NCBI GenBank assembly: GCA_019359125.1
Contig: JAHHHY010000002.1
Location: forward strand, 248,001 to 312,000
Length of the DNA: 64,000 bases
Reading direction: 5' to 3'
Origin: Pleurocapsa minor GSE-CHR-MK 17-07R
GTDB taxonomy: Bacteria > Chloroflexota > Anaerolineae > Aggregatilineales > Phototrophicaceae
The notes under the pieces are model-generated. The model worked only from the letters and a program-made list of their open reading frames with translations. It had not been told where the DNA came from and searched no databases. Both the position numbers and the translations under genes were made by a program. This document shows, piece after piece, positions 1 through 64,000 of this stretch (positions within the stretch are counted from its first letter, which is position 1; every line of letters begins with the position of its first letter).

Positions 1-104
1 TTCCCACGCTGGACGAGGCGGTCGAACGGCTGGAGCATCTGCGCCAGCACGGGCCAACGCCCCACGCGTTTCACTTTCGTGCGCGCTTCGAGCCGACCGT
101 CTGA
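1..104 (+). CDS. DUF3291 domain protein, C-terminal fragment
   Basis: This is the last 33 codons of a gene that begins before the window. The reading frame starts at base 3 and ends with TGA at 102-104. The visible residues include RLEHLRQHGPTPHAFHFR, which matches the conserved end of DUF3291 proteins as I remember them (a Leu-Glu-His helix followed by a Pro-x-Ala-Phe-x-Phe strand). DUF3291 proteins are small, cytoplasmic and of unknown function, related to antibiotic-biosynthesis-monooxygenase-like folds. Only the tail can be judged, so the family call rests on one motif. Confidence 0.6.
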   Translation, partial: PTLDEAVERLEHLRQHGPTPHAFHFRARFEPTV

Positions 105-191
105 GCCGTGTGACGTGCTGAACCCGTGCATCCGATCATCGGGCTGAACGCGCATTAAGCATGGGAATCATTATGCGCAGGGGGAAGTGTC

Positions 192-578
192 ATGATCGGG
201 AGCGTCGGCGGGATCGTGTTGTTTGTGACTGACCTGGAACGCAGCGTCGGCTTTTACGAGGGCGTGATGGGCCTGAAAGCGGGCTTTGCCGATGCCGTGT
301 CGCGTGCCTACACGCTGGGTCAGCAGGATTTTGTGCTGCTGGCGCTGCCTGGCGCGGTCAGTATGCTGGGGGATGATGCGGTGCAGCCGACGCGCGATGG
401 GGTCCGGCGCATCATGCTGTGCGTGCATACGCCGGATGTGGACGCAGCCCATGCGGAGTTGGTGGCCAAAGGCGCCACCATCATACGCGCGCCCAAGAGC
501 CAGGACTGGGGCCGCCGCACGACGCACTTCGCTGATCCGGATGGCAACGTGTGGGAGTTCTATCAGTTCCTGGAATGA
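192..578 (+). CDS. VOC family (glyoxalase/bleomycin-resistance-like) protein
   Basis: A 128-residue, single-module vicinal oxygen chelate protein. The N-terminal beta-alpha-beta unit (GIVLFVTDLERSVGFYEGVMG) and the C-terminal ADPDGNVWEFYQF stretch are typical of VOC proteins; the Glu in WEFYQ is the usual second metal ligand. The first-strand metal ligand position is a hydrophobic residue rather than His, so metal binding is uncertain. The ATG is preceded by a GGGGAAG ribosome-binding site at a good distance. It lies 72 bases upstream of a second VOC gene on the same strand. The substrate cannot be read from the sequence; lyases, dioxygenases and drug-binding proteins share this fold. Confidence 0.8.
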   Translation: MIGSVGGIVLFVTDLERSVGFYEGVMGLKAGFADAVSRAYTLGQQDFVLLALPGAVSMLGDDAVQPTRDGVRRIMLCVHTPDVDAAHAELVAKGATIIRAPKSQDWGRRTTHFADPDGNVWEFYQFLE

Positions 579-650
579 TGCGCACAACAGCCCGCCGCCG
601 CTGTACAATCTGGGCATCTGTGCTGACCTGAACAACAGAAGGGAGCGGCC

Positions 651-1061
651 ATGACGGGCGCGATCAGGATCAATCATGTGGCGGTGGTCGTGGAGGACGT
701 GCATGTTGCGCTGGGCTTCTGGCGCGACGCGCTCGGCCTGGTCTGCCAGCATATCGAGCACAACGAGTCGGAGTCGGTCGATATCGCGTTCCTGCCGGTG
801 GGCGAGGGCGAAATCGAGCTGATCGCGCCGTTCACCGAAGACAGCGGTGTGGCGAAATATCTGGCAAAAAAGGGGAGCGGCCTGCATCACATCTGCCTGG
901 AAGTGGACGATATCGCCGCGGTGATGACGCGCATCCTGGCCAGCGGCGCCGAGATGATCAACGACGCGCCCAAGACCCGGCCAGACGGCACGCGCTATGC
1001 CTTCGTGCATCCGAAGTCGACCGGCGGCGTGCTGCTGGAGCTGTATGAGGTGGCGCGATGA
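651..1061 (+). CDS. mce: Methylmalonyl-CoA epimerase
   Basis: This 136-residue VOC protein is expected to interconvert (2R)- and (2S)-methylmalonyl-CoA, linking propionyl-CoA carboxylation to the mutase. It carries the epimerase signature: INHVAVVVEDV with His9, the Glu-rich GEGEIELIAP strand around Glu56, KKGSGLHHICLEVDD with His79/80, and Glu130 in VLLELYEVAR. These are the two His and two Glu positions that bind the metal and act in catalysis in the family. Length is normal. A GAAGGGAGCGG ribosome-binding site precedes the ATG. The stop overlaps the next start by four bases (ATGA), so the two genes are translationally coupled. No mutase or carboxylase gene lies in the window. Confidence 0.85.
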   Translation: MTGAIRINHVAVVVEDVHVALGFWRDALGLVCQHIEHNESESVDIAFLPVGEGEIELIAPFTEDSGVAKYLAKKGSGLHHICLEVDDIAAVMTRILASGAEMINDAPKTRPDGTRYAFVHPKSTGGVLLELYEVAR

Positions 1062-1522
1062 GCGCGCGTCGTGCGTTGGCCGGGCTGCTGCTGATTGCAT
1101 CGCTGGCGGCAGGGGGTGCTGCATTGGCGCGCCAGGCCTCGCCCCAGTTTCAGTGTTCGGCGTCGTCGGGCTATGGCGCCATGCTGGAGCAGGACCAGTA
1201 TTTCCTCGACCTGCAATGCCAGCCCGCGCTGGCGACCACCATCGTGCTGGAGCCGAACGAGGGCGCGACCTTCACCGTCAGCCTGAGCAACTGGTATGCG
1301 GCGGTGGGCATGGCCGATGCCGAGTTTGATATTCATCTGGCGATGGACCGGGCGCGCATCGCCCTGCGCGAAGCCGGCTCGGCGGACGAGCAGATCATCA
1401 CCGATGTGGTCGCCGCCATGGCCGACGTGCGCGTCATCACCGACCAGACGCGCTATGTGTTCACGATCGAAAATCGCGGCCTGCGCTCGGCGGTATTTGA
1501 CCTCAGCCTGCGCCCGCGCTAG
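1058..1522 (+). CDS. Small secreted protein of unknown function
   Basis: A 154-residue protein starting inside the stop of the epimerase gene (ATGA overlap). Residues 1-26 form a signal peptide: two Arg, then a Leu/Ala-rich core, and an Ala-x-Ala-like site near ALARQA. The mature part is about 125 residues, with two Cys near its start (QFQCSASS and LDLQCQPA) that could form a disulfide, and then alternating strands ending in FTIENRGLRSAVFDLSL. I do not recognise a family. The Cys pair, export signal and strand-rich end suggest a small periplasm-side or extracellular beta protein. Coupling to an epimerase gene may reflect shared expression only. Confidence 0.65.
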   Translation: MSARRALAGLLLIASLAAGGAALARQASPQFQCSASSGYGAMLEQDQYFLDLQCQPALATTIVLEPNEGATFTVSLSNWYAAVGMADAEFDIHLAMDRARIALREAGSADEQIITDVVAAMADVRVITDQTRYVFTIENRGLRSAVFDLSLRPR

Positions 1523-1602
1523 GGCTGGGAGGCTGCTCATGCATATCTCATGCCCCCGGTGTATCATGATGCGCATTCGGGCAAGCCACAGACAAGTGAG
1601 AT

Positions 1603-2304
1603 ATGACGAGCTTACAGGGTAAAGAACGCGCGGCGTACGTGCAGAACATGTTCGACCGCATCGCATTCCGCTACAACATCATGAACCGTGTGATGACGGC
1701 TGGGCAGGACATGAAGTGGCGACGCTTCATGATCGAGAAAGCGCGCCTGTCCAGCGGGGATCGGCTGCTTGACCTGGCGACCGGCACCGGCGATGTGGCC
1801 TTCGAGGCGCTGCGCATGGTTCCCGGCGTGCAGGCCTTCGGCGGCGACTTTTCGCTGGGCATGATGTTTGTGGGGCAGAAGGAACCGCTGGGGCCGCAGG
1901 TGCGCTGGAATGGCGCCGACGCGCTCAATCTGCCGTTTCCTGCCGAGACCTTTGACGCGCTCACGGCTGCCTATCTCATGCGTAACGTGATCGACATCCC
2001 GCGCGGCTTTGCCGAGCAGATGCGCGTGCTCAAGCCCGGCGGCCGGCTCGTCATCCTGGATACCTCGCCGCCGCCCAATAACATCCTCAGGCCGTTCATC
2101 GTCGGCTACCTGAAATATGGCCTGCCGCTGCTGGGCCGCCTGATCGCGGGCAATTCGGACGCGTATACGTACCTGCCCGAAAGCACGCAGAAATTCAAGA
2201 CGCCCGACCAGCTCGCGGCGCTGATGCGCGAGGCAGGCTTCCGCAATGTGCAGTACAAGACGTTTATGTTTGGCACCATGGCCGTTCACTGGGCCGAGAA
2301 ATAA
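1603..2304 (+). CDS. menG: Demethylmenaquinone methyltransferase (UbiE/MenG family)
   Basis: A 233-residue class I SAM-dependent methyltransferase of the UbiE/MenG family, which carries out the last methylation in menaquinone (or ubiquinone) synthesis. Family marks are the N-terminal VQNMFDRIAFRYNIMNRVMT, the SAM-binding motif LLDLATGTGDVAFEA (about residues 53-67), YLMRNVIDIPRGFAEQMRVL, the post-motif LKPGGRLVILDTSPP, and YLPESTQKF near the C-terminus. Menaquinone is the more likely substrate because no ubiquinone genes are seen and the lineage suggested here uses menaquinone. The start follows a GTGAG element. The next gene begins 15 bases after the stop, so the two may be co-transcribed. 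Confidence 0.85.
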   Translation: MTSLQGKERAAYVQNMFDRIAFRYNIMNRVMTAGQDMKWRRFMIEKARLSSGDRLLDLATGTGDVAFEALRMVPGVQAFGGDFSLGMMFVGQKEPLGPQVRWNGADALNLPFPAETFDALTAAYLMRNVIDIPRGFAEQMRVLKPGGRLVILDTSPPPNNILRPFIVGYLKYGLPLLGRLIAGNSDAYTYLPESTQKFKTPDQLAALMREAGFRNVQYKTFMFGTMAVHWAEK

Positions 2305-2318
2305 GGGTCACGACAACC

Positions 2319-3638
2319 TTGCGCGTCAAACTTAGGCAGCTTCGCGAGGAGCTGCGCACGTCCTACTGGTTCCTGCCGCTGATGATGACGATTCTGGCGG
2401 CGCTGGTGGCGCGCATCCTGATTTCGGTGGACGAACTGCTGTTCTTTGCGTATGCTACGCCGCCCATCGTGAATGTGGCCAGCACCAGCGCGATCCTGTC
2501 GGTGGCGGCAGGCGCTATCGCCACGATTGCCGGCACCACCTTCTCGCTCATGCTGGTGGTGCTCACGCTGGGGTCGCAGCAGTATGGGCCGCTGGTCGTG
2601 ATCAATTTCATCCGCGACCAGAGCAATCAGGTCGTGTTTGGCATGTTCACGGGCACGTTCGTGTTCTGCATCATCACCCTCGATTTTGTTGGCATCAGCA
2701 TGCGCGATACGGCTTTCCTGCCGCGCATCGCCGCGCTGACCGCGATTATCCTGTCGATCACCTGTATCCTGGTGATGATCTATTTCATCCACCACATCGC
2801 GGTGTCCATTCGCCCCACTTCGATCATCAACACCATCTCGCAGGAGCTCAGCCGCGCCATCGACCAGGTGTTTCCCACCCGCATTGGCGAGGATGAAACC
2901 ACCAATCCGCTCAGTGATCTGGATCAGGACCGGCTGGGCCGGTTCAAACAGGGGGCGCAGGAAATCCTGGCCACCCGCACCGGTTATCTCAATCTGCTGC
3001 AGGAAGATGCGCTGCTGGAGCTGGCCTCTGACCGGGAATGCCTGATCGAGATTGCGCATCGGCCGGGGCAGTTCATCGTCAAAGGCGCTGTCGCTGGACG
3101 CGTGTATCCGGCAGAACGCTGGGATGAGCGCGCATCGCGTGTGTTCAACGAATCACTGGTGCTGTCAATCCATCGCTCGCCTGCCATCGATATCGAGTTG
3201 TTGTTCACGCAGTTGGTGGCGATTGCTGTGCGTGCGCTGTCCCCAGCCATCAATGACCCGTTCACCGCGATGACTTGTATCGACCATTTAGGGGAAAAGC
3301 TGGCCATGCTGGCAAATCGCCAGATTGGCTCGTCGCTGCGTTTTGACGCGTATGGGGTGCCGCGCGTCGTCACCCATCCGGTGACGTTTGACGACATTAT
3401 GCATTTGGCCTTCGACCAGATTCGTTTTTACGGCCGTCAGGACCTGCGCGTGGTGGTGCATCTGCTGAATACCATCCGCGTGATTGGCGAGGTGCTGCAC
3501 ACGCCCTCAGAGCAGCAGGTGCTGGAGCGTTATGCGGGGGTGATCTGGGGCGAGTCGCGCGGGCTGCATACCTCGGAATATGCCCAGAATCTCCTCAGCA
3601 TCGCCTATCACGCGGCCTGCGTGCGCCTGCGCGACTAG
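2319..3638 (+). CDS. DUF2254 family membrane protein
   Basis: A 439-residue membrane protein using a TTG start 15 bases after menG; an AAGGG element sits 11 bases upstream of the TTG. The N-terminal third holds about four hydrophobic segments (residues roughly 17-40, 58-82, 105-128, 138-162). The soluble C-terminal two thirds contain ARTGYLNLLQEDALLELAS-like and SPAINDPFTAMTCIDHLGE motifs, which are characteristic of DUF2254. The biochemical role of this family is not known. It ends 9 bases before the convergent glycosyltransferase gene; no strong terminator is seen between them. Confidence 0.8.
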   Translation: MRVKLRQLREELRTSYWFLPLMMTILAALVARILISVDELLFFAYATPPIVNVASTSAILSVAAGAIATIAGTTFSLMLVVLTLGSQQYGPLVVINFIRDQSNQVVFGMFTGTFVFCIITLDFVGISMRDTAFLPRIAALTAIILSITCILVMIYFIHHIAVSIRPTSIINTISQELSRAIDQVFPTRIGEDETTNPLSDLDQDRLGRFKQGAQEILATRTGYLNLLQEDALLELASDRECLIEIAHRPGQFIVKGAVAGRVYPAERWDERASRVFNESLVLSIHRSPAIDIELLFTQLVAIAVRALSPAINDPFTAMTCIDHLGEKLAMLANRQIGSSLRFDAYGVPRVVTHPVTFDDIMHLAFDQIRFYGRQDLRVVVHLLNTIRVIGEVLHTPSEQQVLERYAGVIWGESRGLHTSEYAQNLLSIAYHAACVRLRD

Positions 3639-3647
3639 CCGCGATGG

Positions 3648-5168
3648 TCAGCCGGGCCCATCCGCGCTGATTCGCCACAACACTACCGACGGCGCATCGG
3701 CCGCATCGCCCGGGCGAAAGTAAGTTGCGACTGCTGTGGCATTTGCATTCAGGGCGTTTGCCAGCACCGGCACATCGGCGCCAATCAGCGGGGCGGTATC
3801 GGCCAGCACATAGACCAGTCCATTCGCGTTCAGCGCGCTTTCAATCATGCCTGTGCCGGGCGCATCCGTGCACATCAGCGGGCGAATCGCCTCAAAATTG
3901 GCGCGTCGGCAGCTGTCTGGAAACATGCTGGCGATGATCTGCACATCCCCTTCAGGCACATGAACCGGAATATCCAGCACGGCATCGCGCAGGGCATATC
4001 CCGCGCTGTGGTGATTGATGTGTTCGTCGCGCACTTCGGCGGGAATTGCGGCGCTTTCGGGCATACTGAAGCTGTCGGTCATATACGGGATGAAACCGAG
4101 AGCCAGCGCCCCAGCGACGGCCGCCATGCTCACACGACGCGCCCGTGGGGATGATTTTTGGCTAAGGGCGCCCAGGCCTGCGCCCGCCAAAACGATCAGC
4201 AGGGGGAAGGTAGCGGCAAAATGCCGGGGCAGCACTTCGCGGCCCAGCAGTGTCGTCAGCGCAAAGGGCATCAGTCCGGCAGCCAGCAGTATTAGCGACT
4301 CGTGCCGGCGCATAAGCGGCAGGCCGACCAGCCCCAACCCGACCAGCAGCGCCCCCAGCGGCGAACCAAAGCCTGTCATCAGAGCGGCGAAACGCTCCAG
4401 ATTGGCAGCCGGCCCGCTGCCCACGCCATCACCGCCGCCGATCCAGCCCAGCGCAATCGTGAACAGGCCAGCGCCTCTCAGCAGCAGATACGCCAGCGGA
4501 ATCGCGAACATAGCCGCGCCTGTCAGCCCGATGACAAGCAGCGCCGTCATGCGCTGTCGGGGCGTCGCTTTTCCGAGTGTCAGCACGATCAGTGCGACGG
4601 AAAGGGCAAATGGCGCGGCGGTGAATTTGAACAACACGGCTGTTGCCAGTGCGATGCCTGCCAGCACGGCGCGGCGGATGCTCATGTATCGCGTCAGGTG
4701 CAGGGTGGCCAGCATCGCCAGCACAGCCAGCCCGCCAGCTTCGGCGTCGCTGAAAGCGAGGCGTTCATAGAAGAATAAATACGGGGAGGCGATCCACAGC
4801 AGCATCGCCAGGATGCCTGCCGGGTGGCCAACCAGCCTGCGCGCCAGCGTATATCCGGCGGCGAGGCCGAGCGTGCCGATGAGAATGGTCGCGATGCGGC
4901 CGATAAAAACAGGCTCGTGCTGCGGATAAAACAGCGCGATCAGCCAGTGATTGATGATTTTGCCGTCGCTGATTTCCCAGAAGGGATGCATATTCCACAC
5001 CTCCACCGCGCGGGTGAGGTGCAGCCCTTCATCATTATGGAGGGGAAGTGCTGTAAGGGCAGGCAGGCGCGTGCCCCAGTAGAGCAGGATGAGCAGAAGC
5101 GGCAGTCCCCACTCCAGCAGATAACGGCGCGAGACAGTCGCCTGGGTGACAGGCTGGCGCTGCATCAC
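3648..5168 (-). CDS. GT-C type membrane glycosyltransferase (GT39/ArnT-like)
   Basis: A 506-residue polytopic membrane protein with about 10-12 hydrophobic segments. The first external loop carries LPLHNDEGLH (Asp46-Glu47), the acidic pair that GT39/ArnT/PMT enzymes use next to the polyprenyl-phosphate sugar donor. The C-terminal 110 residues form a soluble, probably outside-facing domain with two Cys. It is likely to transfer a sugar from a polyprenyl-phosphate donor to a lipid, glycan or protein outside the membrane; the acceptor cannot be inferred. The gene starts at GTG (5168) or the following ATG (5165), 8-11 bases after infA, with no clear ribosome-binding site of its own, so it probably depends on the infA transcript. 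Confidence 0.7.
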   Translation of the reverse strand: MMQRQPVTQATVSRRYLLEWGLPLLLILLYWGTRLPALTALPLHNDEGLHLTRAVEVWNMHPFWEISDGKIINHWLIALFYPQHEPVFIGRIATILIGTLGLAAGYTLARRLVGHPAGILAMLLWIASPYLFFYERLAFSDAEAGGLAVLAMLATLHLTRYMSIRRAVLAGIALATAVLFKFTAAPFALSVALIVLTLGKATPRQRMTALLVIGLTGAAMFAIPLAYLLLRGAGLFTIALGWIGGGDGVGSGPAANLERFAALMTGFGSPLGALLVGLGLVGLPLMRRHESLILLAAGLMPFALTTLLGREVLPRHFAATFPLLIVLAGAGLGALSQKSSPRARRVSMAAVAGALALGFIPYMTDSFSMPESAAIPAEVRDEHINHHSAGYALRDAVLDIPVHVPEGDVQIIASMFPDSCRRANFEAIRPLMCTDAPGTGMIESALNANGLVYVLADTAPLIGADVPVLANALNANATAVATYFRPGDAADAPSVVLWRISADGPG

Positions 5169-5176
5169 GGCGTGCG

Positions 5177-5443
5177 TTACTTGCTGGCGTTGGGGTCGTC
5201 GCTGCTGCCCGGGCGCTGGTTGTCGCGATAACGATAGGTGATGCGACCACGGTTCGGGTCATACATCGTCATCTCGACGCGCACGCGGTCACCCAGCAGG
5301 ATGCGGATGTAATACTTGCGCATCTTGCCCGACAGGTATGCCAGGATGCGGTGCTTGTTTTCCAGCTCCACCAGAAACTGCGTGTTGGGCAGGGCTTCGA
5401 CGACGACGCCGTCTACTTCTAACTTGTCTTCCTGCTTGGCCAT
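5177..5443 (-). CDS. infA: Translation initiation factor IF-1
   Basis: An 88-residue IF-1. The OB-fold signature is complete: [40 protein letters not shown] and [15 protein letters not shown]-1 binds the A site of the 30S subunit during initiation. The usual length is about 72 residues; this protein carries an extra acidic, Ser/Asn-rich tail of about 16 residues after the fold. The ATG of MAKQED is chosen because homologues start there; the frame stays open upstream but that part has no family similarity. The gene sits downstream of rpsU on the same strand, behind a perfect tandem 19-bp repeat, and is followed closely by a glycosyltransferase gene. Confidence 0.92.
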
Positions 5444-5461
5444 AGGATTGAGTGCCTCATT

Positions 5462-5499
5462 GTACGAACGATTAAACAAAGTACGAACGATTAAACAAA
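5462..5499 (-). repeat. Perfect tandem 19-bp direct repeat upstream of infA
   Basis: Two identical 19-bp copies lie head to tail at 5462-5480 and 5481-5499, 19-56 bases upstream of the infA start on the minus strand. Each unit contains GTACGAACGATTAAAC when read on the plus strand. The position between rpsU and infA and the AT-rich content suggest a duplicated promoter element or regulator-binding site, or a recent local duplication. No function can be assigned from sequence alone. Confidence 0.9.
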
Positions 5500-5596
5500 A
5501 TTTACCGCTGCCTGCGAACAGACAGCGGTAGAAAGGGTGAGCAAAACCAGTAGGCGCAGAAGATGTGCCAGTTGGTCGCGTCAGCACCGGACAGCG

Positions 5597-5797
5597 TTAA
5601 CGCATTGTGGCGTTGCGCTGACGACGACGTGCGCGGCGAATGGCTTTCTTCTTCTCGATGCGGCGGAGCTCGCTCTTGGAAATATACCAGCGTTTACGAC
5701 GGACCGTGCTGAGGACGCCGCTGTTGGTCACGCGCTTGCGGAAGCGGCGGAGCAATGACTCCTGCGATTCGTTTGGCTTTAATGATACGTGCGCCAT
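5597..5797 (-). CDS. rpsU: Ribosomal protein bS21
   Basis: A 66-residue, very basic protein matching bS21: VSLKPNESQESLLRRFRKRV, then SGVLSTVRRKRWYISKS and a run of Lys/Arg (ELRRIEKKKAIRRARRRQR). bS21 sits near the anti-Shine-Dalgarno region of the small subunit and takes part in initiation. The start is fixed by a strong AAAGGGGGTGA ribosome-binding site seven bases upstream of the ATG; the longer open frame has no family similarity upstream. It is the first of a minus-strand group rpsU-infA-GT-C. Grouping bS21 with IF-1 fits joint control of initiation factors. Confidence 0.92.
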   Translation of the reverse strand: MAHVSLKPNESQESLLRRFRKRVTNSGVLSTVRRKRWYISKSELRRIEKKKAIRRARRRQRNATMR

Positions 5798-5914
5798 GCT
5801 TTTGCAGTCACCCCCTTTCTTTTTAAGATTTGTGTCTGTTTTGATCAGAGACACCGCCATTGTAATGGACGGCAAAAGCAAAGTCTATCGGCAAGATGAG
5901 GGCGGTAGGGCAGT

Positions 5915-5955
5915 AAAAAAGGCACGTCCGAAGCTGTCTCCGGACGTGCCTTTTC
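5915..5955 (-). terminator. Rho-independent terminator after rpsA
   Basis: A perfect 10-bp stem, 5921-5930 with 5941-5950, and a 10-base loop, flanked by six A on the left and four T on the right. Read on the minus strand it follows rpsA by about 25 bases and ends in a six-base U tract. The flanks let it work in both directions. Confidence 0.9.
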
Positions 5956-5976
5956 TTTTAGACTATCGCTGGTGAA

Positions 5977-7299
5977 TTACAGCGATTCGGTGGTGCTTTC
6001 TTCGCTGGTGGCTTCAGCAGCGGCAGCAGTCGCGGCGGCCACAACGGCGGCCACGGCTGCATCTTCGGCAGCGGCAGCGGCTGCGTCTTCAGCTTCAGCG
6101 GCAGCTTCGGCAGCATCAGCCGCTTCAGCAGCGGCGGTGGCGGCATCGGCGGCAGCTTCTGCCTTGGCAGCGCGGAAGCGCACCTTCTCATCATCGGTCA
6201 CGTCCTTCAGGCTGAGGCCGAGGCGCTGCTTTTCGGCTTCAATGCTGATGACGCGCATGACCAGGCGCTGGCCTTCGTGCACCACCAGCGTCGGGTCTTC
6301 CGGCGCGGGATCGGCGATTTGGCTGGTGTGGAGCAGGGCTTCGATGCCCGGGTCCAGGCTGACGAACGCGCCAAACTGGGCCACACGGCTGACGATGCCT
6401 TCGACCAGCTGGCCAACGTGGTAGTGGTTCTCCACCACCGCCCACGGGTTTTCCTGCAGGCGCTTCAGGCTGAGGCCGATGCGCTTGCCTTCGCTGTCCA
6501 GGCGCAGGATGTACACTTCAATTTCGTCGCCCACCTTGAGGACTTCCTTGGGGTGGTTGACGCGGTGCCAGGCCAGCTCGCTGATGTGAATCAGGCCGTC
6601 AGCGCCGCCCAGGTCGACGAACGCGCCAAAGTCACGCAGCCCGCTGACCACGCCGCTGCGGGTCTCGCCTTCCTTCAGCTGGTCCAGCAGACGTTCCTTG
6701 TTCTGGTCGCGGCTGCCCTTGCTGGCATCGCGCTGGCTGAACACGAGGCGACGGCGCTTGCGATTGACTTCGATCACCTTGAGGGTAATCGGCTGGCCGA
6801 TCATGCGCTGCATGCGCACCTTGCGTTCGTCTTCGCTCAGGCCGCGGGGCAGGTCCAGCACATGGCTGGCCGGCACGAAGCCGCGCAGGTTGCCAAAGGG
6901 AACGATCACGCCGCCACGGTTGGCGTCGCTGACGACACCTTCCCACACGCCGTCGTTCTCCAGCATTTCCTCGGCCTTTTTCCAGTCCTCGGTCTGCTGG
7001 GCCTGCGAGACGGAGAGCAGCAGGTTGCCGTCGTCGTCTTCCATGCGCAGGATCATCACATCCAGGTCGGCACCGCGCTCAAAAGCGGTCGGCTCGACAT
7101 GCATGCGTTCCAGGTCCTTGCGCAGCACCACGCCGTCGCGCTTCATGCCTGCAATGCTGACGATCAGGCCCTGATTATCAATGGCTACGATCGTGCCGGT
7201 GACGATTTCGCCCCGTTCAAAGGTCTCGTTTTCAGCAAACGAGGCTTCCAGCAGGGCGGCGAAGTCTTCACCACCCGCGTAAAGGGTATCTTCCTGCAT
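5977..7299 (-). CDS. rpsA: Ribosomal protein bS1
   Basis: A 440-residue bS1 with four S1 (OB-fold RNA-binding) repeats at about residues 27-98, 115-189, 210-280 and 296-367. The third repeat has the classic SGLRDFGAFVDLGGADGLIH motif. bS1 binds mRNA leaders and docks them on the 30S subunit. Four repeats match the shorter S1 type outside Proteobacteria. After the last repeat comes a low-complexity tail (about 377-440) of Ala with scattered Glu/Asp, ending TSEESTTESL. The ATG has a GGGAGAG ribosome-binding site. The gene has its own terminator and stands between the pilin gene and rpsU on the same strand. Confidence 0.92.
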   Translation of the reverse strand: MQEDTLYAGGEDFAALLEASFAENETFERGEIVTGTIVAIDNQGLIVSIAGMKRDGVVLRKDLERMHVEPTAFERGADLDVMILRMEDDDGNLLLSVSQAQQTEDWKKAEEMLENDGVWEGVVSDANRGGVIVPFGNLRGFVPASHVLDLPRGLSEDERKVRMQRMIGQPITLKVIEVNRKRRRLVFSQRDASKGSRDQNKERLLDQLKEGETRSGVVSGLRDFGAFVDLGGADGLIHISELAWHRVNHPKEVLKVGDEIEVYILRLDSEGKRIGLSLKRLQENPWAVVENHYHVGQLVEGIVSRVAQFGAFVSLDPGIEALLHTSQIADPAPEDPTLVVHEGQRLVMRVISIEAEKQRLGLSLKDVTDDEKVRFRAAKAEAAADAATAAAEAADAAEAAAEAEDAAAAAAEDAAVAAVVAAATAAAAEATSEESTTESL

Positions 7300-7664
7300 C
7301 TATCTCTCCCGAACCGCAAATATTGCTCTGATTGGACGATGTGACCTGAAAGAAAACAAACAAACCCCATCCACAGAAAAACAGCTCTTCTGCGCTGGAG
7401 CTTCCATATGGGCTATGGCTGATGACAGAGTCAAACGCGTTTGTTACAGACAGTTCGCGGGTTTAGCGCGTCCTGCCCCCCCTTTCATAAAGTCCTAAGC
7501 ATTGTATGAAACCGACCTGTACCTGTAAAGGGGCAACGCGCGCGTTATGGCCCCTCTGCACACCCTGATGCGCCGGATTTATGTGCAGGCTGCATAAACA
7601 AAAAAGACGACCGGGAAACCCGGCCGTCCTTGAATGCTGACTGCGATGAAGGCTGTGGTGAAAA
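7300..7664 (-). other. Non-coding interval between the Flp pilin gene and rpsA
   Basis: This 365-bp stretch holds the pilin terminator at its right end and then the upstream region of rpsA. On the minus strand a TTGACT hexamer lies near 7432, but no good -10 partner follows at 16-18 bases, so the rpsA promoter is not placed. I see no RNA gene or convincing small ORF. Confidence 0.5.
7598..7632 (-). terminator. Rho-independent terminator of the Flp pilin gene
   Basis: Read on the minus strand, a GC-rich 10-bp stem (with one G-U pair) closes on a three-base loop and is followed by six T. It lies about 35 bases after the pilin stop codon. Confidence 0.88.
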
Positions 7665-7811
7665 CTACAGCGCGTTGACGATGTTCGAGAAAATGTTACC
7701 GATGGCCGGGCCCAGCAGGGCGAGGATGACGATAACGACGACGGCGACCAGAACCAGGATGAGCGCGTATTCGACGAGGCCCTGACCCTCTTCACGAGGC
7801 TGATAAATCAT
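7665..7811 (-). CDS. Flp/Fap-type pilin subunit
   Basis: A 48-residue prepilin. It has a short basic-acidic leader (MIYQPREEGQG), then LVEYALILVLVAVVVIVILA, a single hydrophobic helix with the Glu-Tyr pair typical of Flp pilins, and the GPAIGNIFSNIVNAL tail. Prepilin peptidase probably cuts after Gly11, giving a mature pilin of about 37 residues. The start is set by a strong GGAGGA ribosome-binding site. The gene is monocistronic, with its own TTGACA promoter and terminator. No tad/flp secretion genes (ATPase, platform protein, peptidase) are nearby, so the machinery must be encoded elsewhere. Confidence 0.88.
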   Translation of the reverse strand: MIYQPREEGQGLVEYALILVLVAVVVIVILALLGPAIGNIFSNIVNAL

Positions 7812-7847
7812 GATGTTCCTCCATAGAGAACCTTAATGCTATCTATT

Positions 7848-7876
7848 ACTCTAACTTTCGATTGATTCTATGTCAA
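7848..7876 (-). promoter_or_regulatory. Sigma-70-type promoter for the Flp pilin gene
   Basis: On the minus strand TTGACA (7871-7876) is separated by exactly 17 bases from TAGAGT (7848-7853). The predicted start of transcription is about 30 bases before the pilin ATG. A perfect -35 and 4/6 -10 suit a highly expressed pilin. Confidence 0.75.
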
Positions 7877-7981
7877 TAGACTCAAGTACTATATGCGTAA
7901 AGATTTTTCCTCAATGTTAAGGCAATGCTTCAACCGAATGTTAAGAGCCCGGCAGCATCCACGGGGCTTGCCTGCCGGTTT

Positions 7982-8010
7982 TTGACAACTATTTCACACA
8001 GGCTTAAAAT
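7982..8010 (+). promoter_or_regulatory. Sigma-70-type promoter for the EF-G paralogue
   Basis: TTGACA (7982-7987), a 17-base spacer and TAAAAT (8005-8010): a near-consensus promoter. Transcription would start near 8017, leaving a leader of about 137 bases before the gene at 8154. It is divergent from the pilin promoter; together they account for the 342-bp gap 7812-8153. Confidence 0.78.
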
Positions 8011-8153
8011 CCGTCTCTAAGAGTGCTGGCGTGGCCGCCGGACTACGCCCCCTTTATTTTCCCATGTGAATATTCCTGTGCTCCGGCTTATTGCGTCGAT
8101 TTCGTTTATAGGCCTGCGCGCGCGTGGGCCGCCAAAGTAAAGGGTTGTAGATC

Positions 8154-10238
8154 ATGAAAGAGTATACGACCGATAGACTGCGCAACGTCGCCTTCGTTGG
8201 ACATCAGGGGTCCGGGAAGACGACGCTTGTGGAGGCGCTGCTGTACAATACGGGTGCCATCAACCGTATGGGGCGCATAGAAGACAAGAACACCGTGTCT
8301 GACTGGGATGATGAGGAAAAGGAACGCGGCCTGTCCCTGAGCACATCCCTGATCCCCGTGGAATTTGAAGACAACAAGATCAATATCCTCGACACGCCCG
8401 GCTATACCGACTTTCTGGGCGATGTCAAAAATGCCATCCGCGTGGCCGACTCGGTCCTGGTGGTGGTGGATGCCGTCAGCGGCGTCGAGGTGGGCACAGA
8501 AATCGCCTGGGAATACGCCGAAGCGTATCAGCAGCCGATCATCGTGGCCATCAACAAGCTGGACCGTGAAAATTCCAGCTATGAAAAGACGATGGACAGC
8601 CTGCGCCAGAGCTTCCCCGAATATAAATTCATCCCGGTGATGCTGCCCATTGGCCAGGAACAGAATTTCAGCGGCGTGATCAACCTGCTGACGATGAAGG
8701 CCTATTATGGGCCGGGCAAAGACCGCAGTGACCTGCCGGCAGAGCTGGCCGATGCCGCCGATGCTGCGCGCAAGGTGCTGGTGGAAGCCGCTGCCGAAGC
8801 CGACGACGAATTCATCGAGAAGTACTTCAATACCGGCGAACTGACCAATGACGAAATCCGCGACGGCATGCGCAAGGCTGCCCGCGATGCCTATCTGAAA
8901 ACGGTGCCCGTGTTCGTGATGAGCGGCGCCAAAAATATCGGCACCGTCCCGCTGATGGAGGCCATGGTGGTGTATGTGGCCCCGCCCAGCGAACGCCGCG
9001 TGCAGGTGACCAATCCCGCGGGCGAGACGACCTTCCTGTATGCGCCGCAGAGCGACGGCGGCCCCACTGCCGCATATGTGTTCAAGATGAGCAATGACAA
9101 GTTCGTGGGCACGCTGAACTATTTTCGCATCTTCAGCGGTTCGATCAGCGCCAACGGCACCTACTACAACGCGACGCGCGCGCAGGACGAACGCTTTACC
9201 AGCCTGATGACCATGCGCGGTAAAGAGCAGATTCCCGCCCAGGTGCTGCATGCCGGCGATATGGGCGTGGTGGCCAAGCTGAATCACACCAAAACCGGCG
9301 ACACGATCAGCGCCCGCGATAACGCGCTGCAGATTACGCGTCCCACTTATCCTGATCCGCTGTACATGGTGGCTGTGACGCCGAAGACGCAGGGCGACAG
9401 CGCCAAGATGGGCCAGATGCTCACCAGCCTGTGCGAGGCCGATCCGACGCTGCGCTGGCGCCAGGATGCGGATGTCAAGCAGACGATCCTGGAAGGTCTG
9501 GGCGAGGCACATGTGGGCGTCGCCATCAGCCGCGCGGCCAAGCTGGGTGTGAACCTGGAAACTGCGGTGCCGAAGGTGCCGTATCGCGAGGCCGTGACCA
9601 AAAAGGGCAGCGCGACCTATCGCCACAAGAAGCAGACCGGCGGCGCGGGCCAGTTTGCCGAGGTCAGCCTGCATGTGGAGCCGTATGCCGAGGCCGCCTA
9701 TCTGTTTGACTGGGACGTCTTTGGCGGCGCGGTCTCGCGCTCGTTTGAGCCATCGATCGACAAGGGTATCCAGTCAGTGCTGGGCAACGGCGTCATCGCG
9801 GGCTATCCGGTTGTGAATGTCAAGGCGACGGTGTTTGACGGCAAGGAACACCCGGTCGACTCAAAAGATATCGCCTTCCAGGTCGCAGGACGCGAGGCCT
9901 TCAAGGAGGCCTTCGTCGCTGGCGCACCGGTGCTGATGGAACCGATCATGCATGTCGAGGTGACGGTGCCGGAGAGCATGATGGGCGATGTGCTGGGCGA
10001 TATGAATTCGCGGCGCGCGCGCGTGCAGGGCATGGATACCGAGGGCCCGCGCAGTGTGGTGACGGCGCAGGTGCCGCTGGCCGAGATGATGCGTTACGGC
10101 AGCGTGCTGCGCTCCATGACGGGTGGTCGCGGCATCTACACGATGCGCTTTGACCACTACGATACGGTGCCGGCGCACGTCAGCAAGCCGATCATCGAGC
10201 ATCATAAGGCGATGGCGCACGGCAACAGCGACAGCTAA
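8154..10238 (+). CDS. Elongation factor G-like GTPase (EF-G paralogue)
   Basis: A 694-residue translational GTPase with full EF-G architecture: G domain (about 1-270), domain II, and domains III-V (from about 400), ending with the domain V SMTGGRGIYTMRFDHY motif. The P-loop is GHQGSGKTT (16-24) instead of the usual Ala/His-hydrophobic-Asp-Ala-Gly-Lys, switch I reads RGLSLSTS, and the G3 motif is DTPGYTDF with Tyr84 where canonical EF-G has His. The G4 motif is NKLD (134-137). These marks place it in the EF-G-like paralogue group rather than the housekeeping translocase. It may act in a specialised translocation, recycling or stress step. A GGGTTG-type ribosome-binding site precedes the ATG. 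Confidence 0.85.
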   Translation: MKEYTTDRLRNVAFVGHQGSGKTTLVEALLYNTGAINRMGRIEDKNTVSDWDDEEKERGLSLSTSLIPVEFEDNKINILDTPGYTDFLGDVKNAIRVADSVLVVVDAVSGVEVGTEIAWEYAEAYQQPIIVAINKLDRENSSYEKTMDSLRQSFPEYKFIPVMLPIGQEQNFSGVINLLTMKAYYGPGKDRSDLPAELADAADAARKVLVEAAAEADDEFIEKYFNTGELTNDEIRDGMRKAARDAYLKTVPVFVMSGAKNIGTVPLMEAMVVYVAPPSERRVQVTNPAGETTFLYAPQSDGGPTAAYVFKMSNDKFVGTLNYFRIFSGSISANGTYYNATRAQDERFTSLMTMRGKEQIPAQVLHAGDMGVVAKLNHTKTGDTISARDNALQITRPTYPDPLYMVAVTPKTQGDSAKMGQMLTSLCEADPTLRWRQDADVKQTILEGLGEAHVGVAISRAAKLGVNLETAVPKVPYREAVTKKGSATYRHKKQTGGAGQFAEVSLHVEPYAEAAYLFDWDVFGGAVSRSFEPSIDKGIQSVLGNGVIAGYPVVNVKATVFDGKEHPVDSKDIAFQVAGREAFKEAFVAGAPVLMEPIMHVEVTVPESMMGDVLGDMNSRRARVQGMDTEGPRSVVTAQVPLAEMMRYGSVLRSMTGGRGIYTMRFDHYDTVPAHVSKPIIEHHKAMAHGNSDS

Positions 10239-10256
10239 AGGCACAGTCTGAGCAGC

Positions 10257-10295
10257 AAAAAGCCCCTGTATGGTTCAGCTACAGGGGCTTTTTTG
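10257..10295 (+). terminator. Bidirectional terminator between the EF-G paralogue and the PPC gene
   Basis: A perfect 10-bp stem (10261-10270 with 10280-10289), a nine-base loop, and a T tract to 10294, preceded by an A tract. It ends the EF-G transcript and can also serve the convergent PPC gene. Confidence 0.9.
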
Positions 10296-10314
10296 TGCGT
10301 CAATCAGTTGGCCA

Positions 10315-11133
10315 TTATTCGGTGATGGTGACGTTGAGCGTGAAATTGCCGCCTTCGTAATCTTGCGACAGGAAAGTGTAACCGGTCACGAAAATCAGAT
10401 ACAGGCCGTCTTCGGGCGCTTCGTAGCCGAGGATCGCCGACGACAGATCGCCTGCTTCGGAATCATCGTTGACATCGGCGCGGTCACCCAGCGGGTCGAA
10501 CAGCATCATGAGCGTGTCGTAGTCGGTGTCGCTGGTGGTGATGTCCACTGTTTCACCTGCATACAGCGGCAGGTAAAAGTAATAGACGGGGATTTCCAGA
10601 TCGCTGTAGCCCTCGACCGATTCCCCAATGCTGATATTGCCATTGTTCAGGTCAAAGAACGCGTCATCGGGGGTGATTTCGACGGAATTGCCGCTCACCA
10701 TGAGGGTGAATGACTGGCCGTCGGCGGTCGAATCGTCGGCGATAGGGCTGAAAAACTCCGTCGCGTCTGAGGCCACAATCAGGTATTCGCCATCCACCGG
10801 CAGTTCTGCGCCTTCAATGTACGAGGAAAGCGGGGCTTCGCCGCTGTCATCATCGAAAGCGATGACCTCGCCGCCGGGGCCCAGCAGCACCAGCGCCGGG
10901 TCGAGGGTGCTGTCTTCAAACTGTGTCATCGAGACATCAACCACATCGCCAGCCGCGCCCCGAAAGAAGAACAGCGTCGCATTGGTGCCCTCAAACGTAT
11001 AGTCGAGTGGCTCATCACTGTTCAGATACAGCAGCGAGATGACCCGGTCATCCTCCGTCTGCGCAGCCACACCCGCGACACCCGCGAGCAGGAACAACGA
11101 AAGCAGCAGCGATACTTTATACCAGCGCGTCAT
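10315..11133 (-). CDS. Secreted PPC-domain protein (first paralogue)
   Basis: A 272-residue exported protein. Residues 1-25 are a signal peptide ending at VAAQ. The mature chain looks like two bacterial pre-peptidase C-terminal (PPC) beta-sandwich domains, about 35-150 and 165-270. Each has the family pattern: an aromatic strand in the first half, then DPALVLLGPGGEVIAFDDDSG in domain 1 and DTLMMLFDPLGD with NDDSEAGDLSS in domain 2, where acidic residues may bind calcium, and a closing strand (GEYLIVAS, GLYLIFVTG). PPC domains usually accompany secreted enzymes; here they stand alone. The neighbour upstream is a clear paralogue. A GGAGACC ribosome-binding site precedes the ATG. Confidence 0.8.
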   Translation of the reverse strand: MTRWYKVSLLLSLFLLAGVAGVAAQTEDDRVISLLYLNSDEPLDYTFEGTNATLFFFRGAAGDVVDVSMTQFEDSTLDPALVLLGPGGEVIAFDDDSGEAPLSSYIEGAELPVDGEYLIVASDATEFFSPIADDSTADGQSFTLMVSGNSVEITPDDAFFDLNNGNISIGESVEGYSDLEIPVYYFYLPLYAGETVDITTSDTDYDTLMMLFDPLGDRADVNDDSEAGDLSSAILGYEAPEDGLYLIFVTGYTFLSQDYEGGNFTLNVTITE

Positions 11134-11232
11134 TTACGGTCTCCATTGGCCGCTTTGGCCAGAAAAGAATACATATATACGCTAACCCCGCTGCGATATT
11201 ATTCAGGCTTAAGATTTTGAGGTGGAAATAAA

Positions 11233-11261
11233 CACGGGGCTGGTTTGCGGCCAGCCCCGTG
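11233..11261 (-). terminator. Terminator hairpin after the second PPC gene
   Basis: A perfect 11-bp GC-rich stem (11233-11243 with 11251-11261) and a seven-base loop. Read on the minus strand it follows the stop of the upstream PPC gene by about 28 bases and leads into a moderately T-rich stretch. The two PPC genes are therefore probably separate transcripts. Confidence 0.75.
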
Positions 11262-11288
11262 CCTGTTAACAGGATGCAGTGTTGTGCG

Positions 11289-12119
11289 TTATTCGGCAGC
11301 GGTGACGTTGAGAACGAAGTTGCCACCTTCATACATGTCGAGCATCGCGCCGTTCTGGAAGCCGTAGCCGGTGGCAAACACCAGATACATGCCGCTAGCA
11401 GGCACTTCGTAGCCCAGGATGGCCGAGTCGGTGTCCATATCCGGTGAGTCGTCATTGACGCCGACGCGCACGCCGTTGGTGTCGAACAGCATCAGCAGCG
11501 CGTCGTAGTCGGATTCGGTCAGGGTGACGTCGACCACTTCGCCTTCGTACAGGTACAAGAACCAGTAGTAGACCGGTTCGGCCGGGATGCTGGCGCCCGC
11601 GGCACTTTCGCCCACGGCAATCGCGCCGCTGAACAGCTCGAAAGTTTCACTTTCAGTATCCGGGGTATTGCCGGTCAGCGTGATCTCAAAAGTCTCCGGC
11701 ACGAATTCGACTTCGGTATCCACCGGGCGGGTAAGGCCGCCGAAGCTGGTCGCCAGAATCAGATAGGCGCCGTCGAACGGCAGCTCGATGCCGGTGAGTG
11801 CCGAGGCCAGGGGCTGTTCGCCGCTGTCGTCATCGCTGGCGATGACTTCGCCGCGCGGGCCCAGCACCACCACCAGCGGGTCGAGCGAGCTGTCCTCGGC
11901 CTGGGTCATGGTCAGGTCAATCACGTCGCCAGCCAGACCGGTAAAGCCAAATATCACGGCGTTCGAATCTTCAAACGTGTATTCAAATGGAACGCCGCTC
12001 TCCAGGAAAATGGGCGAGAGAATGTCGTTCTCCAGCTCCGTGGTATCCTGTGCAGCGAGAGCCGCGGTTGTGGCCAGCGAAAGCATGGAAACTGCCAGTA
12101 ACGCCTTGAACCAACGCAT
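11289..12119 (-). CDS. Secreted PPC-domain protein (second paralogue)
   Basis: A 276-residue paralogue of the downstream neighbour with the same plan: signal peptide (1-23, LAAQ site), and two PPC-like beta-sandwich domains. Matching landmarks are DPLVVVLGPRGEVIASDDDSG in the first domain and DALLMLFDTNGVRVGVNDDS in the second, each followed by a closing YLI/YLVFATG strand. Both paralogues keep the Asp-Asp-Asp-Ser-Gly loop, so they probably fold and bind ions alike. An AGGGGTG ribosome-binding site lies upstream. The gene sits next to the very large alpha-2-macroglobulin gene; a link between them is possible but rests only on position. Confidence 0.8.
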   Translation of the reverse strand: MRWFKALLAVSMLSLATTAALAAQDTTELENDILSPIFLESGVPFEYTFEDSNAVIFGFTGLAGDVIDLTMTQAEDSSLDPLVVVLGPRGEVIASDDDSGEQPLASALTGIELPFDGAYLILATSFGGLTRPVDTEVEFVPETFEITLTGNTPDTESETFELFSGAIAVGESAAGASIPAEPVYYWFLYLYEGEVVDVTLTESDYDALLMLFDTNGVRVGVNDDSPDMDTDSAILGYEVPASGMYLVFATGYGFQNGAMLDMYEGGNFVLNVTAAE

Positions 12120-12239
12120 GTTTGAAACACCCCTGTTGTGAATGAAAGAAGATCAGGTTACTTCGTATACTGTACGGGAAAACTATTGTGCCAACTACTT
12201 AAGAACCTGTAAAAATGCGTTTTGATTTTTCAACAAATG

Positions 12240-12271
12240 ACGAGGGGGATGCCTCTTGACATCCCCCTCGT
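12240..12271 (-). terminator. Terminator hairpin after the alpha-2-macroglobulin gene
   Basis: A perfect 12-bp stem (12240-12251 with 12260-12271) with an eight-base loop. On the minus strand it starts 27 bases after the stop codon of the large gene; the following bases are A/T-rich with short T runs rather than a clean U tract. Confidence 0.75.
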
Positions 12272-12298
12272 GCGTGTACTTGGTAATCGACTGGTCGT

Positions 12299-15200
12299 CT
12301 ACTCTGTGATGCTGAACACCGTACCCGCCGTGCGGCCATACACCTCAGGGAAGTAGACCTGCTGGCCGACCGCCGGGATCACGTTGTAGTCGCCAGCCAG
12401 GCCGGTGCGGATGGTGTAGACGAATTCGTAGGCGCCGGCTGGCAGGTAGCTGGCCGACAGCACCACGGCTTCGTCGCGGAACTCGATATTGCTGAACCAC
12501 CACCAGCCCCAGCCGTAGCTCAGGGTGTCATCCGCGCTGGCAAATTCAGGGCGCGTGCCCACCTGCTGGCTGGTGAGCAGATTCGGGTTGACCGCATCCG
12601 AGCCAGCCGGGATGGGGTCGGTCACGACCACATATTGCAGGCTGTTGGGCACGATGATCGACAGGCGCACCTGCACGTTGGTGCCCACCGGGGCGGACGT
12701 GATCGGCGCACCGTTCGGGTCATCGGCCAGGCTGTAGCTGCGCTGGATGATGATGCCACGGTCTTCTATAGCATCGACGTCGGCCACAGGGATCGAGACA
12801 TTCAGCGCGGCCGTATAGTACAGGCTGCCTTCGCCGTCTGTCAGCGAGATCACCAGGTCATTGGCCTCGGCGCGCAGGTCCGCGATATCCAGCGCGACGG
12901 ACGCGGTTTGCAGCACGTTCTGGCGTGTGACCAGTCCATCGGCCACCTGCGTATCATTCGCCGATACCAGATAGCCATAGTTGGCGTTCAGGTCGCCGCT
13001 GGCGGCCAGCCAGTCGGTGACGGCCAGCACGGACCAGGCCGTTTCCTGCGTGGTCTGCCAGTCGTCCCCCGTGCGGGCGCTCATCAGCCAGCGCACGATG
13101 TTGGGGATCAGCCCGTTATCCGGCTGCACGGCGATGAAGGCACGCAGCGCCATCGCGGTCGCCCGCGTGTCAGTATTCCAGTTATAGACATCCTGCGTCG
13201 CCTCTTCCCAGCTGGCGCCCGTGCCGCTGAGGGTGACGCTGCTGGCCAGGTCGCTTAGCAGTGTCGACGCGCGCGCATCGCCCACGGACTGGAAGCTGAG
13301 CGCGAGCAGGGCCTGGGCGAACACGGACAGGCGCGAACGCAGCTCGAACAGATTGCTCAGGCGGTCGATTGGCGTCTCGCCGGCGACGCTCAGCGCGTAG
13401 GCGATGAACGCCTGCCGGTTGAGCTGCCAGGTGCGCGCGCCCTCGTTGATGGTGACGCGCACATTGCCCAGGAAGTTCACCGCGCGTGAAATGACGCCGT
13501 CCGGCACGGTGAAGCCTGCCTGCTGTGCTTCCACCAGGCCGATCACGGCATAGGCGGTGGTGATCGGCTGGCTGTTGTCCTGCACCGACCAGCCCCAACC
13601 GCCGTCCACCTTCTGGCGGGCTGTCAGGCGCTGCACGGCATCCACGACTTCAGCTTCCAGGCTGGCACACAGGGTGTCCCCGCCCAGCTCGGCCTCGTCC
13701 AGCGCGCGATACGTGGCGATATTGGGCAGGAAGCGGCTGACGATCGACTCGGTATTTTCGTAGCGATAGCCTTCCAGCACGGCCAGTGCATCCAGTGCCG
13801 CCGACGCCAGGGACGGCGAGAGCGAGAGATCGACCGAGCCCGTTGGGGCGTCTGTCGGAACGAGCACTGATTCGGTGACCGTCTCGCCAGCTGCGACGAC
13901 GCCCGATGTCGCGGTAGTCTGCGGCACTGCGAAGTCGTACACGGGCAGGCGGCTGTCTGCGCCCTGGCCCAGCGGCGGCACGCTGGCGTCCAGATATTCA
14001 CCGTCATTGGCCGAGACGAAGAAGGTCATGCCCGCTGATGAAACATCATCCACCGACACCGGCCAGGCAACGCGCCCGCGCCCACCCGCCGCGATGGTCA
14101 CTGTCTGTTCAAGCTCGGTGCCCTCCAGCGGGGTGACGCCGTCGGCCACCAGCGACACCAACGCGCTGATGTCTTCGTCGGTGTTGTTGTTGACCACGGC
14201 TGCCAGGTTGACGGTATCGCCCACCACCATGAAGCGCGGCGTGACGGGGCGGATCAGCACTGGAATCGTGCTGATGATGTCGAAGGTCGTCTGGCCCACC
14301 AGCATCTCGCCGTCGCTGCCACCATCGGTGATGGCGCGTGCGTCGAAACGCCACGTCGTCAGGTTATCGGGCAGGCTCACGGTGAAGGTGGCCGTGCCGT
14401 TTTCGTCGGTCACGATGACCGGATTCCAGTATGGCGTATCGACGAAATCCTCGCGGATGTCGAAGATGCCGCCTTCACCGAAGCCACCGCCACCGCCCTT
14501 GATCGTGTCGATAATTTCCTGTGTGCGCTGGTCCACGCTGATGGTCAGCAGCGAGCTGGTGACCACGCCAAGTCCCTGCGTGTCGTAGAAGTAGTCCATC
14601 AGCAGGCCGCTGTTGGCCGGCGCGATGCTGAGCACGGACACGTCTGACAGGCCGACGCCGACTTCGGCGCTGACCGGGTTGCCCGCATAGTCCACGGTCG
14701 TCACGGTGACTTCGATGGTCTCGCCGGGGCGCGCCGTCGCGGTGGCCGGGGTGACGGTGACCGTGATTTCCTTGCGTTCGCGCTCGACATTCAGGTTGAC
14801 GATGCCCATGCGGAAGCCGGGCGTCGTATTCGTCTCGCTGATTGCGCTGGTGATGAACACGCTCACGTACACGTTGGGCGCGAAGTCTTCGGTGATTTCC
14901 AGCGTATGCACGTACGAGTTGGAGGTCAGTGTGACGCGTTCGGTCGTCAGCACTTCACCGCGAGCCACCACGATCAGCGCCTCGCTGGAGCCCTGGAATG
15001 GCGATGTGATCAGGATTTCAGCCGTGTCGCCGATGTTGTAATCGGTCTGGTCAGCGACCAGGTCGATGCGGTTGCTGTTCTGCTGGCGCCACGTCACATA
15101 ACCGGGGCTGCTCACCCAGATGATCTGCGACGAAGCGCTTTCGCCGCCGCGGCCGTCGGTCACGCTGGCCAGGACCTTGTAGGTGCCGCCTGCTTCTGGC

Positions 15201-18200
15201 GTGAAGTCGAACGAGGCTGTGCCATCTGCGCCGGTGGTCACTGCGCCAGACGCCACTTCAATTTCCTCGACTTCATAGCTCCAGGTGGTGCGGCCAAAGT
15301 CGTCCTGTTCCTGCACGCTGTTCCAGCGGCGCTCGAAGGCTGTCCAGGTCACTTCCTGGTCGGCCAGCGGCTGGCTGGCCCAGTCGACAGCGATCACATT
15401 CATCACGGCGGGTTCACCGGCGGTGCTGACGTAGCTGTCGGCATTGACGCCCACGTACACGTCGCCCTTGTGGACGATGACTTCAGCACGGCCGCTGACG
15501 GCGAGCTGGCTTTCGTCCGTGACCGTCAGTTCGACGGTGTAGACCATGCTGCGATTGGTATTTTCCAGCTCAGCCGGAATCTCGATAGTGGCGCGGCCCT
15601 GCGCGTCCAGCGTGACTTCGCCAGAGGCCATCGGCGCGCTGGGGTCGAAATAGAAGTCGCTCGCGCCGTAGTCGTAGTTCACGTCCGAGAAGCTGTAGCT
15701 GCCACGGCCGGTGTAATCAAATTCGTACGGCGTCGCGACGACATTGTACTGGGCCGTGCCGCCGCCCACCGCGCCGCCAAAGAAGTAGCGGGCGTCGACT
15801 TCCACGCGGATGGTGTCGCCATTGGCGACTTCGGTCGCCTCCGGGGTCACATTGACCTGAAATTCCGGCGCGCGATACTGCGCCACGCCGAAGCCGACCA
15901 GTTCGCTGACCCACTCCTGGAACTCTGGCGTGCCCGGCGTGCGCACGGCCAGCCGGTAGTAGCCCAGTGCAGCATCGTCGGCCAGGTCAAACTGCCCGCT
16001 GAAGGTGCCAAAGGCGGTCAGCGGAAGCGTGTCGGAGTAGATGCGTTCGCCCATCTCGTTGAAAATGCCGATTTCGACTTCGTTCACATCGGGCACGGTA
16101 TAGCGGATGTCGTCCTTGTCGCGCACGATGCCGCGGAAATAGACAGGCTGGCCCGGGCGATAAATCGGCCGGTCGGTGTACAGATAGGCGCGGAAGTTCG
16201 ACTGCCCGCCTGACTGGTTGATGCCAAAGTAATAGGGCGCGATGCCGTCCACCCATGAGGTCAGGCCGATGCCCTGGATGCGTCCTTCGGCGTCACGGGT
16301 AACTGCCATCTGCTCGGTCGGGCTGCCGTATTCATCGAGCTGCACGGGCGTCTCAATGGTCACCAGGCCCTCGGCGCTGGTGATGCCGCTACCCAGCACG
16401 ACGCCGGTTGCGCTCACGATTTCGATGGGTGCGTTGCTCACGGGCAGGCCGGACTGCACATCGGTCGCCCACACGGTGACGCGATCATCGGAGGCATACA
16501 TGGCCAGGTTGGTGCTGGCCACGACGACGACGTGCCGGAAAGGTTCATAGCCGCGCGCCAGCGTCTCCGGCGTGGTGGCCTCCAGCAGATACAGGCCGGG
16601 TTGCAGCGCGCCGGTCTCGCTGACGAGGCTGGCGATCTGCGTGCCGATGCCGGAACTGGCCGTTTGCAGGTCGAGGTAATATTCGCCTGCGATGCCTTCA
16701 GCCACCCACGCATCGCTGCCGTCGGGCAGGTTGATTGGCCACCAGACGATATCGTTGGCGCACACGGCATCGCCCAGGATGCTGACGGTGGTGCCGTTGT
16801 AGAGCAGTTCGAGAATCTCGCCGTCTACCGGGGTGGCACGGGCGCGCACCGGGTCAGGATTGCTGATGACGATGGCGACATCGCCGGGTGCCAGGCGCGT
16901 GGCCGGGGCGGTGGGGCAGGACAGCGACAAATCCGTCCCGGTGCCCAGGGCGGCGCTGCCCAGGTTGATCAGCTCATAGCGCAGCGCGTTCAGCGGCACA
17001 TCGTCCAGCGGAATCCGCCAGCGACCGAGGCTGTTGCGCGCCATGATGTCGGCCACCTGCTGTTGTTCGGCATCATAGACGCCACCGCTGAAAATCATGG
17101 CTTCAGCCGGGTCCAGGCTGTAGAGCGAGAATTGCAGCGCGCTGACGTTGACGCTGGAGGTGAACAGCTCGGTCGCGTCGTTATAGGCGTTGTAGAAACC
17201 AAACGAGGCGGGCGCCTCCAGCGACAGGCTGGGGGCGCGTTCTGCGGTGGTAAAAGTGATCGTTACAGGTTCGGTGATTTCGTTGCCGTAGATATCACGT
17301 GCACCCGGCTCCAGCGTCACCACATACTCGGCGCTGGGCTCCAGCTCGAAGCTCAGCGTGTACGAGTTGTCCCAGTCGCCATAGTAGCTGTCGTAGATTT
17401 CCCGCGGCGCTGGCTCCACCGTAATCCTGTCCTCCAGCGACGTGATATCCATCGGCGAGGCAAAGGTGAAGGTGAAGCCACTGTAGAAGGCGTCATGGTT
17501 GGCCGCCCCGTTTTCAGGGAAGGTGCGAATGATCCTGGGGAAGGACACCGTGGAGAATTCCACGCCGGTATCGAAGTTGGTCGGCTGTCCGCCGCCCACC
17601 GAGCGCACAAGCCCGACCAACTGGCCGACATAGTCGGTGCCCAGTTTCAGGCGTGCATCCGGCGTGAAGCGGAATCCTGCGCCGTCTTCTGCCCACTCAA
17701 ACGAGCCGGCCACCAGCCCTTCATCACCGCTGGCATCCGTCTGACGCAGGCTGAATGCCGCTTCCACGTCCGCCTGATTGACGGGCATGTTGAAGCGAAC
17801 CTGCACGGTCTGGTCCAGCACGACATTGGTGGCGCCAAATTCGGGCACCACCTGGGTGGTATTGGGCAGCGTTGTGGTGAAGCTGAAGCTGCTGGCGGCG
17901 GCTGCATCCAGGGCGCTGCCATCCACGGCCGTCAGGTCTGGCTGCACGCTGACGGTGTACGTCTGTCCGCCCGCATAGGCGGTCGCTGGCTCAAACGCGT
18001 AAATGCTGGTGTTCACCCATTCGCCGGACCCCTCCACTGCGGGGGAAATCGTGATCGGCGAGGGCAGGGCGCGCATCTGCTCGATGGTGCCCAGCGGCAC
18101 CACCGGCCGGTTGAAGATGACCAGCAGCTGCGCGTCGGTGGAAACTTCATTTGCCCCGTCTTCCGGCAGCGTGTCGGTTAGCGCGAGTCCGCTGATCGGT

Positions 18201-18301
18201 GGCGCTTCTGCCTCGGCGGGGTCATCCTGCGCCAGCGTGATTTGCAGGCTGGTGAGCAGGCATAAGCCAATAACCAATAAGAGAAGGATGCGACGATTCA
18301 T
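12299..18301 (-). CDS. Alpha-2-macroglobulin family protein, thioester lost, SH3 domain inserted
   Basis: About 2000 residues, exported. The ATG of MNRRILLLLVIG is chosen because it starts a signal peptide and has an AGGGAAG ribosome-binding site; the frame is open 30 codons further. After Ig-like (Big_5-like) domains comes an SH3b-like insert at about 457-540 (DPVRARATPVDGEILELLYN ... WVAEG). Then follow macroglobulin domains with YTDRPIYRPGQPVYFRG, the A2M core WRFDARAITDG, and an alpha-toroid TED domain. Where homologues have a Gly-Cys-Gly/Ala-Glu-Gln thioester before SRFLP, this protein reads YRYENTESIVSRFLPN (about residue 1510), so no covalent trap can form. Family members act as surface protease inhibitors or adhesion-like proteins. 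Confidence 0.85.
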   Translation of the reverse strand: MNRRILLLLVIGLCLLTSLQITLAQDDPAEAEAPPISGLALTDTLPEDGANEVSTDAQLLVIFNRPVVPLGTIEQMRALPSPITISPAVEGSGEWVNTSIYAFEPATAYAGGQTYTVSVQPDLTAVDGSALDAAAASSFSFTTTLPNTTQVVPEFGATNVVLDQTVQVRFNMPVNQADVEAAFSLRQTDASGDEGLVAGSFEWAEDGAGFRFTPDARLKLGTDYVGQLVGLVRSVGGGQPTNFDTGVEFSTVSFPRIIRTFPENGAANHDAFYSGFTFTFASPMDITSLEDRITVEPAPREIYDSYYGDWDNSYTLSFELEPSAEYVVTLEPGARDIYGNEITEPVTITFTTAERAPSLSLEAPASFGFYNAYNDATELFTSSVNVSALQFSLYSLDPAEAMIFSGGVYDAEQQQVADIMARNSLGRWRIPLDDVPLNALRYELINLGSAALGTGTDLSLSCPTAPATRLAPGDVAIVISNPDPVRARATPVDGEILELLYNGTTVSILGDAVCANDIVWWPINLPDGSDAWVAEGIAGEYYLDLQTASSGIGTQIASLVSETGALQPGLYLLEATTPETLARGYEPFRHVVVVASTNLAMYASDDRVTVWATDVQSGLPVSNAPIEIVSATGVVLGSGITSAEGLVTIETPVQLDEYGSPTEQMAVTRDAEGRIQGIGLTSWVDGIAPYYFGINQSGGQSNFRAYLYTDRPIYRPGQPVYFRGIVRDKDDIRYTVPDVNEVEIGIFNEMGERIYSDTLPLTAFGTFSGQFDLADDAALGYYRLAVRTPGTPEFQEWVSELVGFGVAQYRAPEFQVNVTPEATEVANGDTIRVEVDARYFFGGAVGGGTAQYNVVATPYEFDYTGRGSYSFSDVNYDYGASDFYFDPSAPMASGEVTLDAQGRATIEIPAELENTNRSMVYTVELTVTDESQLAVSGRAEVIVHKGDVYVGVNADSYVSTAGEPAVMNVIAVDWASQPLADQEVTWTAFERRWNSVQEQDDFGRTTWSYEVEEIEVASGAVTTGADGTASFDFTPEAGGTYKVLASVTDGRGGESASSQIIWVSSPGYVTWRQQNSNRIDLVADQTDYNIGDTAEILITSPFQGSSEALIVVARGEVLTTERVTLTSNSYVHTLEITEDFAPNVYVSVFITSAISETNTTPGFRMGIVNLNVERERKEITVTVTPATATARPGETIEVTVTTVDYAGNPVSAEVGVGLSDVSVLSIAPANSGLLMDYFYDTQGLGVVTSSLLTISVDQRTQEIIDTIKGGGGGFGEGGIFDIREDFVDTPYWNPVIVTDENGTATFTVSLPDNLTTWRFDARAITDGGSDGEMLVGQTTFDIISTIPVLIRPVTPRFMVVGDTVNLAAVVNNNTDEDISALVSLVADGVTPLEGTELEQTVTIAAGGRGRVAWPVSVDDVSSAGMTFFVSANDGEYLDASVPPLGQGADSRLPVYDFAVPQTTATSGVVAAGETVTESVLVPTDAPTGSVDLSLSPSLASAALDALAVLEGYRYENTESIVSRFLPNIATYRALDEAELGGDTLCASLEAEVVDAVQRLTARQKVDGGWGWSVQDNSQPITTAYAVIGLVEAQQAGFTVPDGVISRAVNFLGNVRVTINEGARTWQLNRQAFIAYALSVAGETPIDRLSNLFELRSRLSVFAQALLALSFQSVGDARASTLLSDLASSVTLSGTGASWEEATQDVYNWNTDTRATAMALRAFIAVQPDNGLIPNIVRWLMSARTGDDWQTTQETAWSVLAVTDWLAASGDLNANYGYLVSANDTQVADGLVTRQNVLQTASVALDIADLRAEANDLVISLTDGEGSLYYTAALNVSIPVADVDAIEDRGIIIQRSYSLADDPNGAPITSAPVGTNVQVRLSIIVPNSLQYVVVTDPIPAGSDAVNPNLLTSQQVGTRPEFASADDTLSYGWGWWWFSNIEFRDEAVVLSASYLPAGAYEFVYTIRTGLAGDYNVIPAVGQQVYFPEVYGRTAGTVFSITE

Positions 18302-18609
18302 AAAACACTTCCCTGCGGATGCGTAAGTCTGTCTGTAATGAGTATAGGCCTTTTTCGTTCGGGATGGATGATGCGGGGTCACTACGGCCATCCTGCGCTG
18401 GCTGACGCCTTCCCTACGCTGTCTGGTTTGGCCGCGAGAATGGTATTAACTTCACACCCAGGTGAGGGAAACAGACCTTAATCGCCAGGACGCCCGAGGG
18501 CATCAGGAGCTGCCTATATGCCAAGCACAAGGCATGCCTGTCTCTGTAAGACCGGGTTGCTGGCGTAGGGCCGGCTCGCGAGCCGCCCGGCTGTGGCTTC
18601 CCGTCCTGC
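18302..18609 (-). other. Upstream region of the A2M gene
   Basis: This 308-bp gap contains a TATACT hexamer (minus strand, near 18341-18346) without a good -35 element, a possible -10 for the A2M gene, and the palindromic repeat listed at 18565-18592. I see no other gene. Confidence 0.4.
18565..18592. repeat. Palindromic intergenic repeat (GTAGGG-type)
   Basis: GTAGGG at 18565-18570 leads into GGCTCGCGAGCC (18573-18584), a perfect 12-bp palindrome, closed by GCCCGG. It resembles other palindromes in this window (21668-21705, 44895-44914, 44949-44975) and may belong to a dispersed family. Confidence 0.6.
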
Positions 18610-19296
18610 CTACATCACCGGCACATAGGTGAAGGGCAGGTTGAGCACGGTCTTCACAAGCTGCCAGTGCAGCGCCAGGATTTCGCGGGCGGTGCTGATG
18701 AACAGCGTCATGATCGGTGGGGTGACGGCAGGCGAGGTCACGACCGGAATGCCTTCCTGCGTAAAAATCCACTGCGCGCGCAGCAGGTGATAGCCGTCCG
18801 ACACAATGATGGCGTTCGTCAGGCCGTTGGCGCGCATGATTTCGTGCGAGAACAGCGCGTTTTCCTCGGTGCTGCGGCTGCGTTCTTCCAGCAGGATGGC
18901 GCTTTCGGGCACGCCGTTGGCCATCAGTACTTCGGCACAGCCGCTGGCCTCGCTGCGGTTGCGTCCTGCGGTCAGGCCGCCGGTGCAGATGATGGTCTCG
19001 GCCATGCCCTGGGCATATAGGCTGGCCGCGTGGCGCGAACGTCTTGTCAGGGAGGGGCCGGGCTGATTGTCACGGCGCAGGCCGCTGCCCAGCACGATGA
19101 TGGTGTCGGATGGGGAAGCATTGTCCGTCTCGCCATACACGATCACGACGACGCCCAGCACCAGCACCACGGCCAGCCATACCAGGCCGATGACGAGCAG
19201 AATGCGGACGATTTTCATGAGCAGGTTGCGTTTAGGCATCTGGCGATGGTCTCGGTCTGCGAACATTGGCGATGCGCCCTGCTGAGGCATGCGCAC
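18610..19296 (-). CDS. YdcF-like (DUF218) membrane-anchored protein
   Basis: A protein of up to 228 residues with one N-terminal membrane helix (about 27-52, IVRILLVIGLVWLAVVLVLG) and a DUF218/YdcF domain. Family marks are DTIIVLGSGLRRDNQPGPSL, ASLYAQGMAETIICTGG, a SEA-rich loop, LLEERSRSTEENALFS and AIIVSDGYHLLRAQW. DUF218 proteins such as SanA and YdcF are linked to envelope integrity; some bind SAM. The start is uncertain: a GTG at 19296 has a GGAGGG 15 bases upstream, which is rather far, while ATGs at 19290, 19239 and 19218 have no better site. It follows the next gene by only three bases and is surely in its operon. Confidence 0.8.
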   Translation of the reverse strand: MRMPQQGASPMFADRDHRQMPKRNLLMKIVRILLVIGLVWLAVVLVLGVVVIVYGETDNASPSDTIIVLGSGLRRDNQPGPSLTRRSRHAASLYAQGMAETIICTGGLTAGRNRSEASGCAEVLMANGVPESAILLEERSRSTEENALFSHEIMRANGLTNAIIVSDGYHLLRAQWIFTQEGIPVVTSPAVTPPIMTLFISTAREILALHWQLVKTVLNLPFTYVPVM

Positions 19297-19299
19297 TGG

Positions 19300-19881
19300 T
19301 TACTGGATGAACCCTCCACGTGGGAAACTGGATCCGTTGGACGGCGGTTCATCGTCGAATTCATCGAATTCGTCGGTGTTCATCATGGTCACGCGGCCCA
19401 TCATCCAGCCCTGAATCTGGCTGAGGCGGATACGCATGATGGGCAGGGCGCTTTCGCGAAAGCTCATGGTGCTGCCCGGCGCGATGATGAGCGGGTCCTT
19501 CAGATGCAGAAACCGGATCGGCGGCATCGGCACGGCTTCGTCGGGGGCATCTTCCTCGACGGGCGCATCATCAGGCTCCAGATACTCATCCTCGATGAAG
19601 GCGTCAAATTCAAAGGCGTCGTCGATGGCTTTCAGGTCGTCGCGGGTGGGATGATCGAACATCTCGCGGGCGACGCTCTTGAACAGCTTGCTCACGGTGG
19701 ACAGGTAATCGCGCTCTCCCACCAGCGTGCCGGTCATCACCGTGCCGCCGACCAGCAGCGTAATCCCCAGCTCGCTGTTCATCTTGTTGGCCATCAGCGA
19801 GACCAGGTCGGTGAGGATGAAATCCGGCTCCTGCCAGAAGGAAGAAGCATCAAGTTCGGGTGGGTTTTGGTTGTCAGTCAT
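19300..19881 (-). CDS. Uncharacterised acidic protein, possibly GvpU-like
   Basis: A 193-residue soluble protein. The ATG of MTDNQNPPEL is chosen; the longer frame is unlike protein. Residues about 17-70 (FILTDLVSLMANKMNSELGI, then TLLVGGTVMTGTLVG) recall GvpU-type gas-vesicle accessory proteins, in which a short hydrophobic strand carries Gly-Gly and Ser/Thr-Gly-Thr-Leu. This is a weak resemblance, not a firm call, and no gas vesicle genes are here. The rest is strongly acidic (EDEYLEPDDAPVEEDAPDE), then a PPIRFLHLKDPLIIAPGS segment and a Phe/Asp-rich end. It is probably co-transcribed with the DUF218 gene three bases downstream. Confidence 0.55.
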   Translation of the reverse strand: MTDNQNPPELDASSFWQEPDFILTDLVSLMANKMNSELGITLLVGGTVMTGTLVGERDYLSTVSKLFKSVAREMFDHPTRDDLKAIDDAFEFDAFIEDEYLEPDDAPVEEDAPDEAVPMPPIRFLHLKDPLIIAPGSTMSFRESALPIMRIRLSQIQGWMMGRVTMMNTDEFDEFDDEPPSNGSSFPRGGFIQ

Positions 19882-19976
19882 GCATGAGTCCACAATGTAC
19901 AGGCTGCAATGGTAGCAGACGCGCAAACAGCGGCAAGGGTGAGCGCGATGAACGCCGCGTGAGCGGTGGACAGTCG

Positions 19977-21257
19977 TCAGCGATTGGCGAGGCGGATGAG
20001 GATACCGGTGATGAAGGCCAGCGGGAAGCTGATGGCGCCGGTGATGAGCACGCGCAGCAGCAGCGATCGGTCGGCCAGGAAGGCGGGCGTGAGGAGCCCC
20101 GTCCCCACGACGATGCCCAGCAGCACCAGCAGCATCCCGGCAAACAGCATCCAGCCGGTTGTGCGCGCGGCCAGCCCGGTCAGCCTGAGCGGAATCAGCA
20201 GGCGGCGCGGCAGCGACAGCTCGCCACGGAAGACGACGCTGATGCCCGCCAGTCCCAGCGCGACAGACAGACCACCACCCACGATCAGGCCAAGCAGGTC
20301 GACAAGTTGTGCGTCCGGCATGGCGGTGACGCGACTCGTCAGCAGGAAAAGCCCGGCCAGCACCCCAACGGTGATCGCCAGACCCAGCCCGATGTGCAGC
20401 GGCGCATTCGGGTCGCGCTGTGCTTTGGCATAGTCCTGCAAGGCGGAGCTGTAGCGCTCGGCGGTGATCGCCTGCGTCCCCACGACATTTTTGCCCGTCG
20501 GCTGGGCGGGAATCGGCGCCACATCCAGCGCGTCGCGCCCGTCAACCTCCAGGTCCGCGGCCTTCACGATATGCGGGGCGCGGTCGACGCGGTCGCGGAT
20601 GTACATGGCGCGCAGGTAATGGTCGGGCAGGTCGCGCAGGGCGCCGACAGGGGTCAGCCCGCTGATGCGCGAGACGGCCTCCATGATCTTTTTGTCGTGC
20701 TCGACATGCGGAAACATGCGCAGCAGGTGGCCGACCGCGTGAATCGCGCCGTCGCGGTAATACGCTTCGGCCATGGACTCGGCGGTCGCCAGATAGGCTT
20801 GCTGCGGCGGCTGGGCATCGGCCATGAAGGTGTCGAGCGGGATATTCAGCCGGTCGGCCTGTGCGACCAGCGCGTCTTCGGCTTTCTTTAGCGCCGTCGG
20901 CGGCAGGCGGTCGGCGATAATCACATAGGCCGCGATGCCGCTGGCGACGATTGTCTCGGCCTCGCGCAGGCTGCGGGTCATGGCTGCGGCGCTGTTTTTG
21001 GCGCAGGCATACATATAGCGCACCAGCGCATACAAGGCGGCCTCGTCTCCCTCAAGGCCCAGGATCATGCGCACACGGGCATTGGCATCCGCCCGCTGAT
21101 ACAGCGTGACGAACTGCTGGGCGGCCTCCAGCAGCTCGCGCATCAGCTTTTCGCGCTGCGTTTCCTTGCTGCGCTGAACGGCGGCGGCGCGGGTTTGCAG
21201 GGTTTTGGTGGCGGTGGCGATGTCCATTGCGGGCATATGAAGTCCATACGCTGACAA
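19977..21257 (-). CDS. Membrane protein of unknown function
   Basis: A 426-residue protein in two parts. Residues about 15-240 are helical, charged and soluble (starting TLQTRAAAVQRSKETQREK), and residues about 285-426 hold four membrane helices. I recognise no family. The start is decided by a GAGGA element nine bases before a TTG at 21257; the in-frame ATGs at codons 8 and 11 lack a ribosome-binding site. Soluble helical domains anchored by a four-helix C-terminus are compatible with a membrane-attached regulator, but nothing proves it. It lies 95 bases downstream of DUF2283/DUF3892 genes and upstream of the GvpU-like gene on the same strand. Confidence 0.6.
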   Translation of the reverse strand: MSAYGLHMPAMDIATATKTLQTRAAAVQRSKETQREKLMRELLEAAQQFVTLYQRADANARVRMILGLEGDEAALYALVRYMYACAKNSAAAMTRSLREAETIVASGIAAYVIIADRLPPTALKKAEDALVAQADRLNIPLDTFMADAQPPQQAYLATAESMAEAYYRDGAIHAVGHLLRMFPHVEHDKKIMEAVSRISGLTPVGALRDLPDHYLRAMYIRDRVDRAPHIVKAADLEVDGRDALDVAPIPAQPTGKNVVGTQAITAERYSSALQDYAKAQRDPNAPLHIGLGLAITVGVLAGLFLLTSRVTAMPDAQLVDLLGLIVGGGLSVALGLAGISVVFRGELSLPRRLLIPLRLTGLAARTTGWMLFAGMLLVLLGIVVGTGLLTPAFLADRSLLLRVLITGAISFPLAFITGILIRLANR

Positions 21258-21347
21258 CTGTTGATGTCCTCAAGCATATGGAATCTGCGCGAATTGTATA
21301 GAAATTTTCACATTCTTGGCGAAAAATTCATGAATGGGGAATGGGGT

Positions 21348-21545
21348 TCAGGGGGCGACGGCGTACTCTACAGCGCGTGGATTATCCATCCGCTTTGAGG
21401 CGTCCAGTATTTCGATGCCGACAATATTGCCTTGCGCGTCATAGTCCAGAATGACGCCCGGCTTGTCTTCATCACTTTCGTCGATGATGGCTTCGCTGAA
21501 GCTGATATACAGGATATCGACCTCAGGATCGTATTTGATTTTCAC
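21348..21545 (-). CDS. DUF2283 family protein
   Basis: A 65-residue protein with the full DUF2283 pattern: MKIKYDPEVDILYISFS, a DxxxPGVILDYDAQGNIVGIE centre and EILDASKR. Family members are short, often sit among toxin-antitoxin or other accessory genes, and have no proven function. It starts with GTG, supported by an AGGAG site nine bases upstream. No recognisable toxin gene partner lies next to it. Confidence 0.88.
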   Translation of the reverse strand: MKIKYDPEVDILYISFSEAIIDESDEDKPGVILDYDAQGNIVGIEILDASKRMDNPRAVEYAVAP

Positions 21546-21667
21546 GGCTGGTGGCTCCTATGTCTACGCAAGGGGTCGGAGTTTGTGCGAACCGTTTAGT
21601 CGAAAATCCTGAGAAATCCTAAGGTTACGCTATTCCAAAAGTTTTCTGCTTGTAGACAGTATCAAAG

Positions 21668-21705
21668 TCCACGTAGAGGCTTGGCATGCCAAGCCTCTAC
21701 GTGGA
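21668..21705. repeat. 38-bp perfect palindrome
   Basis: Two 19-bp arms (21668-21686 and 21687-21705) are exact reverse complements with no spacer. The core is GAGGCTTGGCATGCCAAGCC. It lies between the DUF2283 gene and the stop of the DUF3892 gene (minus strand). As RNA it could form a strong hairpin and end the DUF3892 transcript, but no U tract follows; as DNA it could extrude or act as a mobile palindromic repeat. Confidence 0.9.
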
Positions 21706-21721
21706 GAGTTCCTACCGATAG

Positions 21722-22231
21722 CTAGTATTCCGGCAGATTTCCTAAGTTGTCCTCAGGATTCCCATTTGGCTCGGTCTTGATGTAATCCGTGCCATTTACC
21801 GGAAACACGCGTACAAGCGGTGAATTTGTTGGTAGAAAGTATCTACCACTACATGTTACGAAGATCTGGTTTCGGTACTTGATACCGTTGACAACATCTT
21901 CGCGTCGCAAAGTGCCGTATGGAACAAGGCGACCAACCAAATCTACCCGGCTCACGCTCACTTCGACGATATGTCGAAACCGTCCGCTCTGCGAGTAGTG
22001 CACAGCGGTTATTGCATTGCTTGCCATGAAGGCCATTTTTGGTCCTTTTCTGGACGAAATACCTATTGCCCTTGTTGAGGCGCTTAGGTACTCTATCCAT
22101 GCTTCTGAATTAGCTGGGCGCTGGGGATTTCGCGAAGCTGGAACTTCGTGAATGAAATTCTCTGGCGCTTGGTTTTTTGACACATGCATGTCAACCGGCG
22201 GTGTACTTTCATCACCCCCTTTCAACTGCAT
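21722..22231 (-). CDS. DUF3892 domain protein
   Basis: A 169-residue protein whose C-terminal part (about 73-169) matches DUF3892: AITAVHYSQSGRFRHIVEV, LRREDVVNGIKYRNQIFV, VRVFPVNGTDYIKTEPNG and the closing DNLGNLPEY. DUF3892 has no known activity. The base composition is visibly less GC-rich than the neighbours, a hint of transfer. An excellent AAAGGGGGTGATG ribosome-binding site lies inside the gene at codons 4-7, and the ATG right after it is in another frame, while the annotated ATG (22231) has only a weak AGG. Either the true start is Met15 or a frameshift has broken the 5' end. It is a single gene downstream of nrdJ. Confidence 0.7.
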   Translation of the reverse strand: MQLKGGDESTPPVDMHVSKNQAPENFIHEVPASRNPQRPANSEAWIEYLSASTRAIGISSRKGPKMAFMASNAITAVHYSQSGRFRHIVEVSVSRVDLVGRLVPYGTLRREDVVNGIKYRNQIFVTCSGRYFLPTNSPLVRVFPVNGTDYIKTEPNGNPEDNLGNLPEY

Positions 22232-22247
22232 AACGTAACCTGAAACG

Positions 22248-22279
22248 CGAGGGGCCGTCAGAAATTCGACGGCCCCTCG
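22248..22279 (-). terminator. Terminator hairpin after nrdJ
   Basis: A perfect 12-bp stem (22248-22259 with 22268-22279) and an eight-base loop, 11 bases after the nrdJ stop on the minus strand. The bases that follow on that strand contain only a short T run. Confidence 0.78.
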
Positions 22280-22290
22280 TTGTTTCTAAT

Positions 22291-24984
22291 TTAGCACTCG
22301 CTGTAGCCACACGAGGTGCACTTGCGGCAGCCCTCGGCGCGGATGAGCGACACGGTCCCGCATGACGGGCACATCTCGGCGCCCTTCGCATAGCCATTGG
22401 TGGTTGTGCTGGCCGACTTGGCGCTGCCATTGGCGGCGGCGTGGCCGTTGGTCGCGTGGCCGTTGGCCGCAGGGGCCGCGCTGGCCGTCGCAGCGGCTGG
22501 CTGCACGGTCACGGCCGGCATCGTCAGCGCGGCGCCACCGACCTGAATCTCGACCGGCTGGAACAGGTTGAGCTGCTGCGCCTTTTCCGCCGGGAAGTAA
22601 TGATCCATCAGCGCGATGGCCACCGCATCGGGCAGCGAGAGCACGCGGTTCGGGCCCATGCCTACCGAGCGCGATCCGCCGATGCCCTGGAGCTGGTCGA
22701 TGATCAGACCCAGCATCTTCAGGCGGTTGCCCGGCGCGGTCGTGCGCAGTTGCAGCGAGATCATGCGGCCCAGGCCTTCGGCGTCTGCCTGCAGGTCGCT
22801 GCCTGCCTTGCCCGGCGCGGCGATGAACACCTCAAACGGGAAGTTGTTCTCGTCGCTGTTCATGGTGATGTACGCATTGCCATAGGGCGTGCGGCTGCTC
22901 ACCGTGACGCCTTGCAGCTTGCGCGGGCGCGGATACACATGGTAGGGCGTGGCCACCTGCTCGACCGGCGCGGCGGGCTGGGCGGCGACCGGGGCAGTCG
23001 CTGCCGACTCGGCCTTCACCTTTTCCTTGACTTCCGCGGCTTCCTTCTCGGCGCGCTCGTCACCCTTCAGCATCAGCACCTGCTCGTCACGGCTGCCATC
23101 GCGGTAGATGGTGCCGCCCTTGCAGCCGGATTCGTACATGTATTCGTACAGCTCGCGCGTCTGCTCGATGGTGTACTCGTTGGGGACATTGCAGGTCTTG
23201 CTGATGCTGCTGTCCACCCAGCGCTGAATCGCCGCCTGCACCTTGATATGGTCTTCCGGCGACAGCTCCATCGCCGTGACGAAATAGTCGGGCAGGTCGG
23301 TCTCGCCGGGGTGCGCGTCAAAGTATTCCTTGACCAGCGGCACCTGTTCTTCGTGCAGGCCGAGGCGGCTCTTGCGGTAATACACCCACGAGAAGAACGG
23401 CTCGATGCCGGTGCTCGTATTCACCATCGTGCCGATCGTGCCGTTGGGCGCCTGCGTCAGCAGCGTGACATTACGGATGCCCTTTTCGCGCACCAGACCG
23501 CGCACTTCCTCGCTCATGCTCTGCATGAAGCCGCTTTGCAGGAACTTTTCAGCATCGAAATACGGGAAGGCGCCCTTTTCGGCGGCCAGTTCGGCCGACG
23601 TTTCATAGCTGGCGCGGGCGATCAGGCTGTAAATGCGGTCGATCAGCGCGACGCTCTCGTCGCTGCCATAGCGCACGCCCAGGCGGATCATCAGCTCGGC
23701 CAGGCCCATGTTGTTCAGGCCGACGCGGCGCTCGCCCAGCTGCTGGCGCTCGTTTTCCTCGAAGAAGTAGGGGGTGACATCGATCACGTTATCCAGGAAG
23801 CGCGTGGCGATGCGCACGGCCTTGTCCAGATCGTCCCACTTCACATCATGCTTCGTTTCGTCGTAGAACTTCGACAGGTTGATGGCGCCCAGGTTGCACA
23901 CGCCGTAGCCCGGAAGTCCCTGTTCACCACATGGATTTGTGCAGATGATCGGCGCGTAGTACCACGAGTTCGACATCTTGTTATAGCGTTCGCGGAAGAA
24001 CACGCCCGGCTCGGCGCTGGCCCACGCGCTTTCGATGATGGTGTCCCACACCTTGCGCGCCTTGACCGTGCGATGCTTGACGACCGGCAGGCCCTTCGCC
24101 TGCCATGCTTCCAGATTGCCATCCCACTCGTCTTCATAACGAGGGTTGGAGGTGTCGGGGAAGACCAGCTCCCAGTCGGCATCGGCCTTGACGGCTTCCA
24201 TCAGACGGTCGCTGACGCCCACGCTGATATTCGCGTTGGTGATCTTGCCTGCTGTGCGCTTGCTGTTGATAAAGTCGAACACATCCGGATGCCAGTCATC
24301 CAGGATGAGCATGAGCGCGCCACGGCGGCTGCCACCCTGTTCGATCAGGCCGGTGACGAAGCTGTAGAGCGCGCCCCAGCTTACCGACCCGCTCGAACGG
24401 CCGTTGACGCCTTTGACGAACGAATGGCGCGGACGCAGGCTGCTCAGGTTGATGCCGACGCCGCCGCCACGGCTCATGATTTCGGTCATCTGGCGCAGCG
24501 TCTCGATAATGCCGCCGCGCGAGTCGCGCGGGGAAGGAATGACATAGCAGTTATAGAACGTGAGCTGCTGATCGGTGCCTGCGGCGGTCAGGATGCGCCC
24601 GGCCGGCACGAACTTGAAATCTTCCAGCAGCCACTGGAATGCTTCGCCCCATTTGGCCTGTAATTCAGGGGTTTTTTCAGCTTTGGCAATGCCAGCGGCC
24701 ACGCGTGCCATCATCTGTTCGGGCAGCGTTTCCAGCGGCTTGTCCACGTGTTCCAGGTCGCGGGTGACGGTTTCGCCATCCAGCAGCTTGATGGTGACCG
24801 TGGGCAGGTTCATGGCCGTCACGTGGCCGATTTCGCGCTGGCCGGTATCGCCGTTGACGACCACGATCACGGTGTCGCCCACGGCCAGCGTCTGGCGTTT
24901 CATATCCTTCTGGGCATAACGATCAAGAAAAATCTTATAGCCCAAATCGTGCAGGGCATTTCTCTTATTGGCGGTATCAACCAT
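22291..24984 (-). CDS. nrdJ: Adenosylcobalamin-dependent ribonucleoside-diphosphate reductase (class II)
   Basis: An 897-residue class II ribonucleotide reductase that makes deoxyribonucleotides with a cobalamin-generated thiyl radical. Key parts: FYNCYVIPSPRDSRGGI (first redox Cys), GGGVGINLSSLRPRHS, NPCGEQGLPGYGVCNLGAIN (about 345-365; thiyl and second redox Cys), PNGTIGTM, a TSCPD-type domain (about 700-800), and a C-terminal CPSC...CRKCTSC zinc-ribbon-like tail ending in Cys. Unusual is a KOW/SH3-like insert (about 30-75) with VGDTVIVVVNGDTGQREIGHV between the N-terminal helix and the LPEQMMARVA segment. The gene stands alone, with its own structured leader and terminator. The need for B12 fits an anaerobic or microaerobic lineage. 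Confidence 0.93.
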   Translation of the reverse strand: MVDTANKRNALHDLGYKIFLDRYAQKDMKRQTLAVGDTVIVVVNGDTGQREIGHVTAMNLPTVTIKLLDGETVTRDLEHVDKPLETLPEQMMARVAAGIAKAEKTPELQAKWGEAFQWLLEDFKFVPAGRILTAAGTDQQLTFYNCYVIPSPRDSRGGIIETLRQMTEIMSRGGGVGINLSSLRPRHSFVKGVNGRSSGSVSWGALYSFVTGLIEQGGSRRGALMLILDDWHPDVFDFINSKRTAGKITNANISVGVSDRLMEAVKADADWELVFPDTSNPRYEDEWDGNLEAWQAKGLPVVKHRTVKARKVWDTIIESAWASAEPGVFFRERYNKMSNSWYYAPIICTNPCGEQGLPGYGVCNLGAINLSKFYDETKHDVKWDDLDKAVRIATRFLDNVIDVTPYFFEENERQQLGERRVGLNNMGLAELMIRLGVRYGSDESVALIDRIYSLIARASYETSAELAAEKGAFPYFDAEKFLQSGFMQSMSEEVRGLVREKGIRNVTLLTQAPNGTIGTMVNTSTGIEPFFSWVYYRKSRLGLHEEQVPLVKEYFDAHPGETDLPDYFVTAMELSPEDHIKVQAAIQRWVDSSISKTCNVPNEYTIEQTRELYEYMYESGCKGGTIYRDGSRDEQVLMLKGDERAEKEAAEVKEKVKAESAATAPVAAQPAAPVEQVATPYHVYPRPRKLQGVTVSSRTPYGNAYITMNSDENNFPFEVFIAAPGKAGSDLQADAEGLGRMISLQLRTTAPGNRLKMLGLIIDQLQGIGGSRSVGMGPNRVLSLPDAVAIALMDHYFPAEKAQQLNLFQPVEIQVGGAALTMPAVTVQPAAATASAAPAANGHATNGHAAANGSAKSASTTTNGYAKGAEMCPSCGTVSLIRAEGCRKCTSCGYSEC

Positions 24985-25077
24985 TGCAACCAGTCCTTAC
25001 AAGAGTCATCGGATGGGAAGTGTGTTCATTTCGGCCAGAAGTGCTGACCCTGACACCAGCAGCAGACAAGCCAATGT

Positions 25078-25199
25078 CCGCTGGCTGCACGATAGCCTGT
25101 GCAGCACATAGAACGACGCGCGATACACTTTTCAGCGGCCGGTGGAAGACCCCGGAATTGCCCTGCTCATGAGCACATCGGGCTGGGGTAATCGCGTCG
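25078..25199 (-). promoter_or_regulatory. Structured leader region upstream of nrdJ
   Basis: Several complementary segments lie in the transcript leader: 25114-25124 with 25191-25199 (nine pairs, two-base bulge); 25149-25153 with 25185-25189; 25160-25163 with 25180-25183, enclosing the palindrome TGCTCATGAGCA (25164-25175); 25084-25090 with 25099-25105 (seven pairs); and 25078-25083 with 25133-25138. The last helix crosses the first, so they would form a pseudoknot or exclude each other. I find no B12 box or other cobalamin-riboswitch core, and no NrdR boxes. A regulatory RNA is possible; the class is unknown. Confidence 0.4.
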
Positions 25200-25227
25200 G
25201 GAACCTGCTTAGCATTCTCATAACAAT

Positions 25228-25257
25228 ACTTTAGCAAACCCCCGCATCCCTGTCCAA
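25228..25257 (-). promoter_or_regulatory. Probable nrdJ promoter
   Basis: On the minus strand TTGGAC (25252-25257), an 18-base spacer and TAAAGT (25228-25233). It would start a leader of about 235 bases before the nrdJ ATG, including the structured region at 25078-25199. The rest of the 495-bp gap 24985-25479 shows no gene. Confidence 0.5.
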
Positions 25258-25450
25258 TGCCTGTGACTCGCGCTATTCCGAAGCATAAAAACTGCTCATA
25301 TGAGTGTTTTCCCACGTAATCGCAGGTTACCCACATGCGCCGTGGGATCGTCCATATGTTCTAAATTATGCCATGGATTGTTAACTTTCTGTGATATGAA
25401 TCCGGTTTGCATGGCGTTGATTTAGCGTCCGATTTGCTTTGTTCCCGCTG

Positions 25451-25459
25451 TGTTATACT
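25451..25459 (+). promoter_or_regulatory. Extended -10 promoter element for the GT2 gene
   Basis: TGTTATACT is an extended -10 element (TGn plus a 5/6 hexamer), 20 bases upstream of the glycosyltransferase start at 25480. No good -35 is seen, as is usual for extended -10 promoters. Confidence 0.5.
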
Positions 25460-25479
25460 CAAAGTGAACAGGATGGTGG

Positions 25480-26385
25480 ATGGTGATCGATCTCGGCGTT
25501 GTCATTCTCAACTGGAATACGCGGGACCTGCTGCGTAAATGTCTGCACACGGTATTTGCCTCGCAGGGAGACACGACCATGCGCGTGGTGGTGGTGGACA
25601 ATGCCTCGACCGACGGCAGCGCCGACATGGTGCGCGCCGAATTCCCCCAGGCCGAGCTGATCGTCAACGCGGATAATGTGGGCTATCCGGCTGGCAATAA
25701 TGTCGGCCTGCGCCACCTCGGCTATCACGAGGCTGGCCGCGTCGATGCAGATGCGCCGCGTTACGCGCTGCTGCTCAACCCGGACACCGAAGTCCCGCCG
25801 GATGCCCTGGCCGCGATGACGGCTTATATGGATGCGCATCCGCGGGTGGGCGTGGCCGGGCCGAAGATCCTGCTGCCGGATGGCACGCTGGACAAAGCGT
25901 GCAAGCGCGGCTTTCCCACGCCAACCGTGTCGCTGTATCATTTCATGGGGCTGGGCAAGCTGTTCCCTTACAGCAAACGCTTTGGTCGTTATAATATGAC
26001 GTTTATCGGGCCCGACCAGGAAGCCGAAGTCGATTCCGTGGTGGGCGCGTACATGCAGTTACGGCGCGAGGCCATCGTCCAGGTCGGGCTGCTGGACGAG
26101 CGGTTTTTCATGTATGCCGAGGATATCGACTGGGCCTTTCGCATCAAGGCGCAGGGATGGCAGGTGATGTATCACCCGCAGGTGCAGATTCTGCACGTGA
26201 AGCGCGCCGCCAGCCGCCAGAGCAAACGCGCGCAGTTTGAGTTCACGCGCGCCATGCTGTTATTTTATCGGAAACACTATGAGGCACAGACGCCGCGATG
26301 GCTGCACAGCCTGATTATGATGGGACTGCTGGCGAAGGGCGGGAAGCCGTTGTGGCCGGAAATTCGCCAGGCCGCGCCCCGCTGA
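25480..26385 (+). CDS. GT2 family glycosyltransferase (rhamnosyltransferase-like)
   Basis: A 301-residue GT-A fold enzyme of family 2. It begins with the nucleotide-binding strand VVILNWNTRDLLRKCL, then VVVVDNASTDGSADMV (Asp40 and Asp45), NVGYPAGNNVGLR, the DxD-like LLNPDTEVPP and the acceptor-side FMYAEDIDWAFRIKAQGW, where the Glu-Asp pair holds the catalytic base. It transfers a sugar from a nucleotide donor, likely to a lipid-linked glycan. The ATG follows AGGATGGTGG. The 3' end overlaps the following polyprenyl glycosylphosphotransferase gene, so both probably build the same exopolysaccharide or O-antigen-like glycan. Confidence 0.88.
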   Translation: MVIDLGVVILNWNTRDLLRKCLHTVFASQGDTTMRVVVVDNASTDGSADMVRAEFPQAELIVNADNVGYPAGNNVGLRHLGYHEAGRVDADAPRYALLLNPDTEVPPDALAAMTAYMDAHPRVGVAGPKILLPDGTLDKACKRGFPTPTVSLYHFMGLGKLFPYSKRFGRYNMTFIGPDQEAEVDSVVGAYMQLRREAIVQVGLLDERFFMYAEDIDWAFRIKAQGWQVMYHPQVQILHVKRAASRQSKRAQFEFTRAMLLFYRKHYEAQTPRWLHSLIMMGLLAKGGKPLWPEIRQAAPR

Positions 26386-27827
26386 AAAATGCCCGTTCCC
26401 AGCGCCTGAAGACACTGCTCAATGTCGCGCTGGTGCTGACGGACATCGCCATGCTGCTGGTCGCGTTCATCGTCGGCTACTTTGTCCGCGAGGGCGTGCA
26501 GTTCGTCTCGAACCCGGCGGTCTCGGCCCCCTTGTTCGCCTACTGGCCGACGATTGCGCTGCAGGTGCTCACCATCGGCACGATGTTTTATTTCTCGCGC
26601 ATGTACCATCAGCCGCGCGCGATCAGTCGCATCGATATGGCGCGCAGCGTCAGCGTGCTGGTCACGATCGGCTCGCTGATGGTGATGAGCCTGCAGGAAA
26701 TCTTCTTCAAGAACACCCTGTTTGACCCGGTCGATTATCCGCGCAGCCTGTTTTTCTACGTGCTGGTCTTCAGCATCATCATGGTCGTGCTGGGGCGCAT
26801 CCTCCATCGCATGGTGGTCACCGCCCTGCGCATCCGTGGGCTGGAACGCGATAACCTGCTGATCGTGGGTACGACGCGCCACGCGCGCGACCTGCTGCGC
26901 AAAATCAAGGGCAGCCCGGAGCTGGGCTACGAGATCATCGGCATGGTGCATGTCTCAAACAACAACAGCGAGTCGACGCGCACCTCGATCAGCGGCGTGC
27001 CGGTGCTGGGCACCAGCGAGAATCTTCCCGACATCATCGACGAATTTGCCGTGAAACAGGTCATCATCGCCGTGCCCGACAGCAACCGTGCCGAGGCGCT
27101 GGAAATCATCGGCCTGTGCCAGCGCGGGCAGGTGGATATCAAGATTTATCCGGACATGTTCGCTTATATCGCCGGTGATATGACGATGGGTGAGCTGGGC
27201 GATATGCCGCTCATAACCGTGCGCGACATTTCGCTGCGCGGCTGGAAGCTGAGCCTGAAACGCGGGCTGGACCTGGTCGGGTCGCTGGTGGGGATTGTGC
27301 TGCTGTCGCCGCTGCTGCTGCTGACGGCCATTCTGGTGCGTCTGGAATCGCCTGGTAACGTGTTTTATACGCAGGAGCGCATGGGCCTGGACGGCAAACC
27401 CTTCCAGATGATCAAGTTCCGCTCGATGCGCCAGGATGCCGAGGCCAAAGGTGTCGGCTGGACGGTCAAAGACGACCCGCGTGTGACGCGCATCGGCCGC
27501 ATCATGCGCAAGACCAACTGGGACGAGCTGCCCCAGCTCATCAATGTGCTGCTGGGCGAGATGAGCCTGGTGGGCCCGCGCCCGGAACGCCCGGTGTATG
27601 TCAACCAGTTCCGTTCGCAGATTCCCCGCTATATGGAACGTCATCGCGAGAAGGCCGGCATGACCGGCTGGGCGCAGGTGAACGGCCTGCGCGGCGATAC
27701 CTCGATTAATGACCGCACCAGCTATGACCTGTGGTACGTCGAAAACTGGTCGCTGTGGCTGGACATCAAGATCATCATCCGCACGGTGCTCAACATCATC
27801 ACGCGCAAGGACGAGAACGCCTACTAG
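26298..27827 (+). CDS. Exopolysaccharide polyprenyl glycosylphosphotransferase (initiating sugar transferase)
   Basis: A 509-residue membrane enzyme of the WbaP/undecaprenyl-phosphate sugar-1-phosphotransferase type. Four to five membrane helices (about 37-160) are followed by a Rossmann-like domain (NLLIVGTTRHARDLLRKI) and the C-terminal catalytic domain: RGLDLVGSLVGIVLLSPLLL, FYTQERMGLDGKPFQMIKFR, DELPQLINVLLGEMSLVGPR and KAGMTGWAQVNGLRG. It loads the first sugar-phosphate on undecaprenyl phosphate. The ATG at 26298 overlaps the GT2 gene by 88 bases; a GTG at 26352 after GGGCGGGAAG is a likely alternative that reduces the overlap to 34 bases. It closes the two-gene unit. Confidence 0.9.
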   Translation: MAAQPDYDGTAGEGREAVVAGNSPGRAPLKNARSQRLKTLLNVALVLTDIAMLLVAFIVGYFVREGVQFVSNPAVSAPLFAYWPTIALQVLTIGTMFYFSRMYHQPRAISRIDMARSVSVLVTIGSLMVMSLQEIFFKNTLFDPVDYPRSLFFYVLVFSIIMVVLGRILHRMVVTALRIRGLERDNLLIVGTTRHARDLLRKIKGSPELGYEIIGMVHVSNNNSESTRTSISGVPVLGTSENLPDIIDEFAVKQVIIAVPDSNRAEALEIIGLCQRGQVDIKIYPDMFAYIAGDMTMGELGDMPLITVRDISLRGWKLSLKRGLDLVGSLVGIVLLSPLLLLTAILVRLESPGNVFYTQERMGLDGKPFQMIKFRSMRQDAEAKGVGWTVKDDPRVTRIGRIMRKTNWDELPQLINVLLGEMSLVGPRPERPVYVNQFRSQIPRYMERHREKAGMTGWAQVNGLRGDTSINDRTSYDLWYVENWSLWLDIKIIIRTVLNIITRKDENAY

Positions 27828-27853
27828 CGGCGCGCAACCCCATAAACGTCCCG

Positions 27854-27892
27854 TACAGGTCTGCTCTCACATCCGGCTCACGCAGACCTGTA
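27854..27892. repeat. Inverted repeat before the hydrolase gene
   Basis: Perfect 11-bp arms, 27854-27864 and 27882-27892 (TACAGGTCTGC and complement), around a 17-base loop. The right arm runs into TATACT (27891-27896), a possible -10 for the gene at 27937, so it may be an operator, or an unfinished terminator of the upstream operon (no U tract). Confidence 0.7.
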
Positions 27893-27936
27893 TACTTCCC
27901 TGTCAGTATGGATTCATCTGAAACAGGATAAACATC

Positions 27937-28704
27937 ATGGGTCGTGGCAAGAAAATCGCATTGACGCTGCTGGGTGCAGTGCTGGTCGTGCTGGTGGTCG
28001 GGGTGATCGGCTTCCTCGCCTGGGTGAATAACCCGCTTCAGCCGATGCCGGAGGCGCTGGCCGCGCTGGAAAGCGACGATGCCGTCGCGGTCAGCCAGGT
28101 GGCGGGCGGCTGGTGGGAGTTTGTCCCGCAGGAAGTCAGCGCGACCACGGGCTTCATTTATTACCCGGGCGCGCTGGTCGATGCGCGCGCGTATGCGGTG
28201 ACGGCGCGGTCTGCCGCGGAGGCCGGCTATCTGGCCGCCATCGTACCCATGCCGCTGAATTTCGCCTTTTTTGATATCAACGCTGCTGACCGCGTGATCG
28301 CGGCGCATCCCGACATCGACACCTGGGTGCTGGGCGGGCACTCGCTGGGCGGCGCGATGGCGGCGCAGTATGCGGCCAATCGTCCGGATGCGCTGGCGGG
28401 ACTGGTGTTCTTCGGCTCGTTCCCCGGTCCTGGTCTCGACCTGACCGCTTCTGGCCTGACGGTGGCCAGCATCTATGCCAGCAATGACCTGCTGACCGAA
28501 ATTGCCGATGTCGACAACACCGCGCCACAGCTTCCCGCCGACACCACGTATGTGCTGATCGAGGGCGGCAACCACGCGCAGTTTGGCTACTACGGCGTCC
28601 AGTCTGGCGACGGCAGCGCCGAGATCAGCCATGCCCAGCAGGCCGCGCAGACGAATGCCGCGCTGCTGGAGGTGCTGGAAGCAGTGATGAGTACTGAGCA
28701 ATGA
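27937..28704 (+). CDS. Alpha/beta hydrolase, membrane-anchored
   Basis: A 255-residue protein with one N-terminal membrane helix or uncleaved signal (8-30, IALTLLGAVLVVLVVGVIGF) and an alpha/beta-hydrolase domain. The oxyanion region is GFIYYPGALVDARAYAVTA, the nucleophile elbow GGHSLGGAMAAQYA (Ser at the centre), and the likely catalytic His lies in EGGNHAQFGYYG. This is the pattern of the small alpha/beta hydrolase (Abhydrolase_5-like) exported group; the substrate is unknown. The last five codons (M-S-T-E-Q) and the stop lie inside a heptamer repeat array, so the C-terminus has been rewritten by the repeat. An AGGATAAAC element precedes the ATG. Confidence 0.82.
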   Translation: MGRGKKIALTLLGAVLVVLVVGVIGFLAWVNNPLQPMPEALAALESDDAVAVSQVAGGWWEFVPQEVSATTGFIYYPGALVDARAYAVTARSAAEAGYLAAIVPMPLNFAFFDINAADRVIAAHPDIDTWVLGGHSLGGAMAAQYAANRPDALAGLVFFGSFPGPGLDLTASGLTVASIYASNDLLTEIADVDNTAPQLPADTTYVLIEGGNHAQFGYYGVQSGDGSAEISHAQQAAQTNAALLEVLEAVMSTEQ

Positions 28705-28743
28705 GTGCTGAGCAATGAGTAATGAGTGCTGAGCAATAAGTGC
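28688..28743 (+). repeat. Degenerate heptamer repeat array (8 units)
   Basis: Eight contiguous seven-base units with consensus TGAGYRM: TGAGTAC, TGAGCAA, TGAGTGC, TGAGCAA, TGAGTAA, TGAGTGC, TGAGCAA, TAAGTGC. The first two units encode the end and stop of the hydrolase gene. An inverted array lies 77 bases downstream. This resembles the short tandemly repeated repetitive sequences known from cyanobacteria and other phyla. Confidence 0.88.
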
Positions 28744-28819
28744 AGGCAAGGGCAATGTAGCACGTGGATCAAGCCGTTAGTTCTATGCCCGTCTGGTGAG
28801 ACTGGTCGCATGTGCGTTA

Positions 28820-28855
28820 CACTCAGTACTCATTGCTCAGCACTCAGCACTTCAC
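28820..28855 (-). repeat. Heptamer repeat array in inverted orientation
   Basis: Read on the minus strand this is TGAGTGC, TGAGCAA, TGAGTAC, TGAGTG: the same heptamers as the array at 28688-28743 but inverted. The two arrays could pair into a long imperfect hairpin around the 76-bp stretch between them. It ends ten bases before the MazG start. Confidence 0.85.
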
Positions 28856-28865
28856 TTCACCGCCT

Positions 28866-29186
28866 ATGACCTCACACCATGACCTGTCTTATCTCACCCG
28901 CGCGATGCACGAGTTTGTGCGCGCCAAGGGCTGGTACGAGCCCGACTCGAAGCGCCCGCAGACGCCGCGCAACCTGGCGGTCTCGCTGGTGCTGGAGGCG
29001 AGCGAAGTGCTGGAGCATTATCAGTGGGGCGAAGCGTCCGCCGACCGCGCCGAGCTGGCCGGCGAACTGGCTGACGTGCTGCTGTATCTGCTGCAGATCG
29101 CCAGTATTGAGCAGATCGACCTGGGGCAGGCCGTGCTGGACAAGCTGAAAGTGAATTACACCCGCACATGGGATGCCGACCCATAA
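28866..29186 (+). CDS. MazG-like nucleotide pyrophosphohydrolase
   Basis: A 106-residue MazG-fold protein of the short RS21-C6/dCTPase-like type that hydrolyses (d)NTPs to monophosphates. The metal-binding helices are visible: VLEASEVLEHYQW with Glu44 and Glu47, and GELADVLLYLLQIA with Glu67 and Asp70 (the ExxE and ExxD sets). The ATG at 28866 is chosen because homologues begin near HDLSYLTRAMHEF and because the upstream part of the frame is repeat sequence. It probably cleans the nucleotide pool; non-canonical or cytosine nucleotides are the usual substrates of this subgroup. The next gene (proS) has its own -10 element. Confidence 0.85.
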   Translation: MTSHHDLSYLTRAMHEFVRAKGWYEPDSKRPQTPRNLAVSLVLEASEVLEHYQWGEASADRAELAGELADVLLYLLQIASIEQIDLGQAVLDKLKVNYTRTWDADP

Positions 29187-29221
29187 GCACCCGCGCCCTG
29201 TGAAACTGCCTGACGCGCTTC

Positions 29222-29227
29222 TATAAT
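29222..29227 (+). promoter_or_regulatory. -10 element for proS
   Basis: A consensus TATAAT 68 bases before the proS start. The -35 region (near 29199-29204) is poor. No T-box leader is seen in the 108-bp gap. Confidence 0.5.
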
Positions 29228-29294
29228 TGTATGCTACCATGACTATTCAGGCCTTTATGACCTTTAGTGACCCCATAAACAGGGAAAGAGACGT

Positions 29295-30734
29295 ATGGCA
29301 AATCAGGCGCTCACAAATCCAGCGGTCGATTTTTCCGAGTGGTACAACGAGATTGTGTACCGCGCAGACCTGGCCGATCAGTCCCCGGTGCGCGGCTGCA
29401 TCATCATCAAGCCGTACGGCTATGAGCTGTGGGAGGGCATCAAGAACGCGCTGGACAAACGCTTCAAGGCGACCGGCCATGTGAACGCGTATTTCCCGCT
29501 ATTCATCCCCAAGAGCTATCTCGACCGTGAGGCCCACCACGTGGAAGGTTTCAGCCCTGAACTGGCCGTCGTCACCATCGGCGGCGGTAAAGAGCTGGAG
29601 GAACCGCTGGTCGTGCGCCCCACCAGCGAGACGATCATCGGCGAAAGCATGGCCAAGTGGATTCAGAGCTATCGCGATCTGCCGCTGCTGCTGAACCAGT
29701 GGGCGAATGTGGTGCGCTGGGAGATGCGCACGCGCCCGTTCCTGCGCACGACTGAATTCCTGTGGCAGGAGGGCCATACCGCCCACGCGACCGAGGCCGA
29801 GGCCGAAGCCGAGACGCTGCAAATGCTGGACGTGTACGCCGATGTCGCCATCAATGAGGCTGCGATCCCGGTCATCAAGGGGCGCAAGACCGAAACCGAG
29901 AAGTTTGCCGGGGCGCTGCGCACGTACACCATCGAAGCGATGATGGGCGACAAGAAGGCGCTGCAAAGCGGCACCAGCCACAACCTGGGCCAGAACTTTG
30001 CCCGCGCCTTCAATATTCAGTATCTCGACCGCGGGAATCAACTGCAAACCTGCTGGACGACCTCGTGGGGCATGAGCACGCGCATGGTCGGCGCGGTGGT
30101 GATGACGCATGGCGACGAAAAAGGCCTGCGCCTGCCGCCTCGTCTGGCCCCGATTCAGGTTGTCATCGTGCCGATCTTCAAGACCGACGAGGAACAGTCG
30201 CTAGTGATGGCGGCTGTGGATGGCCTGAAGCGCGCTCTGCTGGACGCCGATATTCGCGTGCACGTGGACACGCGTGAACAGCAGCCCGGCTTCAAGTTCA
30301 ATGACTGGGAGATGCGCGGCGTGCCCGTGCGCCTGGAAATCGGCCCGCGTGACGTGGCCGGTGGCACGGTTGTGGCGGGCCGCCGCGATATGCCCGGCAA
30401 GGAAGGCAAGCGCTTCCTGAAGCAGGAAAATATCGCCCCCCAGGTGCGCGACCTGCTGACCGAGATTCAGGCGAGCATGCTGGCCCAGGCGACGACTTTC
30501 CGCGATGCCAACACGTTTGATGTGAAGACCTACGACGAATTCCGTGGGGTGATCGAGCAGGGCGGCTTTGCCCGCGTCTGGTTCGCTGGCAGCGATGCCG
30601 ACCTCACAAAAATCAAACAGGAGACAGCAGCGACGCACCGCTGCACCCCGCTGGAACAGCCCGGCGGCAGCGGCACCTGCTTCTTCACCGGCCAGCCAGC
30701 CGACAGCGTGGCGATTTTCGCCCGCGCCTACTGA
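29295..30734 (+). CDS. proS: Prolyl-tRNA synthetase (short, archaeal/eukaryote-like type)
   Basis: A 479-residue class II synthetase that charges tRNA-Pro. Class motifs are present: motif 2 FLRTTEFLWQEGHTAH and motif 3 GMSTRMVGAVVMTHGDEKGL; the anticodon-binding domain follows (IQVVIVPIFK). There is no INS editing insert; the chain ends with the C-terminal extension typical of this type, finishing in FARAY with the terminal Tyr that the family uses. A conserved CFFTGQPAD segment precedes it. The ATG follows AGGGAAAGAGACGT. The gene is monocistronic between a TATAAT element and a strong terminator. Confidence 0.94.
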   Translation: MANQALTNPAVDFSEWYNEIVYRADLADQSPVRGCIIIKPYGYELWEGIKNALDKRFKATGHVNAYFPLFIPKSYLDREAHHVEGFSPELAVVTIGGGKELEEPLVVRPTSETIIGESMAKWIQSYRDLPLLLNQWANVVRWEMRTRPFLRTTEFLWQEGHTAHATEAEAEAETLQMLDVYADVAINEAAIPVIKGRKTETEKFAGALRTYTIEAMMGDKKALQSGTSHNLGQNFARAFNIQYLDRGNQLQTCWTTSWGMSTRMVGAVVMTHGDEKGLRLPPRLAPIQVVIVPIFKTDEEQSLVMAAVDGLKRALLDADIRVHVDTREQQPGFKFNDWEMRGVPVRLEIGPRDVAGGTVVAGRRDMPGKEGKRFLKQENIAPQVRDLLTEIQASMLAQATTFRDANTFDVKTYDEFRGVIEQGGFARVWFAGSDADLTKIKQETAATHRCTPLEQPGGSGTCFFTGQPADSVAIFARAY

Positions 30735-30761
30735 TTTCAGCGGTTTTCGCGGCGTACAACT

Positions 30762-30817
30762 CACGCCTCCCACTGCTTTTCCGGTCGCCGGAAAGCCGTG
30801 GGAGGCGTGCTGTTTTG
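30762..30817 (+). terminator. Rho-independent terminator after proS
   Basis: A long hairpin: a 12-bp outer stem (30762-30773 with 30798-30809) and an inner stem formed by 30777-30784 with 30788-30795, followed by TGCTGTTTT. Confidence 0.88.
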
Positions 30818-31154
30818 AGCGTTGCCGCCTCCAATTCGTCACTTTCGCACAATGGGCGGCACACTTCACTTGTGCAGATGTAAACCATTTTGTAACAATA
30901 CTGAGCGTTGGCTTAAACGTTTTGGTATTGTGCACGAGGTTTAACATCTATGGTTTATAATGAGTTGTTGATTGCGTGAATTTGGCCGATTTGTTACAAT
31001 TGGCACAAATACAGGTGTTTTCCAAAAAGTGTTTTTAGACTTCTTTCTAGCTCACACAAGACACCTACAGGAAAATACCGCGCATCAAAGCAGCGCAGAT
31101 ACTCCCGCCGCGTGAGACAGACCGTACACGTGGCAGGTTCATGTAGGATGGGTT
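30818..31154 (+). promoter_or_regulatory. Upstream region of the tandem-NYN gene
   Basis: This 337-bp AT-richer gap holds TATAAT at 30956-30961, which could start a leader of nearly 190 bases, though no proper -35 precedes it. A second TTGTTACAATTG stretch near 30991 is palindrome-like. A TAGGATGGG ribosome-binding site lies just before the ATG at 31155. No RNA gene was recognised. Confidence 0.4.
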
Positions 31155-33284
31155 ATGGCGGCATATTTAATCGTTGATGTCGACGATTTGCTTGAACACT
31201 TTCAGCGACGGGGAATCCCGGTCGACCTGCAGGAGCTTGCGTTGGGCCTGAAAGCAGGCGCGGCGCTGGCAAGCGGTCTCATCAGCACAGATCAACTAAA
31301 AGCGGTTGCGGTGGCCACCTGGCGCCAGCATCGCGGGCAGCGACCCGGACAGCCAGACCCCGAAATGGTCTTCAAGGCGGCGGGCTATGACTGCTTCACG
31401 GTGACCAAACGCTCGGCCCTGGCCGACGCGCTGATCATCAACTATTTCTCGTACGACCCGGAGCCGGTCAACGAACTGATCCTGGCGACCACCAACAAGG
31501 ATTTGATCCCGCTGGTGCGCCGTGTCAAGACGACGCGCCGCGCCCGCATCCGTATGTGGGGCAGCGTGGATGTACTGACGGGCACCGAGTTTGCCGAAGA
31601 AGTGATCTTCCAGCCGCTGGAATCGCTGCTTGGCATCCAGCAGACCAAGAACGTCGCCGTCTACATCGACTTTGAGAATATCGCCATCAGCCTGAACGAA
31701 CAGGGCTATATGGTCAATCTGGACCAGCTGATCGTGTCGTTCAAGCGCCAGGCCGCCGCCCACGGACAGCCGCTCAGCTTTGCAGCTTATGCGCCGTGGG
31801 GACAGCGCGGCAGCCTGCCGCCGCTGGTGGACAGCAACGGCCATGAAGTCGCAGACGAAGCGCCCAGCCGCCTGGCGATGGCCAATATCGACCCGGTCTT
31901 CAACCTGCCGGGCAAGAACAGCGCCGACATGCGCATCGCCCGCGACCTGATCACCGATTCCTCGCACGAGGACGCGGCTGACGTGTATATCGTCGCCAGC
32001 GGTGACCGCGATTTCAACGAGGTCATCAACACGCTGCGCTCGCGCAACAAGACGGTCATCGTGTGGGCCGTGCGCGGTGCCACCAGCCGCCAGCTTGAGA
32101 ACAACGTCGGCGTGCAGATCGAATACGTCGAAGACTTCACCGACCTGCAAACGCATCAGCAGCTCAGCCTGGCCGCGCTGAACGAAGAAGGCGAAATCGC
32201 CAACTTCACGCCCAGCCAGTGGAGCAGCGTGATCATCCAGTTTGACCGTGTGGCACAGTCGCAGGGAGGGGATGTGCTGCTGCGCACCCGCCTGATCGAT
32301 CAGCTGCTGGAGGTGAACGCGGTCATCAACAAGCAGCGCGGCGAAGACCTGGTGGCGCAGGCCGTGAGCCTGGGCATCCTGAAGGCGGTCACGCCGGCAG
32401 GCCAGAAGCTGATGCTCGACGCCAATAACCCGGTGGTCGAAAAGACGCGCAGCATCCGCGACCGCATCGTGCTGCGCGTGATGAACACGCTGCAGGTGCG
32501 CGACTGGGAATATGTGAACTATGGCTTCCTGCTCAAGGGACTGGCGATGGATCGCGACCTGGAGCGGCCGGGCATGAATTACAGCGATCAGTGGCGCAGC
32601 GACTGGATCGACTGCCTGGTGCGCGAACACGTGCTTCAGCGTGAGCTGGTGCCGCATCGCCACAATCCCGACGACCTGGTGCCGGTCATCAAGCTGCGTG
32701 CCGATTATGCGCTGCCAGCGCAGACCAGCACGCCCGACGAGCCGCAGATTGAAAACTGGCAGGGCATCTCGATTGACGAGCTGGAGCGCATGGAGCCGGA
32801 GACGGCCGATATGGTGCGCCGCGTGATCGTCAGCGTGGAGCAGTTCACCAGCTTCCGCGGCTACTCGTGGTGCCCGCTGGGCAGCCTGCACAAGCGCCTG
32901 CGCGCCTTCGACCGCGGCATGAGCTTTCAGCGTTCGGTGGAATACCTGAGCGAAAACAGCGCGGCGGCGGTGCAGGAGTATCCGAATCCGCAGAGCGAGT
33001 TCCTGACCAAGGGTATCTCGCTGCAAATGAATGCGCCGCTGGTGCGCGATACGCTGGGCGACCGCGATATCTTCATTCGCGTGCTGCTCTCGATGTACGA
33101 GCGCAGCATGGTCATCAGCGAGCAAAGCTTCCAGACGATGGGCTCGACGCGCGAGTTTGACCTGCCGCTGTGGTTCTCGATCATGGAGACGGAAAACGTG
33201 CTCAACCCGATTCCTGGGCGCACCGGCCAGTACAGCCTGTTCCGCACGCATCACACCGTCAGCCTGGTGGCCGAGCGCACATAG
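31155..33284 (+). CDS. Tandem NYN (PIN-like nuclease) domain protein with long C-terminal region
   Basis: A 709-residue protein with two NYN modules. The second (about 166-330) has all nuclease marks: VYIDFENIAI (Asp172, Glu174, Asn175), NSADMRIARD (Asp258) and VASGDRDF (Asp284, Asp286). The first (about 4-160) is diverged: LIVDVDDLL (Asp8, 10, 11), SALADALIINYF (Asp91) and LATTNKDLI (Asp116). NYN domains of the LabA/LOTUS-associated type cleave RNA. The C-terminal 370 residues contain helical, winged-helix-like blocks (QWRSDWIDCLVREHVLQREL) that may bind RNA or protein, but no known domain is certain. It is monocistronic with its own terminator. Likely an RNA-processing or RNA-silencing-like factor. 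Confidence 0.8.
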   Translation: MAAYLIVDVDDLLEHFQRRGIPVDLQELALGLKAGAALASGLISTDQLKAVAVATWRQHRGQRPGQPDPEMVFKAAGYDCFTVTKRSALADALIINYFSYDPEPVNELILATTNKDLIPLVRRVKTTRRARIRMWGSVDVLTGTEFAEEVIFQPLESLLGIQQTKNVAVYIDFENIAISLNEQGYMVNLDQLIVSFKRQAAAHGQPLSFAAYAPWGQRGSLPPLVDSNGHEVADEAPSRLAMANIDPVFNLPGKNSADMRIARDLITDSSHEDAADVYIVASGDRDFNEVINTLRSRNKTVIVWAVRGATSRQLENNVGVQIEYVEDFTDLQTHQQLSLAALNEEGEIANFTPSQWSSVIIQFDRVAQSQGGDVLLRTRLIDQLLEVNAVINKQRGEDLVAQAVSLGILKAVTPAGQKLMLDANNPVVEKTRSIRDRIVLRVMNTLQVRDWEYVNYGFLLKGLAMDRDLERPGMNYSDQWRSDWIDCLVREHVLQRELVPHRHNPDDLVPVIKLRADYALPAQTSTPDEPQIENWQGISIDELERMEPETADMVRRVIVSVEQFTSFRGYSWCPLGSLHKRLRAFDRGMSFQRSVEYLSENSAAAVQEYPNPQSEFLTKGISLQMNAPLVRDTLGDRDIFIRVLLSMYERSMVISEQSFQTMGSTREFDLPLWFSIMETENVLNPIPGRTGQYSLFRTHHTVSLVAERT

Positions 33285-33307
33285 CTTCTTTTAGCCTGAT
33301 ACTTGAT

Positions 33308-33347
33308 AAAACGCCCTGACTGGGTTCCAGTCGGGGCGTTTTCTTTC
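33308..33347 (+). terminator. Rho-independent terminator after the NYN gene
   Basis: A 16-bp stem with one G-U pair (33308-33323 with 33327-33342), a three-base loop, and TTTTCTTT at its end. The remaining bases to 33582 show no gene. Confidence 0.88.
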
Positions 33348-33582
33348 GTCCCCCATGAGTATGCCTTCAGCCAAAGATGTGATTTTCGTAGGTGCTTGAA
33401 TGTGTCGCGTTTGCCTTGCCTTGAACTCCCAATCGCCCGTAACCATACGCTCTGGCGTAAGCTGTGCGACGTGTAAGCGCAGGCTTGGTAACGTGTAAGC
33501 GGCACCTGTGCGTATGGGGACAGTATTACTTTTGAGGTTATGCTGTCTGTATCGCCTGATTTCGTTGAGAAAGCGCAAGCGG

Positions 33583-34614
33583 ATGCTCATGAAACGTGTG
33601 GCCCGATCGTTCATCGCCGTTTTGTTCCTGATCACCTTGATGCCATTAATACCTTCATATGCACAGGCAGTCACGCCACCGTTCCGGGTCTATCTCGCTT
33701 TTGAGGATGGGCCTACCGATGCCTATACGCCCCAAATTCTGGACATCCTCGCACAGTACAATGCGCGTGCTTCGTTTGTCATTGCAGGCAGTCAGATTGC
33801 GGGGCGCGAGTATTTACTGCAACGCGAAATCAGCGAAGGTCACGCGTTAATCAATCATCTGTGGGATGAGCCGGGCGTGTATGCGGGTGCGCCGGCCGAA
33901 CCCGTAATTGAGTCGTATCGACGCACTGAAGCGGCTATACGCGAAGCCCTGGGCGAATGGCTGCCAGTATATGACGCACAGACAAAAATGTTCTGGCAAC
34001 CCGGTGGTGCGGCACAACCGTTCCCCCCAACCGACGATATCAACGTGATCACCTATAACTGGAATGTCAACAGCGATGACTGCGGTTGGGCGATGCCGGA
34101 CGATATCGATCTGGATACCATCGCCTTTGATAATGGCGTGCTTCAAAACATTCTTGGCGATCCCGTTTCAGTCGGTTCATTCCACAACCCCTATAACGCG
34201 TATGACTACGGCGACGGCGTGATCATCATTTTTCACGATCTCAACCGCGTGACCGGGCGCGTGCTTCCAACCGTGCTGAGCGAGTTGCAGGCCGCTGGCG
34301 CTACTTTCGAAGCACTGCCGCGTCCGTGGGATGCGCTTGGCACGATGCCGGTTGCGCTCGGTGTTCCGCCACAACCGGCGTCTGGCTATGAAGGGCATAT
34401 GTTCGGCGCTGAAGTGACAGATGCGGCACGCCTGCGCGAAACACCGGCGCTGGATGGGGCGATTCTGGCCACCTTGCCGGTCGGTACTCGTGTGATGGCG
34501 GTCGGTCGAACAGCGGGGTGGATCCAGGTTCAGCACGAGGGCGTCACCGCGTGGATTGCGCGAGACCTGCTCAGGGTGCAGGGGGCAATTCCCAACCTGC
34601 CTTTACGTAGCTGA
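33583..34614 (+). CDS. Secreted NodB-like polysaccharide deacetylase with C-terminal SH3 domain, active site altered
   Basis: About 343 residues: signal peptide (1-28, ending SYAQA), a NodB-homology domain (about 34-250) and a bacterial SH3 domain (about 280-335, ARLRETPALDGAILATLPVG). NodB motifs can be traced but are degraded: motif 1 is LAFEDGPTD (Glu-Asp for Asp-Asp), motif 2 reads INHLWDEP so the second metal His is Glu96, motif 3 is FWQPGGAA rather than Arg-x-Pro-Tyr-Gly, motif 4 is WNVNSDDCGW, and motif 5 IIIFHDLN is intact. It may bind glycans without deacetylating them, or use another metal set. The start is uncertain (ATG 33583 or 33589). Codon use looks slightly less GC-rich than in neighbours. 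Confidence 0.72.
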   Translation: MLMKRVARSFIAVLFLITLMPLIPSYAQAVTPPFRVYLAFEDGPTDAYTPQILDILAQYNARASFVIAGSQIAGREYLLQREISEGHALINHLWDEPGVYAGAPAEPVIESYRRTEAAIREALGEWLPVYDAQTKMFWQPGGAAQPFPPTDDINVITYNWNVNSDDCGWAMPDDIDLDTIAFDNGVLQNILGDPVSVGSFHNPYNAYDYGDGVIIIFHDLNRVTGRVLPTVLSELQAAGATFEALPRPWDALGTMPVALGVPPQPASGYEGHMFGAEVTDAARLRETPALDGAILATLPVGTRVMAVGRTAGWIQVQHEGVTAWIARDLLRVQGAIPNLPLRS

Positions 34615-34651
34615 GGTCTGCGCCCGCATCATCGATCCAGTTGCATTGTGG

Positions 34652-34684
34652 GGCGCGCAGCACACGCTGTGCGCCTGTTTTCTT
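34652..34684 (+). terminator. Terminator after the NodB-SH3 gene
   Basis: A nine-bp stem with one G-U pair (34652-34660 with 34667-34675), a six-base loop and a T-rich tail TGTTTTCTT. The further bases to the convergent HxlR gene hold nothing recognised. Confidence 0.78.
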
Positions 34685-34803
34685 GCGGAGACGATCTCAG
34701 TGAGGTTTAGTGCCGGATATCAGTCCTGACGCGGCCATGCATCCGAGGCGGTTGAGCTTCGCTGCTGCGCGTGAGGCTGATTCTGCCCGGCTGAGCATCC
34801 CGC

Positions 34804-35466
34804 TCACCCCGCCCGGCCATCCACCCAGTCGATGAGCTGATTCACGGCGTCGGGCGTCCCATCCGCACGCACAGCGCTCTGCTGAATGGCATCGCTCAGG
34901 CGCAGTCTGCCGCTGCTCAGCATCGACAGCGGCTCCAGCGTCAGTGTGAGATGCACATCCGCGTCACCCGTGCCATCCTCCAGCGCCGTCCCCTGAGGTG
35001 AGACCTGCGCCACGAAGTCATGCGCGTAGCCCGCATCGCGGATGTGCAGCGCGCACGTCAGCGAGAACGGGGGCTTGTCGCGCCGCCAGAACAGGCCCAT
35101 CGTCATAAAGCCGATGCTTTCGTCCACGATCGCCTGATCGGCCTGCGGCGCGCCCAGCGTCAGGCTGCCCCAGCGCGCCAGCGCCACCAGCACATCCGCC
35201 AGCGCGAATCCGCTCTCTGTCAGCTCATACACGGTCGAGGCGGCCGGCGGGGCCAGAAAGCGCGTGCGCACCACGCCGCGTTCTTCCAGCAGTTTCAGCC
35301 GTTCGGTCAGGATATTGGTGCTGATGCCGGGCAGCCCGCGCATCAGGTCGCTGAAGCGTTTCGGGCCCAGCAGCAGATTGCGCACGGCCAGCAGCGTCCA
35401 GCGGTCACCGATGGTGTCCAGGCTGTGCGCAATCCCGCAAAACTGGTGATAGCTCTTGTTCGTCAT
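34804..35466 (-). CDS. HxlR-family transcriptional regulator with SCP2-like C-terminal domain
   Basis: A 220-residue regulator. Residues 1-100 are a winged helix of the HxlR (DUF24) family: FCGIAHSLDTIGDRWTLLAV, LLLGPKRFSDLMRGLPGIST and ILTERLKLLEERGVV. Cys10 is the conserved N-terminal Cys that senses thiol stress in HypR, YodB and QorR. Residues about 120-215 resemble a sterol-carrier (SCP2-like) pocket, ending DGTPDAVNQLIDWV, a common fusion in actinobacterial-type HxlR proteins. The ATG of MTNKSYHQF is chosen on homology. The gene is divergent from a quinone oxidoreductase, with two ACTTG/CAAGT inverted repeats between them, so it most likely represses itself and that gene. Confidence 0.88.
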   Translation of the reverse strand: MTNKSYHQFCGIAHSLDTIGDRWTLLAVRNLLLGPKRFSDLMRGLPGISTNILTERLKLLEERGVVRTRFLAPPAASTVYELTESGFALADVLVALARWGSLTLGAPQADQAIVDESIGFMTMGLFWRRDKPPFSLTCALHIRDAGYAHDFVAQVSPQGTALEDGTGDADVHLTLTLEPLSMLSSGRLRLSDAIQQSAVRADGTPDAVNQLIDWVDGRAG

Positions 35467-35484
35467 CCCGCAATTGTATGCCCG

Positions 35485-35504
35485 ACTTGTATTTGTATAC
35501 AAGT
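35485..35504. promoter_or_regulatory. Inverted-repeat operator 1 in the HxlR/oxidoreductase gap
   Basis: ACTTGTAT and its complement ATACAAGT, separated by four bases (TTGT): a perfect 8-bp inverted repeat 19 bases before the HxlR ATG. The dyad layout fits a winged-helix dimer site. Confidence 0.75.
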
Positions 35505-35524
35505 GAGTTTTAGTATGATTCTTG

Positions 35525-35545
35525 TTACTTGCTAAAAACAAGTAA
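35525..35545. promoter_or_regulatory. Inverted-repeat operator 2 in the HxlR/oxidoreductase gap
   Basis: TTACTTG and CAAGTAA with a seven-base spacer, sharing the ACTTG/CAAGT half-site with operator 1, 40 bases away centre to centre. It lies on the oxidoreductase side of a TATGAT hexamer (35514-35519). Confidence 0.7.
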
Positions 35546-35625
35546 AAAGAATAGATTTGATTGTATTGCGGCGTCAGTCACGTCGCAGAAACGATCGATG
35601 AGGCTATTTTGAGGGGGAAAGTGTG

Positions 35626-36642
35626 ATGAAGGCTGTTCAGTTTTACGAATTTGGCGCGCCCGATGTCCTGCGTTACGAAGATGCGCCGGTGCCCGCTGCC
35701 GGGCCGGGGCAGGTGCTCATCCGGGTGCAATCGGCCTCGGTGAATTATTCCGATGTGGCGCGTCGTGGCAATCTGCTCTATCCGTTTCCCACGGCGCTGC
35801 CGTTTCGCCCCGGTGCTGAAGTTGCTGGCACGATTGAGGCGCTGGGCGCAGGCGTGGAAGGCTTGACGGTGGGCATGCCGGTGTTTGCGCTGGTGGGCGC
35901 CGGCTCAGAGGGATACGCCCAGTTTGCCGTGACGTACGCGGCCCAGGTCATCCCGCTGCTGCCCGGCGTCAGCATGGACCAGGCGGCGGCTCTCCCTGTC
36001 GCCGGCACGACGGCCATCATGATCCTGAAAGAGCTGGCGCGCATTCAGCCCGGCGAAAGCGTGCTGATTCAGGGCGCGGCGGGCGGCGTGGGTAGCTATG
36101 CTGTGCAGCTTGCGCGCATCTTCGGCGCGGGCCAGATCATCGGCGCGACCAGCTCACCCGACAAGTTTCAGGCGATTCGCGACCTCGGCGCCGATGCCGT
36201 GGTCGATTACACCCAGCCGGGCTGGGCTGACGACGTGCGCGCGCTGACGGGCGGCAAGGGCGTGGATATCGTCCTTGAAATGGGCGGGGGCGATCTGTTT
36301 GCGCAGGGGCTGATGCTGCTGGCGCCGTTCGGTCGCTCGATCGTGTATGGCGTGGCGAGCGGTGATGCGCTGCGCATGGACGAGGCCACGGTGCGCCATT
36401 TCTTCTATAATCCGTCGCTCAACCAGTCGATCCACGTGTTCAATCTGGGAATATACTTCGGGCTGCGTCCACAGGCGGCGGGTGCTGCGCTGGCCGAATT
36501 GATCGGCTATGTCGCTTCCGGCCAGGTGAAGGTTCCCGTGCACCATGTGCTCCCGTTGAGTCAGGCTGCCGAGGCGCATCGCCTGATGGAGAGCCGCCGC
36601 ACCACCGGCAAGATCGTGCTCAAGCCGTGGCTGGATGCCTGA
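35626..36642 (+). CDS. Zinc-independent quinone oxidoreductase (MDR family)
   Basis: A 338-residue medium-chain dehydrogenase/reductase of the quinone reductase type. It opens with MKAVQFYEFGAPDVLRYEDA, has the GroES-like core with FRPGAEVAGTIEALGAGV, the nucleotide-binding SVLIQGAAGGVGSYAVQLAR (AxxGxxG motif), and the DADVDYT-like junction before the second Rossmann strands. The Cys/His zinc ligands of alcohol dehydrogenases are absent, so it should reduce quinones or enones with NADPH. ATG 35626 is preferred over the adjacent GTG because GAGGGGGAAA then sits at a good distance. Divergent from an HxlR regulator, as with qorR-qor2 in Corynebacterium; a thiol or quinone stress defence is likely. 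Confidence 0.86.
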   Translation: MKAVQFYEFGAPDVLRYEDAPVPAAGPGQVLIRVQSASVNYSDVARRGNLLYPFPTALPFRPGAEVAGTIEALGAGVEGLTVGMPVFALVGAGSEGYAQFAVTYAAQVIPLLPGVSMDQAAALPVAGTTAIMILKELARIQPGESVLIQGAAGGVGSYAVQLARIFGAGQIIGATSSPDKFQAIRDLGADAVVDYTQPGWADDVRALTGGKGVDIVLEMGGGDLFAQGLMLLAPFGRSIVYGVASGDALRMDEATVRHFFYNPSLNQSIHVFNLGIYFGLRPQAAGAALAELIGYVASGQVKVPVHHVLPLSQAAEAHRLMESRRTTGKIVLKPWLDA

Positions 36643-36738
36643 TTCGGTGCGCAGCACAACCGGCCATGTGCTGACGGTCTGCGCCGGGCAACTCGTGGGG
36701 TAGGCGGAAGACGAACAGGCACTGATTTCAACTATCCA

Positions 36739-36775
36739 CCGCCGCATCCTGGTATCTTTAATCAGGGTGCGGCGG
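36739..36775. terminator. Hairpin between convergent genes
   Basis: A 13-bp stem with one G-U pair (36739-36751 with 36763-36775) and an 11-base AT-rich loop, in the gap between the oxidoreductase and RidA genes. It has no U tract on either side but may still end both transcripts. Confidence 0.55.
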
Positions 36776-36806
36776 GCTGGCTGAATCCACAACACGTAAC
36801 GGGCAA

Positions 36807-37193
36807 CTATCCCGCAGCCATCGCCTCGACTTCCAGCTTCCATTTTGGCTCCAGAAGCTGGCAGCACACCACAGTCAGGGCAGGCCGGTGATTCCCCAGA
36901 TAGCGCAGGCGCAGCTGCACATTCTGCTCGTCATAGGCGGGGTCGGCCAGGTAGGTGCGCACAGAGACCAGGTTGCTGTAGTCCATCCCGGCAGCATGCA
37001 GCAGCATCCCCATATAGTTCCAGATCAGGTCCCCCTGTTCCTCAAATGACTCCGGCATCGTAAGTCCATCGCTCTCGTAGCCATTCAGCCCGCTGATGAC
37101 GAGCAGTTTTGCCGGCCCGCTGATTTCAATGGCATGGCTGTAAGCGCGGTAAGGGGGAAACAAGTCCGCTGGATTGTGCTGGATGATGGGCAT
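36807..37193 (-). CDS. RidA/YjgF family protein
   Basis: A 128-residue protein of the YjgF/YER057c/UK114 family. It starts MPIIQHNPADLFPPYRAYSHA and contains LLVISGLNGYESDG (the Ser-Gly turn), DLIWNYMGMLLHAAGMDYSNLV and VSVRTYLADPAY with the Arg that anchors imine substrates. The closing RPALTVVCCQLLEPKWKLEVEAM is family-typical but has a Cys pair. RidA proteins hydrolyse reactive enamines/imines; several subgroups do not, and this one is not the archetypal RidA. A GGAGT element eight bases before the ATG supports the start. It is monocistronic and divergent from rpsO. Confidence 0.85.
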   Translation of the reverse strand: MPIIQHNPADLFPPYRAYSHAIEISGPAKLLVISGLNGYESDGLTMPESFEEQGDLIWNYMGMLLHAAGMDYSNLVSVRTYLADPAYDEQNVQLRLRYLGNHRPALTVVCCQLLEPKWKLEVEAMAAG

Positions 37194-37334
37194 CAGAATA
37201 CTCCATAACGTAATCGGACATCGTCCGTGTTGTCGTCGTGTGCACATGTGGGTTCGTCACCAGGTTGTGAATGTGCTTCGATTCCGGCACCCACCCAGTG
37301 TTAAAACTTCGCACCTATTCTTCATGTTTGTGTC

Positions 37335-37343
37335 TGCTATAAT
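37335..37343 (+). promoter_or_regulatory. Extended -10 promoter for rpsO-pnp
   Basis: TGCTATAAT: a perfect -10 hexamer with the TGn extension, giving a leader of about 74 bases before rpsO. The -35 region is poor, as extended -10 promoters allow. Confidence 0.7.
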
Positions 37344-37423
37344 GATCGATGATCCTGACCTGCGGCCCCTGCTGCCGGGCTGCATGGCGACATTTACAAC
37401 AGAAAGCGAGAGACAGCGACAAC

Positions 37424-37693
37424 ATGGGACTCACGAAAGAACAAAAGACGGAACTGGTTAGCAAATTTGGCCGCAATGAAGCCGACACGGGCTCGGCTGA
37501 AGTCCAGATTGCCATGCTGACCACGCGCATTCAGTACCTCACCGACCATCTGATCGCGCACAAGCAGGACCAGAGCTCGCGCCGCGGTCTGCTGAAGCTG
37601 GTTGGACAGCGCCGTCGTCACCTGAAGTACCTCAGCCAGACCAACCCTGAGGCCTACCGCGAAATCCTGGCCAAGCTCGGTCTGCGCCGCTAG
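37424..37693 (+). CDS. rpsO: Ribosomal protein uS15
   Basis: An 89-residue uS15, the primary binder of the central domain of 16S rRNA. It shows GLTKEQKTELVSKFGRNE, DTGSAEVQIAMLTTRI, LTDHLIAHKQDQSSRRGLL and KLVGQRRRHLKYL, all family-conserved. Length is standard. The ATG at 37424 is set by homology; the ribosome-binding site is weak (GCGAGAGAC), which is common in rpsO, whose leader often forms a regulatory pseudoknot. pnp follows after 196 bases, the same order as in many bacteria. Confidence 0.95.
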   Translation: MGLTKEQKTELVSKFGRNEADTGSAEVQIAMLTTRIQYLTDHLIAHKQDQSSRRGLLKLVGQRRRHLKYLSQTNPEAYREILAKLGLRR

Positions 37694-37760
37694 GTGCCAC
37701 GGATTACCCCTTTGGTTAGAATGGGGCTGCCTGTTTGGGCGGCCCTTGTGTAAGGACATT

Positions 37761-37848
37761 GACATGCCCGTCTGACGCAGAGATTGGAGCCTGCAGCGAA
37801 GCGCGTTTCGTTTCGCGATAGCCTCCAGTTTCTGGCAGCGGGCGTGTC
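37761..37848 (+). promoter_or_regulatory. Long hairpin in the rpsO-pnp intergenic leader
   Basis: An extended stem-loop: a 10-bp outer helix (37761-37770 with 37839-37848, one G-U pair), a middle helix TGGAG/CTCCA (37785-37789 with 37823-37827) and an inner GCGAA/TTCGC helix (37796-37800 with 37812-37816). A further small GC hairpin lies at about 37722-37745. It ends 33-42 bases before pnp. In E. coli a comparable hairpin before pnp is cut by RNase III and controls PNPase synthesis. Confidence 0.6.
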
Positions 37849-37889
37849 CATTTAGCGCACAGATGCGCAAAAGGAGACAAGTGACGGTT

Positions 37890-40166
37890 ATGGAAACCAT
37901 CACCAGCCCCATGGGCACCACTTATCGGTTTACGATGACCCTCGGCAATGACGAGATCATCGTGGAGACAGGCAAACTTGCAGAGCAGGCCGGCGGTGCA
38001 GTCACCGTGCGCCTGGGCGACACCGTCGTGTTCGCCACTGCGACCATGAGCAAAAATCTGCGCGAAGGGCTGGATTTCTTCCCGCTCAGCGTGGACTACG
38101 AAGAAAAGTTCTATGCGGCGGGCCGCATCCCCGGCAGCTACTTCCGCCGTGAAGGCCGCCCCAGCGAACTGGCTATCCTGACCTCGCGCGTGGTGGACCG
38201 CACCCTGCGCCCGCTGTTTGCCGAGGACATGCGCAACGACGTGCAGGTCACCCTGTCCGCCTTCGCCCATGACCAGGAGCATCAGGTGGACATGCTGGCG
38301 ATCATCGCTGCCAGCGCCGCGCTGCACATCTCGAATGTGCCGTGGGGCGGCCCGGTGGCCGGCGTCCGCATCGGTTACATCGACGGCCAGCTCGTCGTCA
38401 ACCCGACCATTCAGCAGCAGGTGAACAGCACGCTCGACCTGCGCGTGTCGGGCACGGCCGATGCCATCAACATGGTGGAATGCGCCGCCGATGAAGTGCC
38501 GGAAGATATCATGCTGGAGGCGCTGCGCCTCGCGCACCAGTCGATTCAGGTGGCCATCACCCTGCAGAATGAAATGCAGGCGGCGATTGGCAAGCCCAAG
38601 AGCGAATACAACAGCGGCAAGCTGCCCGAAGCGATCGTGGAATCGGTGACCGCCAAGACCCGCGCTGCCGTGCAGAACGTGCTGCTGAACACCACCGACC
38701 GCGCTGGTCGTAACGAGGCGCTGGCCGAAGTGCTGGCCCCCGTGCTGGCCGAATACGAGGCCCACAACGACACTGCTGCCGACGATGCCCGTGTGAACAT
38801 CAAGCACGTGCGCGCCGCCTTTGAAGAAGTCGTGGCCAAGGAAGTGCGCCTGCGCATCGTCAATGAAGGCGTGCGCCCCGACGGTCGCACGACCACGCAA
38901 ATTCGCCCGCTGGCCGCTGAAGTTGGCGTGGTGCCGCGCGTGCATGGTACCGGCCTGTTCAAGCGTGGACAGACGCAGGTGCTCACCTTTGCGACACTGG
39001 GCACGCCCCGTGACGCGCAGGAAATCGACAGCCTGAGCCCTGAAGAAAACAAGCGTTATCTGCACCACTACAACATGCCCCCGTACAGCACGGGCGAGGC
39101 GATGCCGCTGCGTGGCCCCAAGCGCCGCGAAATCGGCCACGGTGCGCTGGCGGAAGCCGCCCTGCGCGCTGTGCTGCCTGAAGAAAGCGAATTCCCTTAC
39201 GTGATTCGTCTGGTGAGCGAGGCGCTGAGCAGCAACGGCAGCACCTCGATGGCCAGCGTGTGCGGCAGCACCCTGGCGCTGATGGATGCCGGCGTGCCGA
39301 TCAAGCGCCCGGTGGCCGGTATCGCCATGGGCCTGATCAAGGAAGGCGACAAGGTCGCTGTGCTGACCGACATCCAGGGCCTTGAAGACCACATCGGCGA
39401 TATGGACTTCAAGGTGGCCGGTACTGCCAATGGCATCACCGCGCTGCAGATGGACATCAAGATTTCCGGCGTGTCTGACGCTGTGATGGCGCAGGCGCTG
39501 GCCCAGGCCCGCGACGCCCGCCTGGAAGTCATGAACGTCATCCTGGGCGCGATTGCAGAACCACGCAAGGAACTGAGCCCGTATGCCCCGCGCATGGAGA
39601 CCGTGCGCATCAACCCAGAGAAGATCGGCGCGCTGATCGGGCCCGGCGGCAAGAACGTGCGCGGCATCCAGGAGCGCCACGGCGTGAAGGTCGATATCCA
39701 GGAAGACGGCTCGGTGTTCGTGAGCGCGGTCGATGGCTTCCAGGTGCAGAAGGCGCTGGACGAAATCCGCGGCCTGACGGAAGAGCCAGAGCTGGGCCGC
39801 ATCTACACCGGCAAGGTCAACCGCATCGAGGCGTTTGGCGCGTTTGTGGAAATCATGCCCGGCCGCGATGGCCTCGTCCACATCTCCCAGCTGGCTGACC
39901 GCCGCGTGGAGAAGGTGGAAGACGAGGTTGCGCTGGGCGACGAAGTCATGGTGATGATCACCGACGTCTCGCCGGATGGCAAGGTGCGCCTCAGCCGCCA
40001 GGCCGTCCTCGAAGGCTGGACGCTGGAAGAAGCCCGTGCCCGTGACGGCGGTGGCCGTGGCGGCAGCCGCGGTGGCGACCGCGGCGGAGATCGTCGTGGC
40101 GGTGGGGATCGCGGCGGCGACCGTGGTGGCCGTGGCGGTTACGACCGTGGCCCGCGCCGCGACTAA
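37890..40166 (+). CDS. pnp: Polynucleotide phosphorylase
   Basis: A 758-residue 3'-5' exoribonuclease that phosphorolyses RNA in the degradosome. Two RNase PH-like domains (about 10-220 and 310-545, the second with [20 protein letters not shown] and [20 protein letters not shown]), a linking helical domain, a KH domain ([20 protein letters not shown], about 575-635) and an S1 domain ([20 protein letters not shown], about 640-710). The tail after about 715 is almost only Gly, Arg and Asp with RGG repeats ([13 protein letters not shown]). The start could be ATG 37890 or GTG 37881; AAGGAGA lies at 37871-37877 and suits neither perfectly. It is the second gene of the rpsO operon and ends in a strong terminator. 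Confidence 0.95.
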
Positions 40167-40188
40167 TCGCGCTGCCTGAAAGACTGAT

Positions 40189-40228
40189 AAAAGGGGCTGG
40201 TTTCCACACGGAAACCAGCCCCTTTTTA
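40189..40228 (+). terminator. Rho-independent terminator after pnp
   Basis: A perfect 17-bp stem (40189-40205 with 40210-40226), a four-base loop and five T. Flanking A and T runs make it usable in both directions. Confidence 0.92.
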
Positions 40229-40348
40229 GTCAGTTAAAGATGCCCCATGTGGCCCACTGGCAAACGGGGTGAACAGGCCTCTCCTGCGATGCCCTGATGC
40301 TGTACGCTGGTACTTGCCCATCGAACCCGTGTACAGGAGAGGCAGAGC

Positions 40349-40651
40349 ATGGCTGCAATTAATTCCGCATCTGAGGCAAACACAACACCGAATGCTCATC
40401 AAGAACATATGGTCACCGTTGCGCTTGTGAGCGAACTGCGAAGTAACCTGGAAATTCTCGTCTCTGAGACGACTGCGCTCAAAGAACGGCTGATCGCTCT
40501 GATCGCCCAGCGCCATGCTGAGAAGCAGGCGAAGGATATGGCCCCCTCTCAGTACGATGCTGCGGGCCTGGACCGGCTGATCGCCAGTGACCCGGAACGC
40601 TATGGCTGGCTGCGGGACTTTCGCTCTGACGGCAGCGAAAAATCTGCATAA
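40349..40651 (+). CDS. Small protein of unknown function
   Basis: A 100-residue soluble protein without a recognised family. The first 20 residues are Ala/Ser/Asn-rich; the middle (about 25-62, ALVSELRSNLEILVSETTAL) is a strong amphipathic helix, perhaps a coiled coil; the end contains YDAAGLDRLIASDPERYGWL. An AGGAGAGG ribosome-binding site and normal codon use support a real gene. It lies 41 bases before the DUF421 gene on the same strand and may be co-transcribed. Confidence 0.6.
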   Translation: MAAINSASEANTTPNAHQEHMVTVALVSELRSNLEILVSETTALKERLIALIAQRHAEKQAKDMAPSQYDAAGLDRLIASDPERYGWLRDFRSDGSEKSA

Positions 40652-40692
40652 CACACGCCGGTCTGCCCGCGCCCTGTCTGGAGTTGGCCGTC

Positions 40693-41406
40693 ATGCTTGA
40701 TCTGCAAACCATATTCTTCGGGAACCAGCCGCTTGCTATCTACCTTGAGATTCTGCTGCGCACCGTCGTCATGTCTGTCTACACACTGCTGATTTTCCGC
40801 TTTGTGGCCGGGCGCGGCACGGGCTTTGGCGAGTTTTCGCTGTTCGAGTTCCTGCTGCTGGTGCTGCTGGGCTCGGCGGCGGGTGACCCGATGTTCAATC
40901 CAAACATACCCCTTGCGCATGGGATGTTCACCATCCTGGTGGTGGCGCTGATGGGACGCGGCATCCTCACGCTGACCAATCGCTCGCGAAAAGCAGAGCG
41001 CGTGCTGGAGGGTGACCCGATCCGGCTGGTGAAGGGCGGCCTGCTGGACATGCATGGCCTGAAACGCGCCCGCGTGTCCAGCAGTGAGGTGTATATGCAG
41101 CTTCGCCAGCAGGGCATCGACAACCTGGGGCAGGTGGCCTATGCCTATCTGGAGCCGGACGGCATCGTCAGCGTGTTTCCCGCGCACAGCGCCCCTGATG
41201 CGCCCACGTTGTCGATCCTGCCGGGTGAAGACAACCATCAGCGCCACGCCGGTGAGCGGGCGGGCAGTGATCAGCCGATGGCCTGTGTGGCCTGCGGACA
41301 GGTGACGCCAGCAGGCCGTCCTGACGAGGTGCTCAGGCCGTGCGCCCGCTGCCGGGGAACGGCTTTCACCGTCGCTCGCCAGGTGGAACACCTGCCCGGC
41401 GCCTGA
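40693..41406 (+). CDS. DUF421 (YetF-like) membrane protein with C-terminal zinc ribbon
   Basis: About 237 residues. Three N-terminal membrane helices (about 15-100; TVVMSVYTLLIFRFVAGRGT, FSLFEFLLLVLLGSAAGDP) are followed by the DUF421 cytoplasmic domain (ILTLTNRSRKAERVLEGDPI, LVKGGLLDMHGLKRARVSSS, QQGIDNLGQVAYAYLEPDG). The last 45 residues contain CVAC and CARC about 20 residues apart, a zinc-ribbon-like pair not present in B. subtilis YetF. The ATG at 40693 is preferred over the TTG at 40684 because GGAG lies nine bases upstream. Function in the family is unknown. The stop is three bases from the convergent ABC-F stop. Confidence 0.85.
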   Translation: MLDLQTIFFGNQPLAIYLEILLRTVVMSVYTLLIFRFVAGRGTGFGEFSLFEFLLLVLLGSAAGDPMFNPNIPLAHGMFTILVVALMGRGILTLTNRSRKAERVLEGDPIRLVKGGLLDMHGLKRARVSSSEVYMQLRQQGIDNLGQVAYAYLEPDGIVSVFPAHSAPDAPTLSILPGEDNHQRHAGERAGSDQPMACVACGQVTPAGRPDEVLRPCARCRGTAFTVARQVEHLPGA

Positions 41407-41416
41407 ACGTCAGGCG
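41400..41416. terminator. Small palindrome spanning both convergent stop codons
   Basis: CGCCTGA (41400-41406), three bases, and TCAGGCG (41410-41416): a 7-bp stem that contains the TGA stop of the DUF421 gene on one strand and of the ABC-F gene on the other. It may be a compact two-way stop signal; no U tract is present. Confidence 0.5.
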
Positions 41417-43053
41417 GGCAGGGCGTGCGCGCTGCCTAGATGAATCCGCTGCCCGCCGAAACGCTCGATGAAGCGCCGATCATGCGATGCCGCGATCACG
41501 GCTCCCTCGAACGAGGCCAGCGCGTTTTCAAAGCTCTCCACCACATCAAAGCTGAGATAGTTGGTCGGCTCGTCCAGAATGAGCAGATTCGCGCCAGACG
41601 CGATCAGCCGGGCAAGCTGCACTTTACGCCGCTGGCCCAGGCTCATGCCCCGCGCCGGCGTATCCAGTGACTCGTAGCGCATCAGCCCCATGCTGATAAT
41701 CAGCGATTTCAGGGCCTGGTCGTCCTGCGGCAGATCGCGCCGGAACGCCTCGAACACGGTTCCACCCAACCATAACAGCTCGGCTTCCTGATCCAGATAG
41801 CCAGGGATGACGCCCGGATTGAGCGCGACATAGCCCGTATCCGGCTGAATCAGCCCGGCCATCAGGCGCAGCAGCGTGCTTTTGCCCGCGCCATTATCGC
41901 CCGTGACGAGGATGCGCGCGCCGTTGTGCACCGTCAGTGACAGCTCGTGCAGCACGGTCACGCCGTCATAGGCCTTGCTCACGCGCTCAAGCTGAAGCGG
42001 GATGCGGCTGTCCAGTGCATGCGCCCCAAACTGCGCGGCGAAACGCAGCGGCACAGGCGGTCGCGGAATCGGGTCGGCCTCGATGCGCGCCAGCTTTTCC
42101 TCTGCAGAGCGGATGCGTTTGCTGGCCGTGGCCGCGTGCGTGTCGCGCTTGATATTCTTGACGAACTTGTCATTGTCGGTCACCTCGCGGAAGCGGTCGT
42201 TACGCCGCGCCGTCACCGCGATTTCAAACTTCAGGGCCTTGATCTCTTCGCCCTGGCGGATGAAGTCTTCCTCCCACTTGCGGCGCTCGGCCTGCTTTGC
42301 TGCTGCGTAGCCGTCGTAACGGTCGCGATACAGCCGGCCAGACCGCGTGTGCTCGTCGATTTCAAAAATGCCGGTCGCGACCGCGTTCAGGAAAGCGCGG
42401 TCGTGCGAGGCCATCAGCGCCGCCCCGCGATACGCTTTCAGCGTGCCTTCCAGCCAGTCCAGCATGCCCGCGTCCAGATGATTGGTCGGCTCGTCCAGCA
42501 GCAGCACATCGGGCGACTGAATCAGCAGCAGCGCCAGCGACGCGCGCGTTTTCTCGCCGCCGGACAACGTGTCAAAGGGCTGCGCGTGCGCGATGTGGGC
42601 GACGCCCAGGCCGGTCAGCGCCGCGTCGATGCGGCTGTCCAGCGCATAGCCATCGGCGCGCTCAAACGCCTCCTGCAAGTCGCCATAGCGGGCCAGCGCA
42701 GCGGCCAGGCCGTCGCCCCCCAGCGCGGCAAAGCTGCTCTCCAGCGCGCGCATGTCCGCCTCCAGCCCGCGCACCCAGGCGGCCGACGCGTCGATTAAAT
42801 CGCCCAGGGTGCGGCCAGCCTGCGGCGCGATATGCTGCGGCAGATAGCCCAGGCGCAGGCCGTCCGCCAGCGTGACGGTCCCGCCGTCAGCTGTCAGCTC
42901 ACTGGCGAGGATGCGCAGCAGGGTGGTCTTGCCGACGCCGTTGGCGCCCACCAGGCCGATGCGCTCGCCGCTGTGCAGCGCCAGCGTGATGTCGCGCAGG
43001 ATGGCGGCATCGCCAAAAAACTTCGAAAGTTGTCGAATGGATAGGGATTGCAA
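41410..43053 (-). CDS. ABC-F family ATPase (ribosome-associated)
   Basis: A 547-residue soluble protein with two ABC ATPase domains and no membrane domain. Domain 1: Walker A GANGVGKTT, signature LSGGEK, Walker B LLLDEPTNHLD. A charged linker follows (about 240-320, RRKWEEDFIRQGEEIKALKF), the P-site tRNA-interaction motif. Domain 2: GDNGAGKST, a diverged signature MSLGQRRK, and LLILDEPTNYLS. ABC-F proteins act on the ribosome, either in antibiotic resistance or in translation quality control. The start is TTG 43053, fixed by CGGAGG eight bases upstream; the ATG just after that site is out of frame. A TTGACA promoter, a 7-codon leader ORF and an attenuator-like terminator precede it, which favours drug- or stall-inducible control. 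Confidence 0.9.
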   Translation of the reverse strand: MQSLSIRQLSKFFGDAAILRDITLALHSGERIGLVGANGVGKTTLLRILASELTADGGTVTLADGLRLGYLPQHIAPQAGRTLGDLIDASAAWVRGLEADMRALESSFAALGGDGLAAALARYGDLQEAFERADGYALDSRIDAALTGLGVAHIAHAQPFDTLSGGEKTRASLALLLIQSPDVLLLDEPTNHLDAGMLDWLEGTLKAYRGAALMASHDRAFLNAVATGIFEIDEHTRSGRLYRDRYDGYAAAKQAERRKWEEDFIRQGEEIKALKFEIAVTARRNDRFREVTDNDKFVKNIKRDTHAATASKRIRSAEEKLARIEADPIPRPPVPLRFAAQFGAHALDSRIPLQLERVSKAYDGVTVLHELSLTVHNGARILVTGDNGAGKSTLLRLMAGLIQPDTGYVALNPGVIPGYLDQEAELLWLGGTVFEAFRRDLPQDDQALKSLIISMGLMRYESLDTPARGMSLGQRRKVQLARLIASGANLLILDEPTNYLSFDVVESFENALASFEGAVIAASHDRRFIERFGGQRIHLGSAHALPA

Positions 43054-43073
43054 TTGTCATGCCTCCGGAATGC

Positions 43074-43104
43074 AAAAACGCTCGAAAAACAGATTCGATT
43101 AGCG
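43074..43104 (-). terminator. Attenuator-like terminator in the ABC-F leader
   Basis: Read on the minus strand, CGCT-AAT-CGAA pairs with TTCGAGCG (eight pairs with a three-base bulge) around a seven-base loop, followed at once by TTTTTG. It lies 21 bases before the TTG start. The left arm includes codon 7 and the first base of the stop of the leader ORF, so a ribosome there would block it. An alternative pairing joins TTCGA at 43112-43116 with TCGAA at 43094-43098. Confidence 0.55.
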
Positions 43105-43122
43105 GTTTGCGTCGAAGCGCAT
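43099..43122 (-). CDS. Putative 7-residue leader peptide for the ABC-F gene
   Basis: ATG-CGC-TTC-GAC-GCA-AAC-CGC-TAA encodes MRFDANR. A GAAAGG element sits seven bases before the ATG. The ORF lies about 65 bases into the predicted transcript and its last codon and stop form part of the left arm of the terminator hairpin. Short upstream ORFs of this kind control several antibiotic-inducible ABC-F and erm genes. Expression is not proven; the case rests on position and overlap. Confidence 0.45.
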   Translation of the reverse strand: MRFDANR

Positions 43123-43193
43123 GACGGACCTTTCACTAATGGGGATAAAACCGTACGCGCGGCGGATGATTCACGCCCCGGTTACGTGCTTTC

Positions 43194-43222
43194 AGGATAT
43201 GCGAGGGGTCAGGAAATGTCAA
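43194..43222 (-). promoter_or_regulatory. Sigma-70-type promoter for the ABC-F gene
   Basis: On the minus strand TTGACA (43217-43222), a 17-base spacer and TATCCT (43194-43199). Transcription would begin near 43187, giving a leader of about 134 bases with the leader ORF and attenuator. Confidence 0.75.
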
Positions 43223-43232
43223 GAAGGAGTAA

Positions 43233-43260
43233 TGGGTGATGAGTGATGGGTGATGCGTGA
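43233..43260 (+). repeat. Heptamer repeat array (4 units)
   Basis: TGGGTGA, TGAGTGA, TGGGTGA, TGCGTGA, four contiguous seven-base units, directly behind the -35 element of the ABC-F promoter. Related in unit length and TGAGT core to the arrays at 28688-28855. Confidence 0.85.
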
Positions 43261-43371
43261 TGTACCGTATTGGTGACGCAATTTTGACGCTATGTAAGCG
43301 GTAGCCCAATCCTGACCATACGCCCGGAGTTTATCTGCTAAACTCGAAGTGACAGGATCGGGAGCAGAACA

Positions 43372-44694
43372 ATGACCAGTTTAGTTGCATGGGCTGTCGC
43401 GACAATGGTGTCATTTGCAGTGCAGGGGTTCAACAACCCTGTCATTGTGACGATTTTTCCCTATGAAGGCTCAATTACATTTGTCTCGGTCGCGCAGGAT
43501 GGCTCGACGCAAATTGTAGGTGAACTGCCTGCTGATTACCGACTGTGGCAATATCAGACTTATAGTGCGGATCAAAGGCACCTGGAGAGTCCAGACAGCA
43601 TCGCATTGTCGCCGGACGGGCAGTTTGCTGCCGTTTCTACCAGCCGCGGTGAAGATTTCATGCTGGACGTGTTTCGTACCAATGGAACGCTTCACTTTTC
43701 GATAGGCACCGAGACGCCGGTGCTGGCTGAATGGAGGCCAGATGGGTCTGGCTTTGCGTTTGTAACCAATTATGCGGCGTACAACGGAGATGCTGATCTG
43801 GGCGTCATGTATCTGGATGCGACTGCGCGCCAGGTGCGTCAACTCATTCCGCGTAGCAGGGTCACATTACCATACGATCTGGTATGGAGCAGTTCAGATG
43901 AGCTTTCGTTAATTGCCCGTGAGGAATCTGGCTCGGCACTACTATCGGTGTCATTCGATGGTGTGGTGACGGCGCTGCTGGAACTGACCTGGAATGGTGG
44001 GCCTGGCACATTTGGAAGTATCTGTGAGCGTGAATGGTCACCCAATATGCAGGTTTGGTATGTGGTGGTGGGTTGTATTGGCAGTCCAGAGTCCATCGTG
44101 TTAGAGGAATTGTATCGGGTTACGCCGGATGGCACCGCGCAGCGTGTGCTCACTGCGCCGGAGGCCTACCGCGCCCCTGATGTGTTTCAGGCACGGCATA
44201 ATATTGCTGGCGTTGAAATTGCTGGGGATGAAGTGTATGTACTGCTGCAGGAATGGATGTTCGTCCCTGATACTGAAGTAGCGCCAACATGGCACATTTT
44301 GCGCATGCGTGGTGAGTCGTGGGAGGAAGTTGTTTCACTCCCTTCTGTTGCTGGCAATAATGATGCGTTCAGCTACACACATGCGGCAACTTCACCAAAT
44401 GGCCGCTACATGGCCGTTGGGCGATATCGTTATTTGGTTGATCCAACGATTGCCAACGCACTTCTCGTTGTTGACCTGATGACAGGCGATATTGTTCGTA
44501 CGATCGATTTACTTGCTGTTGCCAGTTTTAGCGACGCGCTGCTTTGGTTCAGCGATGATGCGTTTCTGTATGGCGTAAACTACTACGGCCAGGGTTACCC
44601 GATGATGAGTAATTTTCTGCTGGTTGCCGCCATGGACGCACAATTGTCAGGCGAAATCGTCGTGCCACTCAACGACCCTGTATGGCTTCCTTAA
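43372..44694 (+). CDS. Beta-propeller (TolB/WD40-like) protein of unknown function
   Basis: A 440-residue protein with a hydrophobic N-terminus (1-20) that may be a signal or anchor. The body has repeats of the TolB-like blade pattern: DSIALSPDGQFAAVSTSRG, LAEWRPDGSGFAFVTN, LVWSSSDELSLIA, AATSPNGRYMAVGRY and LLWFSDDAFLYGVN, consistent with a six- to seven-bladed propeller. No enzyme motif is seen. Codon use is less GC-rich than the surrounding genes, a mild sign of transfer. An extended -10 (TGCTAAACT, about 43336-43344) and GGGAGCAG precede the ATG. It stands alone between the ABC-F promoter and a repeat-rich gap. Confidence 0.6.
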   Translation: MTSLVAWAVATMVSFAVQGFNNPVIVTIFPYEGSITFVSVAQDGSTQIVGELPADYRLWQYQTYSADQRHLESPDSIALSPDGQFAAVSTSRGEDFMLDVFRTNGTLHFSIGTETPVLAEWRPDGSGFAFVTNYAAYNGDADLGVMYLDATARQVRQLIPRSRVTLPYDLVWSSSDELSLIAREESGSALLSVSFDGVVTALLELTWNGGPGTFGSICEREWSPNMQVWYVVVGCIGSPESIVLEELYRVTPDGTAQRVLTAPEAYRAPDVFQARHNIAGVEIAGDEVYVLLQEWMFVPDTEVAPTWHILRMRGESWEEVVSLPSVAGNNDAFSYTHAATSPNGRYMAVGRYRYLVDPTIANALLVVDLMTGDIVRTIDLLAVASFSDALLWFSDDAFLYGVNYYGQGYPMMSNFLLVAAMDAQLSGEIVVPLNDPVWLP

Positions 44695-45033
44695 TATGTA
44701 ATGTGTGGCTCGACGGCATCTTGCTGCGCCACCCTGAGTTCAAAACCTAGGGCTACAAAACGGTCTGTCCCTGAAGGAACTCAAACCTCAGGTTTTGGAA
44801 AACTGCGCCGTCAGCAAGGCGATAAATCCGTTTGCAGACTTGTCGGTTGGCAGTATAGGGTTTTGAACCCCTATGCTGTGCAAAAGAGCACAAGGGGCGC
44901 CTCGCGAGGCGCCCGGCGGTTTCATCGGTTGCCAGATGTTCATGATCCGTAGGGGCCGACCTGTGTGTCGGCCCACCTTCTGGGATCATTCCTGGCGCTC
45001 AAGGCGTCCTGGCGGTTTGAAATCTTTCCCGCC
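44695..45033. repeat. Repeat-rich intergenic region
   Basis: This 339-bp gap holds no convincing gene. It contains a perfect 20-bp palindrome GGGCGCCTCGCGAGGCGCCC (44895-44914), a GTAGGGGCCGAC...GTCGGCCC inverted element (44949-44975), and a TCCCTGAAGG...AAACCTCAGG stretch (about 44768-44796) that is echoed at 47320-47369. It looks like a pile-up of dispersed intergenic repeats. Confidence 0.65.
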
Positions 45034-46476
45034 TTACACCATCGGCAGGTCACCGGCGCCGAATTTCTGGCCGGGCTGGATGACGATCGGGCCGCCCAGG
45101 TCTGGCGTGGCGATCAGGTCATAAGTTGTCGCGCCGGTGATGCGCACGGGCACAATCTCGCCCACCGGAAGCTCGCCTTCCACGATCACATAGCCGTCGA
45201 TTTCGGGCGCGTCGCGGTAGCTGCGGCCCAGCGACAGCATCCCCTCCATGGCCTCGCCGTCTTCGTCTTCCGGCGTGCCGTGGCCTTCGACCAGGATCGG
45301 CATAATTTTGCCCACCTGCGCCTGATTCTTCTTCAGGCTGATGTTCTGCTGAAGCTCCATCAGGGCTTCGTAGCGCGCCTGCTTCACATCGTCCGGCACA
45401 TGGTTGGGCAGGGCGGCGCTGGGCGTCCCCAGCTCATACGAGTACTTGAACGCGCCCACGCGGTCGAATTCCAGGTCGCGCACAAACTGCATCAGCCCTT
45501 CAAATTCGGCATCGGTCTCGCCCGGATAGCCGACGATGAAGGTCGTGCGCACGGCCAGGTCGGGCATCGCCTGGCGCATGCTGGCCAGCGTCTCGTACAC
45601 CCATTCAATCTTGGCCGGGCGCTTCATACGCAGCAGCGTGTCACGGTGGCCGTGCTGCAGCGGAATATCCAGGTAATGCTGCACCTGCGGCAGCGTGGCC
45701 ATCGTCTCGATCAGGCGCGGCGTCACGTAGCCGGGATAGGCATACATCAGGCGGATCCACGGCACTTCGGGCGCGGCTTTGGCGATTTCCTGCAGCAGCG
45801 TTGCCATCGCGTCTTTCATGCCCAGGTCGGTGCCATAATCGGTCGTGTCCTGCGCGATCAGCACGAGTTCCTTGACGCCCATGTCCTGAAGCTGGGCGGC
45901 CTCGCGCACGATGCTGTCCAGCTGGCGGCTGACCAGCGTGCCTTTGATCTTCGGGATGGCGCAGAAGGCGCACGGTCGCCGGCAGCCGTCGCTGATTTTG
46001 AGATAGGCGCTGGCCCCCTGCACGCTGGAGCGCATCACGCCGCCGTCGTCGCGGCCCACGGCCACCGCGTCGGTCGGCAGATGATAGAGCGGCTCCGGAT
46101 GCTTGCGCGTGCGCAGGCGGCCGATCAGGTCGAAGATGTCCATCCAGCGGCGCGTGCCGATGATGCCATCCAGCCCCGGCACCTCCTGCACCAGCGCGCC
46201 GCCATAGCGCTGCGACAGGCATCCGGCGGCGACCACCATCTGGCCATCGCGCCGGTTTTCCACCAGCTCGCGCAGCATATCGATGCTTTCCTGCTTGGCG
46301 CTGTCGATGAATCCGCACGTGTTCACGATCAGCACTTCGGCTTTGTCGGGCGCGCCGACGCCGCGCATGCCGTGCTGTTCCAGCACCTGCGCCATGCTTT
46401 CGCTGTCCACGGTGTTCTTCGAACAGCCGAGGCTCAGCAGATAATATTTGTCTTTGCGGGCGGTTTTTACGGCCAT
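45034..46476 (-). CDS. rimO: Ribosomal protein uS12 methylthiotransferase
   Basis: A 480-residue radical-SAM enzyme that adds a methylthio group to an Asp of ribosomal protein uS12. UPF0004 domain (about 10-130) with the three cluster Cys18 (LLSLGCSKNTVDSE), Cys54 (VNTCGFIDSAK) and Cys86 (AAGCLSQRYG); radical-SAM cluster CRRPCAFC (Cys165, 169, 172); and a C-terminal TRAM-like domain ending in LIATPDLGGPIVI. LGCSKNTVDSE marks RimO rather than MiaB. The ATG of MAVKTARKD is chosen by homology, 10 bases after the preceding gene's stop; its ribosome-binding site is weak, and an ATG at 46506 inside the upstream gene is an alternative. Likely co-transcribed with the crotonase gene. Confidence 0.92.
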   Translation of the reverse strand: MAVKTARKDKYYLLSLGCSKNTVDSESMAQVLEQHGMRGVGAPDKAEVLIVNTCGFIDSAKQESIDMLRELVENRRDGQMVVAAGCLSQRYGGALVQEVPGLDGIIGTRRWMDIFDLIGRLRTRKHPEPLYHLPTDAVAVGRDDGGVMRSSVQGASAYLKISDGCRRPCAFCAIPKIKGTLVSRQLDSIVREAAQLQDMGVKELVLIAQDTTDYGTDLGMKDAMATLLQEIAKAAPEVPWIRLMYAYPGYVTPRLIETMATLPQVQHYLDIPLQHGHRDTLLRMKRPAKIEWVYETLASMRQAMPDLAVRTTFIVGYPGETDAEFEGLMQFVRDLEFDRVGAFKYSYELGTPSAALPNHVPDDVKQARYEALMELQQNISLKKNQAQVGKIMPILVEGHGTPEDEDGEAMEGMLSLGRSYRDAPEIDGYVIVEGELPVGEIVPVRITGATTYDLIATPDLGGPIVIQPGQKFGAGDLPMV

Positions 46477-46486
46477 TGTGGGTGGG

Positions 46487-47248
46487 TTACTTTCTTCCAG
46501 ACTCATCGAGCAATCGCTGGTGGGTTTCCCCACGCCATAACGCGGGAAACAATCCGCGTTCCGTTTGTAAAGCTTCGGCATACGGCTGACGCAGCCCAGC
46601 CTGAAGGGCCTGCTTGGCGGCCCGCACCGCGTGCCGGTCGTGCTGGGCGATGGCCTGCGCCAGCTCAGTCGCGGCGGACAGCGCGGCACCAGCCGGCGCT
46701 ATGCGTGTGACCAGCCCCAGCGCGTCGGCCTCATGCGCGGTCAGCACGCGGGCCGATGCGATCATCTCCAGCGCCCGCGCATAGCCTACCAGCCGCAGCA
46801 GCCGCTGTGCGCCGCCCCAGCCGGGCATCAGCCCCCGTGTGACATGAATGAAGCCCAGTTTGGCCGTCTCGTCCACGACGCGCAGGTCACACGCGACCGC
46901 GATTTCGCTGCCGCCGCCCAGCGCAAAACCGTTGATAGCGGCGATCACAGGGAAGGGCAGGTGTTCCAGCGCGTGCAGGGTGTCGCCCATCAGCGCAGAC
47001 ATCGCTGCTCCCTCGGCGGCCCCGCGGCGCGTCGCCAGGTCGACAATATCGCCGCCGCTGCAAAAGGCTTTGTCGCCCGCCCCGGTCACGATCAGCGCAT
47101 GAATCGGCGCGTCGGCCAATGCCTGCACGCGCGCGCTGAAGGCTTCCATCGCCTCGATGTCGAGCGCATTGCGCCGCTCCGGGCGATTGAAGGTCAGCAC
47201 ACCGATCGGCGCGTCTGCATGTTGGGAATACAGGATTTTGTCAGGCAT
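46487..47248 (-). CDS. Crotonase-family protein, ethylmalonyl-CoA decarboxylase-like
   Basis: A 253-residue crotonase. The oxyanion loop AFCSGGDIVDLA and GFALGGGSEIAVACDLRVVD (Glu115) are present. At the position of the second catalytic Glu of enoyl-CoA hydratase it has His135 (KLGFIHVTRGLMPGWGGAQR), and Trp144-Gly-Gly follows. His there with Pro-x-Trp-Gly-Gly is the pattern of ECHDC1-type ethylmalonyl-CoA decarboxylases, which remove wrongly carboxylated acyl-CoAs. So decarboxylation is a better guess than hydration. The ATG of MPDKILYSQ is chosen by homology. A methylmalonyl-CoA epimerase is also in the window, in line with propionyl/methylmalonyl-CoA metabolism. First gene of a pair with rimO. 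Confidence 0.78.
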   Translation of the reverse strand: MPDKILYSQHADAPIGVLTFNRPERRNALDIEAMEAFSARVQALADAPIHALIVTGAGDKAFCSGGDIVDLATRRGAAEGAAMSALMGDTLHALEHLPFPVIAAINGFALGGGSEIAVACDLRVVDETAKLGFIHVTRGLMPGWGGAQRLLRLVGYARALEMIASARVLTAHEADALGLVTRIAPAGAALSAATELAQAIAQHDRHAVRAAKQALQAGLRQPYAEALQTERGLFPALWRGETHQRLLDESGRK

Positions 47249-47319
47249 AGACCGTAAGTATAGGGGAAAGCCCGGCAAAAATGAAGGGATACGCTGGCCC
47301 GGCGCCGTTCGGCTTTTCA

Positions 47320-47369
47320 GTCCCTTCAGGGACTCGGGTTTCTGGCAGCCTGAGGTTTGAACCTCAGGC
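47320..47369. repeat. Two nested palindromes upstream of the crotonase gene
   Basis: GTCCCTTCAGGGAC (47320-47333) and a 10-bp inverted repeat GCCTGAGGTT/AACCTCAGGC (47348-47357 with 47360-47369). The words TTCAGGGAC and CCTGAGGTTTGA recur (reverse complement) at about 44768-44796. Confidence 0.7.
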
Positions 47370-47495
47370 GGCAGGGCCTGATGCATAAGGGATGCGCTGG
47401 CTCAGCACGATAAGTCCATCGGGCTTGCCGCGCCCGCAGGAATATCTGTATCGTGGTGCTATCCTGCACCCTGCCATGCACACGAAAGGAACACG

Positions 47496-48389
47496 ATGAC
47501 GCGCAGCTTTTCATTCATTCAGGTCAATGCCTTCACGAAGTCCCGCTTTGGCGGCAATCAGTGCGCGGTGGTCTTCGGGGCCGATGCGCTGACCGACGCC
47601 GAGATGATGGCGATCACGCTGGACTACAACTACTCCGAGACTGCCTTTGTGCTGCGCTCCGACACCGCAGATTTCCGCGCCCGCTACTTCACCCCTGTCG
47701 GCGAGATTCCGCTGGCGGGGCATCCCACCATCGCGACCATTCGGGCGCTGCTGGAGGCCGGTGCCATCGTCCCGGTGGGCGATGCCCACGCGCTGACGCT
47801 GGAGCTGCCCGCTGGCATCATCCCGATCACGGTCGCGCGTGACGGCGAAGGTGACTGGCTGATCACCATGCAGCAGCTCGCGCCGAAGTTTCTGCGGACG
47901 TATGACGTTGACGCGGCGGCAAGCGCGTTTGGCCTGACGCCTGCCGATATCCTGCCCAGCAGCGTGCCCCAAACGGTCTCCACGGGCACGCCCCAGCTCA
48001 TGGTGCATGTGACTGGCCCGGACGCGCTGGCCCGTGTCGCCATCGACCGTGATGCGTACAGCGCCCTGAACCACGCCGGCGACTTTTTCAGCCCGCATCT
48101 GTTTTACGTGGCGCAGGAAAATGGCGTCGAGGTCACCTATGCGCGGCATCCCGGCCTGCCGCCGGATACCGCCGAGGACCCGTTCACCGGCTCGGCCACG
48201 GGCGGCATGGCGGCCTATCTGTGGCATCACCGGCTGATTCAGTCAGCACGATTTACTGCTTATCAGGGCGCTTTCGTCAACCGGCCGGGCAGCGCGCAGG
48301 TCGAGCTGCTGGGTCCGCCGGAAGATATTAGCGGCGTACGGATTTCTGGCGCGGGTGTAGTCACCATACGCGGCGATCTGTTTGTATGA
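47496..48389 (+). CDS. PhzF-family isomerase/epimerase-like protein
   Basis: A 297-residue PhzF-like protein of the diaminopimelate-epimerase fold. It starts FSFIQVNAFTKSRFGGNQCAV, has LDYNYSETAFVL with Glu48, the catalytic Glu of PhzF, then YFTPVGEIPLAGHPTIATI, and near the end DPFTGSATGGMAAYL. PhzF isomerises an intermediate of phenazine synthesis, but most members, such as YddE, have no known substrate. No phenazine genes are near. Length is normal and the ATG follows a GAAAGGAAC site. Monocistronic. Confidence 0.88.
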   Translation: MTRSFSFIQVNAFTKSRFGGNQCAVVFGADALTDAEMMAITLDYNYSETAFVLRSDTADFRARYFTPVGEIPLAGHPTIATIRALLEAGAIVPVGDAHALTLELPAGIIPITVARDGEGDWLITMQQLAPKFLRTYDVDAAASAFGLTPADILPSSVPQTVSTGTPQLMVHVTGPDALARVAIDRDAYSALNHAGDFFSPHLFYVAQENGVEVTYARHPGLPPDTAEDPFTGSATGGMAAYLWHHRLIQSARFTAYQGAFVNRPGSAQVELLGPPEDISGVRISGAGVVTIRGDLFV

Positions 48390-48506
48390 GGAAGGGTCTA
48401 CAGGCAAGCGCACAACAAGCGTAGCCCGCGCATCGTTGAATGCAGCGCGCGGATTCTGATACAATGCCCGTACCAAATCGATATAGTGAGTGAAGGAAGA
48501 AGGCCG

Positions 48507-49871
48507 ATGCGCCAAAAGTCACCCGTATGGATGATTGTTTTGACCCTGCTGCTGTCCCTGATGACCGGCCTGCTGGCCGTGAATGCGCAGGCGAGCATCG
48601 ACACAGTCACAATTCAGAATGCGAATCTGCGCAGTGGGCCGGGCGGTGAATGGCGCACGATCACCGTGGTGCCCGCCGGCACGCCGTTCCGCCTGGATGG
48701 GCGTGCGCCGGGCGATTACTGGCTGCGCGGCATCACCCCCAATGGCGAAATTGGTTTCATGGCCATCGAAGTGCTGGCTGTGAATCCGGCTGATATCGCC
48801 GTGCTGCCGCAGATCTGGGTCGATACGCCGTTCACGCTGCCGCCGCCTGCCGGTGGCGTCGTGCCACAGGCTCCCGTGACCGATGCACCTGTCACCGAAT
48901 CGTCCACATCGGCCCCGCCCCCGGCTGTCGTCACGACCGGGACGCTGCCGCGCGGCTTCAGCTATGGCGGTCACGTGGCCGATTTCAGCCAGTATGCCAG
49001 CGACCAGATGCGCCGCGCAGGCATGACCTGGGCAAAACGCCAGTGGCGCTTTTTCCCCGGCCAGAATCCCGGCGAGCTGGCGGGCTGGATTAATGATGCG
49101 CACGCGCGCGGCTTCCGCCTGATGCTGGGCATCGTCGGTGAGCCGGGTGCTGTGCTTCAGCCGGGCTATTTTGAGAGCTATGCCGCGTTTGTGGGCGGTG
49201 TGGCCGCGCTGGGCGCCGATGCCATCGAAGTGTGGAACGAGATGAACATCGACCGCGAATGGCCCGCCGGCAGCATCGACCCGGCGCGCTATACCCAGCT
49301 GCTGGCGCTGTCGTATAACGCGATCAAGGCCGCCAACCCGAACACGCTCGTCATCAGCGGTGCGCCCGCGCCGACCGGATTCTTCGGCGGCTGCACGGGC
49401 AACGGCTGCGACGACAATTTCTACATTCAGGGCATGGCCCGCGCCGGTGCAGCCAATTATATGGACTGCGTGGGTGTGCACTACAACGAGGGCATCCTGC
49501 CGCCGTCGCAGTCCAGCGGTGACCCGCGTGGCAGCAGCAATCACTACTCGCGCTATTTCAGCACCATGGTGAACACCTACTGGCGCGCATTCAACGGCGC
49601 GCGCCCGCTGTGCTTCACCGAGCTGGGCTATCTGTCGCCTGAGGGCTTTGGCCCGCTGCCCCCCGGCTTCGAGTGGGCGGCCAATACCACGGTTGCCGAA
49701 CATGCCCAGTGGCTTGATCAGGCGGTGAACCTGGCCGCGCAGAGCGGCCGCGTGCGCGTGCTGATTATCTGGAACATCGATTTCCCGGGTTACGGCGCGG
49801 ATCCGCAGGCTGGTTTTGCCATTATTCGTCCGGGCGGCGCCTGTCCCGCGTGTGATTTGCTGGGGAGCTGA
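48507..49871 (+). CDS. Exported SH3-glycoside hydrolase (clan GH-A-like), paralogue 1
   Basis: A 454-residue protein: signal peptide (1-28, NAQA), a bacterial SH3 domain (about 30-92, VTIQNANLRSGPGGEWRTIT), a Pro/Thr/Ala linker (about 105-148) and a TIM-barrel glycosidase domain (about 155-450). The barrel shows the clan GH-A pair: acid/base Glu245 in EVWNEMNIDREWP and nucleophile Glu372 in LCFTELGYLS. The exact GH family is not certain; the pattern is like GH5/GH39. It ends with GGACPACDLLG. ATG 48507 is preferred over GTG 48486 since GGAAGAAGG lies just upstream. Its stop overlaps the next start by one base (TGATG); it is the first gene of a seven-gene row. Confidence 0.8.
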   Translation: MRQKSPVWMIVLTLLLSLMTGLLAVNAQASIDTVTIQNANLRSGPGGEWRTITVVPAGTPFRLDGRAPGDYWLRGITPNGEIGFMAIEVLAVNPADIAVLPQIWVDTPFTLPPPAGGVVPQAPVTDAPVTESSTSAPPPAVVTTGTLPRGFSYGGHVADFSQYASDQMRRAGMTWAKRQWRFFPGQNPGELAGWINDAHARGFRLMLGIVGEPGAVLQPGYFESYAAFVGGVAALGADAIEVWNEMNIDREWPAGSIDPARYTQLLALSYNAIKAANPNTLVISGAPAPTGFFGGCTGNGCDDNFYIQGMARAGAANYMDCVGVHYNEGILPPSQSSGDPRGSSNHYSRYFSTMVNTYWRAFNGARPLCFTELGYLSPEGFGPLPPGFEWAANTTVAEHAQWLDQAVNLAAQSGRVRVLIIWNIDFPGYGADPQAGFAIIRPGGACPACDLLGS

Positions 49872-52765
49872 TGCGCTTGACCGAGCCACACGAAAACGAG
49901 CAGCAGCTCGAAGAAGACTACTATCCTGAGGACGAGCCGCGCCGTCGTGGGCTGGGCTGCTGGATCAGCGGGGCTGTCACCCTGCTGTGCGCGGTCACGC
50001 TGATTGCAGGCGGCCTGTTCCTGCCGCCTGTGCGCCTGCTAGACCGGCTGACCGCCCCGGCCGTCACGCCTGTGGCGGGCACGGATGGCAGCGTATCGGG
50101 CAACGGCATCTCTATGCGCGTGCTCGACCTGGAGGCCGCCAGCGATTTCGGCGCATCGTTTGCCTCGGCCGCCGCTGACGTGACGCCCGCGTCGGTGCGC
50201 CCCGCCCGCGAGATTTTCGCTATTACCACGTCGGGCGACGAGCCGGAGCGCGTCTCGTATGCGCTGACCGTCCCGCTGGATTCGTACCCACCCGCGCTGG
50301 ATGTTTTCGCCTGGAACGAGGGCGGACAACCCGTCTTTCTGCCCAGCACCCTGACCGGTGTGGTGCGCACGGTGGCATCTGCCCCGCTGTATGACTATAT
50401 CGGCCTGTTCAGCGCACAGCCGTCCAGCCAGCCGCAGGTGTACAGCGCCATCGACGTGACGCAGCGCCTGAACGAACAGGTGGCCAACGCCATCAGTATC
50501 GCCGCGCCGGCCGGGCTGCAACCCGCGCTGGATGGCAGCCTGACCGGCAGCCTGGCCCCCGGCTTCGACCTGAGCGCCCCTTACCGCACTATCCCGGTGG
50601 TGCGCAACTATGCTGACGTGCGTGCGACCGACCCCGAAACGGTCGTCGCGCTCATCAGCGACGCCGGCCTGCGTGCGACCCATGCTCGCCAGCTGGCCTC
50701 GTTTGCATCGGCGGGCTACGACGGCGTGATGCTGGATTACCGCGATATCCCTGTCGCGCAGCGTGACAATTTCAGCCTGCTGGTGGAGCAGGTGGCTGTG
50801 GCGCTGGAGAATACCGGCTTCCTGCTGGGCGTCAGCGTGCCGGAGCCGGTCTATGACCCGACGACGATGACCTGGACGACTGGCGCGTATGACTGGACGC
50901 GCATCGGCGCGGCGGCTGACCTGGTGCATGTGCGCATCAGCGCCGACCCCGCCCTGATGTCGGTTGAAGAAGGCATGGTCCGCTTTCCGAATGACCCCGC
51001 CAACGGTGACAGCAGCATCATGGTCGCCATGCTCGACTTTGCCACCAGCCAGATTCAGCGTAGCAAGCTGCTGATTGGCCTGCCTGCGCTGTCGCAGCGC
51101 GAGACGCCAGATGGCCTCCTGACGCCGATTGGCCTGGAGCAGGCGCTGTCTGCGCTGGGCGATGTCGCGCTGGATGTGCAGCCGCAGGAAAGCAATGACC
51201 CGCTGGTGCAGCCTGGAGAAGTCTTCACGGCGCGCCTGGACGGGTACCGCGGTGTGCAGGGGCGCGATGACGCCAGCGGCATGCCCTATATCGACTATAC
51301 CGATGCGTCGGGCAACGCAGTGGCGCGGGTGTGGCTGTCCACGCCGGATGCCGTGCTGACGCGCGCGCGCATCGCCGCTGATTACGCCGTTGCTGGCATC
51401 GCCTTTGACGATCTGGCCGCGCCTGGCGTCGATCCGCAGGTGCTGCTCTCGCTGGACGAATATCGGCGCGGCCTGCCGGTCGAAGTCGCGGATGCCAGCT
51501 TCGTGCTGCGCTGGAGCGTGGAAAACGCCGCCGGCCTGCGCGAGGTGATCGATACCCCGCTGGACCAGCCGCTGGTGGCGACTGTATCGGCAGGTGAGGG
51601 CAATTACGCGGTCAATGTGAGCGTCGTGCGCGGCAACGAGCCGGAGGCCCAGCGCGAAGGCGCGGCGGTGTCCGTATTCCTGCCCACCGCGACCTTTACG
51701 CCCACGCCTACGCCGACCGCGACGCCCACCCCGCTGCCCACGGCCACCCCGCTGCCGCTGCCTACTGCCGCGCCTGTCAGCGTGTCAGCGGCGCAGGTCA
51801 GCGCGGCGGGTGCGCCCGGCGCTGGCAGCATCGTCGCGGGCACGATCGAGCTGGGCGGCCATGTGGCCAGCACGCAGACCAATTTCACCGAGGCCATGCG
51901 TCGTGCAGGCATGACGTGGATGAAGGTGCAGGTGCGCTACTACCGCGGCATGTCCCCGGCTGAAGCAGGCAATCTGGTGGGCGAGGCACAGGGCCGTGGC
52001 TTCAAGATCCTGCTGGGGATCGTCGGTGTGCCAGCTGAGCTGCGCGATGGCGGGACAGGCTACATGCAGGACTTCGCAGGCTTTCTGGCCAGCGTGGCCG
52101 GCTACGGCCCGGATGCCATCGAAGTGTGGAACGAGCCGAATCTCGACCGCGAATGGCCGGAAGGCATGATCAGCGGCACCATGTATGCCGAGATGCTGCG
52201 CCTGGCCTACACGGCCATCAAAGGCACGAACAGCAATGTGATGGTCATCAGCGGCGCGCCAGCCCCCACCGGCGCGGAAGCGGCCTATCCCGGCAAAGTC
52301 ATGAACGACAACACCTGGATTGCGCAGCTTGTGCAGGCGGGCGGCCTGCAGTATATGGACTGCCTCGGCGCGCATTACAACGAAGGCATCGTCAGCCCGA
52401 CGCAGAATGGCGGCGATCCTCGCGATAACTACTACACGCGCTATTTTGGCGGTATGCTCAATACGTACTGGAACCTGATCAATGGCCAGCGGCCAATCTG
52501 CTGGACTGAGCTGGGCTATCTGACGCCGGAGGGCTTTCCGCCGCTGAACGAGTATTTCGCGTGGGCGCAGAATGTCTCGCTGGCGCAGCAGGCGGCATGG
52601 CTGGCAGAGGCCGCCGCGCTGTCCTCGCAAAGCGGACGCGTGCGCCTGCTGATCGTGTGGAATATCGACTTTACGGTGTACGGGTCAGACCCGCAGGCGG
52701 GCTATGCGATCGTCCGGCCCGGCGGCGGCTGTCCCGCATGTGATGCGCTGGCCGCGGCGCGGTGA
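49871..52765 (+). CDS. Membrane-anchored two-domain glycosidase (degenerate GH18-like plus GH-A-like), paralogue 2
   Basis: 964 residues. An acidic cytoplasmic start, one membrane helix (about 36-58) and a long outside part. Residues about 235-545 look like a GH18/YaaH-type barrel: RTIPVVRNYADVR, then GYDGVMLDYRDIP, where Arg stands at the place of the catalytic Glu. A Thr/Pro linker (about 597-635, TPTPTPTATPTPLPT) leads to a C-terminal barrel (about 655-964) clearly homologous to paralogue 1, with Glu755 in EVWNEPNLDREWP and Glu880 in CWTELGYLTPEG, and the same closing GGGCPACD. So one barrel is probably binding-only and one active. Starts in the TGATG overlap with the previous gene. Confidence 0.78.
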   Translation: MRLTEPHENEQQLEEDYYPEDEPRRRGLGCWISGAVTLLCAVTLIAGGLFLPPVRLLDRLTAPAVTPVAGTDGSVSGNGISMRVLDLEAASDFGASFASAAADVTPASVRPAREIFAITTSGDEPERVSYALTVPLDSYPPALDVFAWNEGGQPVFLPSTLTGVVRTVASAPLYDYIGLFSAQPSSQPQVYSAIDVTQRLNEQVANAISIAAPAGLQPALDGSLTGSLAPGFDLSAPYRTIPVVRNYADVRATDPETVVALISDAGLRATHARQLASFASAGYDGVMLDYRDIPVAQRDNFSLLVEQVAVALENTGFLLGVSVPEPVYDPTTMTWTTGAYDWTRIGAAADLVHVRISADPALMSVEEGMVRFPNDPANGDSSIMVAMLDFATSQIQRSKLLIGLPALSQRETPDGLLTPIGLEQALSALGDVALDVQPQESNDPLVQPGEVFTARLDGYRGVQGRDDASGMPYIDYTDASGNAVARVWLSTPDAVLTRARIAADYAVAGIAFDDLAAPGVDPQVLLSLDEYRRGLPVEVADASFVLRWSVENAAGLREVIDTPLDQPLVATVSAGEGNYAVNVSVVRGNEPEAQREGAAVSVFLPTATFTPTPTPTATPTPLPTATPLPLPTAAPVSVSAAQVSAAGAPGAGSIVAGTIELGGHVASTQTNFTEAMRRAGMTWMKVQVRYYRGMSPAEAGNLVGEAQGRGFKILLGIVGVPAELRDGGTGYMQDFAGFLASVAGYGPDAIEVWNEPNLDREWPEGMISGTMYAEMLRLAYTAIKGTNSNVMVISGAPAPTGAEAAYPGKVMNDNTWIAQLVQAGGLQYMDCLGAHYNEGIVSPTQNGGDPRDNYYTRYFGGMLNTYWNLINGQRPICWTELGYLTPEGFPPLNEYFAWAQNVSLAQQAAWLAEAAALSSQSGRVRLLIVWNIDFTVYGSDPQAGYAIVRPGGGCPACDALAAAR

Positions 52766-52790
52766 ACTGAATCTCAGGGTAAGGGATGCT

Positions 52791-54206
52791 ATGGCACAGT
52801 CAGCAAGGGTGCGGTTTCGCAAGCAGGTGCGTGGATTTGCCTTCCTGTGGTTTGGCATCACGGTGCTGATGGCCTCGGCTGCCTTTATCGCCATTTATCT
52901 GTCCTATGGCTCGCTGACGGGCAGGCCGGTCAACAATCAGTTGCGCAGCGTCGCGCTGCCTACGGAGACCGCCGTGCTGAATCCGACTCCGACGCCCAGC
53001 CCGACCCTCGCGCCGGATGCAACCGAAGATGCGCAGGCCGAAGTCGTCGCGCAGGCGACGCCGGTGGCGCAGGAAGTGATTAACCCGGCCAGCATCCCGA
53101 CGACGCGCCCGATCGACGTCACCGCGTTCGAGTTGGGCACGCAGGTGCAGGTCAGCTATGACCGCATGGGCGAGTGGGTAAACGTGGCGCGCAACCAGCT
53201 CGATGTGCGCTGGGTGAAGATGCAGGTGCGCTGGGAAAATATGGAGCTGGCAGACGACCAGTTTGACTGGTTCGAGACCGATACCTTCCTGCCTGCGGCC
53301 CAGGCGCAGGGCCTGCGCGTGCTGCTGAGCATCGTCACCGCGCCCGACTGGTCGCGCGAGCCGGGTGTCAACCTGGAACGGCATGGCCCACCGGCTGATT
53401 TCCGCGAATATGTCGAGTTCGTCACGCAGATCGTCGAGCGTTATCCGGGCATGGTGCACGCCATTGAGGTGTGGAACGAGCAGAATCTCGACCGCGAATG
53501 GACGAGCACCAGCGGCCTGAGCGCGGCCAACTACGTCACCCTGATGCGCCAGACGTATGCGGCCGTGAAGGCGATTGACCCCGGCATCATCATGGTCAGC
53601 GGGGCGCTGTCGCCCACCGGCGTGAGCGATGGCGTGAGCGCATGGGACGACTTCATCTATATGGATCAGATGATCGAGGCCGGTCTGCTGGACGTGACCG
53701 ACTGCGTGGGCGCGCACCATAATGGCTATAACATCAGCCCGCTGCTGCGCTGGGACCAGGTGCCCGACGACCCGACCGCGTCATTCCGTGGTCCGTTCCC
53801 CGATGGCAATCCGCACCACAGCTGGAGCTTCCGCAGCACGCTGGAGACCTATGTCAACAAGGTGCGCGTGGCGGGCGGGAATCAGCCGCTGTGCGTGACG
53901 GAATTTGGCTGGGCCTCGGCTGACAGCCTGGCGGGCGTGCCTGAAGGGCTGGAATTCGCCTTCGACAACAGCATCGAGGAACAGGCGCAGTATACCGTCG
54001 AGGCGCTCGACCTGATGAGCGAGTCCGGCGATGTGCGCCTGGCCTTCCTGTGGAACCTGAACTACGGGCCGCAGGCGGGCTGGTCGCCCGATAATGAGAA
54101 TGTGGCCTATTCACTGATTGCGCCAGAATTTATCTTCCGCCCCGCGTTTGACGCCGCCCGTGACTGGAACCGCGCGTACATGGGGCGTACCGGATTAAAC
54201 AACTAG
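52791..54206 (+). CDS. Membrane-anchored glycoside hydrolase (clan GH-A-like), paralogue 3
   Basis: A 471-residue protein: basic start, one membrane helix (about 17-40, FAFLWFGITVLMASAAFIAI), a Pro/Thr/Ala stalk (about 60-110) and a TIM-barrel domain (about 115-465). Catalytic candidates are Glu230 in EVWNEQNLDREWT and Glu371 in LCVTEFGWAS. It keeps the paralogue motifs RWVKMQVRWENMEL and SGALSPTGVSDG. The ATG follows AAGGGATGCT and lies 25 bases after the preceding stop. Orientation by the positive-inside rule puts the barrel outside the cell. Substrate unknown; envelope or extracellular polysaccharide is likely. Confidence 0.8.
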   Translation: MAQSARVRFRKQVRGFAFLWFGITVLMASAAFIAIYLSYGSLTGRPVNNQLRSVALPTETAVLNPTPTPSPTLAPDATEDAQAEVVAQATPVAQEVINPASIPTTRPIDVTAFELGTQVQVSYDRMGEWVNVARNQLDVRWVKMQVRWENMELADDQFDWFETDTFLPAAQAQGLRVLLSIVTAPDWSREPGVNLERHGPPADFREYVEFVTQIVERYPGMVHAIEVWNEQNLDREWTSTSGLSAANYVTLMRQTYAAVKAIDPGIIMVSGALSPTGVSDGVSAWDDFIYMDQMIEAGLLDVTDCVGAHHNGYNISPLLRWDQVPDDPTASFRGPFPDGNPHHSWSFRSTLETYVNKVRVAGGNQPLCVTEFGWASADSLAGVPEGLEFAFDNSIEEQAQYTVEALDLMSESGDVRLAFLWNLNYGPQAGWSPDNENVAYSLIAPEFIFRPAFDAARDWNRAYMGRTGLNN

Positions 54207-54217
54207 GCTCCCGAAAT

Positions 54218-55450
54218 ATGCGAGATCATCGTGGTGGGCGCGCCGTGCGGATGCTTGTCCGTGCCGGGCGCGCCCTGATTCTTATTATGGGCATCGCCCT
54301 GCTGCTGTCTGTGCCCGTGTCGTCCGCCGATGCGTTTATGGGCTGGGCGGTGACGGACCCCCCGTTTGTGCCGCTGACCTACAGCATCCAGACCTTCCTG
54401 TGGTGGGACAATGGCAGTGCCGGCCTGCATATGGACTGGGTGAAGCTGATGTCGTTCAGCCACGTCAAACAGACGTTTGCGTGGGAAGATATTCAGCCGG
54501 AGCCGGACCAGTGGCGCTGGGAACGGGCTGATGCCGTGCTGGGTGAGCTGGAGCGGCGCGGGCTGGGAGTGATCGTGCGCCTGACTGACGCACCCGCATG
54601 GACGCATCCGAACCTGCCCGGCGTGCGCGGCATTGATTTTGTCGATGCCCCGCCGGACGACTTCGCGCTGTTTGGACAGTATTGCGGGGCGGTCGCCTCG
54701 CGCTATGCCGGCCGCATCGCTGGCTACCAGATCTGGAATGAGCCAAATCTGGGCCGCGAGTGGGGCAACAGCACGCCGGATGCCGCCGGATATGTCGCGC
54801 TGCTGGCCGAATGCAGCCGGGCGATCCGTGCCGCCGACCCGAATGCGATCCTGATTTCGGCGGGCATGGCCCCCACCGGCAACTGGGATGCCACCGCCTG
54901 GCCCGATGATATGTTCCTGCAAGCCATGTATGACCTGGACTTTCAGCAGTATATCGATGTGGTGGGCGTACATGCGCCCGGCTACACCGCGCCCGATGTC
55001 GCGCCGGAAGATGGCCCTGGCGGCAACCGCTTTTTTGCCTTCCGCCGCGTGGAAGATATCCGCCGCATCATGGTGGACAACGGCGATGCGGCGCGCCAGC
55101 TCGCCATTCTGGAGACCGGCTATACCACCGACCAGATTCACGACTCGATGCGCTGGTTCGCGGTGACGGAATTTGTGCAGGGTCGTCGGCTGATGGCCGC
55201 CTACCAGTATGCCGCCGAGAACTGGCGTCCGTGGATCGGGCTGATGAGCGCGATCTATATCGCTGACCCGGCATGGCTGCCTGAAGATGAAGAAATGTGG
55301 TGGGCAGTGACCACGCCGGACGGGTATACTCGTCCTGCTTTTATCGATCTGGCGAACATGGCGAAATACTGCGGCGACGCAGAGCTTCCGCCGCGTGACC
55401 CCAGTAGCCCGGAGGCGACAGGTCTTGCCCCAGCCCGTGCTTGCGGTTAG
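54218..55450 (+). CDS. Exported glycoside hydrolase (clan GH-A-like), paralogue 4
   Basis: A 410-residue protein with an Arg-rich start and a signal peptide or anchor (about 15-38, ALILIMGIALLLSVPVSSAD). The single barrel has DWVKLMSFSHVKQTFAWEDI, the acid/base Glu175 in YQIWNEPNLGREWG, AGMAPTGNWDATAWPDDMF and a probable nucleophile Glu299 in LAILETGYTTD. It is the most diverged of the four paralogues and lacks the stalk. It starts 11 bases after paralogue 3 and its 3' end overlaps the next gene by 26 bases. Confidence 0.78.
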   Translation: MRDHRGGRAVRMLVRAGRALILIMGIALLLSVPVSSADAFMGWAVTDPPFVPLTYSIQTFLWWDNGSAGLHMDWVKLMSFSHVKQTFAWEDIQPEPDQWRWERADAVLGELERRGLGVIVRLTDAPAWTHPNLPGVRGIDFVDAPPDDFALFGQYCGAVASRYAGRIAGYQIWNEPNLGREWGNSTPDAAGYVALLAECSRAIRAADPNAILISAGMAPTGNWDATAWPDDMFLQAMYDLDFQQYIDVVGVHAPGYTAPDVAPEDGPGGNRFFAFRRVEDIRRIMVDNGDAARQLAILETGYTTDQIHDSMRWFAVTEFVQGRRLMAAYQYAAENWRPWIGLMSAIYIADPAWLPEDEEMWWAVTTPDGYTRPAFIDLANMAKYCGDAELPPRDPSSPEATGLAPARACG

Positions 55451-55931
55451 TTACTTTTTTCATCTGGTCGCTACTGTAATCTGGGTGGGCGGCCTGGCCA
55501 GCCTGATGGTGCTGGTGCTGCCCGCTGCCCGGCGCACACTGGCCGAGGACAGGCAGGCCAGCGCGTTTTATACGCGCGTGCGCCGGGGATTTTTCCCGCT
55601 GGTCAATCTCAGCCTGGTGATTCTGCTGTTCACCGGGTTTGCGCAGATGGCCGCCGATGAGCATTACGACGGTATGCTACAATTTACCAACGACTGGTCG
55701 GTGGCGATGCTGCTCAAGCACATCGCGTTTGCAGGTATGACGGTCTGCGGGGTGCTGATGCAGATCGTGGTAGCGCCTGCGCTGGAGCGTGCCGTGCTGC
55801 TAACCGACAAGGGTAAAGGGGATCCAGCCGAGCTGGCCCGCCTGCGGACGCGTGAAAACCGGCTGGCCTGGCTGACGCTGATCCTGGGCGTGCTGGTGCT
55901 GGCGTTTACAGCGTGGGCGACGGCCGTCTGA
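55425..55931 (+). CDS. CopD-like integral membrane protein
   Basis: A 168-residue protein with four membrane helices (about 5-30, 55-75, 95-118, 148-167). It opens with LAVSYFFHLVATVIWVGGLA, the His-x(n)-Trp-Val-Gly-Gly pattern of CopD/DUF4149-type proteins, and a second His in MLLKHIAFAGMT could be a heme or copper ligand. The start is decided by GGAGG nine bases before the TTG at 55425, inside the end of the preceding glycosidase gene; a GTG at 55395 has no such site. A role in copper or heme handling is only inferred from the fold. Part of the glycosidase row. Confidence 0.72.
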   Translation: MPQPVLAVSYFFHLVATVIWVGGLASLMVLVLPAARRTLAEDRQASAFYTRVRRGFFPLVNLSLVILLFTGFAQMAADEHYDGMLQFTNDWSVAMLLKHIAFAGMTVCGVLMQIVVAPALERAVLLTDKGKGDPAELARLRTRENRLAWLTLILGVLVLAFTAWATAV

Positions 55932-55982
55932 CGGCCTGTGCCGCCCTCACCAATGACTGATTTTTCTCGTTAAGGCTTATGC

Positions 55983-58007
55983 GTGTCCAATCGTCTGGCG
56001 TTTTCGATCGCGGTCCTGATTCTGCTGGCAGGTTTTTTCCTGCGCGCCTATGAGCTTGCCTCGCTGCCGCCCGGACTGAATGAGATTGAAGTGACCGATG
56101 CGCGCATCGCCGAGACGGTGCGCCAGGGCCGCGCCGAGATTTTTTTCAGCGTGGATGGCATCGGCCGCGAAGGAACGTATCCGGCGGCGCTGGCAGCCTT
56201 CACCGCGCTGACCGGCGGCGGCACGTTCACGCTGCGCCTGTTTTCGGTGTTTTTGGGGATGCTGGCCCTGGCCGCGACCTACGCGCTGGGCAAGCGTCTG
56301 TTTGGCGCACCGGCTGGTCTGGCGGGCATGGCGCTGCTGGCCGTGCTGATGCTGCCGATTGTGCTGTCTCGCGCTGTGGCCGCCGAGTCGTTTGCGCCGT
56401 TCCACGCCAGCATGGTTTTCCTGCTGATGGCGCGCGCCTATCCGATGTTCGGCCGTCCGATGCGCTCGGAACCGACGGTGACCACGTTCGCGATGCTGGG
56501 TGGGCTGCTGGGGCTGGGCTTCTACATCACGCCGATGAGCTTTGTCATCGCGATGACCAGCGTACTGTTCATCGGCTATCTGGTGGTCACCCGCCAGCCG
56601 ATGCCACGCCGCGTATACAGTTTTACCTGGTTCGCGCTTGTCATCATGATCGTCGTCGCCACGCCATACCTGATCGCCAGCCTGCAAAACCCAGCCATTG
56701 CAGGGGCTGGGCGCGTGTTCAGCTCGCGCATCACCACGCTGATTCCGTCGGTGCTGGCCGGGCTGAACGGGCTGCTGTTTGTGGGCGACCGCAACGTGAT
56801 CTGGAACCTGCCAGAGCGCCCGCTGCTCGATCTGGTCAGCGGGGTGCTGATGCTGCTGGGGCTGGTGCTGGCGCTGCGCTCGTTCCGCCAGCCGCGCTTC
56901 ATGCTGATCGTGATTGCCTCGGCCATCTGCCTGCCGCCTGTGCTGATTACCGATTTCAGCCCAAACTTCCTGCGCTTTGGCGTGCTGCTGCCGGTGCTGG
57001 CCGTGCTCGTCGGGCTGGGTGTGACCGCGCTCTATCGCAGCCTGCGCTCTGATGAGGCGCGGGTGGTGTTTGTGGTGGCGCTGGCCGGGCTGGTCCTGTT
57101 CAATATTCAATGGACAGCCCGTGACCTGTTTGGGGCATGGCCGCGCCTGCAAGAGACCCAGACCGCTTATCACGGGCGGGTGGGCGATGTGGCGCGCTAT
57201 CTGGATGCCACGGTGCGCGATACAACCACCGTCGTCTGCACCGGCCAGCTGCGCCAGAATGCCGGGGTGCGCCAGCTCACCAATCTGCAGCTGATGGTGC
57301 TGATGATGCATCAGCAGGATGCCACGATTCGCTTTGCTGATTGCGGCTCTGGTATCGTGTTCCCGAACGCGGGCGAGGCGGCGCAGATTGTGTTTCTGGA
57401 GCCGCGTGAGACAGTGAATGTGCCCGCCTATGTGGTGCGCTGGCTGGAACGCGGGACAATCATCCGCCATCCGCTGCTGCCCGACGACATGACCGCGCTG
57501 CGCCTGGATGTGGCTGGCGTGCTGGCCGATACGCTGGGCCTGTTCACGACCTCCGCGCCGGTGGCCTATGCGCCGGAAACGCTGGGCGGCATGGACGTGA
57601 CGGCCCCGCCGGTGCGCTTTGGGGGCAACCTGTCCCTGCTGGGCTATGTGCAGACGTGGGCGGCCACCAGTCGTCCCGGTGACCTGATCAGCGTGCCGAC
57701 GTACTGGCGCATCGACGGCCAGCTTCCCAACGACCTGGTGTTATTCGCCCATGTGCAGGTCGATCCGGCTGCCTCGCCCGCCGCGCAGACCGACACGCTG
57801 GCGGTGCTGCCAGACAGCCTGCTGCCGCGCGATATTGTGCTGCAAAACACCTATCTGACGCTGCCGTTCACGCTGCCCGCCGGGAATTACAGCCTGTCGA
57901 TCGGCGCCTATGAACGCAACAGCGGGGCGCGCCTGCCCGTCTACGATGGTGACGATGAGCGCGGCACGCGGGTATTTATCGGTGAAATTTCTGTCGCGGC
58001 GCGCTAA
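55983..58007 (+). CDS. GT-C type membrane glycosyltransferase-like protein
   Basis: A 674-residue membrane protein. Ten to twelve helices fill residues 1-400, with a GT39-like first outer loop (LPPGLNEIEVTDARIAETVR) carrying the acidic residues used with polyprenyl-phosphate donors. The C-terminal part (about 400-674) is soluble and outside, with strand-rich segments (LLGYVQTWAATSRPGDLISV, LTLPFTLPAGNYSLSIGAYE) like a carbohydrate-binding beta sandwich. It starts with GTG (an AAGG lies 11 bases upstream). Sitting 51 bases after the CopD-like gene in the glycosidase row, it may build the glycan that the paralogues trim. Confidence 0.7.
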   Translation: MSNRLAFSIAVLILLAGFFLRAYELASLPPGLNEIEVTDARIAETVRQGRAEIFFSVDGIGREGTYPAALAAFTALTGGGTFTLRLFSVFLGMLALAATYALGKRLFGAPAGLAGMALLAVLMLPIVLSRAVAAESFAPFHASMVFLLMARAYPMFGRPMRSEPTVTTFAMLGGLLGLGFYITPMSFVIAMTSVLFIGYLVVTRQPMPRRVYSFTWFALVIMIVVATPYLIASLQNPAIAGAGRVFSSRITTLIPSVLAGLNGLLFVGDRNVIWNLPERPLLDLVSGVLMLLGLVLALRSFRQPRFMLIVIASAICLPPVLITDFSPNFLRFGVLLPVLAVLVGLGVTALYRSLRSDEARVVFVVALAGLVLFNIQWTARDLFGAWPRLQETQTAYHGRVGDVARYLDATVRDTTTVVCTGQLRQNAGVRQLTNLQLMVLMMHQQDATIRFADCGSGIVFPNAGEAAQIVFLEPRETVNVPAYVVRWLERGTIIRHPLLPDDMTALRLDVAGVLADTLGLFTTSAPVAYAPETLGGMDVTAPPVRFGGNLSLLGYVQTWAATSRPGDLISVPTYWRIDGQLPNDLVLFAHVQVDPAASPAAQTDTLAVLPDSLLPRDIVLQNTYLTLPFTLPAGNYSLSIGAYERNSGARLPVYDGDDERGTRVFIGEISVAAR

Positions 58008-58021
58008 GGCTTTGGGCTGTC

Positions 58022-59014
58022 ATGTTTGAGATTGTCTTTTTCGGCACATCGGCCTCTGCGCCGTCCATCCAGCGCGGGTTGTCTGGCCAGGCGATTCTGG
58101 CCGGCGAGTATCGCTTCCTGGTCGACTGTGGCGAGGGCACCCAGCGGCAGATCCTGCGCAGCGGCATCGGCTTCAAGAAGCTTAACCGCATCCTGCTGAC
58201 GCACGCGCACCTGGATCATATTCTGGGGCTGGGCGGGCTGGTGTCCACCTTTGCCCGCTGGGAAAGCATGGAAACGCTGGAAATCATGGGCAGCCGCACC
58301 ACGCTGGACCGCGTGCACAAGCTGCTGTTCGAGGTCGTGCTGGGCTTCGAGCGCCTGCCGGTGGATATTCGCCTGATCGAGCTGCTGCCCGGCCCGTTCA
58401 TGCAGGCCAAAGACTTCACGGTGACGGCCTTTCCGGTGTCGCATCGCGGCAGCGGGTCGCTGGGCTATGTGTTTCAGGAAAAGACGCGCCGCCCGTTCCT
58501 GGTGGAGCAGGCGCAGGCGCTGGGCCTGCCGGTGGGGCCAGAGCGCGGCCAGCTGGTAGCCGGGCACACGGTGACGCTGGCGGATGGCACAACGGTCACG
58601 CCGGATATGGTGCTGGGCCCGCCTGTGGCCGGCGCGAAACTGGTGTACATCGGCGATATCGGCCGGCTGGACAATGTGCGCGAGCAGGTGGCCGGGGCGG
58701 ATACGCTAGTCATCGAAGCGACCTTCCTGGATGCCGATGCCGACGTGGCCAACCGTTTCGGCCATATCACCGCGCGTCAGGCGGCCGAGCTGGCAGCCGA
58801 AATGGGCGTGCGTTCGCTCATCCTCACACATGTATCGCGCCGCTACCGCGAGGCCCAGGTGACCGAGGAAGCCCGCCAGGTCTTCCCTGAGACAGTCGTC
58901 GCGCGCGACCTGGACCATTTTGTCATCCGCCGCGGCCAGCCAGCCATCAAGCTCTCGCGTGAGGAAACCCGTGCGCGCAATCTGGATGCGAATGCTGCGC
59001 AGGATGAGGGATAA
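58022..59014 (+). CDS. rnz: Ribonuclease Z
   Basis: A 330-residue metallo-beta-lactamase fold nuclease that matures tRNA 3' ends. Zinc motif THAHLDHILGLGGL (His61, His63, Asp65, His66), LVDCGEGTQRQILRSGI near the start, FPVSHRGSGSLGYVF, KLVYIGDIGR and VIEATFLDADAD, then GHITARQAAELAAEMGV and LILTHVSRRY. These match RNase Z of the bacterial dimeric type; the exosite arm lies at about 150-200. It begins 14 bases after the glycosyltransferase gene, so it is probably expressed from the same transcript. A C-terminal tail after about 310 is charged and not conserved. Confidence 0.88.
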   Translation: MFEIVFFGTSASAPSIQRGLSGQAILAGEYRFLVDCGEGTQRQILRSGIGFKKLNRILLTHAHLDHILGLGGLVSTFARWESMETLEIMGSRTTLDRVHKLLFEVVLGFERLPVDIRLIELLPGPFMQAKDFTVTAFPVSHRGSGSLGYVFQEKTRRPFLVEQAQALGLPVGPERGQLVAGHTVTLADGTTVTPDMVLGPPVAGAKLVYIGDIGRLDNVREQVAGADTLVIEATFLDADADVANRFGHITARQAAELAAEMGVRSLILTHVSRRYREAQVTEEARQVFPETVVARDLDHFVIRRGQPAIKLSREETRARNLDANAAQDEG

Positions 59015-59037
59015 GCTCAAGGGCGCACGTTAGAAAT

Positions 59038-59067
59038 TTGTGCGATAATGAGTTGATTGACTATACT
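59038..59067 (+). promoter_or_regulatory. Promoter for the SH3-LysM gene
   Basis: TTGTGC (59038-59043), an 18-base spacer and TATACT (59062-59067), about 57 bases before the ATG at 59124. Confidence 0.6.
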
Positions 59068-59123
59068 GTGTCATAACTATCAGTTTGTTTCTGTCTGACA
59101 ATACCCTGTTGGAGAAGGCTGCC

Positions 59124-59897
59124 ATGAATCGCCAGTTGCGCCCCGCGGTACTGAAAATTTTGTCGGTGATTCTAGTTTTCGCGATTGTTCTGTCGGCGAT
59201 GCCCGTCCTGGCACAGGATCCCGTCGCCAGCGTGAACACGGGCGCAGCCAATCTTCGTTCTGGCCCGGGCCTCAGCTTCGGCTCGATTGCCGCGCTGCCC
59301 TTCGGCTTTGGGATGAACCTGACCGCCCGTAATTCGCAGGGCACGTGGGTGTATGTCACGCTGGGCAACGGCATCGTCGGCTGGATCAGCAGCGCCGTCA
59401 TCTTTACCTCGTATCCGATCGCCAATCTGCCGATTAACGACACGGCAGTGGCCAGCTCGCTCCAGCCGACCGCGACCGTGGTGTCCAGCTCGGTCAATAT
59501 GCGTGCCGCCGCCGAGACCATCGCCGCAGTCGTCACCGTGCTGCCGCAAGGCCAGACGGTCGAGCTGATCGGCCGCAACTTTAACGGTTCGTGGGCGAAT
59601 GTGCGCCTGACCAACGGCCAGACCGGCTGGGTGATCGCGGGTGCGCTGCGCGCTCAGGTGCCCGTCCGCAGCCTGGCTCCGACGGACGGCAGCGTCGCCG
59701 CCCCGATTGCGCCTGCACCCGTGAATCCCGGCACCGGCAACCCCGGCACCGGCCGCACGGCCTATGTCATCCGCGCTGGTGACACGCTGGCGGGCATTGC
59801 CCGTGCGTATGGCGTGAATGTGTACACGCTGGCGCAGTACAACAACATCTATAACATCAATCTGATTTACGCAGGCCAGACGATTTACATCCCGTAG
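59124..59897 (+). CDS. Secreted SH3-SH3-LysM protein
   Basis: A 257-residue exported protein. Signal peptide 1-30 (ILSVILVFAIVLSAMPVLAQ), SH3b domain 1 (about 36-95, NTGAANLRSGPGLSFGSIAA), SH3b domain 2 (about 115-175, SSVNMRAAAETIAAVVTVLP), a Pro/Gly linker, and a C-terminal LysM domain (about 212-257, YVIRAGDTLAGIARAYGVNV). Such proteins bind peptidoglycan or other glycans and serve as wall-binding scaffolds; no catalytic domain is present. The ATG at 59124 is set by GGAGAAGG about ten bases upstream. It faces murD across a shared terminator. Confidence 0.9.
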   Translation: MNRQLRPAVLKILSVILVFAIVLSAMPVLAQDPVASVNTGAANLRSGPGLSFGSIAALPFGFGMNLTARNSQGTWVYVTLGNGIVGWISSAVIFTSYPIANLPINDTAVASSLQPTATVVSSSVNMRAAAETIAAVVTVLPQGQTVELIGRNFNGSWANVRLTNGQTGWVIAGALRAQVPVRSLAPTDGSVAAPIAPAPVNPGTGNPGTGRTAYVIRAGDTLAGIARAYGVNVYTLAQYNNIYNINLIYAGQTIYIP

Positions 59898-59919
59898 GCC
59901 TGAGCGAACGCCACAAACG

Positions 59920-59954
59920 AAACGCCCGCTGGTGAGTTTGCCAGCGGGCGTTTT
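59920..59954. terminator. Bidirectional terminator between the LysM gene and murD
   Basis: A 13-bp perfect stem (59920-59932 with 59941-59953) with an eight-base loop, an A run on the left and T run on the right. It serves the two convergent genes. Confidence 0.9.
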
Positions 59955-59976
59955 GATTTCTGTGGGGGTAGTGCGC

Positions 59977-61389
59977 TTATCTGCGGCGCACCGTGTACGA
60001 CTTTTTGCGCCCGCGCAGCCCGCGCACGATGCTGCGGAAATGCTCGCCACGGGCGGCAAAGTCCACGTAGGCATCGTAACTGGTGCCGCCGGGCGAGAGC
60101 AGCACAGTATCGCCGGGCTGGGCGAAGGCGCGCGCATAGCCGACGGCCTCGTCCAGATTGCTGGCGTGCGTCAGGCGCGACATATCGGCGCCCAGGGTGC
60201 TGGCCACGCTCAGGATCATTGGCGCCGCATCGCCAAACACGACGATATGGCGCGACTTGCTGAGCGCCAGCCTGAGCATGTCTTCCCACGGCAGCTTCTT
60301 GTCTTTGCCGCCCAGCAGCAGTATCAGCGGCTCGTTAAAGCTTTTCAGCGCGGCCAGCACGCGCTCCGGCGCGGTGGCGATGCTGTCGTTGATGTAGGTG
60401 ATGCCGTCCAGCTCGCGCACGATTTCCAGGCGGTGCGGCACGCCCTGAAAGCCCCGGATCGCCTCGCGCATGACGGCCGCCTTGACGCCCGCCGCGCCGG
60501 TTAGCGCGCAGGCCGCCAGCACATTCAGCACATTGTGGTCGCCGCGCACGCGAATGTCCGACCTGTCAGCGAACGCCTGCGGTTTGGCATCCACGCTGCT
60601 TATGCCGGTCAGCACCAGCCGCGACCCGGCCAGAAACGCGCCGTCCTGCACCATCTCGTCCATGCTGAACCAGGCCAGGCGCCCATACACATGCTCTGCC
60701 TGCGCACGCGCGCCGGGATCGTCTTTGCCCAGCACGGTCACATTGGCAGGCTCATGATGATGGCTGTAGATATTGGCTTTGGCGGCGGCGTAGGCTTCCA
60801 TCGTGCCGTGGCGGTCAAGATGGTTGGGCGTGATATTGGTGATGCAGGCGTAATCCGGGCTGATCGTCATCAGCTCCAGTTGAAAGCTGGACAGCTCCAT
60901 CACGACGCGGTCCGCCGGGTGAATGTCGGCCAGATTGTCCAGCAGCACGTCGCCGATATTGCCACCCACCCAGGTCTTGTAACCGGCGGCTTTCAGGATC
61001 TCGCCGGTCAGCGTGGTGGTGGTCGTTTTGCCTGCGCTGCCGGTGATGCCCAGCACCGGGCAGGGGCAGCGCTCCAGGAAGAACTGCGCGTCGTTGGCCA
61101 GCGGGATGCCGCGGCTGATGGCTTCCCGCACAATCGGCAGGTCAAGCGGCACACCGCCCGACACGCAGACCGTATCGATGCCGTCCAGCAGGCCAGGCTC
61201 CTGCGCGCCCAGCGCAAATTCCACGCCGGGATACAGCGCGGCGTCCAGGCTGAGCTGCTCGGCGGTCTTGCTGTCGCTGACTATGGCCTGCGCGCCCACG
61301 GTCGGCAGCCAGCGGGCCAGCGCCTGTCCCTGTCGTGCAAATCCCAGCACCAGCACGCGCTTGCCGCGCAGCGGATCTGTAAAGTCCAT
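59977..61389 (-). CDS. murD: UDP-N-acetylmuramoyl-L-alanine--D-glutamate ligase
   Basis: A 470-residue Mur ligase that adds D-Glu in peptidoglycan precursor synthesis. N-terminal Rossmann domain (VLVLGFARQGQALARWL), ATP loop GITGSAGKTTTTT (Ser-Ala where Thr-Asn is common), ELSSFQLELM, NITPNHLDRHGT, FQGVPHRLEIV, YINDSIATAPE and LILLLGGKDKKLPW, with TVLLSPGGTSYDAY near the end. These are all MurD marks. Length is normal. It stands outside a dcw cluster, as the third gene of a minus-strand group after a CYTH gene (47 bases upstream) and a secreted hydrolase. Confidence 0.93.
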   Translation of the reverse strand: MDFTDPLRGKRVLVLGFARQGQALARWLPTVGAQAIVSDSKTAEQLSLDAALYPGVEFALGAQEPGLLDGIDTVCVSGGVPLDLPIVREAISRGIPLANDAQFFLERCPCPVLGITGSAGKTTTTTLTGEILKAAGYKTWVGGNIGDVLLDNLADIHPADRVVMELSSFQLELMTISPDYACITNITPNHLDRHGTMEAYAAAKANIYSHHHEPANVTVLGKDDPGARAQAEHVYGRLAWFSMDEMVQDGAFLAGSRLVLTGISSVDAKPQAFADRSDIRVRGDHNVLNVLAACALTGAAGVKAAVMREAIRGFQGVPHRLEIVRELDGITYINDSIATAPERVLAALKSFNEPLILLLGGKDKKLPWEDMLRLALSKSRHIVVFGDAAPMILSVASTLGADMSRLTHASNLDEAVGYARAFAQPGDTVLLSPGGTSYDAYVDFAARGEHFRSIVRGLRGRKKSYTVRRR

Positions 61390-61436
61390 ACGAGTCTTCC
61401 TGATAGTGAGGCCGCAGTGCGCCCAACGATGCTATG

Positions 61437-62045
61437 TTAGCTGGAGAACTTTTGGAACGCATCCGCCGGAATCTCAACGTCCTGAAAGTTCCTGAAGGTC
61501 AGGTCGCTGAAGTTCAGGCCCATCCATTGGCCCAGCGTTTCGGAAATGGTCACGTAGCTGGCGGTGATGGCGGGTGCATCATCCAGGCCTATGCGCGTGC
61601 GCACCCCGGCGATGGCCTCGGCTGTCCCTTCAATCTCGACGAAATTGCCAAACGGCAGCTCGTCCAGCACGATTTCGCAGCTGTCCAGCTCGTAGGTCGT
61701 GCGGTACTTCTCGTAGCTCATGTACGGATGATAGCCCAGCCGGCTGAGGATTTCGTGCATCGCATCAAAATCGCTCACCTCGACTTCGGCCTCAAAGCGC
61801 GACATCACGCCCGCGCCTTCCACGATGGGCACATCTTCTTTATATGTGAAGCGCGCGCGCGAGTCCTGGCGCAGGCGCACGACCTGATGGTTCGCGCGGA
61901 TGGTTCCCTGTTCGTCGTCATAGCGGTAATTGCGCTCAAACACACGCGGGGCGACCAGCGTTGCGCCGGCCGCCCTCACGTGTGCTTCAGTCGCGACGAG
62001 ATCAGGCACGTACAGCTTGATTTCAGTCTCGATGAAGTTGGTCAC
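61437..62045 (-). CDS. CYTH domain protein (class IV adenylate cyclase/thiamine-triphosphatase-like)
   Basis: A 202-residue CYTH triphosphate-tunnel protein. The signature ETEIKLYV (ExExK) is at residues 6-13, followed by RLRQDSRARFTYKE, RFEAEVEVSDF, EKYRTTYEL, IVLDELPFGNFVEIEG (metal-binding Glu) and, near the end, an ASYVTI segment. Members hydrolyse inorganic or organic triphosphates or make cAMP; the closing Ser-Tyr motif and length fit the class IV cyclase/CyaB branch, but activity cannot be told. It starts with GTG behind AAGGAG at five bases. Twelve bases separate it from the preceding hydrolase gene. Confidence 0.85.
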   Translation of the reverse strand: MTNFIETEIKLYVPDLVATEAHVRAAGATLVAPRVFERNYRYDDEQGTIRANHQVVRLRQDSRARFTYKEDVPIVEGAGVMSRFEAEVEVSDFDAMHEILSRLGYHPYMSYEKYRTTYELDSCEIVLDELPFGNFVEIEGTAEAIAGVRTRIGLDDAPAITASYVTISETLGQWMGLNFSDLTFRNFQDVEIPADAFQKFSS

Positions 62046-62057
62046 AGGTGCTCCTTA

Positions 62058-63959
62058 CTATCCGGCGGGCTGGAAAGCCTCCAGCGCCGGAATGAACAGC
62101 AGATCATAGTATGCCACGCTGTCGGCAGGCGGGGTGAAAATCCCCACGAAATTGGTGCCCGCGTCGCTTTCCTGCACACCCACCGTGACCGAAATCCCAA
62201 CGGCCAGCTCGACGCTGTAGACCGTCCATGTCCCGGAGGCGGTTTCCACCGTGCCGGTCGGCTCGCCGGGCTCCGCGCCAAACTGGCTGAAGATGCCCGT
62301 CAGCAGGGCTTCGGCAGGGGCGGGCGCGGCCAGCAGCACGAGTGAATTCTGGCTGGTGATCGCCTCGGCAAAGGTGCCCGGCGCGACTTCCGTCCAGCCT
62401 TCCGGCGCGACCGACGAGACGCCGAACGTCTCGGACGACACCGGCACCAGCGTCAGCTCAGTGACAGGGACCGCGAAGGTGGCAGCGGCTTCGGCAAAGC
62501 AGGCGTCATCCAGCGGCGCACCCGGGTTATCGAGGAACTGCGCGGTCAGGCTGAGCATGCAGGCATCGCCCAGCGTACCGACATGGCCCACACCAGGGAA
62601 GGCATACAGCGTGCTGTTGCTCAGGCTGGCGGCGGCCAGTTCGGCGTAGAACGGCGGGGTGACAGGGTCGCTGATGCCGGTCAGCACCAGCGCGGGCACA
62701 TCGCTCACCACGGGTTCAATTTCGATCGGGTCAAACGGTGCAGCACCCCATGCCGCGCAGATGCTGGTCAGATTCTCGACCGAGCCATACAGGCTGCCGA
62801 GGGCAAACGTCTCGAAATTCGGCACGGCGGCGATGGCTGCACTGATGTCTTCAGCGGGCTGGGCGGCCACTTCTTCGGCGCAGATCAGCGAGATGAACAT
62901 GCCCAGCGCGATGTCATCATAGGTCATACCGATGTTGTTCAGGTAGGGGCCCAGCACGGTGTAGTCACCGGCCGACGCACTGGCGATGATGCCAGGGATA
63001 TTGGGCAGGAACGCTGTGGTGTAGCTGGCGAAGAACAGCGCATTCTGGAAGTCAGTGCCGTCGATCACGGCTTCCATGGTTTCGGAGCCCAGTGCATTGG
63101 TCGGCATGGTGATGGTCGCTGGTTCCGCGTTCAGCCGCTCAATCACGGCGTAGTAGTCGGCTTCCAGCGTGGGATGGGTGGCGGCGCAGGACGCGTCATC
63201 GGCGCACGCGGCAAACAGCGTATCGACATTGTTCTGGGCCACATTGGCGATGCCAGACACCTGGTTGGATTCCGGCGCCAGCACCGAATCGAGCACGGCG
63301 GCATTCACCAGGCCGGGGAAGTCGCGTATGATCGTCAGCGCCAGGCGGGTGCCATAGCTGCCGCCGAACAGGTCGATCTGTTCCGCGCCCAGCGCGGCGG
63401 CCAGATCGGCAATGTCGGCCGCATTTTCACGACTGGTGTAGGCCGCCAGCGTGATGCCCTGGCTGGTCAGCGTATCGCGGCAGGCCAGCAGCAGCTCATT
63501 GGCGCGCGCCGCGTATTCATCCAGGCTGTAGTTGTTGGCCAGGTCTTCGTAGATGAAGTCTCTGTAGCCGGGGCAGGTCAGATTGGGCGTGCTGAGGCCG
63601 GTGCCGCGCTGGTCGATATAGACCACATCGCGGTTTTCGTTCAGCGCGCCGGTGAACAGGTCGTACACCAGCGCCGAGGTTTCGATGATGCCGCCGCCGG
63701 GGCCGCCCTGCAGGAAAATCAGCGGGGGCTGGGTGGCTTCGCCGGTGGCCGGGTAGGTGGCGACAGCCAGCGAAAGGGTGGCGTCGCTCAGGCCAGAGCG
63801 CGATTCAGGGACTTCGAGCGTGCTGCACTCGACGGTGACGCCTGCGGGCACGCTGATGGTGCAGTCGGCGGGGGTGAGGACCGGAGCGTCCTGGGCTGCC
63901 ACACCTGCGGCCAGCAGGCCGAATGCGGCGGTCACGAGAAGAAGGGTTCTGCGGATCAT
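62058..63959 (-). CDS. Secreted alpha/beta hydrolase, proline iminopeptidase/TAP-like
   Basis: A 633-residue exported hydrolase. Signal peptide 1-22 (TLLLVTAAFGLLAAGVAAQ), then PLIFLQGGPGGGIIETS (oxyanion loop), VVYIDQRGTGLSTPNLTCPG, the nucleophile elbow DLFGGSYGTRLALTII, and the TAP C-terminal block PALVLTGISDPVTPPFYAEL with the catalytic Asp and PGVGHVGTLGDACM with the His. Several Cys could form disulfides. This is the SCO7095/tripeptidyl aminopeptidase-like group, which releases N-terminal residues from peptides. About 120 extra C-terminal residues form a further unknown beta domain. ATG 63959 is chosen by AAAGGAAG and the signal peptide. First gene of the hydrolase-CYTH-murD group. Confidence 0.87.
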   Translation of the reverse strand: MIRRTLLLVTAAFGLLAAGVAAQDAPVLTPADCTISVPAGVTVECSTLEVPESRSGLSDATLSLAVATYPATGEATQPPLIFLQGGPGGGIIETSALVYDLFTGALNENRDVVYIDQRGTGLSTPNLTCPGYRDFIYEDLANNYSLDEYAARANELLLACRDTLTSQGITLAAYTSRENAADIADLAAALGAEQIDLFGGSYGTRLALTIIRDFPGLVNAAVLDSVLAPESNQVSGIANVAQNNVDTLFAACADDASCAATHPTLEADYYAVIERLNAEPATITMPTNALGSETMEAVIDGTDFQNALFFASYTTAFLPNIPGIIASASAGDYTVLGPYLNNIGMTYDDIALGMFISLICAEEVAAQPAEDISAAIAAVPNFETFALGSLYGSVENLTSICAAWGAAPFDPIEIEPVVSDVPALVLTGISDPVTPPFYAELAAASLSNSTLYAFPGVGHVGTLGDACMLSLTAQFLDNPGAPLDDACFAEAAATFAVPVTELTLVPVSSETFGVSSVAPEGWTEVAPGTFAEAITSQNSLVLLAAPAPAEALLTGIFSQFGAEPGEPTGTVETASGTWTVYSVELAVGISVTVGVQESDAGTNFVGIFTPPADSVAYYDLLFIPALEAFQPAG

Positions 63960-64000
63960 GCAACTTCCTTTACTCAACAGTGGACAATCGATATACGATA

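Follow-up and report, generated by a model that had tools for sequence, protein, structure and literature searches.

A probable ribosome-mediated attenuator upstream of a chromosomal ABC-F gene in the Aggregatilineales, with compact and extended leader forms

Introduction

In the window, by which we mean the whole 64,000-nucleotide stretch of the Pleurocapsa minor GSE-CHR-MK 17-07R assembly that was analysed, an ABC-F gene is preceded by a seven-codon open reading frame (ORF) and a terminator-like hairpin, and a sequence-only reading had proposed that a ribosome stalled on the short ORF lets transcription continue into the gene. The question raised by this locus is whether a translated leader controls the ABC-F gene and, if so, whether control would be exerted on transcription, on translation, or on both. 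The principle of leader-controlled ABC-F genes is already known: in the vmlR leader of Bacillus subtilis, a short upstream ORF (uORF) encoding the tripeptide MIN lies within an anti-antiterminator hairpin and is followed by an antiterminator and an intrinsic terminator ahead of the ABC-F target, with NusG-dependent pausing and (p)ppGpp named as further inputs (excerpt of Takada et al. 2022, PMC9226507).

Results

All of the elements that had been listed from the sequence are present on the minus strand. A sigma-70-type promoter, read directly from the letters at positions 43194 to 43222, consists of TTGACA (43222 to 43217), a 17-nt spacer, and TATCCT (43199 to 43194). It is followed by a ribosome-binding site, GAAAGG (43129 to 43134), and by the leader ORF (43099 to 43122; ATG CGC TTC GAC GCA AAC CGC TAA), which encodes MRFDANR in seven codons plus stop; both have equivalents in relatives, where the Shine-Dalgarno (SD)-like match lies a few nucleotides, often 6 or 7, 5' of the ATG. 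A hairpin and U-run resembling an intrinsic terminator occupy 43074 to 43104, with CGC-taa-TCGAA and TTCGA-GCG as arms (43104 to 43079; 3-nt bulge) and TTTTT at 43078 to 43074. Folded alone this hairpin reaches only -6.0 kcal/mol (-7.3 for a slightly longer variant), so it is a plausible but weak terminator. The ABC-F SD, CGGAGG (43067 to 43062), is indeed placed only for the TTG start at 43053 to 43051; a nearby ATG, one base 3' of this SD, is not in the ABC-F frame. The pattern GNGAAAGGNNNNNCATGCGC occurs a single time in the genome, at this locus. None of the Rfam 15 covariance models matched in the window at the gathering threshold, and the region from 42900 to 43400 gave only two snoRNA matches on the opposite strand (E values of 1.2 and 3.8). 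Divergent from the ABC-F gene, a 440-amino-acid ORF on the plus strand (43372 to 44694) has no Pfam or NCBIfam match.

The gene downstream (41410 to 43053, minus strand) encodes 547 amino acids and is predicted from its sequence to yield a ribosome-protecting protein: it scores 395.6 bits against the curated NCBIfam profile ribo_prot_ABC_F, above the cut-off of 380. The top-scoring profile is that of the TlrC/CarA/OleB/SrmB family, at 431 bits and under its own cut-off of 800, and the best named match in the search for related loci was 40% identical, from Actinomadura. The TTG is credible as the start codon because it aligns with the ATG of a relative (L017); the two proteins begin MQSLS and MQTLS, respectively.

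Orthologs were searched in 61 genomes, in 396 genomes of the class, and in 154 genomes of the order, and were divided into group A, with 46 closer orthologs (38 within the order and 8 outside it), and group B, with 42 more distant ones; the line between them, at an E value of about 1e-181 (profile A1), was drawn by hand, and two loci near it (G502 and G506) were assigned to B. Within the order, 48 of the 154 genomes match at E values of at most 1e-170, comprising 38 in group A, 7 in group B, and 3 with a 5'-less or split gene (G009 and G471, in which the 5' end is missing, and G027). Comparison of relatives for the short ORF, which the earlier reading had put forward as a check, found a leader in every one of the 37 order-level group-A orthologs that have enough upstream sequence (all but G438, left out for its upstream region of only 121 nt). 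A script that applied a permissive SD rule made 34 of these calls, and 3 (G001, G007, and G008) were made by eye; where the script returned several candidates at one locus, one was picked by hand. The leaders are 7 to 12 codons long, with one of 4 codons in G016. Among the 15 order-level group-B loci, leaders were accepted at 3 (G502, G506, and G452), 1 was possible (G459), and none was accepted at the other 11. No leader of such size was accepted for the 8 group-A orthologs outside the order, where G371 and G407 have candidates of 18 and 24 codons. By eye, a leader was not seen at the partial loci G005, G034, and G033, a possible GTG-started one was seen at G027, and none like it precedes the two other ABC-F genes of the window genome (L215 and L216).

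Shuffled sequences provide a baseline for this distribution. Under a strict SD rule, leader ORFs of 4 to 12 codons were found in 24 of the 44 group-A loci with 300 nt of upstream sequence, compared to a mean of 0.6 and a maximum of 4 in dinucleotide shuffles; group B had them at 4 of 42 loci (shuffle mean 0.8, maximum 4). Of 37 leaders scanned for promoter-like hexamers, 28 have them 91 to 110 nt 5' of the ATG (shuffles: mean 0.6, maximum 2), the set scanned here being 34 order-level group-A leaders, with that of G461 taken from the wrong start, plus those of G502, G506, and G452. A conserved short ORF with its own SD therefore stands upstream of the target gene, as it would in a ribosome-mediated attenuator. 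A single genome could yield a seven-codon ORF and a weak hairpin at random, but a chance arrangement upstream of a constitutive gene is contradicted both by this conservation of leader and promoter relative to shuffles and by the helix covariation described below, and we regard it as very improbable.

The leader peptides have no evident common motif; arginine is the second residue in 17 of 37 and the last in 14 of 37, counts in which the leader of G461 is taken from the wrong start. Such heterogeneity, together with the frequent terminal arginine, would suit a leader that senses general translation stress rather than antibiotics and an ABC-F protein that serves as a housekeeping translation factor, and the gene is chromosomal, widespread in the order, and of predicted function only. 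The protein nonetheless lies above the ribosomal-protection cut-off, the window leader contains no run of any one amino-acid codon, and its genome has two further ABC-F genes at which no such leader was seen by eye, so we consider this explanation quite improbable. As a separate observation made by eye, a TCCCC..GAA....GTC stretch recurs 10 to 40 nt 5' of the leader SD in many of the longer leaders, and it is partly present in the window as well (TATCCCCATTAGTGAAAGG).

In 33 leaders, which we call extended, a distance of 155 to 281 nt separates the start of the ORF from the first ABC-F codon in the alignment. Of these 33, 24 go on to a terminator motif, frequently GGCGTTTTTGATTC, and 9 lack one, the motif list having been derived from the same leader sequences in which it was counted; the 24 terminator hairpins range from -6 to -30 kcal/mol, with 18 of them between -15 and -25. 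Two further pairings compete. In the first, the leader ORF (region 1) folds onto the segment immediately 3' of its stop codon (region 2), giving a long anti-antiterminator hairpin (helix 1:2) that is present in most of the 33 individual folds and contains much of the ORF. In the second, region 2 pairs with the terminator instead, at its 5' half and its loop (helix 2:3), as exemplified by GGATTACC after the leader stop and GGTAATCC in the terminator of G458 and by GAGAC..CTCTG and CAGAG..GTCTC in G433 and G057.

RNAalifold on MAFFT alignments recovered only 7 pairs for the leader hairpin and, for the whole element, only the terminator. Because MAFFT aligns the helix arms poorly, we instead permuted the pairing partners among genomes, using one genome per genus, 500 permutations, and 20 draws. 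In the raw version, from which G461 was left out, the mean duplex energy was -20.7 natively and -17.2 permuted for helix 1:2 (16 genera), and -27.8 and -22.6, respectively, for helix 2:3 (13 genera); for both helices, 0 of 500 permutations were as good as the native pairing in all 20 draws. Shared base composition could produce such a signal, but a rerun in which the energy of composition-matched shuffles was subtracted, and to which G461 was added with the right start, argues against this: the native excess was -5.95 versus -2.42 permuted for helix 1:2 (34 loci) and -5.63 versus -0.66 for helix 2:3 (25 loci), and again none of the 500 permutations equalled the native pairing in any of the 20 draws, for either helix. 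Both competing helices thus covary across the extended relatives. Taken singly, loci gave an uneven signal and were often unremarkable: when each was compared to 200 shuffles of itself, the native pairing was among the best 5% at 10 of 24 loci for helix 1:2 and at 9 of 24 for helix 2:3, with G013 among the worst for the latter (193 of 200 shuffles as good). For four leaders outside the raw permutation, a set that leaves out G459, for which the wrong start codon had been used, helix 1:2 was in the best 6% for three and helix 2:3 in the best 10% for one.

We also folded the extended leaders with a simulated ribosome, an equilibrium calculation with an assumed footprint that ignores co-transcriptional kinetics. 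With the P site on codons 1 to 6, the mean number of predicted antiterminator pairs rose to between 9.7 and 13.0, compared to 1.4 without a ribosome, and more than 8 pairs formed in 11 to 15 of 24 loci; the mean fell to 7.6 at codon 7 and to 3.4 beyond. Mean terminator pairs numbered 9.9 without a ribosome and 6.8 to 8.0 at codons 1 to 6, then 8.8 and 9.6. Covariation and simulation together thus point to mutually exclusive structures tied to leader occupancy in the extended relatives, and with the conservation described above they support the proposal that a translated leader controls the ABC-F gene through an attenuator. One leader, that of G461, had been taken as compact on account of an ATG that lies within its terminator; both the RNA model described next and a re-reading indicate instead a normal extended leader encoding MTTDSAK.

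An RNA model built from 16 extended leaders was searched in the 154 genomes and gave 17 strong matches (E < 1e-7), all 5' of ABC-F orthologs: the 16 training leaders and that of G466, which was not in the training set. Within the limited reach of this model, which misses the compact leaders, G000 (the window genome) included, and many diverged ones, the element is thus not seen controlling other genes. Five sub-threshold matches (G458, G465, G468, G024, and G472) were read as possible leaders of other genes, and four were rejected, as each falls within a long ORF or at its beginning; the match in G465 stays a candidate, the strand that was read there showing just overlapping ORFs of some 100 codons. 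A simpler pattern, an SD followed by ATGCGC, has eight matches away from ABC-F genes, of which five begin ORFs of at least 315 codons, one a 49-codon ORF, and two (L206 and L210) ORFs of 10 and 8 codons. A second leader type, unrelated to this one, was noted ahead of group-B ABC-F genes that belong to other orders of the class (L170, L172, L173, L178, and L183), with 7-codon ORFs in four of these five loci (MTEKIAA, MTNTITV, MTDTFAA, and MIELIIA), a common element like GACCACGCGCCTGCTGTGA in all five at up to 3 mismatches, and a terminator in the three loci read (L172, L173, and L178). Upstream of the ABC-F genes of G426 and G371 (L034 and L035), two tandem terminator-like hairpins, each ending GTGGCCGTTTTT, were seen by eye; no short leader was accepted there, and G371 has its 18-codon ORF, with AGGAG, further upstream.

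The window leader belongs to a compact form shared with G010 and G011, genomes of one genus in which about 45 nt separate the leader stop from the ABC-F gene. From the leader SD to the coding sequence, the DNA of the window genome is 66% and 73% identical to that of G010 and G011, whereas identity is 53% and 51% over the 86 nt that precede this stretch and 60% within the coding sequence; the counterparts of MRFDANR are MRSALIR and MRSALTR. In the window only 69 nt lie between the leader ATG and the ABC-F start, and there is no separate antiterminator element. The sequence-only reading had proposed a competing pairing of TTCGA (43116 to 43112) with TCGAA (43098 to 43094); these are mutually complementary, but the dominant predicted fold is another one, a nested OFF fold that sets the leader start on the ABC-F SD and that the reading had missed. 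In this minimum-free-energy (MFE) structure, a single nested hairpin of -28.1 kcal/mol (z score of -2.4; -1.1 in G010 and -2.5 in G011), the anti-SD arm GUCAUGC-g-CUUCG (43125 to 43113), which overlaps the leader start codon, forms 12 bp with CGGAGGCAUGAC, the ABC-F SD plus the following GCATGAC (43067 to 43056), and encloses the terminator hairpin. All three compact leaders have the helix in both their MFE and their centroid fold; of its 12 pairs, the window keeps 12, G010 keeps 11, and G011 keeps 12, which makes 35 of 36 pair cells. The changes are one-sided, without a double compensatory change, which amounts to conservation rather than covariation; covariation is seen for the two competing helices of the extended relatives, and for the compact form the exclusive structures are indicated by folding only. 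Within 43053 to 43067, the out-of-frame ATG one base 3' of the ABC-F SD is kept in all three genomes (GGAGGCATGNCAATTG), which its position inside the SD helix would explain. A quick tree does not separate one origin from several for the three compact leaders.

Folding predicts that a ribosome on the compact leader eases access to the SD. The cost of opening the SD was 10.1, 10.5, and 8.4 kcal/mol without a ribosome in the window, G010, and G011, and 2.7 to 4.7, 5.4 to 6.0, and 5.0 to 5.7 kcal/mol, respectively, with a ribosome on the leader, while its unpaired probability went from 0.00 to only about 0.2 to 0.3, the SD staying mostly paired because weaker local pairing remains. Shuffled leaders matched the ribosome-free burial of the SD in 17, 14, and 44 of 300 cases. 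Predictions for the terminator are less uniform. In nascent RNA of the window, pairing of the terminator arm was 0.68 without a ribosome; a ribosome at codon 1 raised it to 0.98, one at codon 4 lowered it to 0.48, and at codons 5 to 8 it came to 0.20 to 0.31; in G010 it was 0.85 without a ribosome, about 0.5 at codon 1, and 0.04 to 0.27 at codons 5 to 8; and in G011 it was 0.09 without a ribosome, since another fold wins there, and 0.43 with one at codon 1. The proposed masking of the left arm by a stalled ribosome is therefore borne out by the window folds from about codon 4 onward and not at codon 1, where the hairpin persists. Overall, these folds leave the transcriptional step uncertain in the compact leaders and make the SD step their more uniform feature.

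If attenuation acted on transcription only, with the ribosome masking the left arm of the terminator, the SD pairing would be incidental, as it might be given that about 5 to 15% of shuffles reach the same burial; the low right-arm pairing at codons 5 to 8 (0.20 to 0.31) and the terminator motif in 24 of the 33 non-compact leaders also fit this account, which we find unlikely in view of an SD helix that appears in the MFE and centroid folds of three compact leaders with 35 of 36 pair cells kept. The converse, that the compact leader attenuates translation only and its hairpin and U-run are a relic of an ancestral terminator, is a possibility we take seriously, if with more doubt than belief. 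The window hairpin is weak (-6.0 kcal/mol with a 3-nt bulge, compared to -6 to -30 kcal/mol in the 24 extended relatives), stalls at the start codon ease SD opening yet leave the hairpin formed, and in G011 the arm is paired at just 0.09 without a ribosome and 0.43 at codon 1. Against a relic, the U-run is kept directly 3' of the GAGCG arm in all three compact genomes; moreover, a terminator of -7.9 kcal/mol is functional for msrD (excerpt of Fostier et al. 2023, PMC10314930), so that one of that strength is in principle enough. Since the leader start sequesters the ABC-F SD in the dominant fold, we take translation attenuation to be at least as likely as transcription attenuation; on these models, translation is probably attenuated in the compact form of the window, and transcription perhaps as well.

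Discussion

In this study, we characterized a leader upstream of a chromosomal ABC-F gene with a predicted role in ribosome protection, and we conclude with good confidence that the window locus is a ribosome-mediated attenuator of that gene. The analysis shows the parts of the locus, their conservation, the covariation in relatives, and the predicted folds; we infer that the leader is translated, that the terminator acts, that drugs elicit a response, and that the protein protects ribosomes. Without stress, the leader would be translated fast or left empty, and the RNA would fold so that the intrinsic terminator forms; in the compact form the ABC-F SD would also be buried by the leader's own start region, and expression of the ABC-F gene would be kept low. 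A ribosome-targeting drug would delay a ribosome on the first leader codons, covering the leader start region. In the extended relatives this may free the element after the leader so that the antiterminator forms, and in the window it may ease SD opening and, from about codon 4, also block the terminator.

Comparison to known systems, for which we draw on excerpts of the cited papers, places this element near several of them. The three helices of the extended relatives and the kind of target are those of vmlR, which also has an SD-burying hairpin, whereas the leaders here are mostly 7 to 12 codons long and unrelated in sequence to its uORF (PMC9226507). The window itself does not show the three helices that its extended relatives do, and we do not file it as vmlR-type because the separate antiterminator is missing. 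The ermC leader is not known to need a terminator, and its peptide is not known to be related to those described here. In ermC, as may be the case here, a buried SD becomes accessible when a ribosome stalls on the leader, although the target there is a 23S rRNA methyltransferase rather than an ABC-F protein (PMC10219788). The cplR leader of Clostridioides difficile likewise combines a terminator, SD burial, a short uORF, and an ABC-F target, but there the terminator stem itself buries the SD, whereas in the window the leader start does so, around the terminator hairpin (Obana et al. 2023, PMC10201436). The msrDL-msrD system likewise has a short leader, of six codons (MYLIFM), an intrinsic terminator, of -7.9 kcal/mol, and an ABC-F target; its leader encodes a macrolide-arrest peptide that is held when the stop codon is reached, whereas the leaders here have no such shared motif and the extended relatives are predicted to respond worst to ribosomes beyond codon 7 (PMC10314930).

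The lack of a peptide motif and the location of the ORF largely within helix 1:2 fit a drug that acts on initiation or on the first steps of elongation and is not very selective for sequence, as has been argued for pleuromutilin, lincosamide, streptogramin A, and nucleoside drugs (PMC10201436). We tentatively suggest, somewhat short of an even balance of belief, that one order keeps a peptide-independent drug sensor that would respond to any ribosome delay in the first six leader codons, its codons being dictated by RNA pairing, and that this sensor was rebuilt in the sublineage of the window with the leader start region as anti-SD, shifting from transcriptional to mainly translational control within one genus.

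The example in the order of the window appears to be new; in the open-licence literature, as covered by titles and the starts of abstracts, no such leader was described for Chloroflexota. It adds a lineage to those with leader-controlled ABC-F genes, and control by a leader suggests that this ABC-F protein is an inducible intrinsic resistance factor. Further, the extended and compact leaders of orthologous genes form a natural series in which to follow the replacement of one kind of attenuation, transcriptional or translational, by the other.
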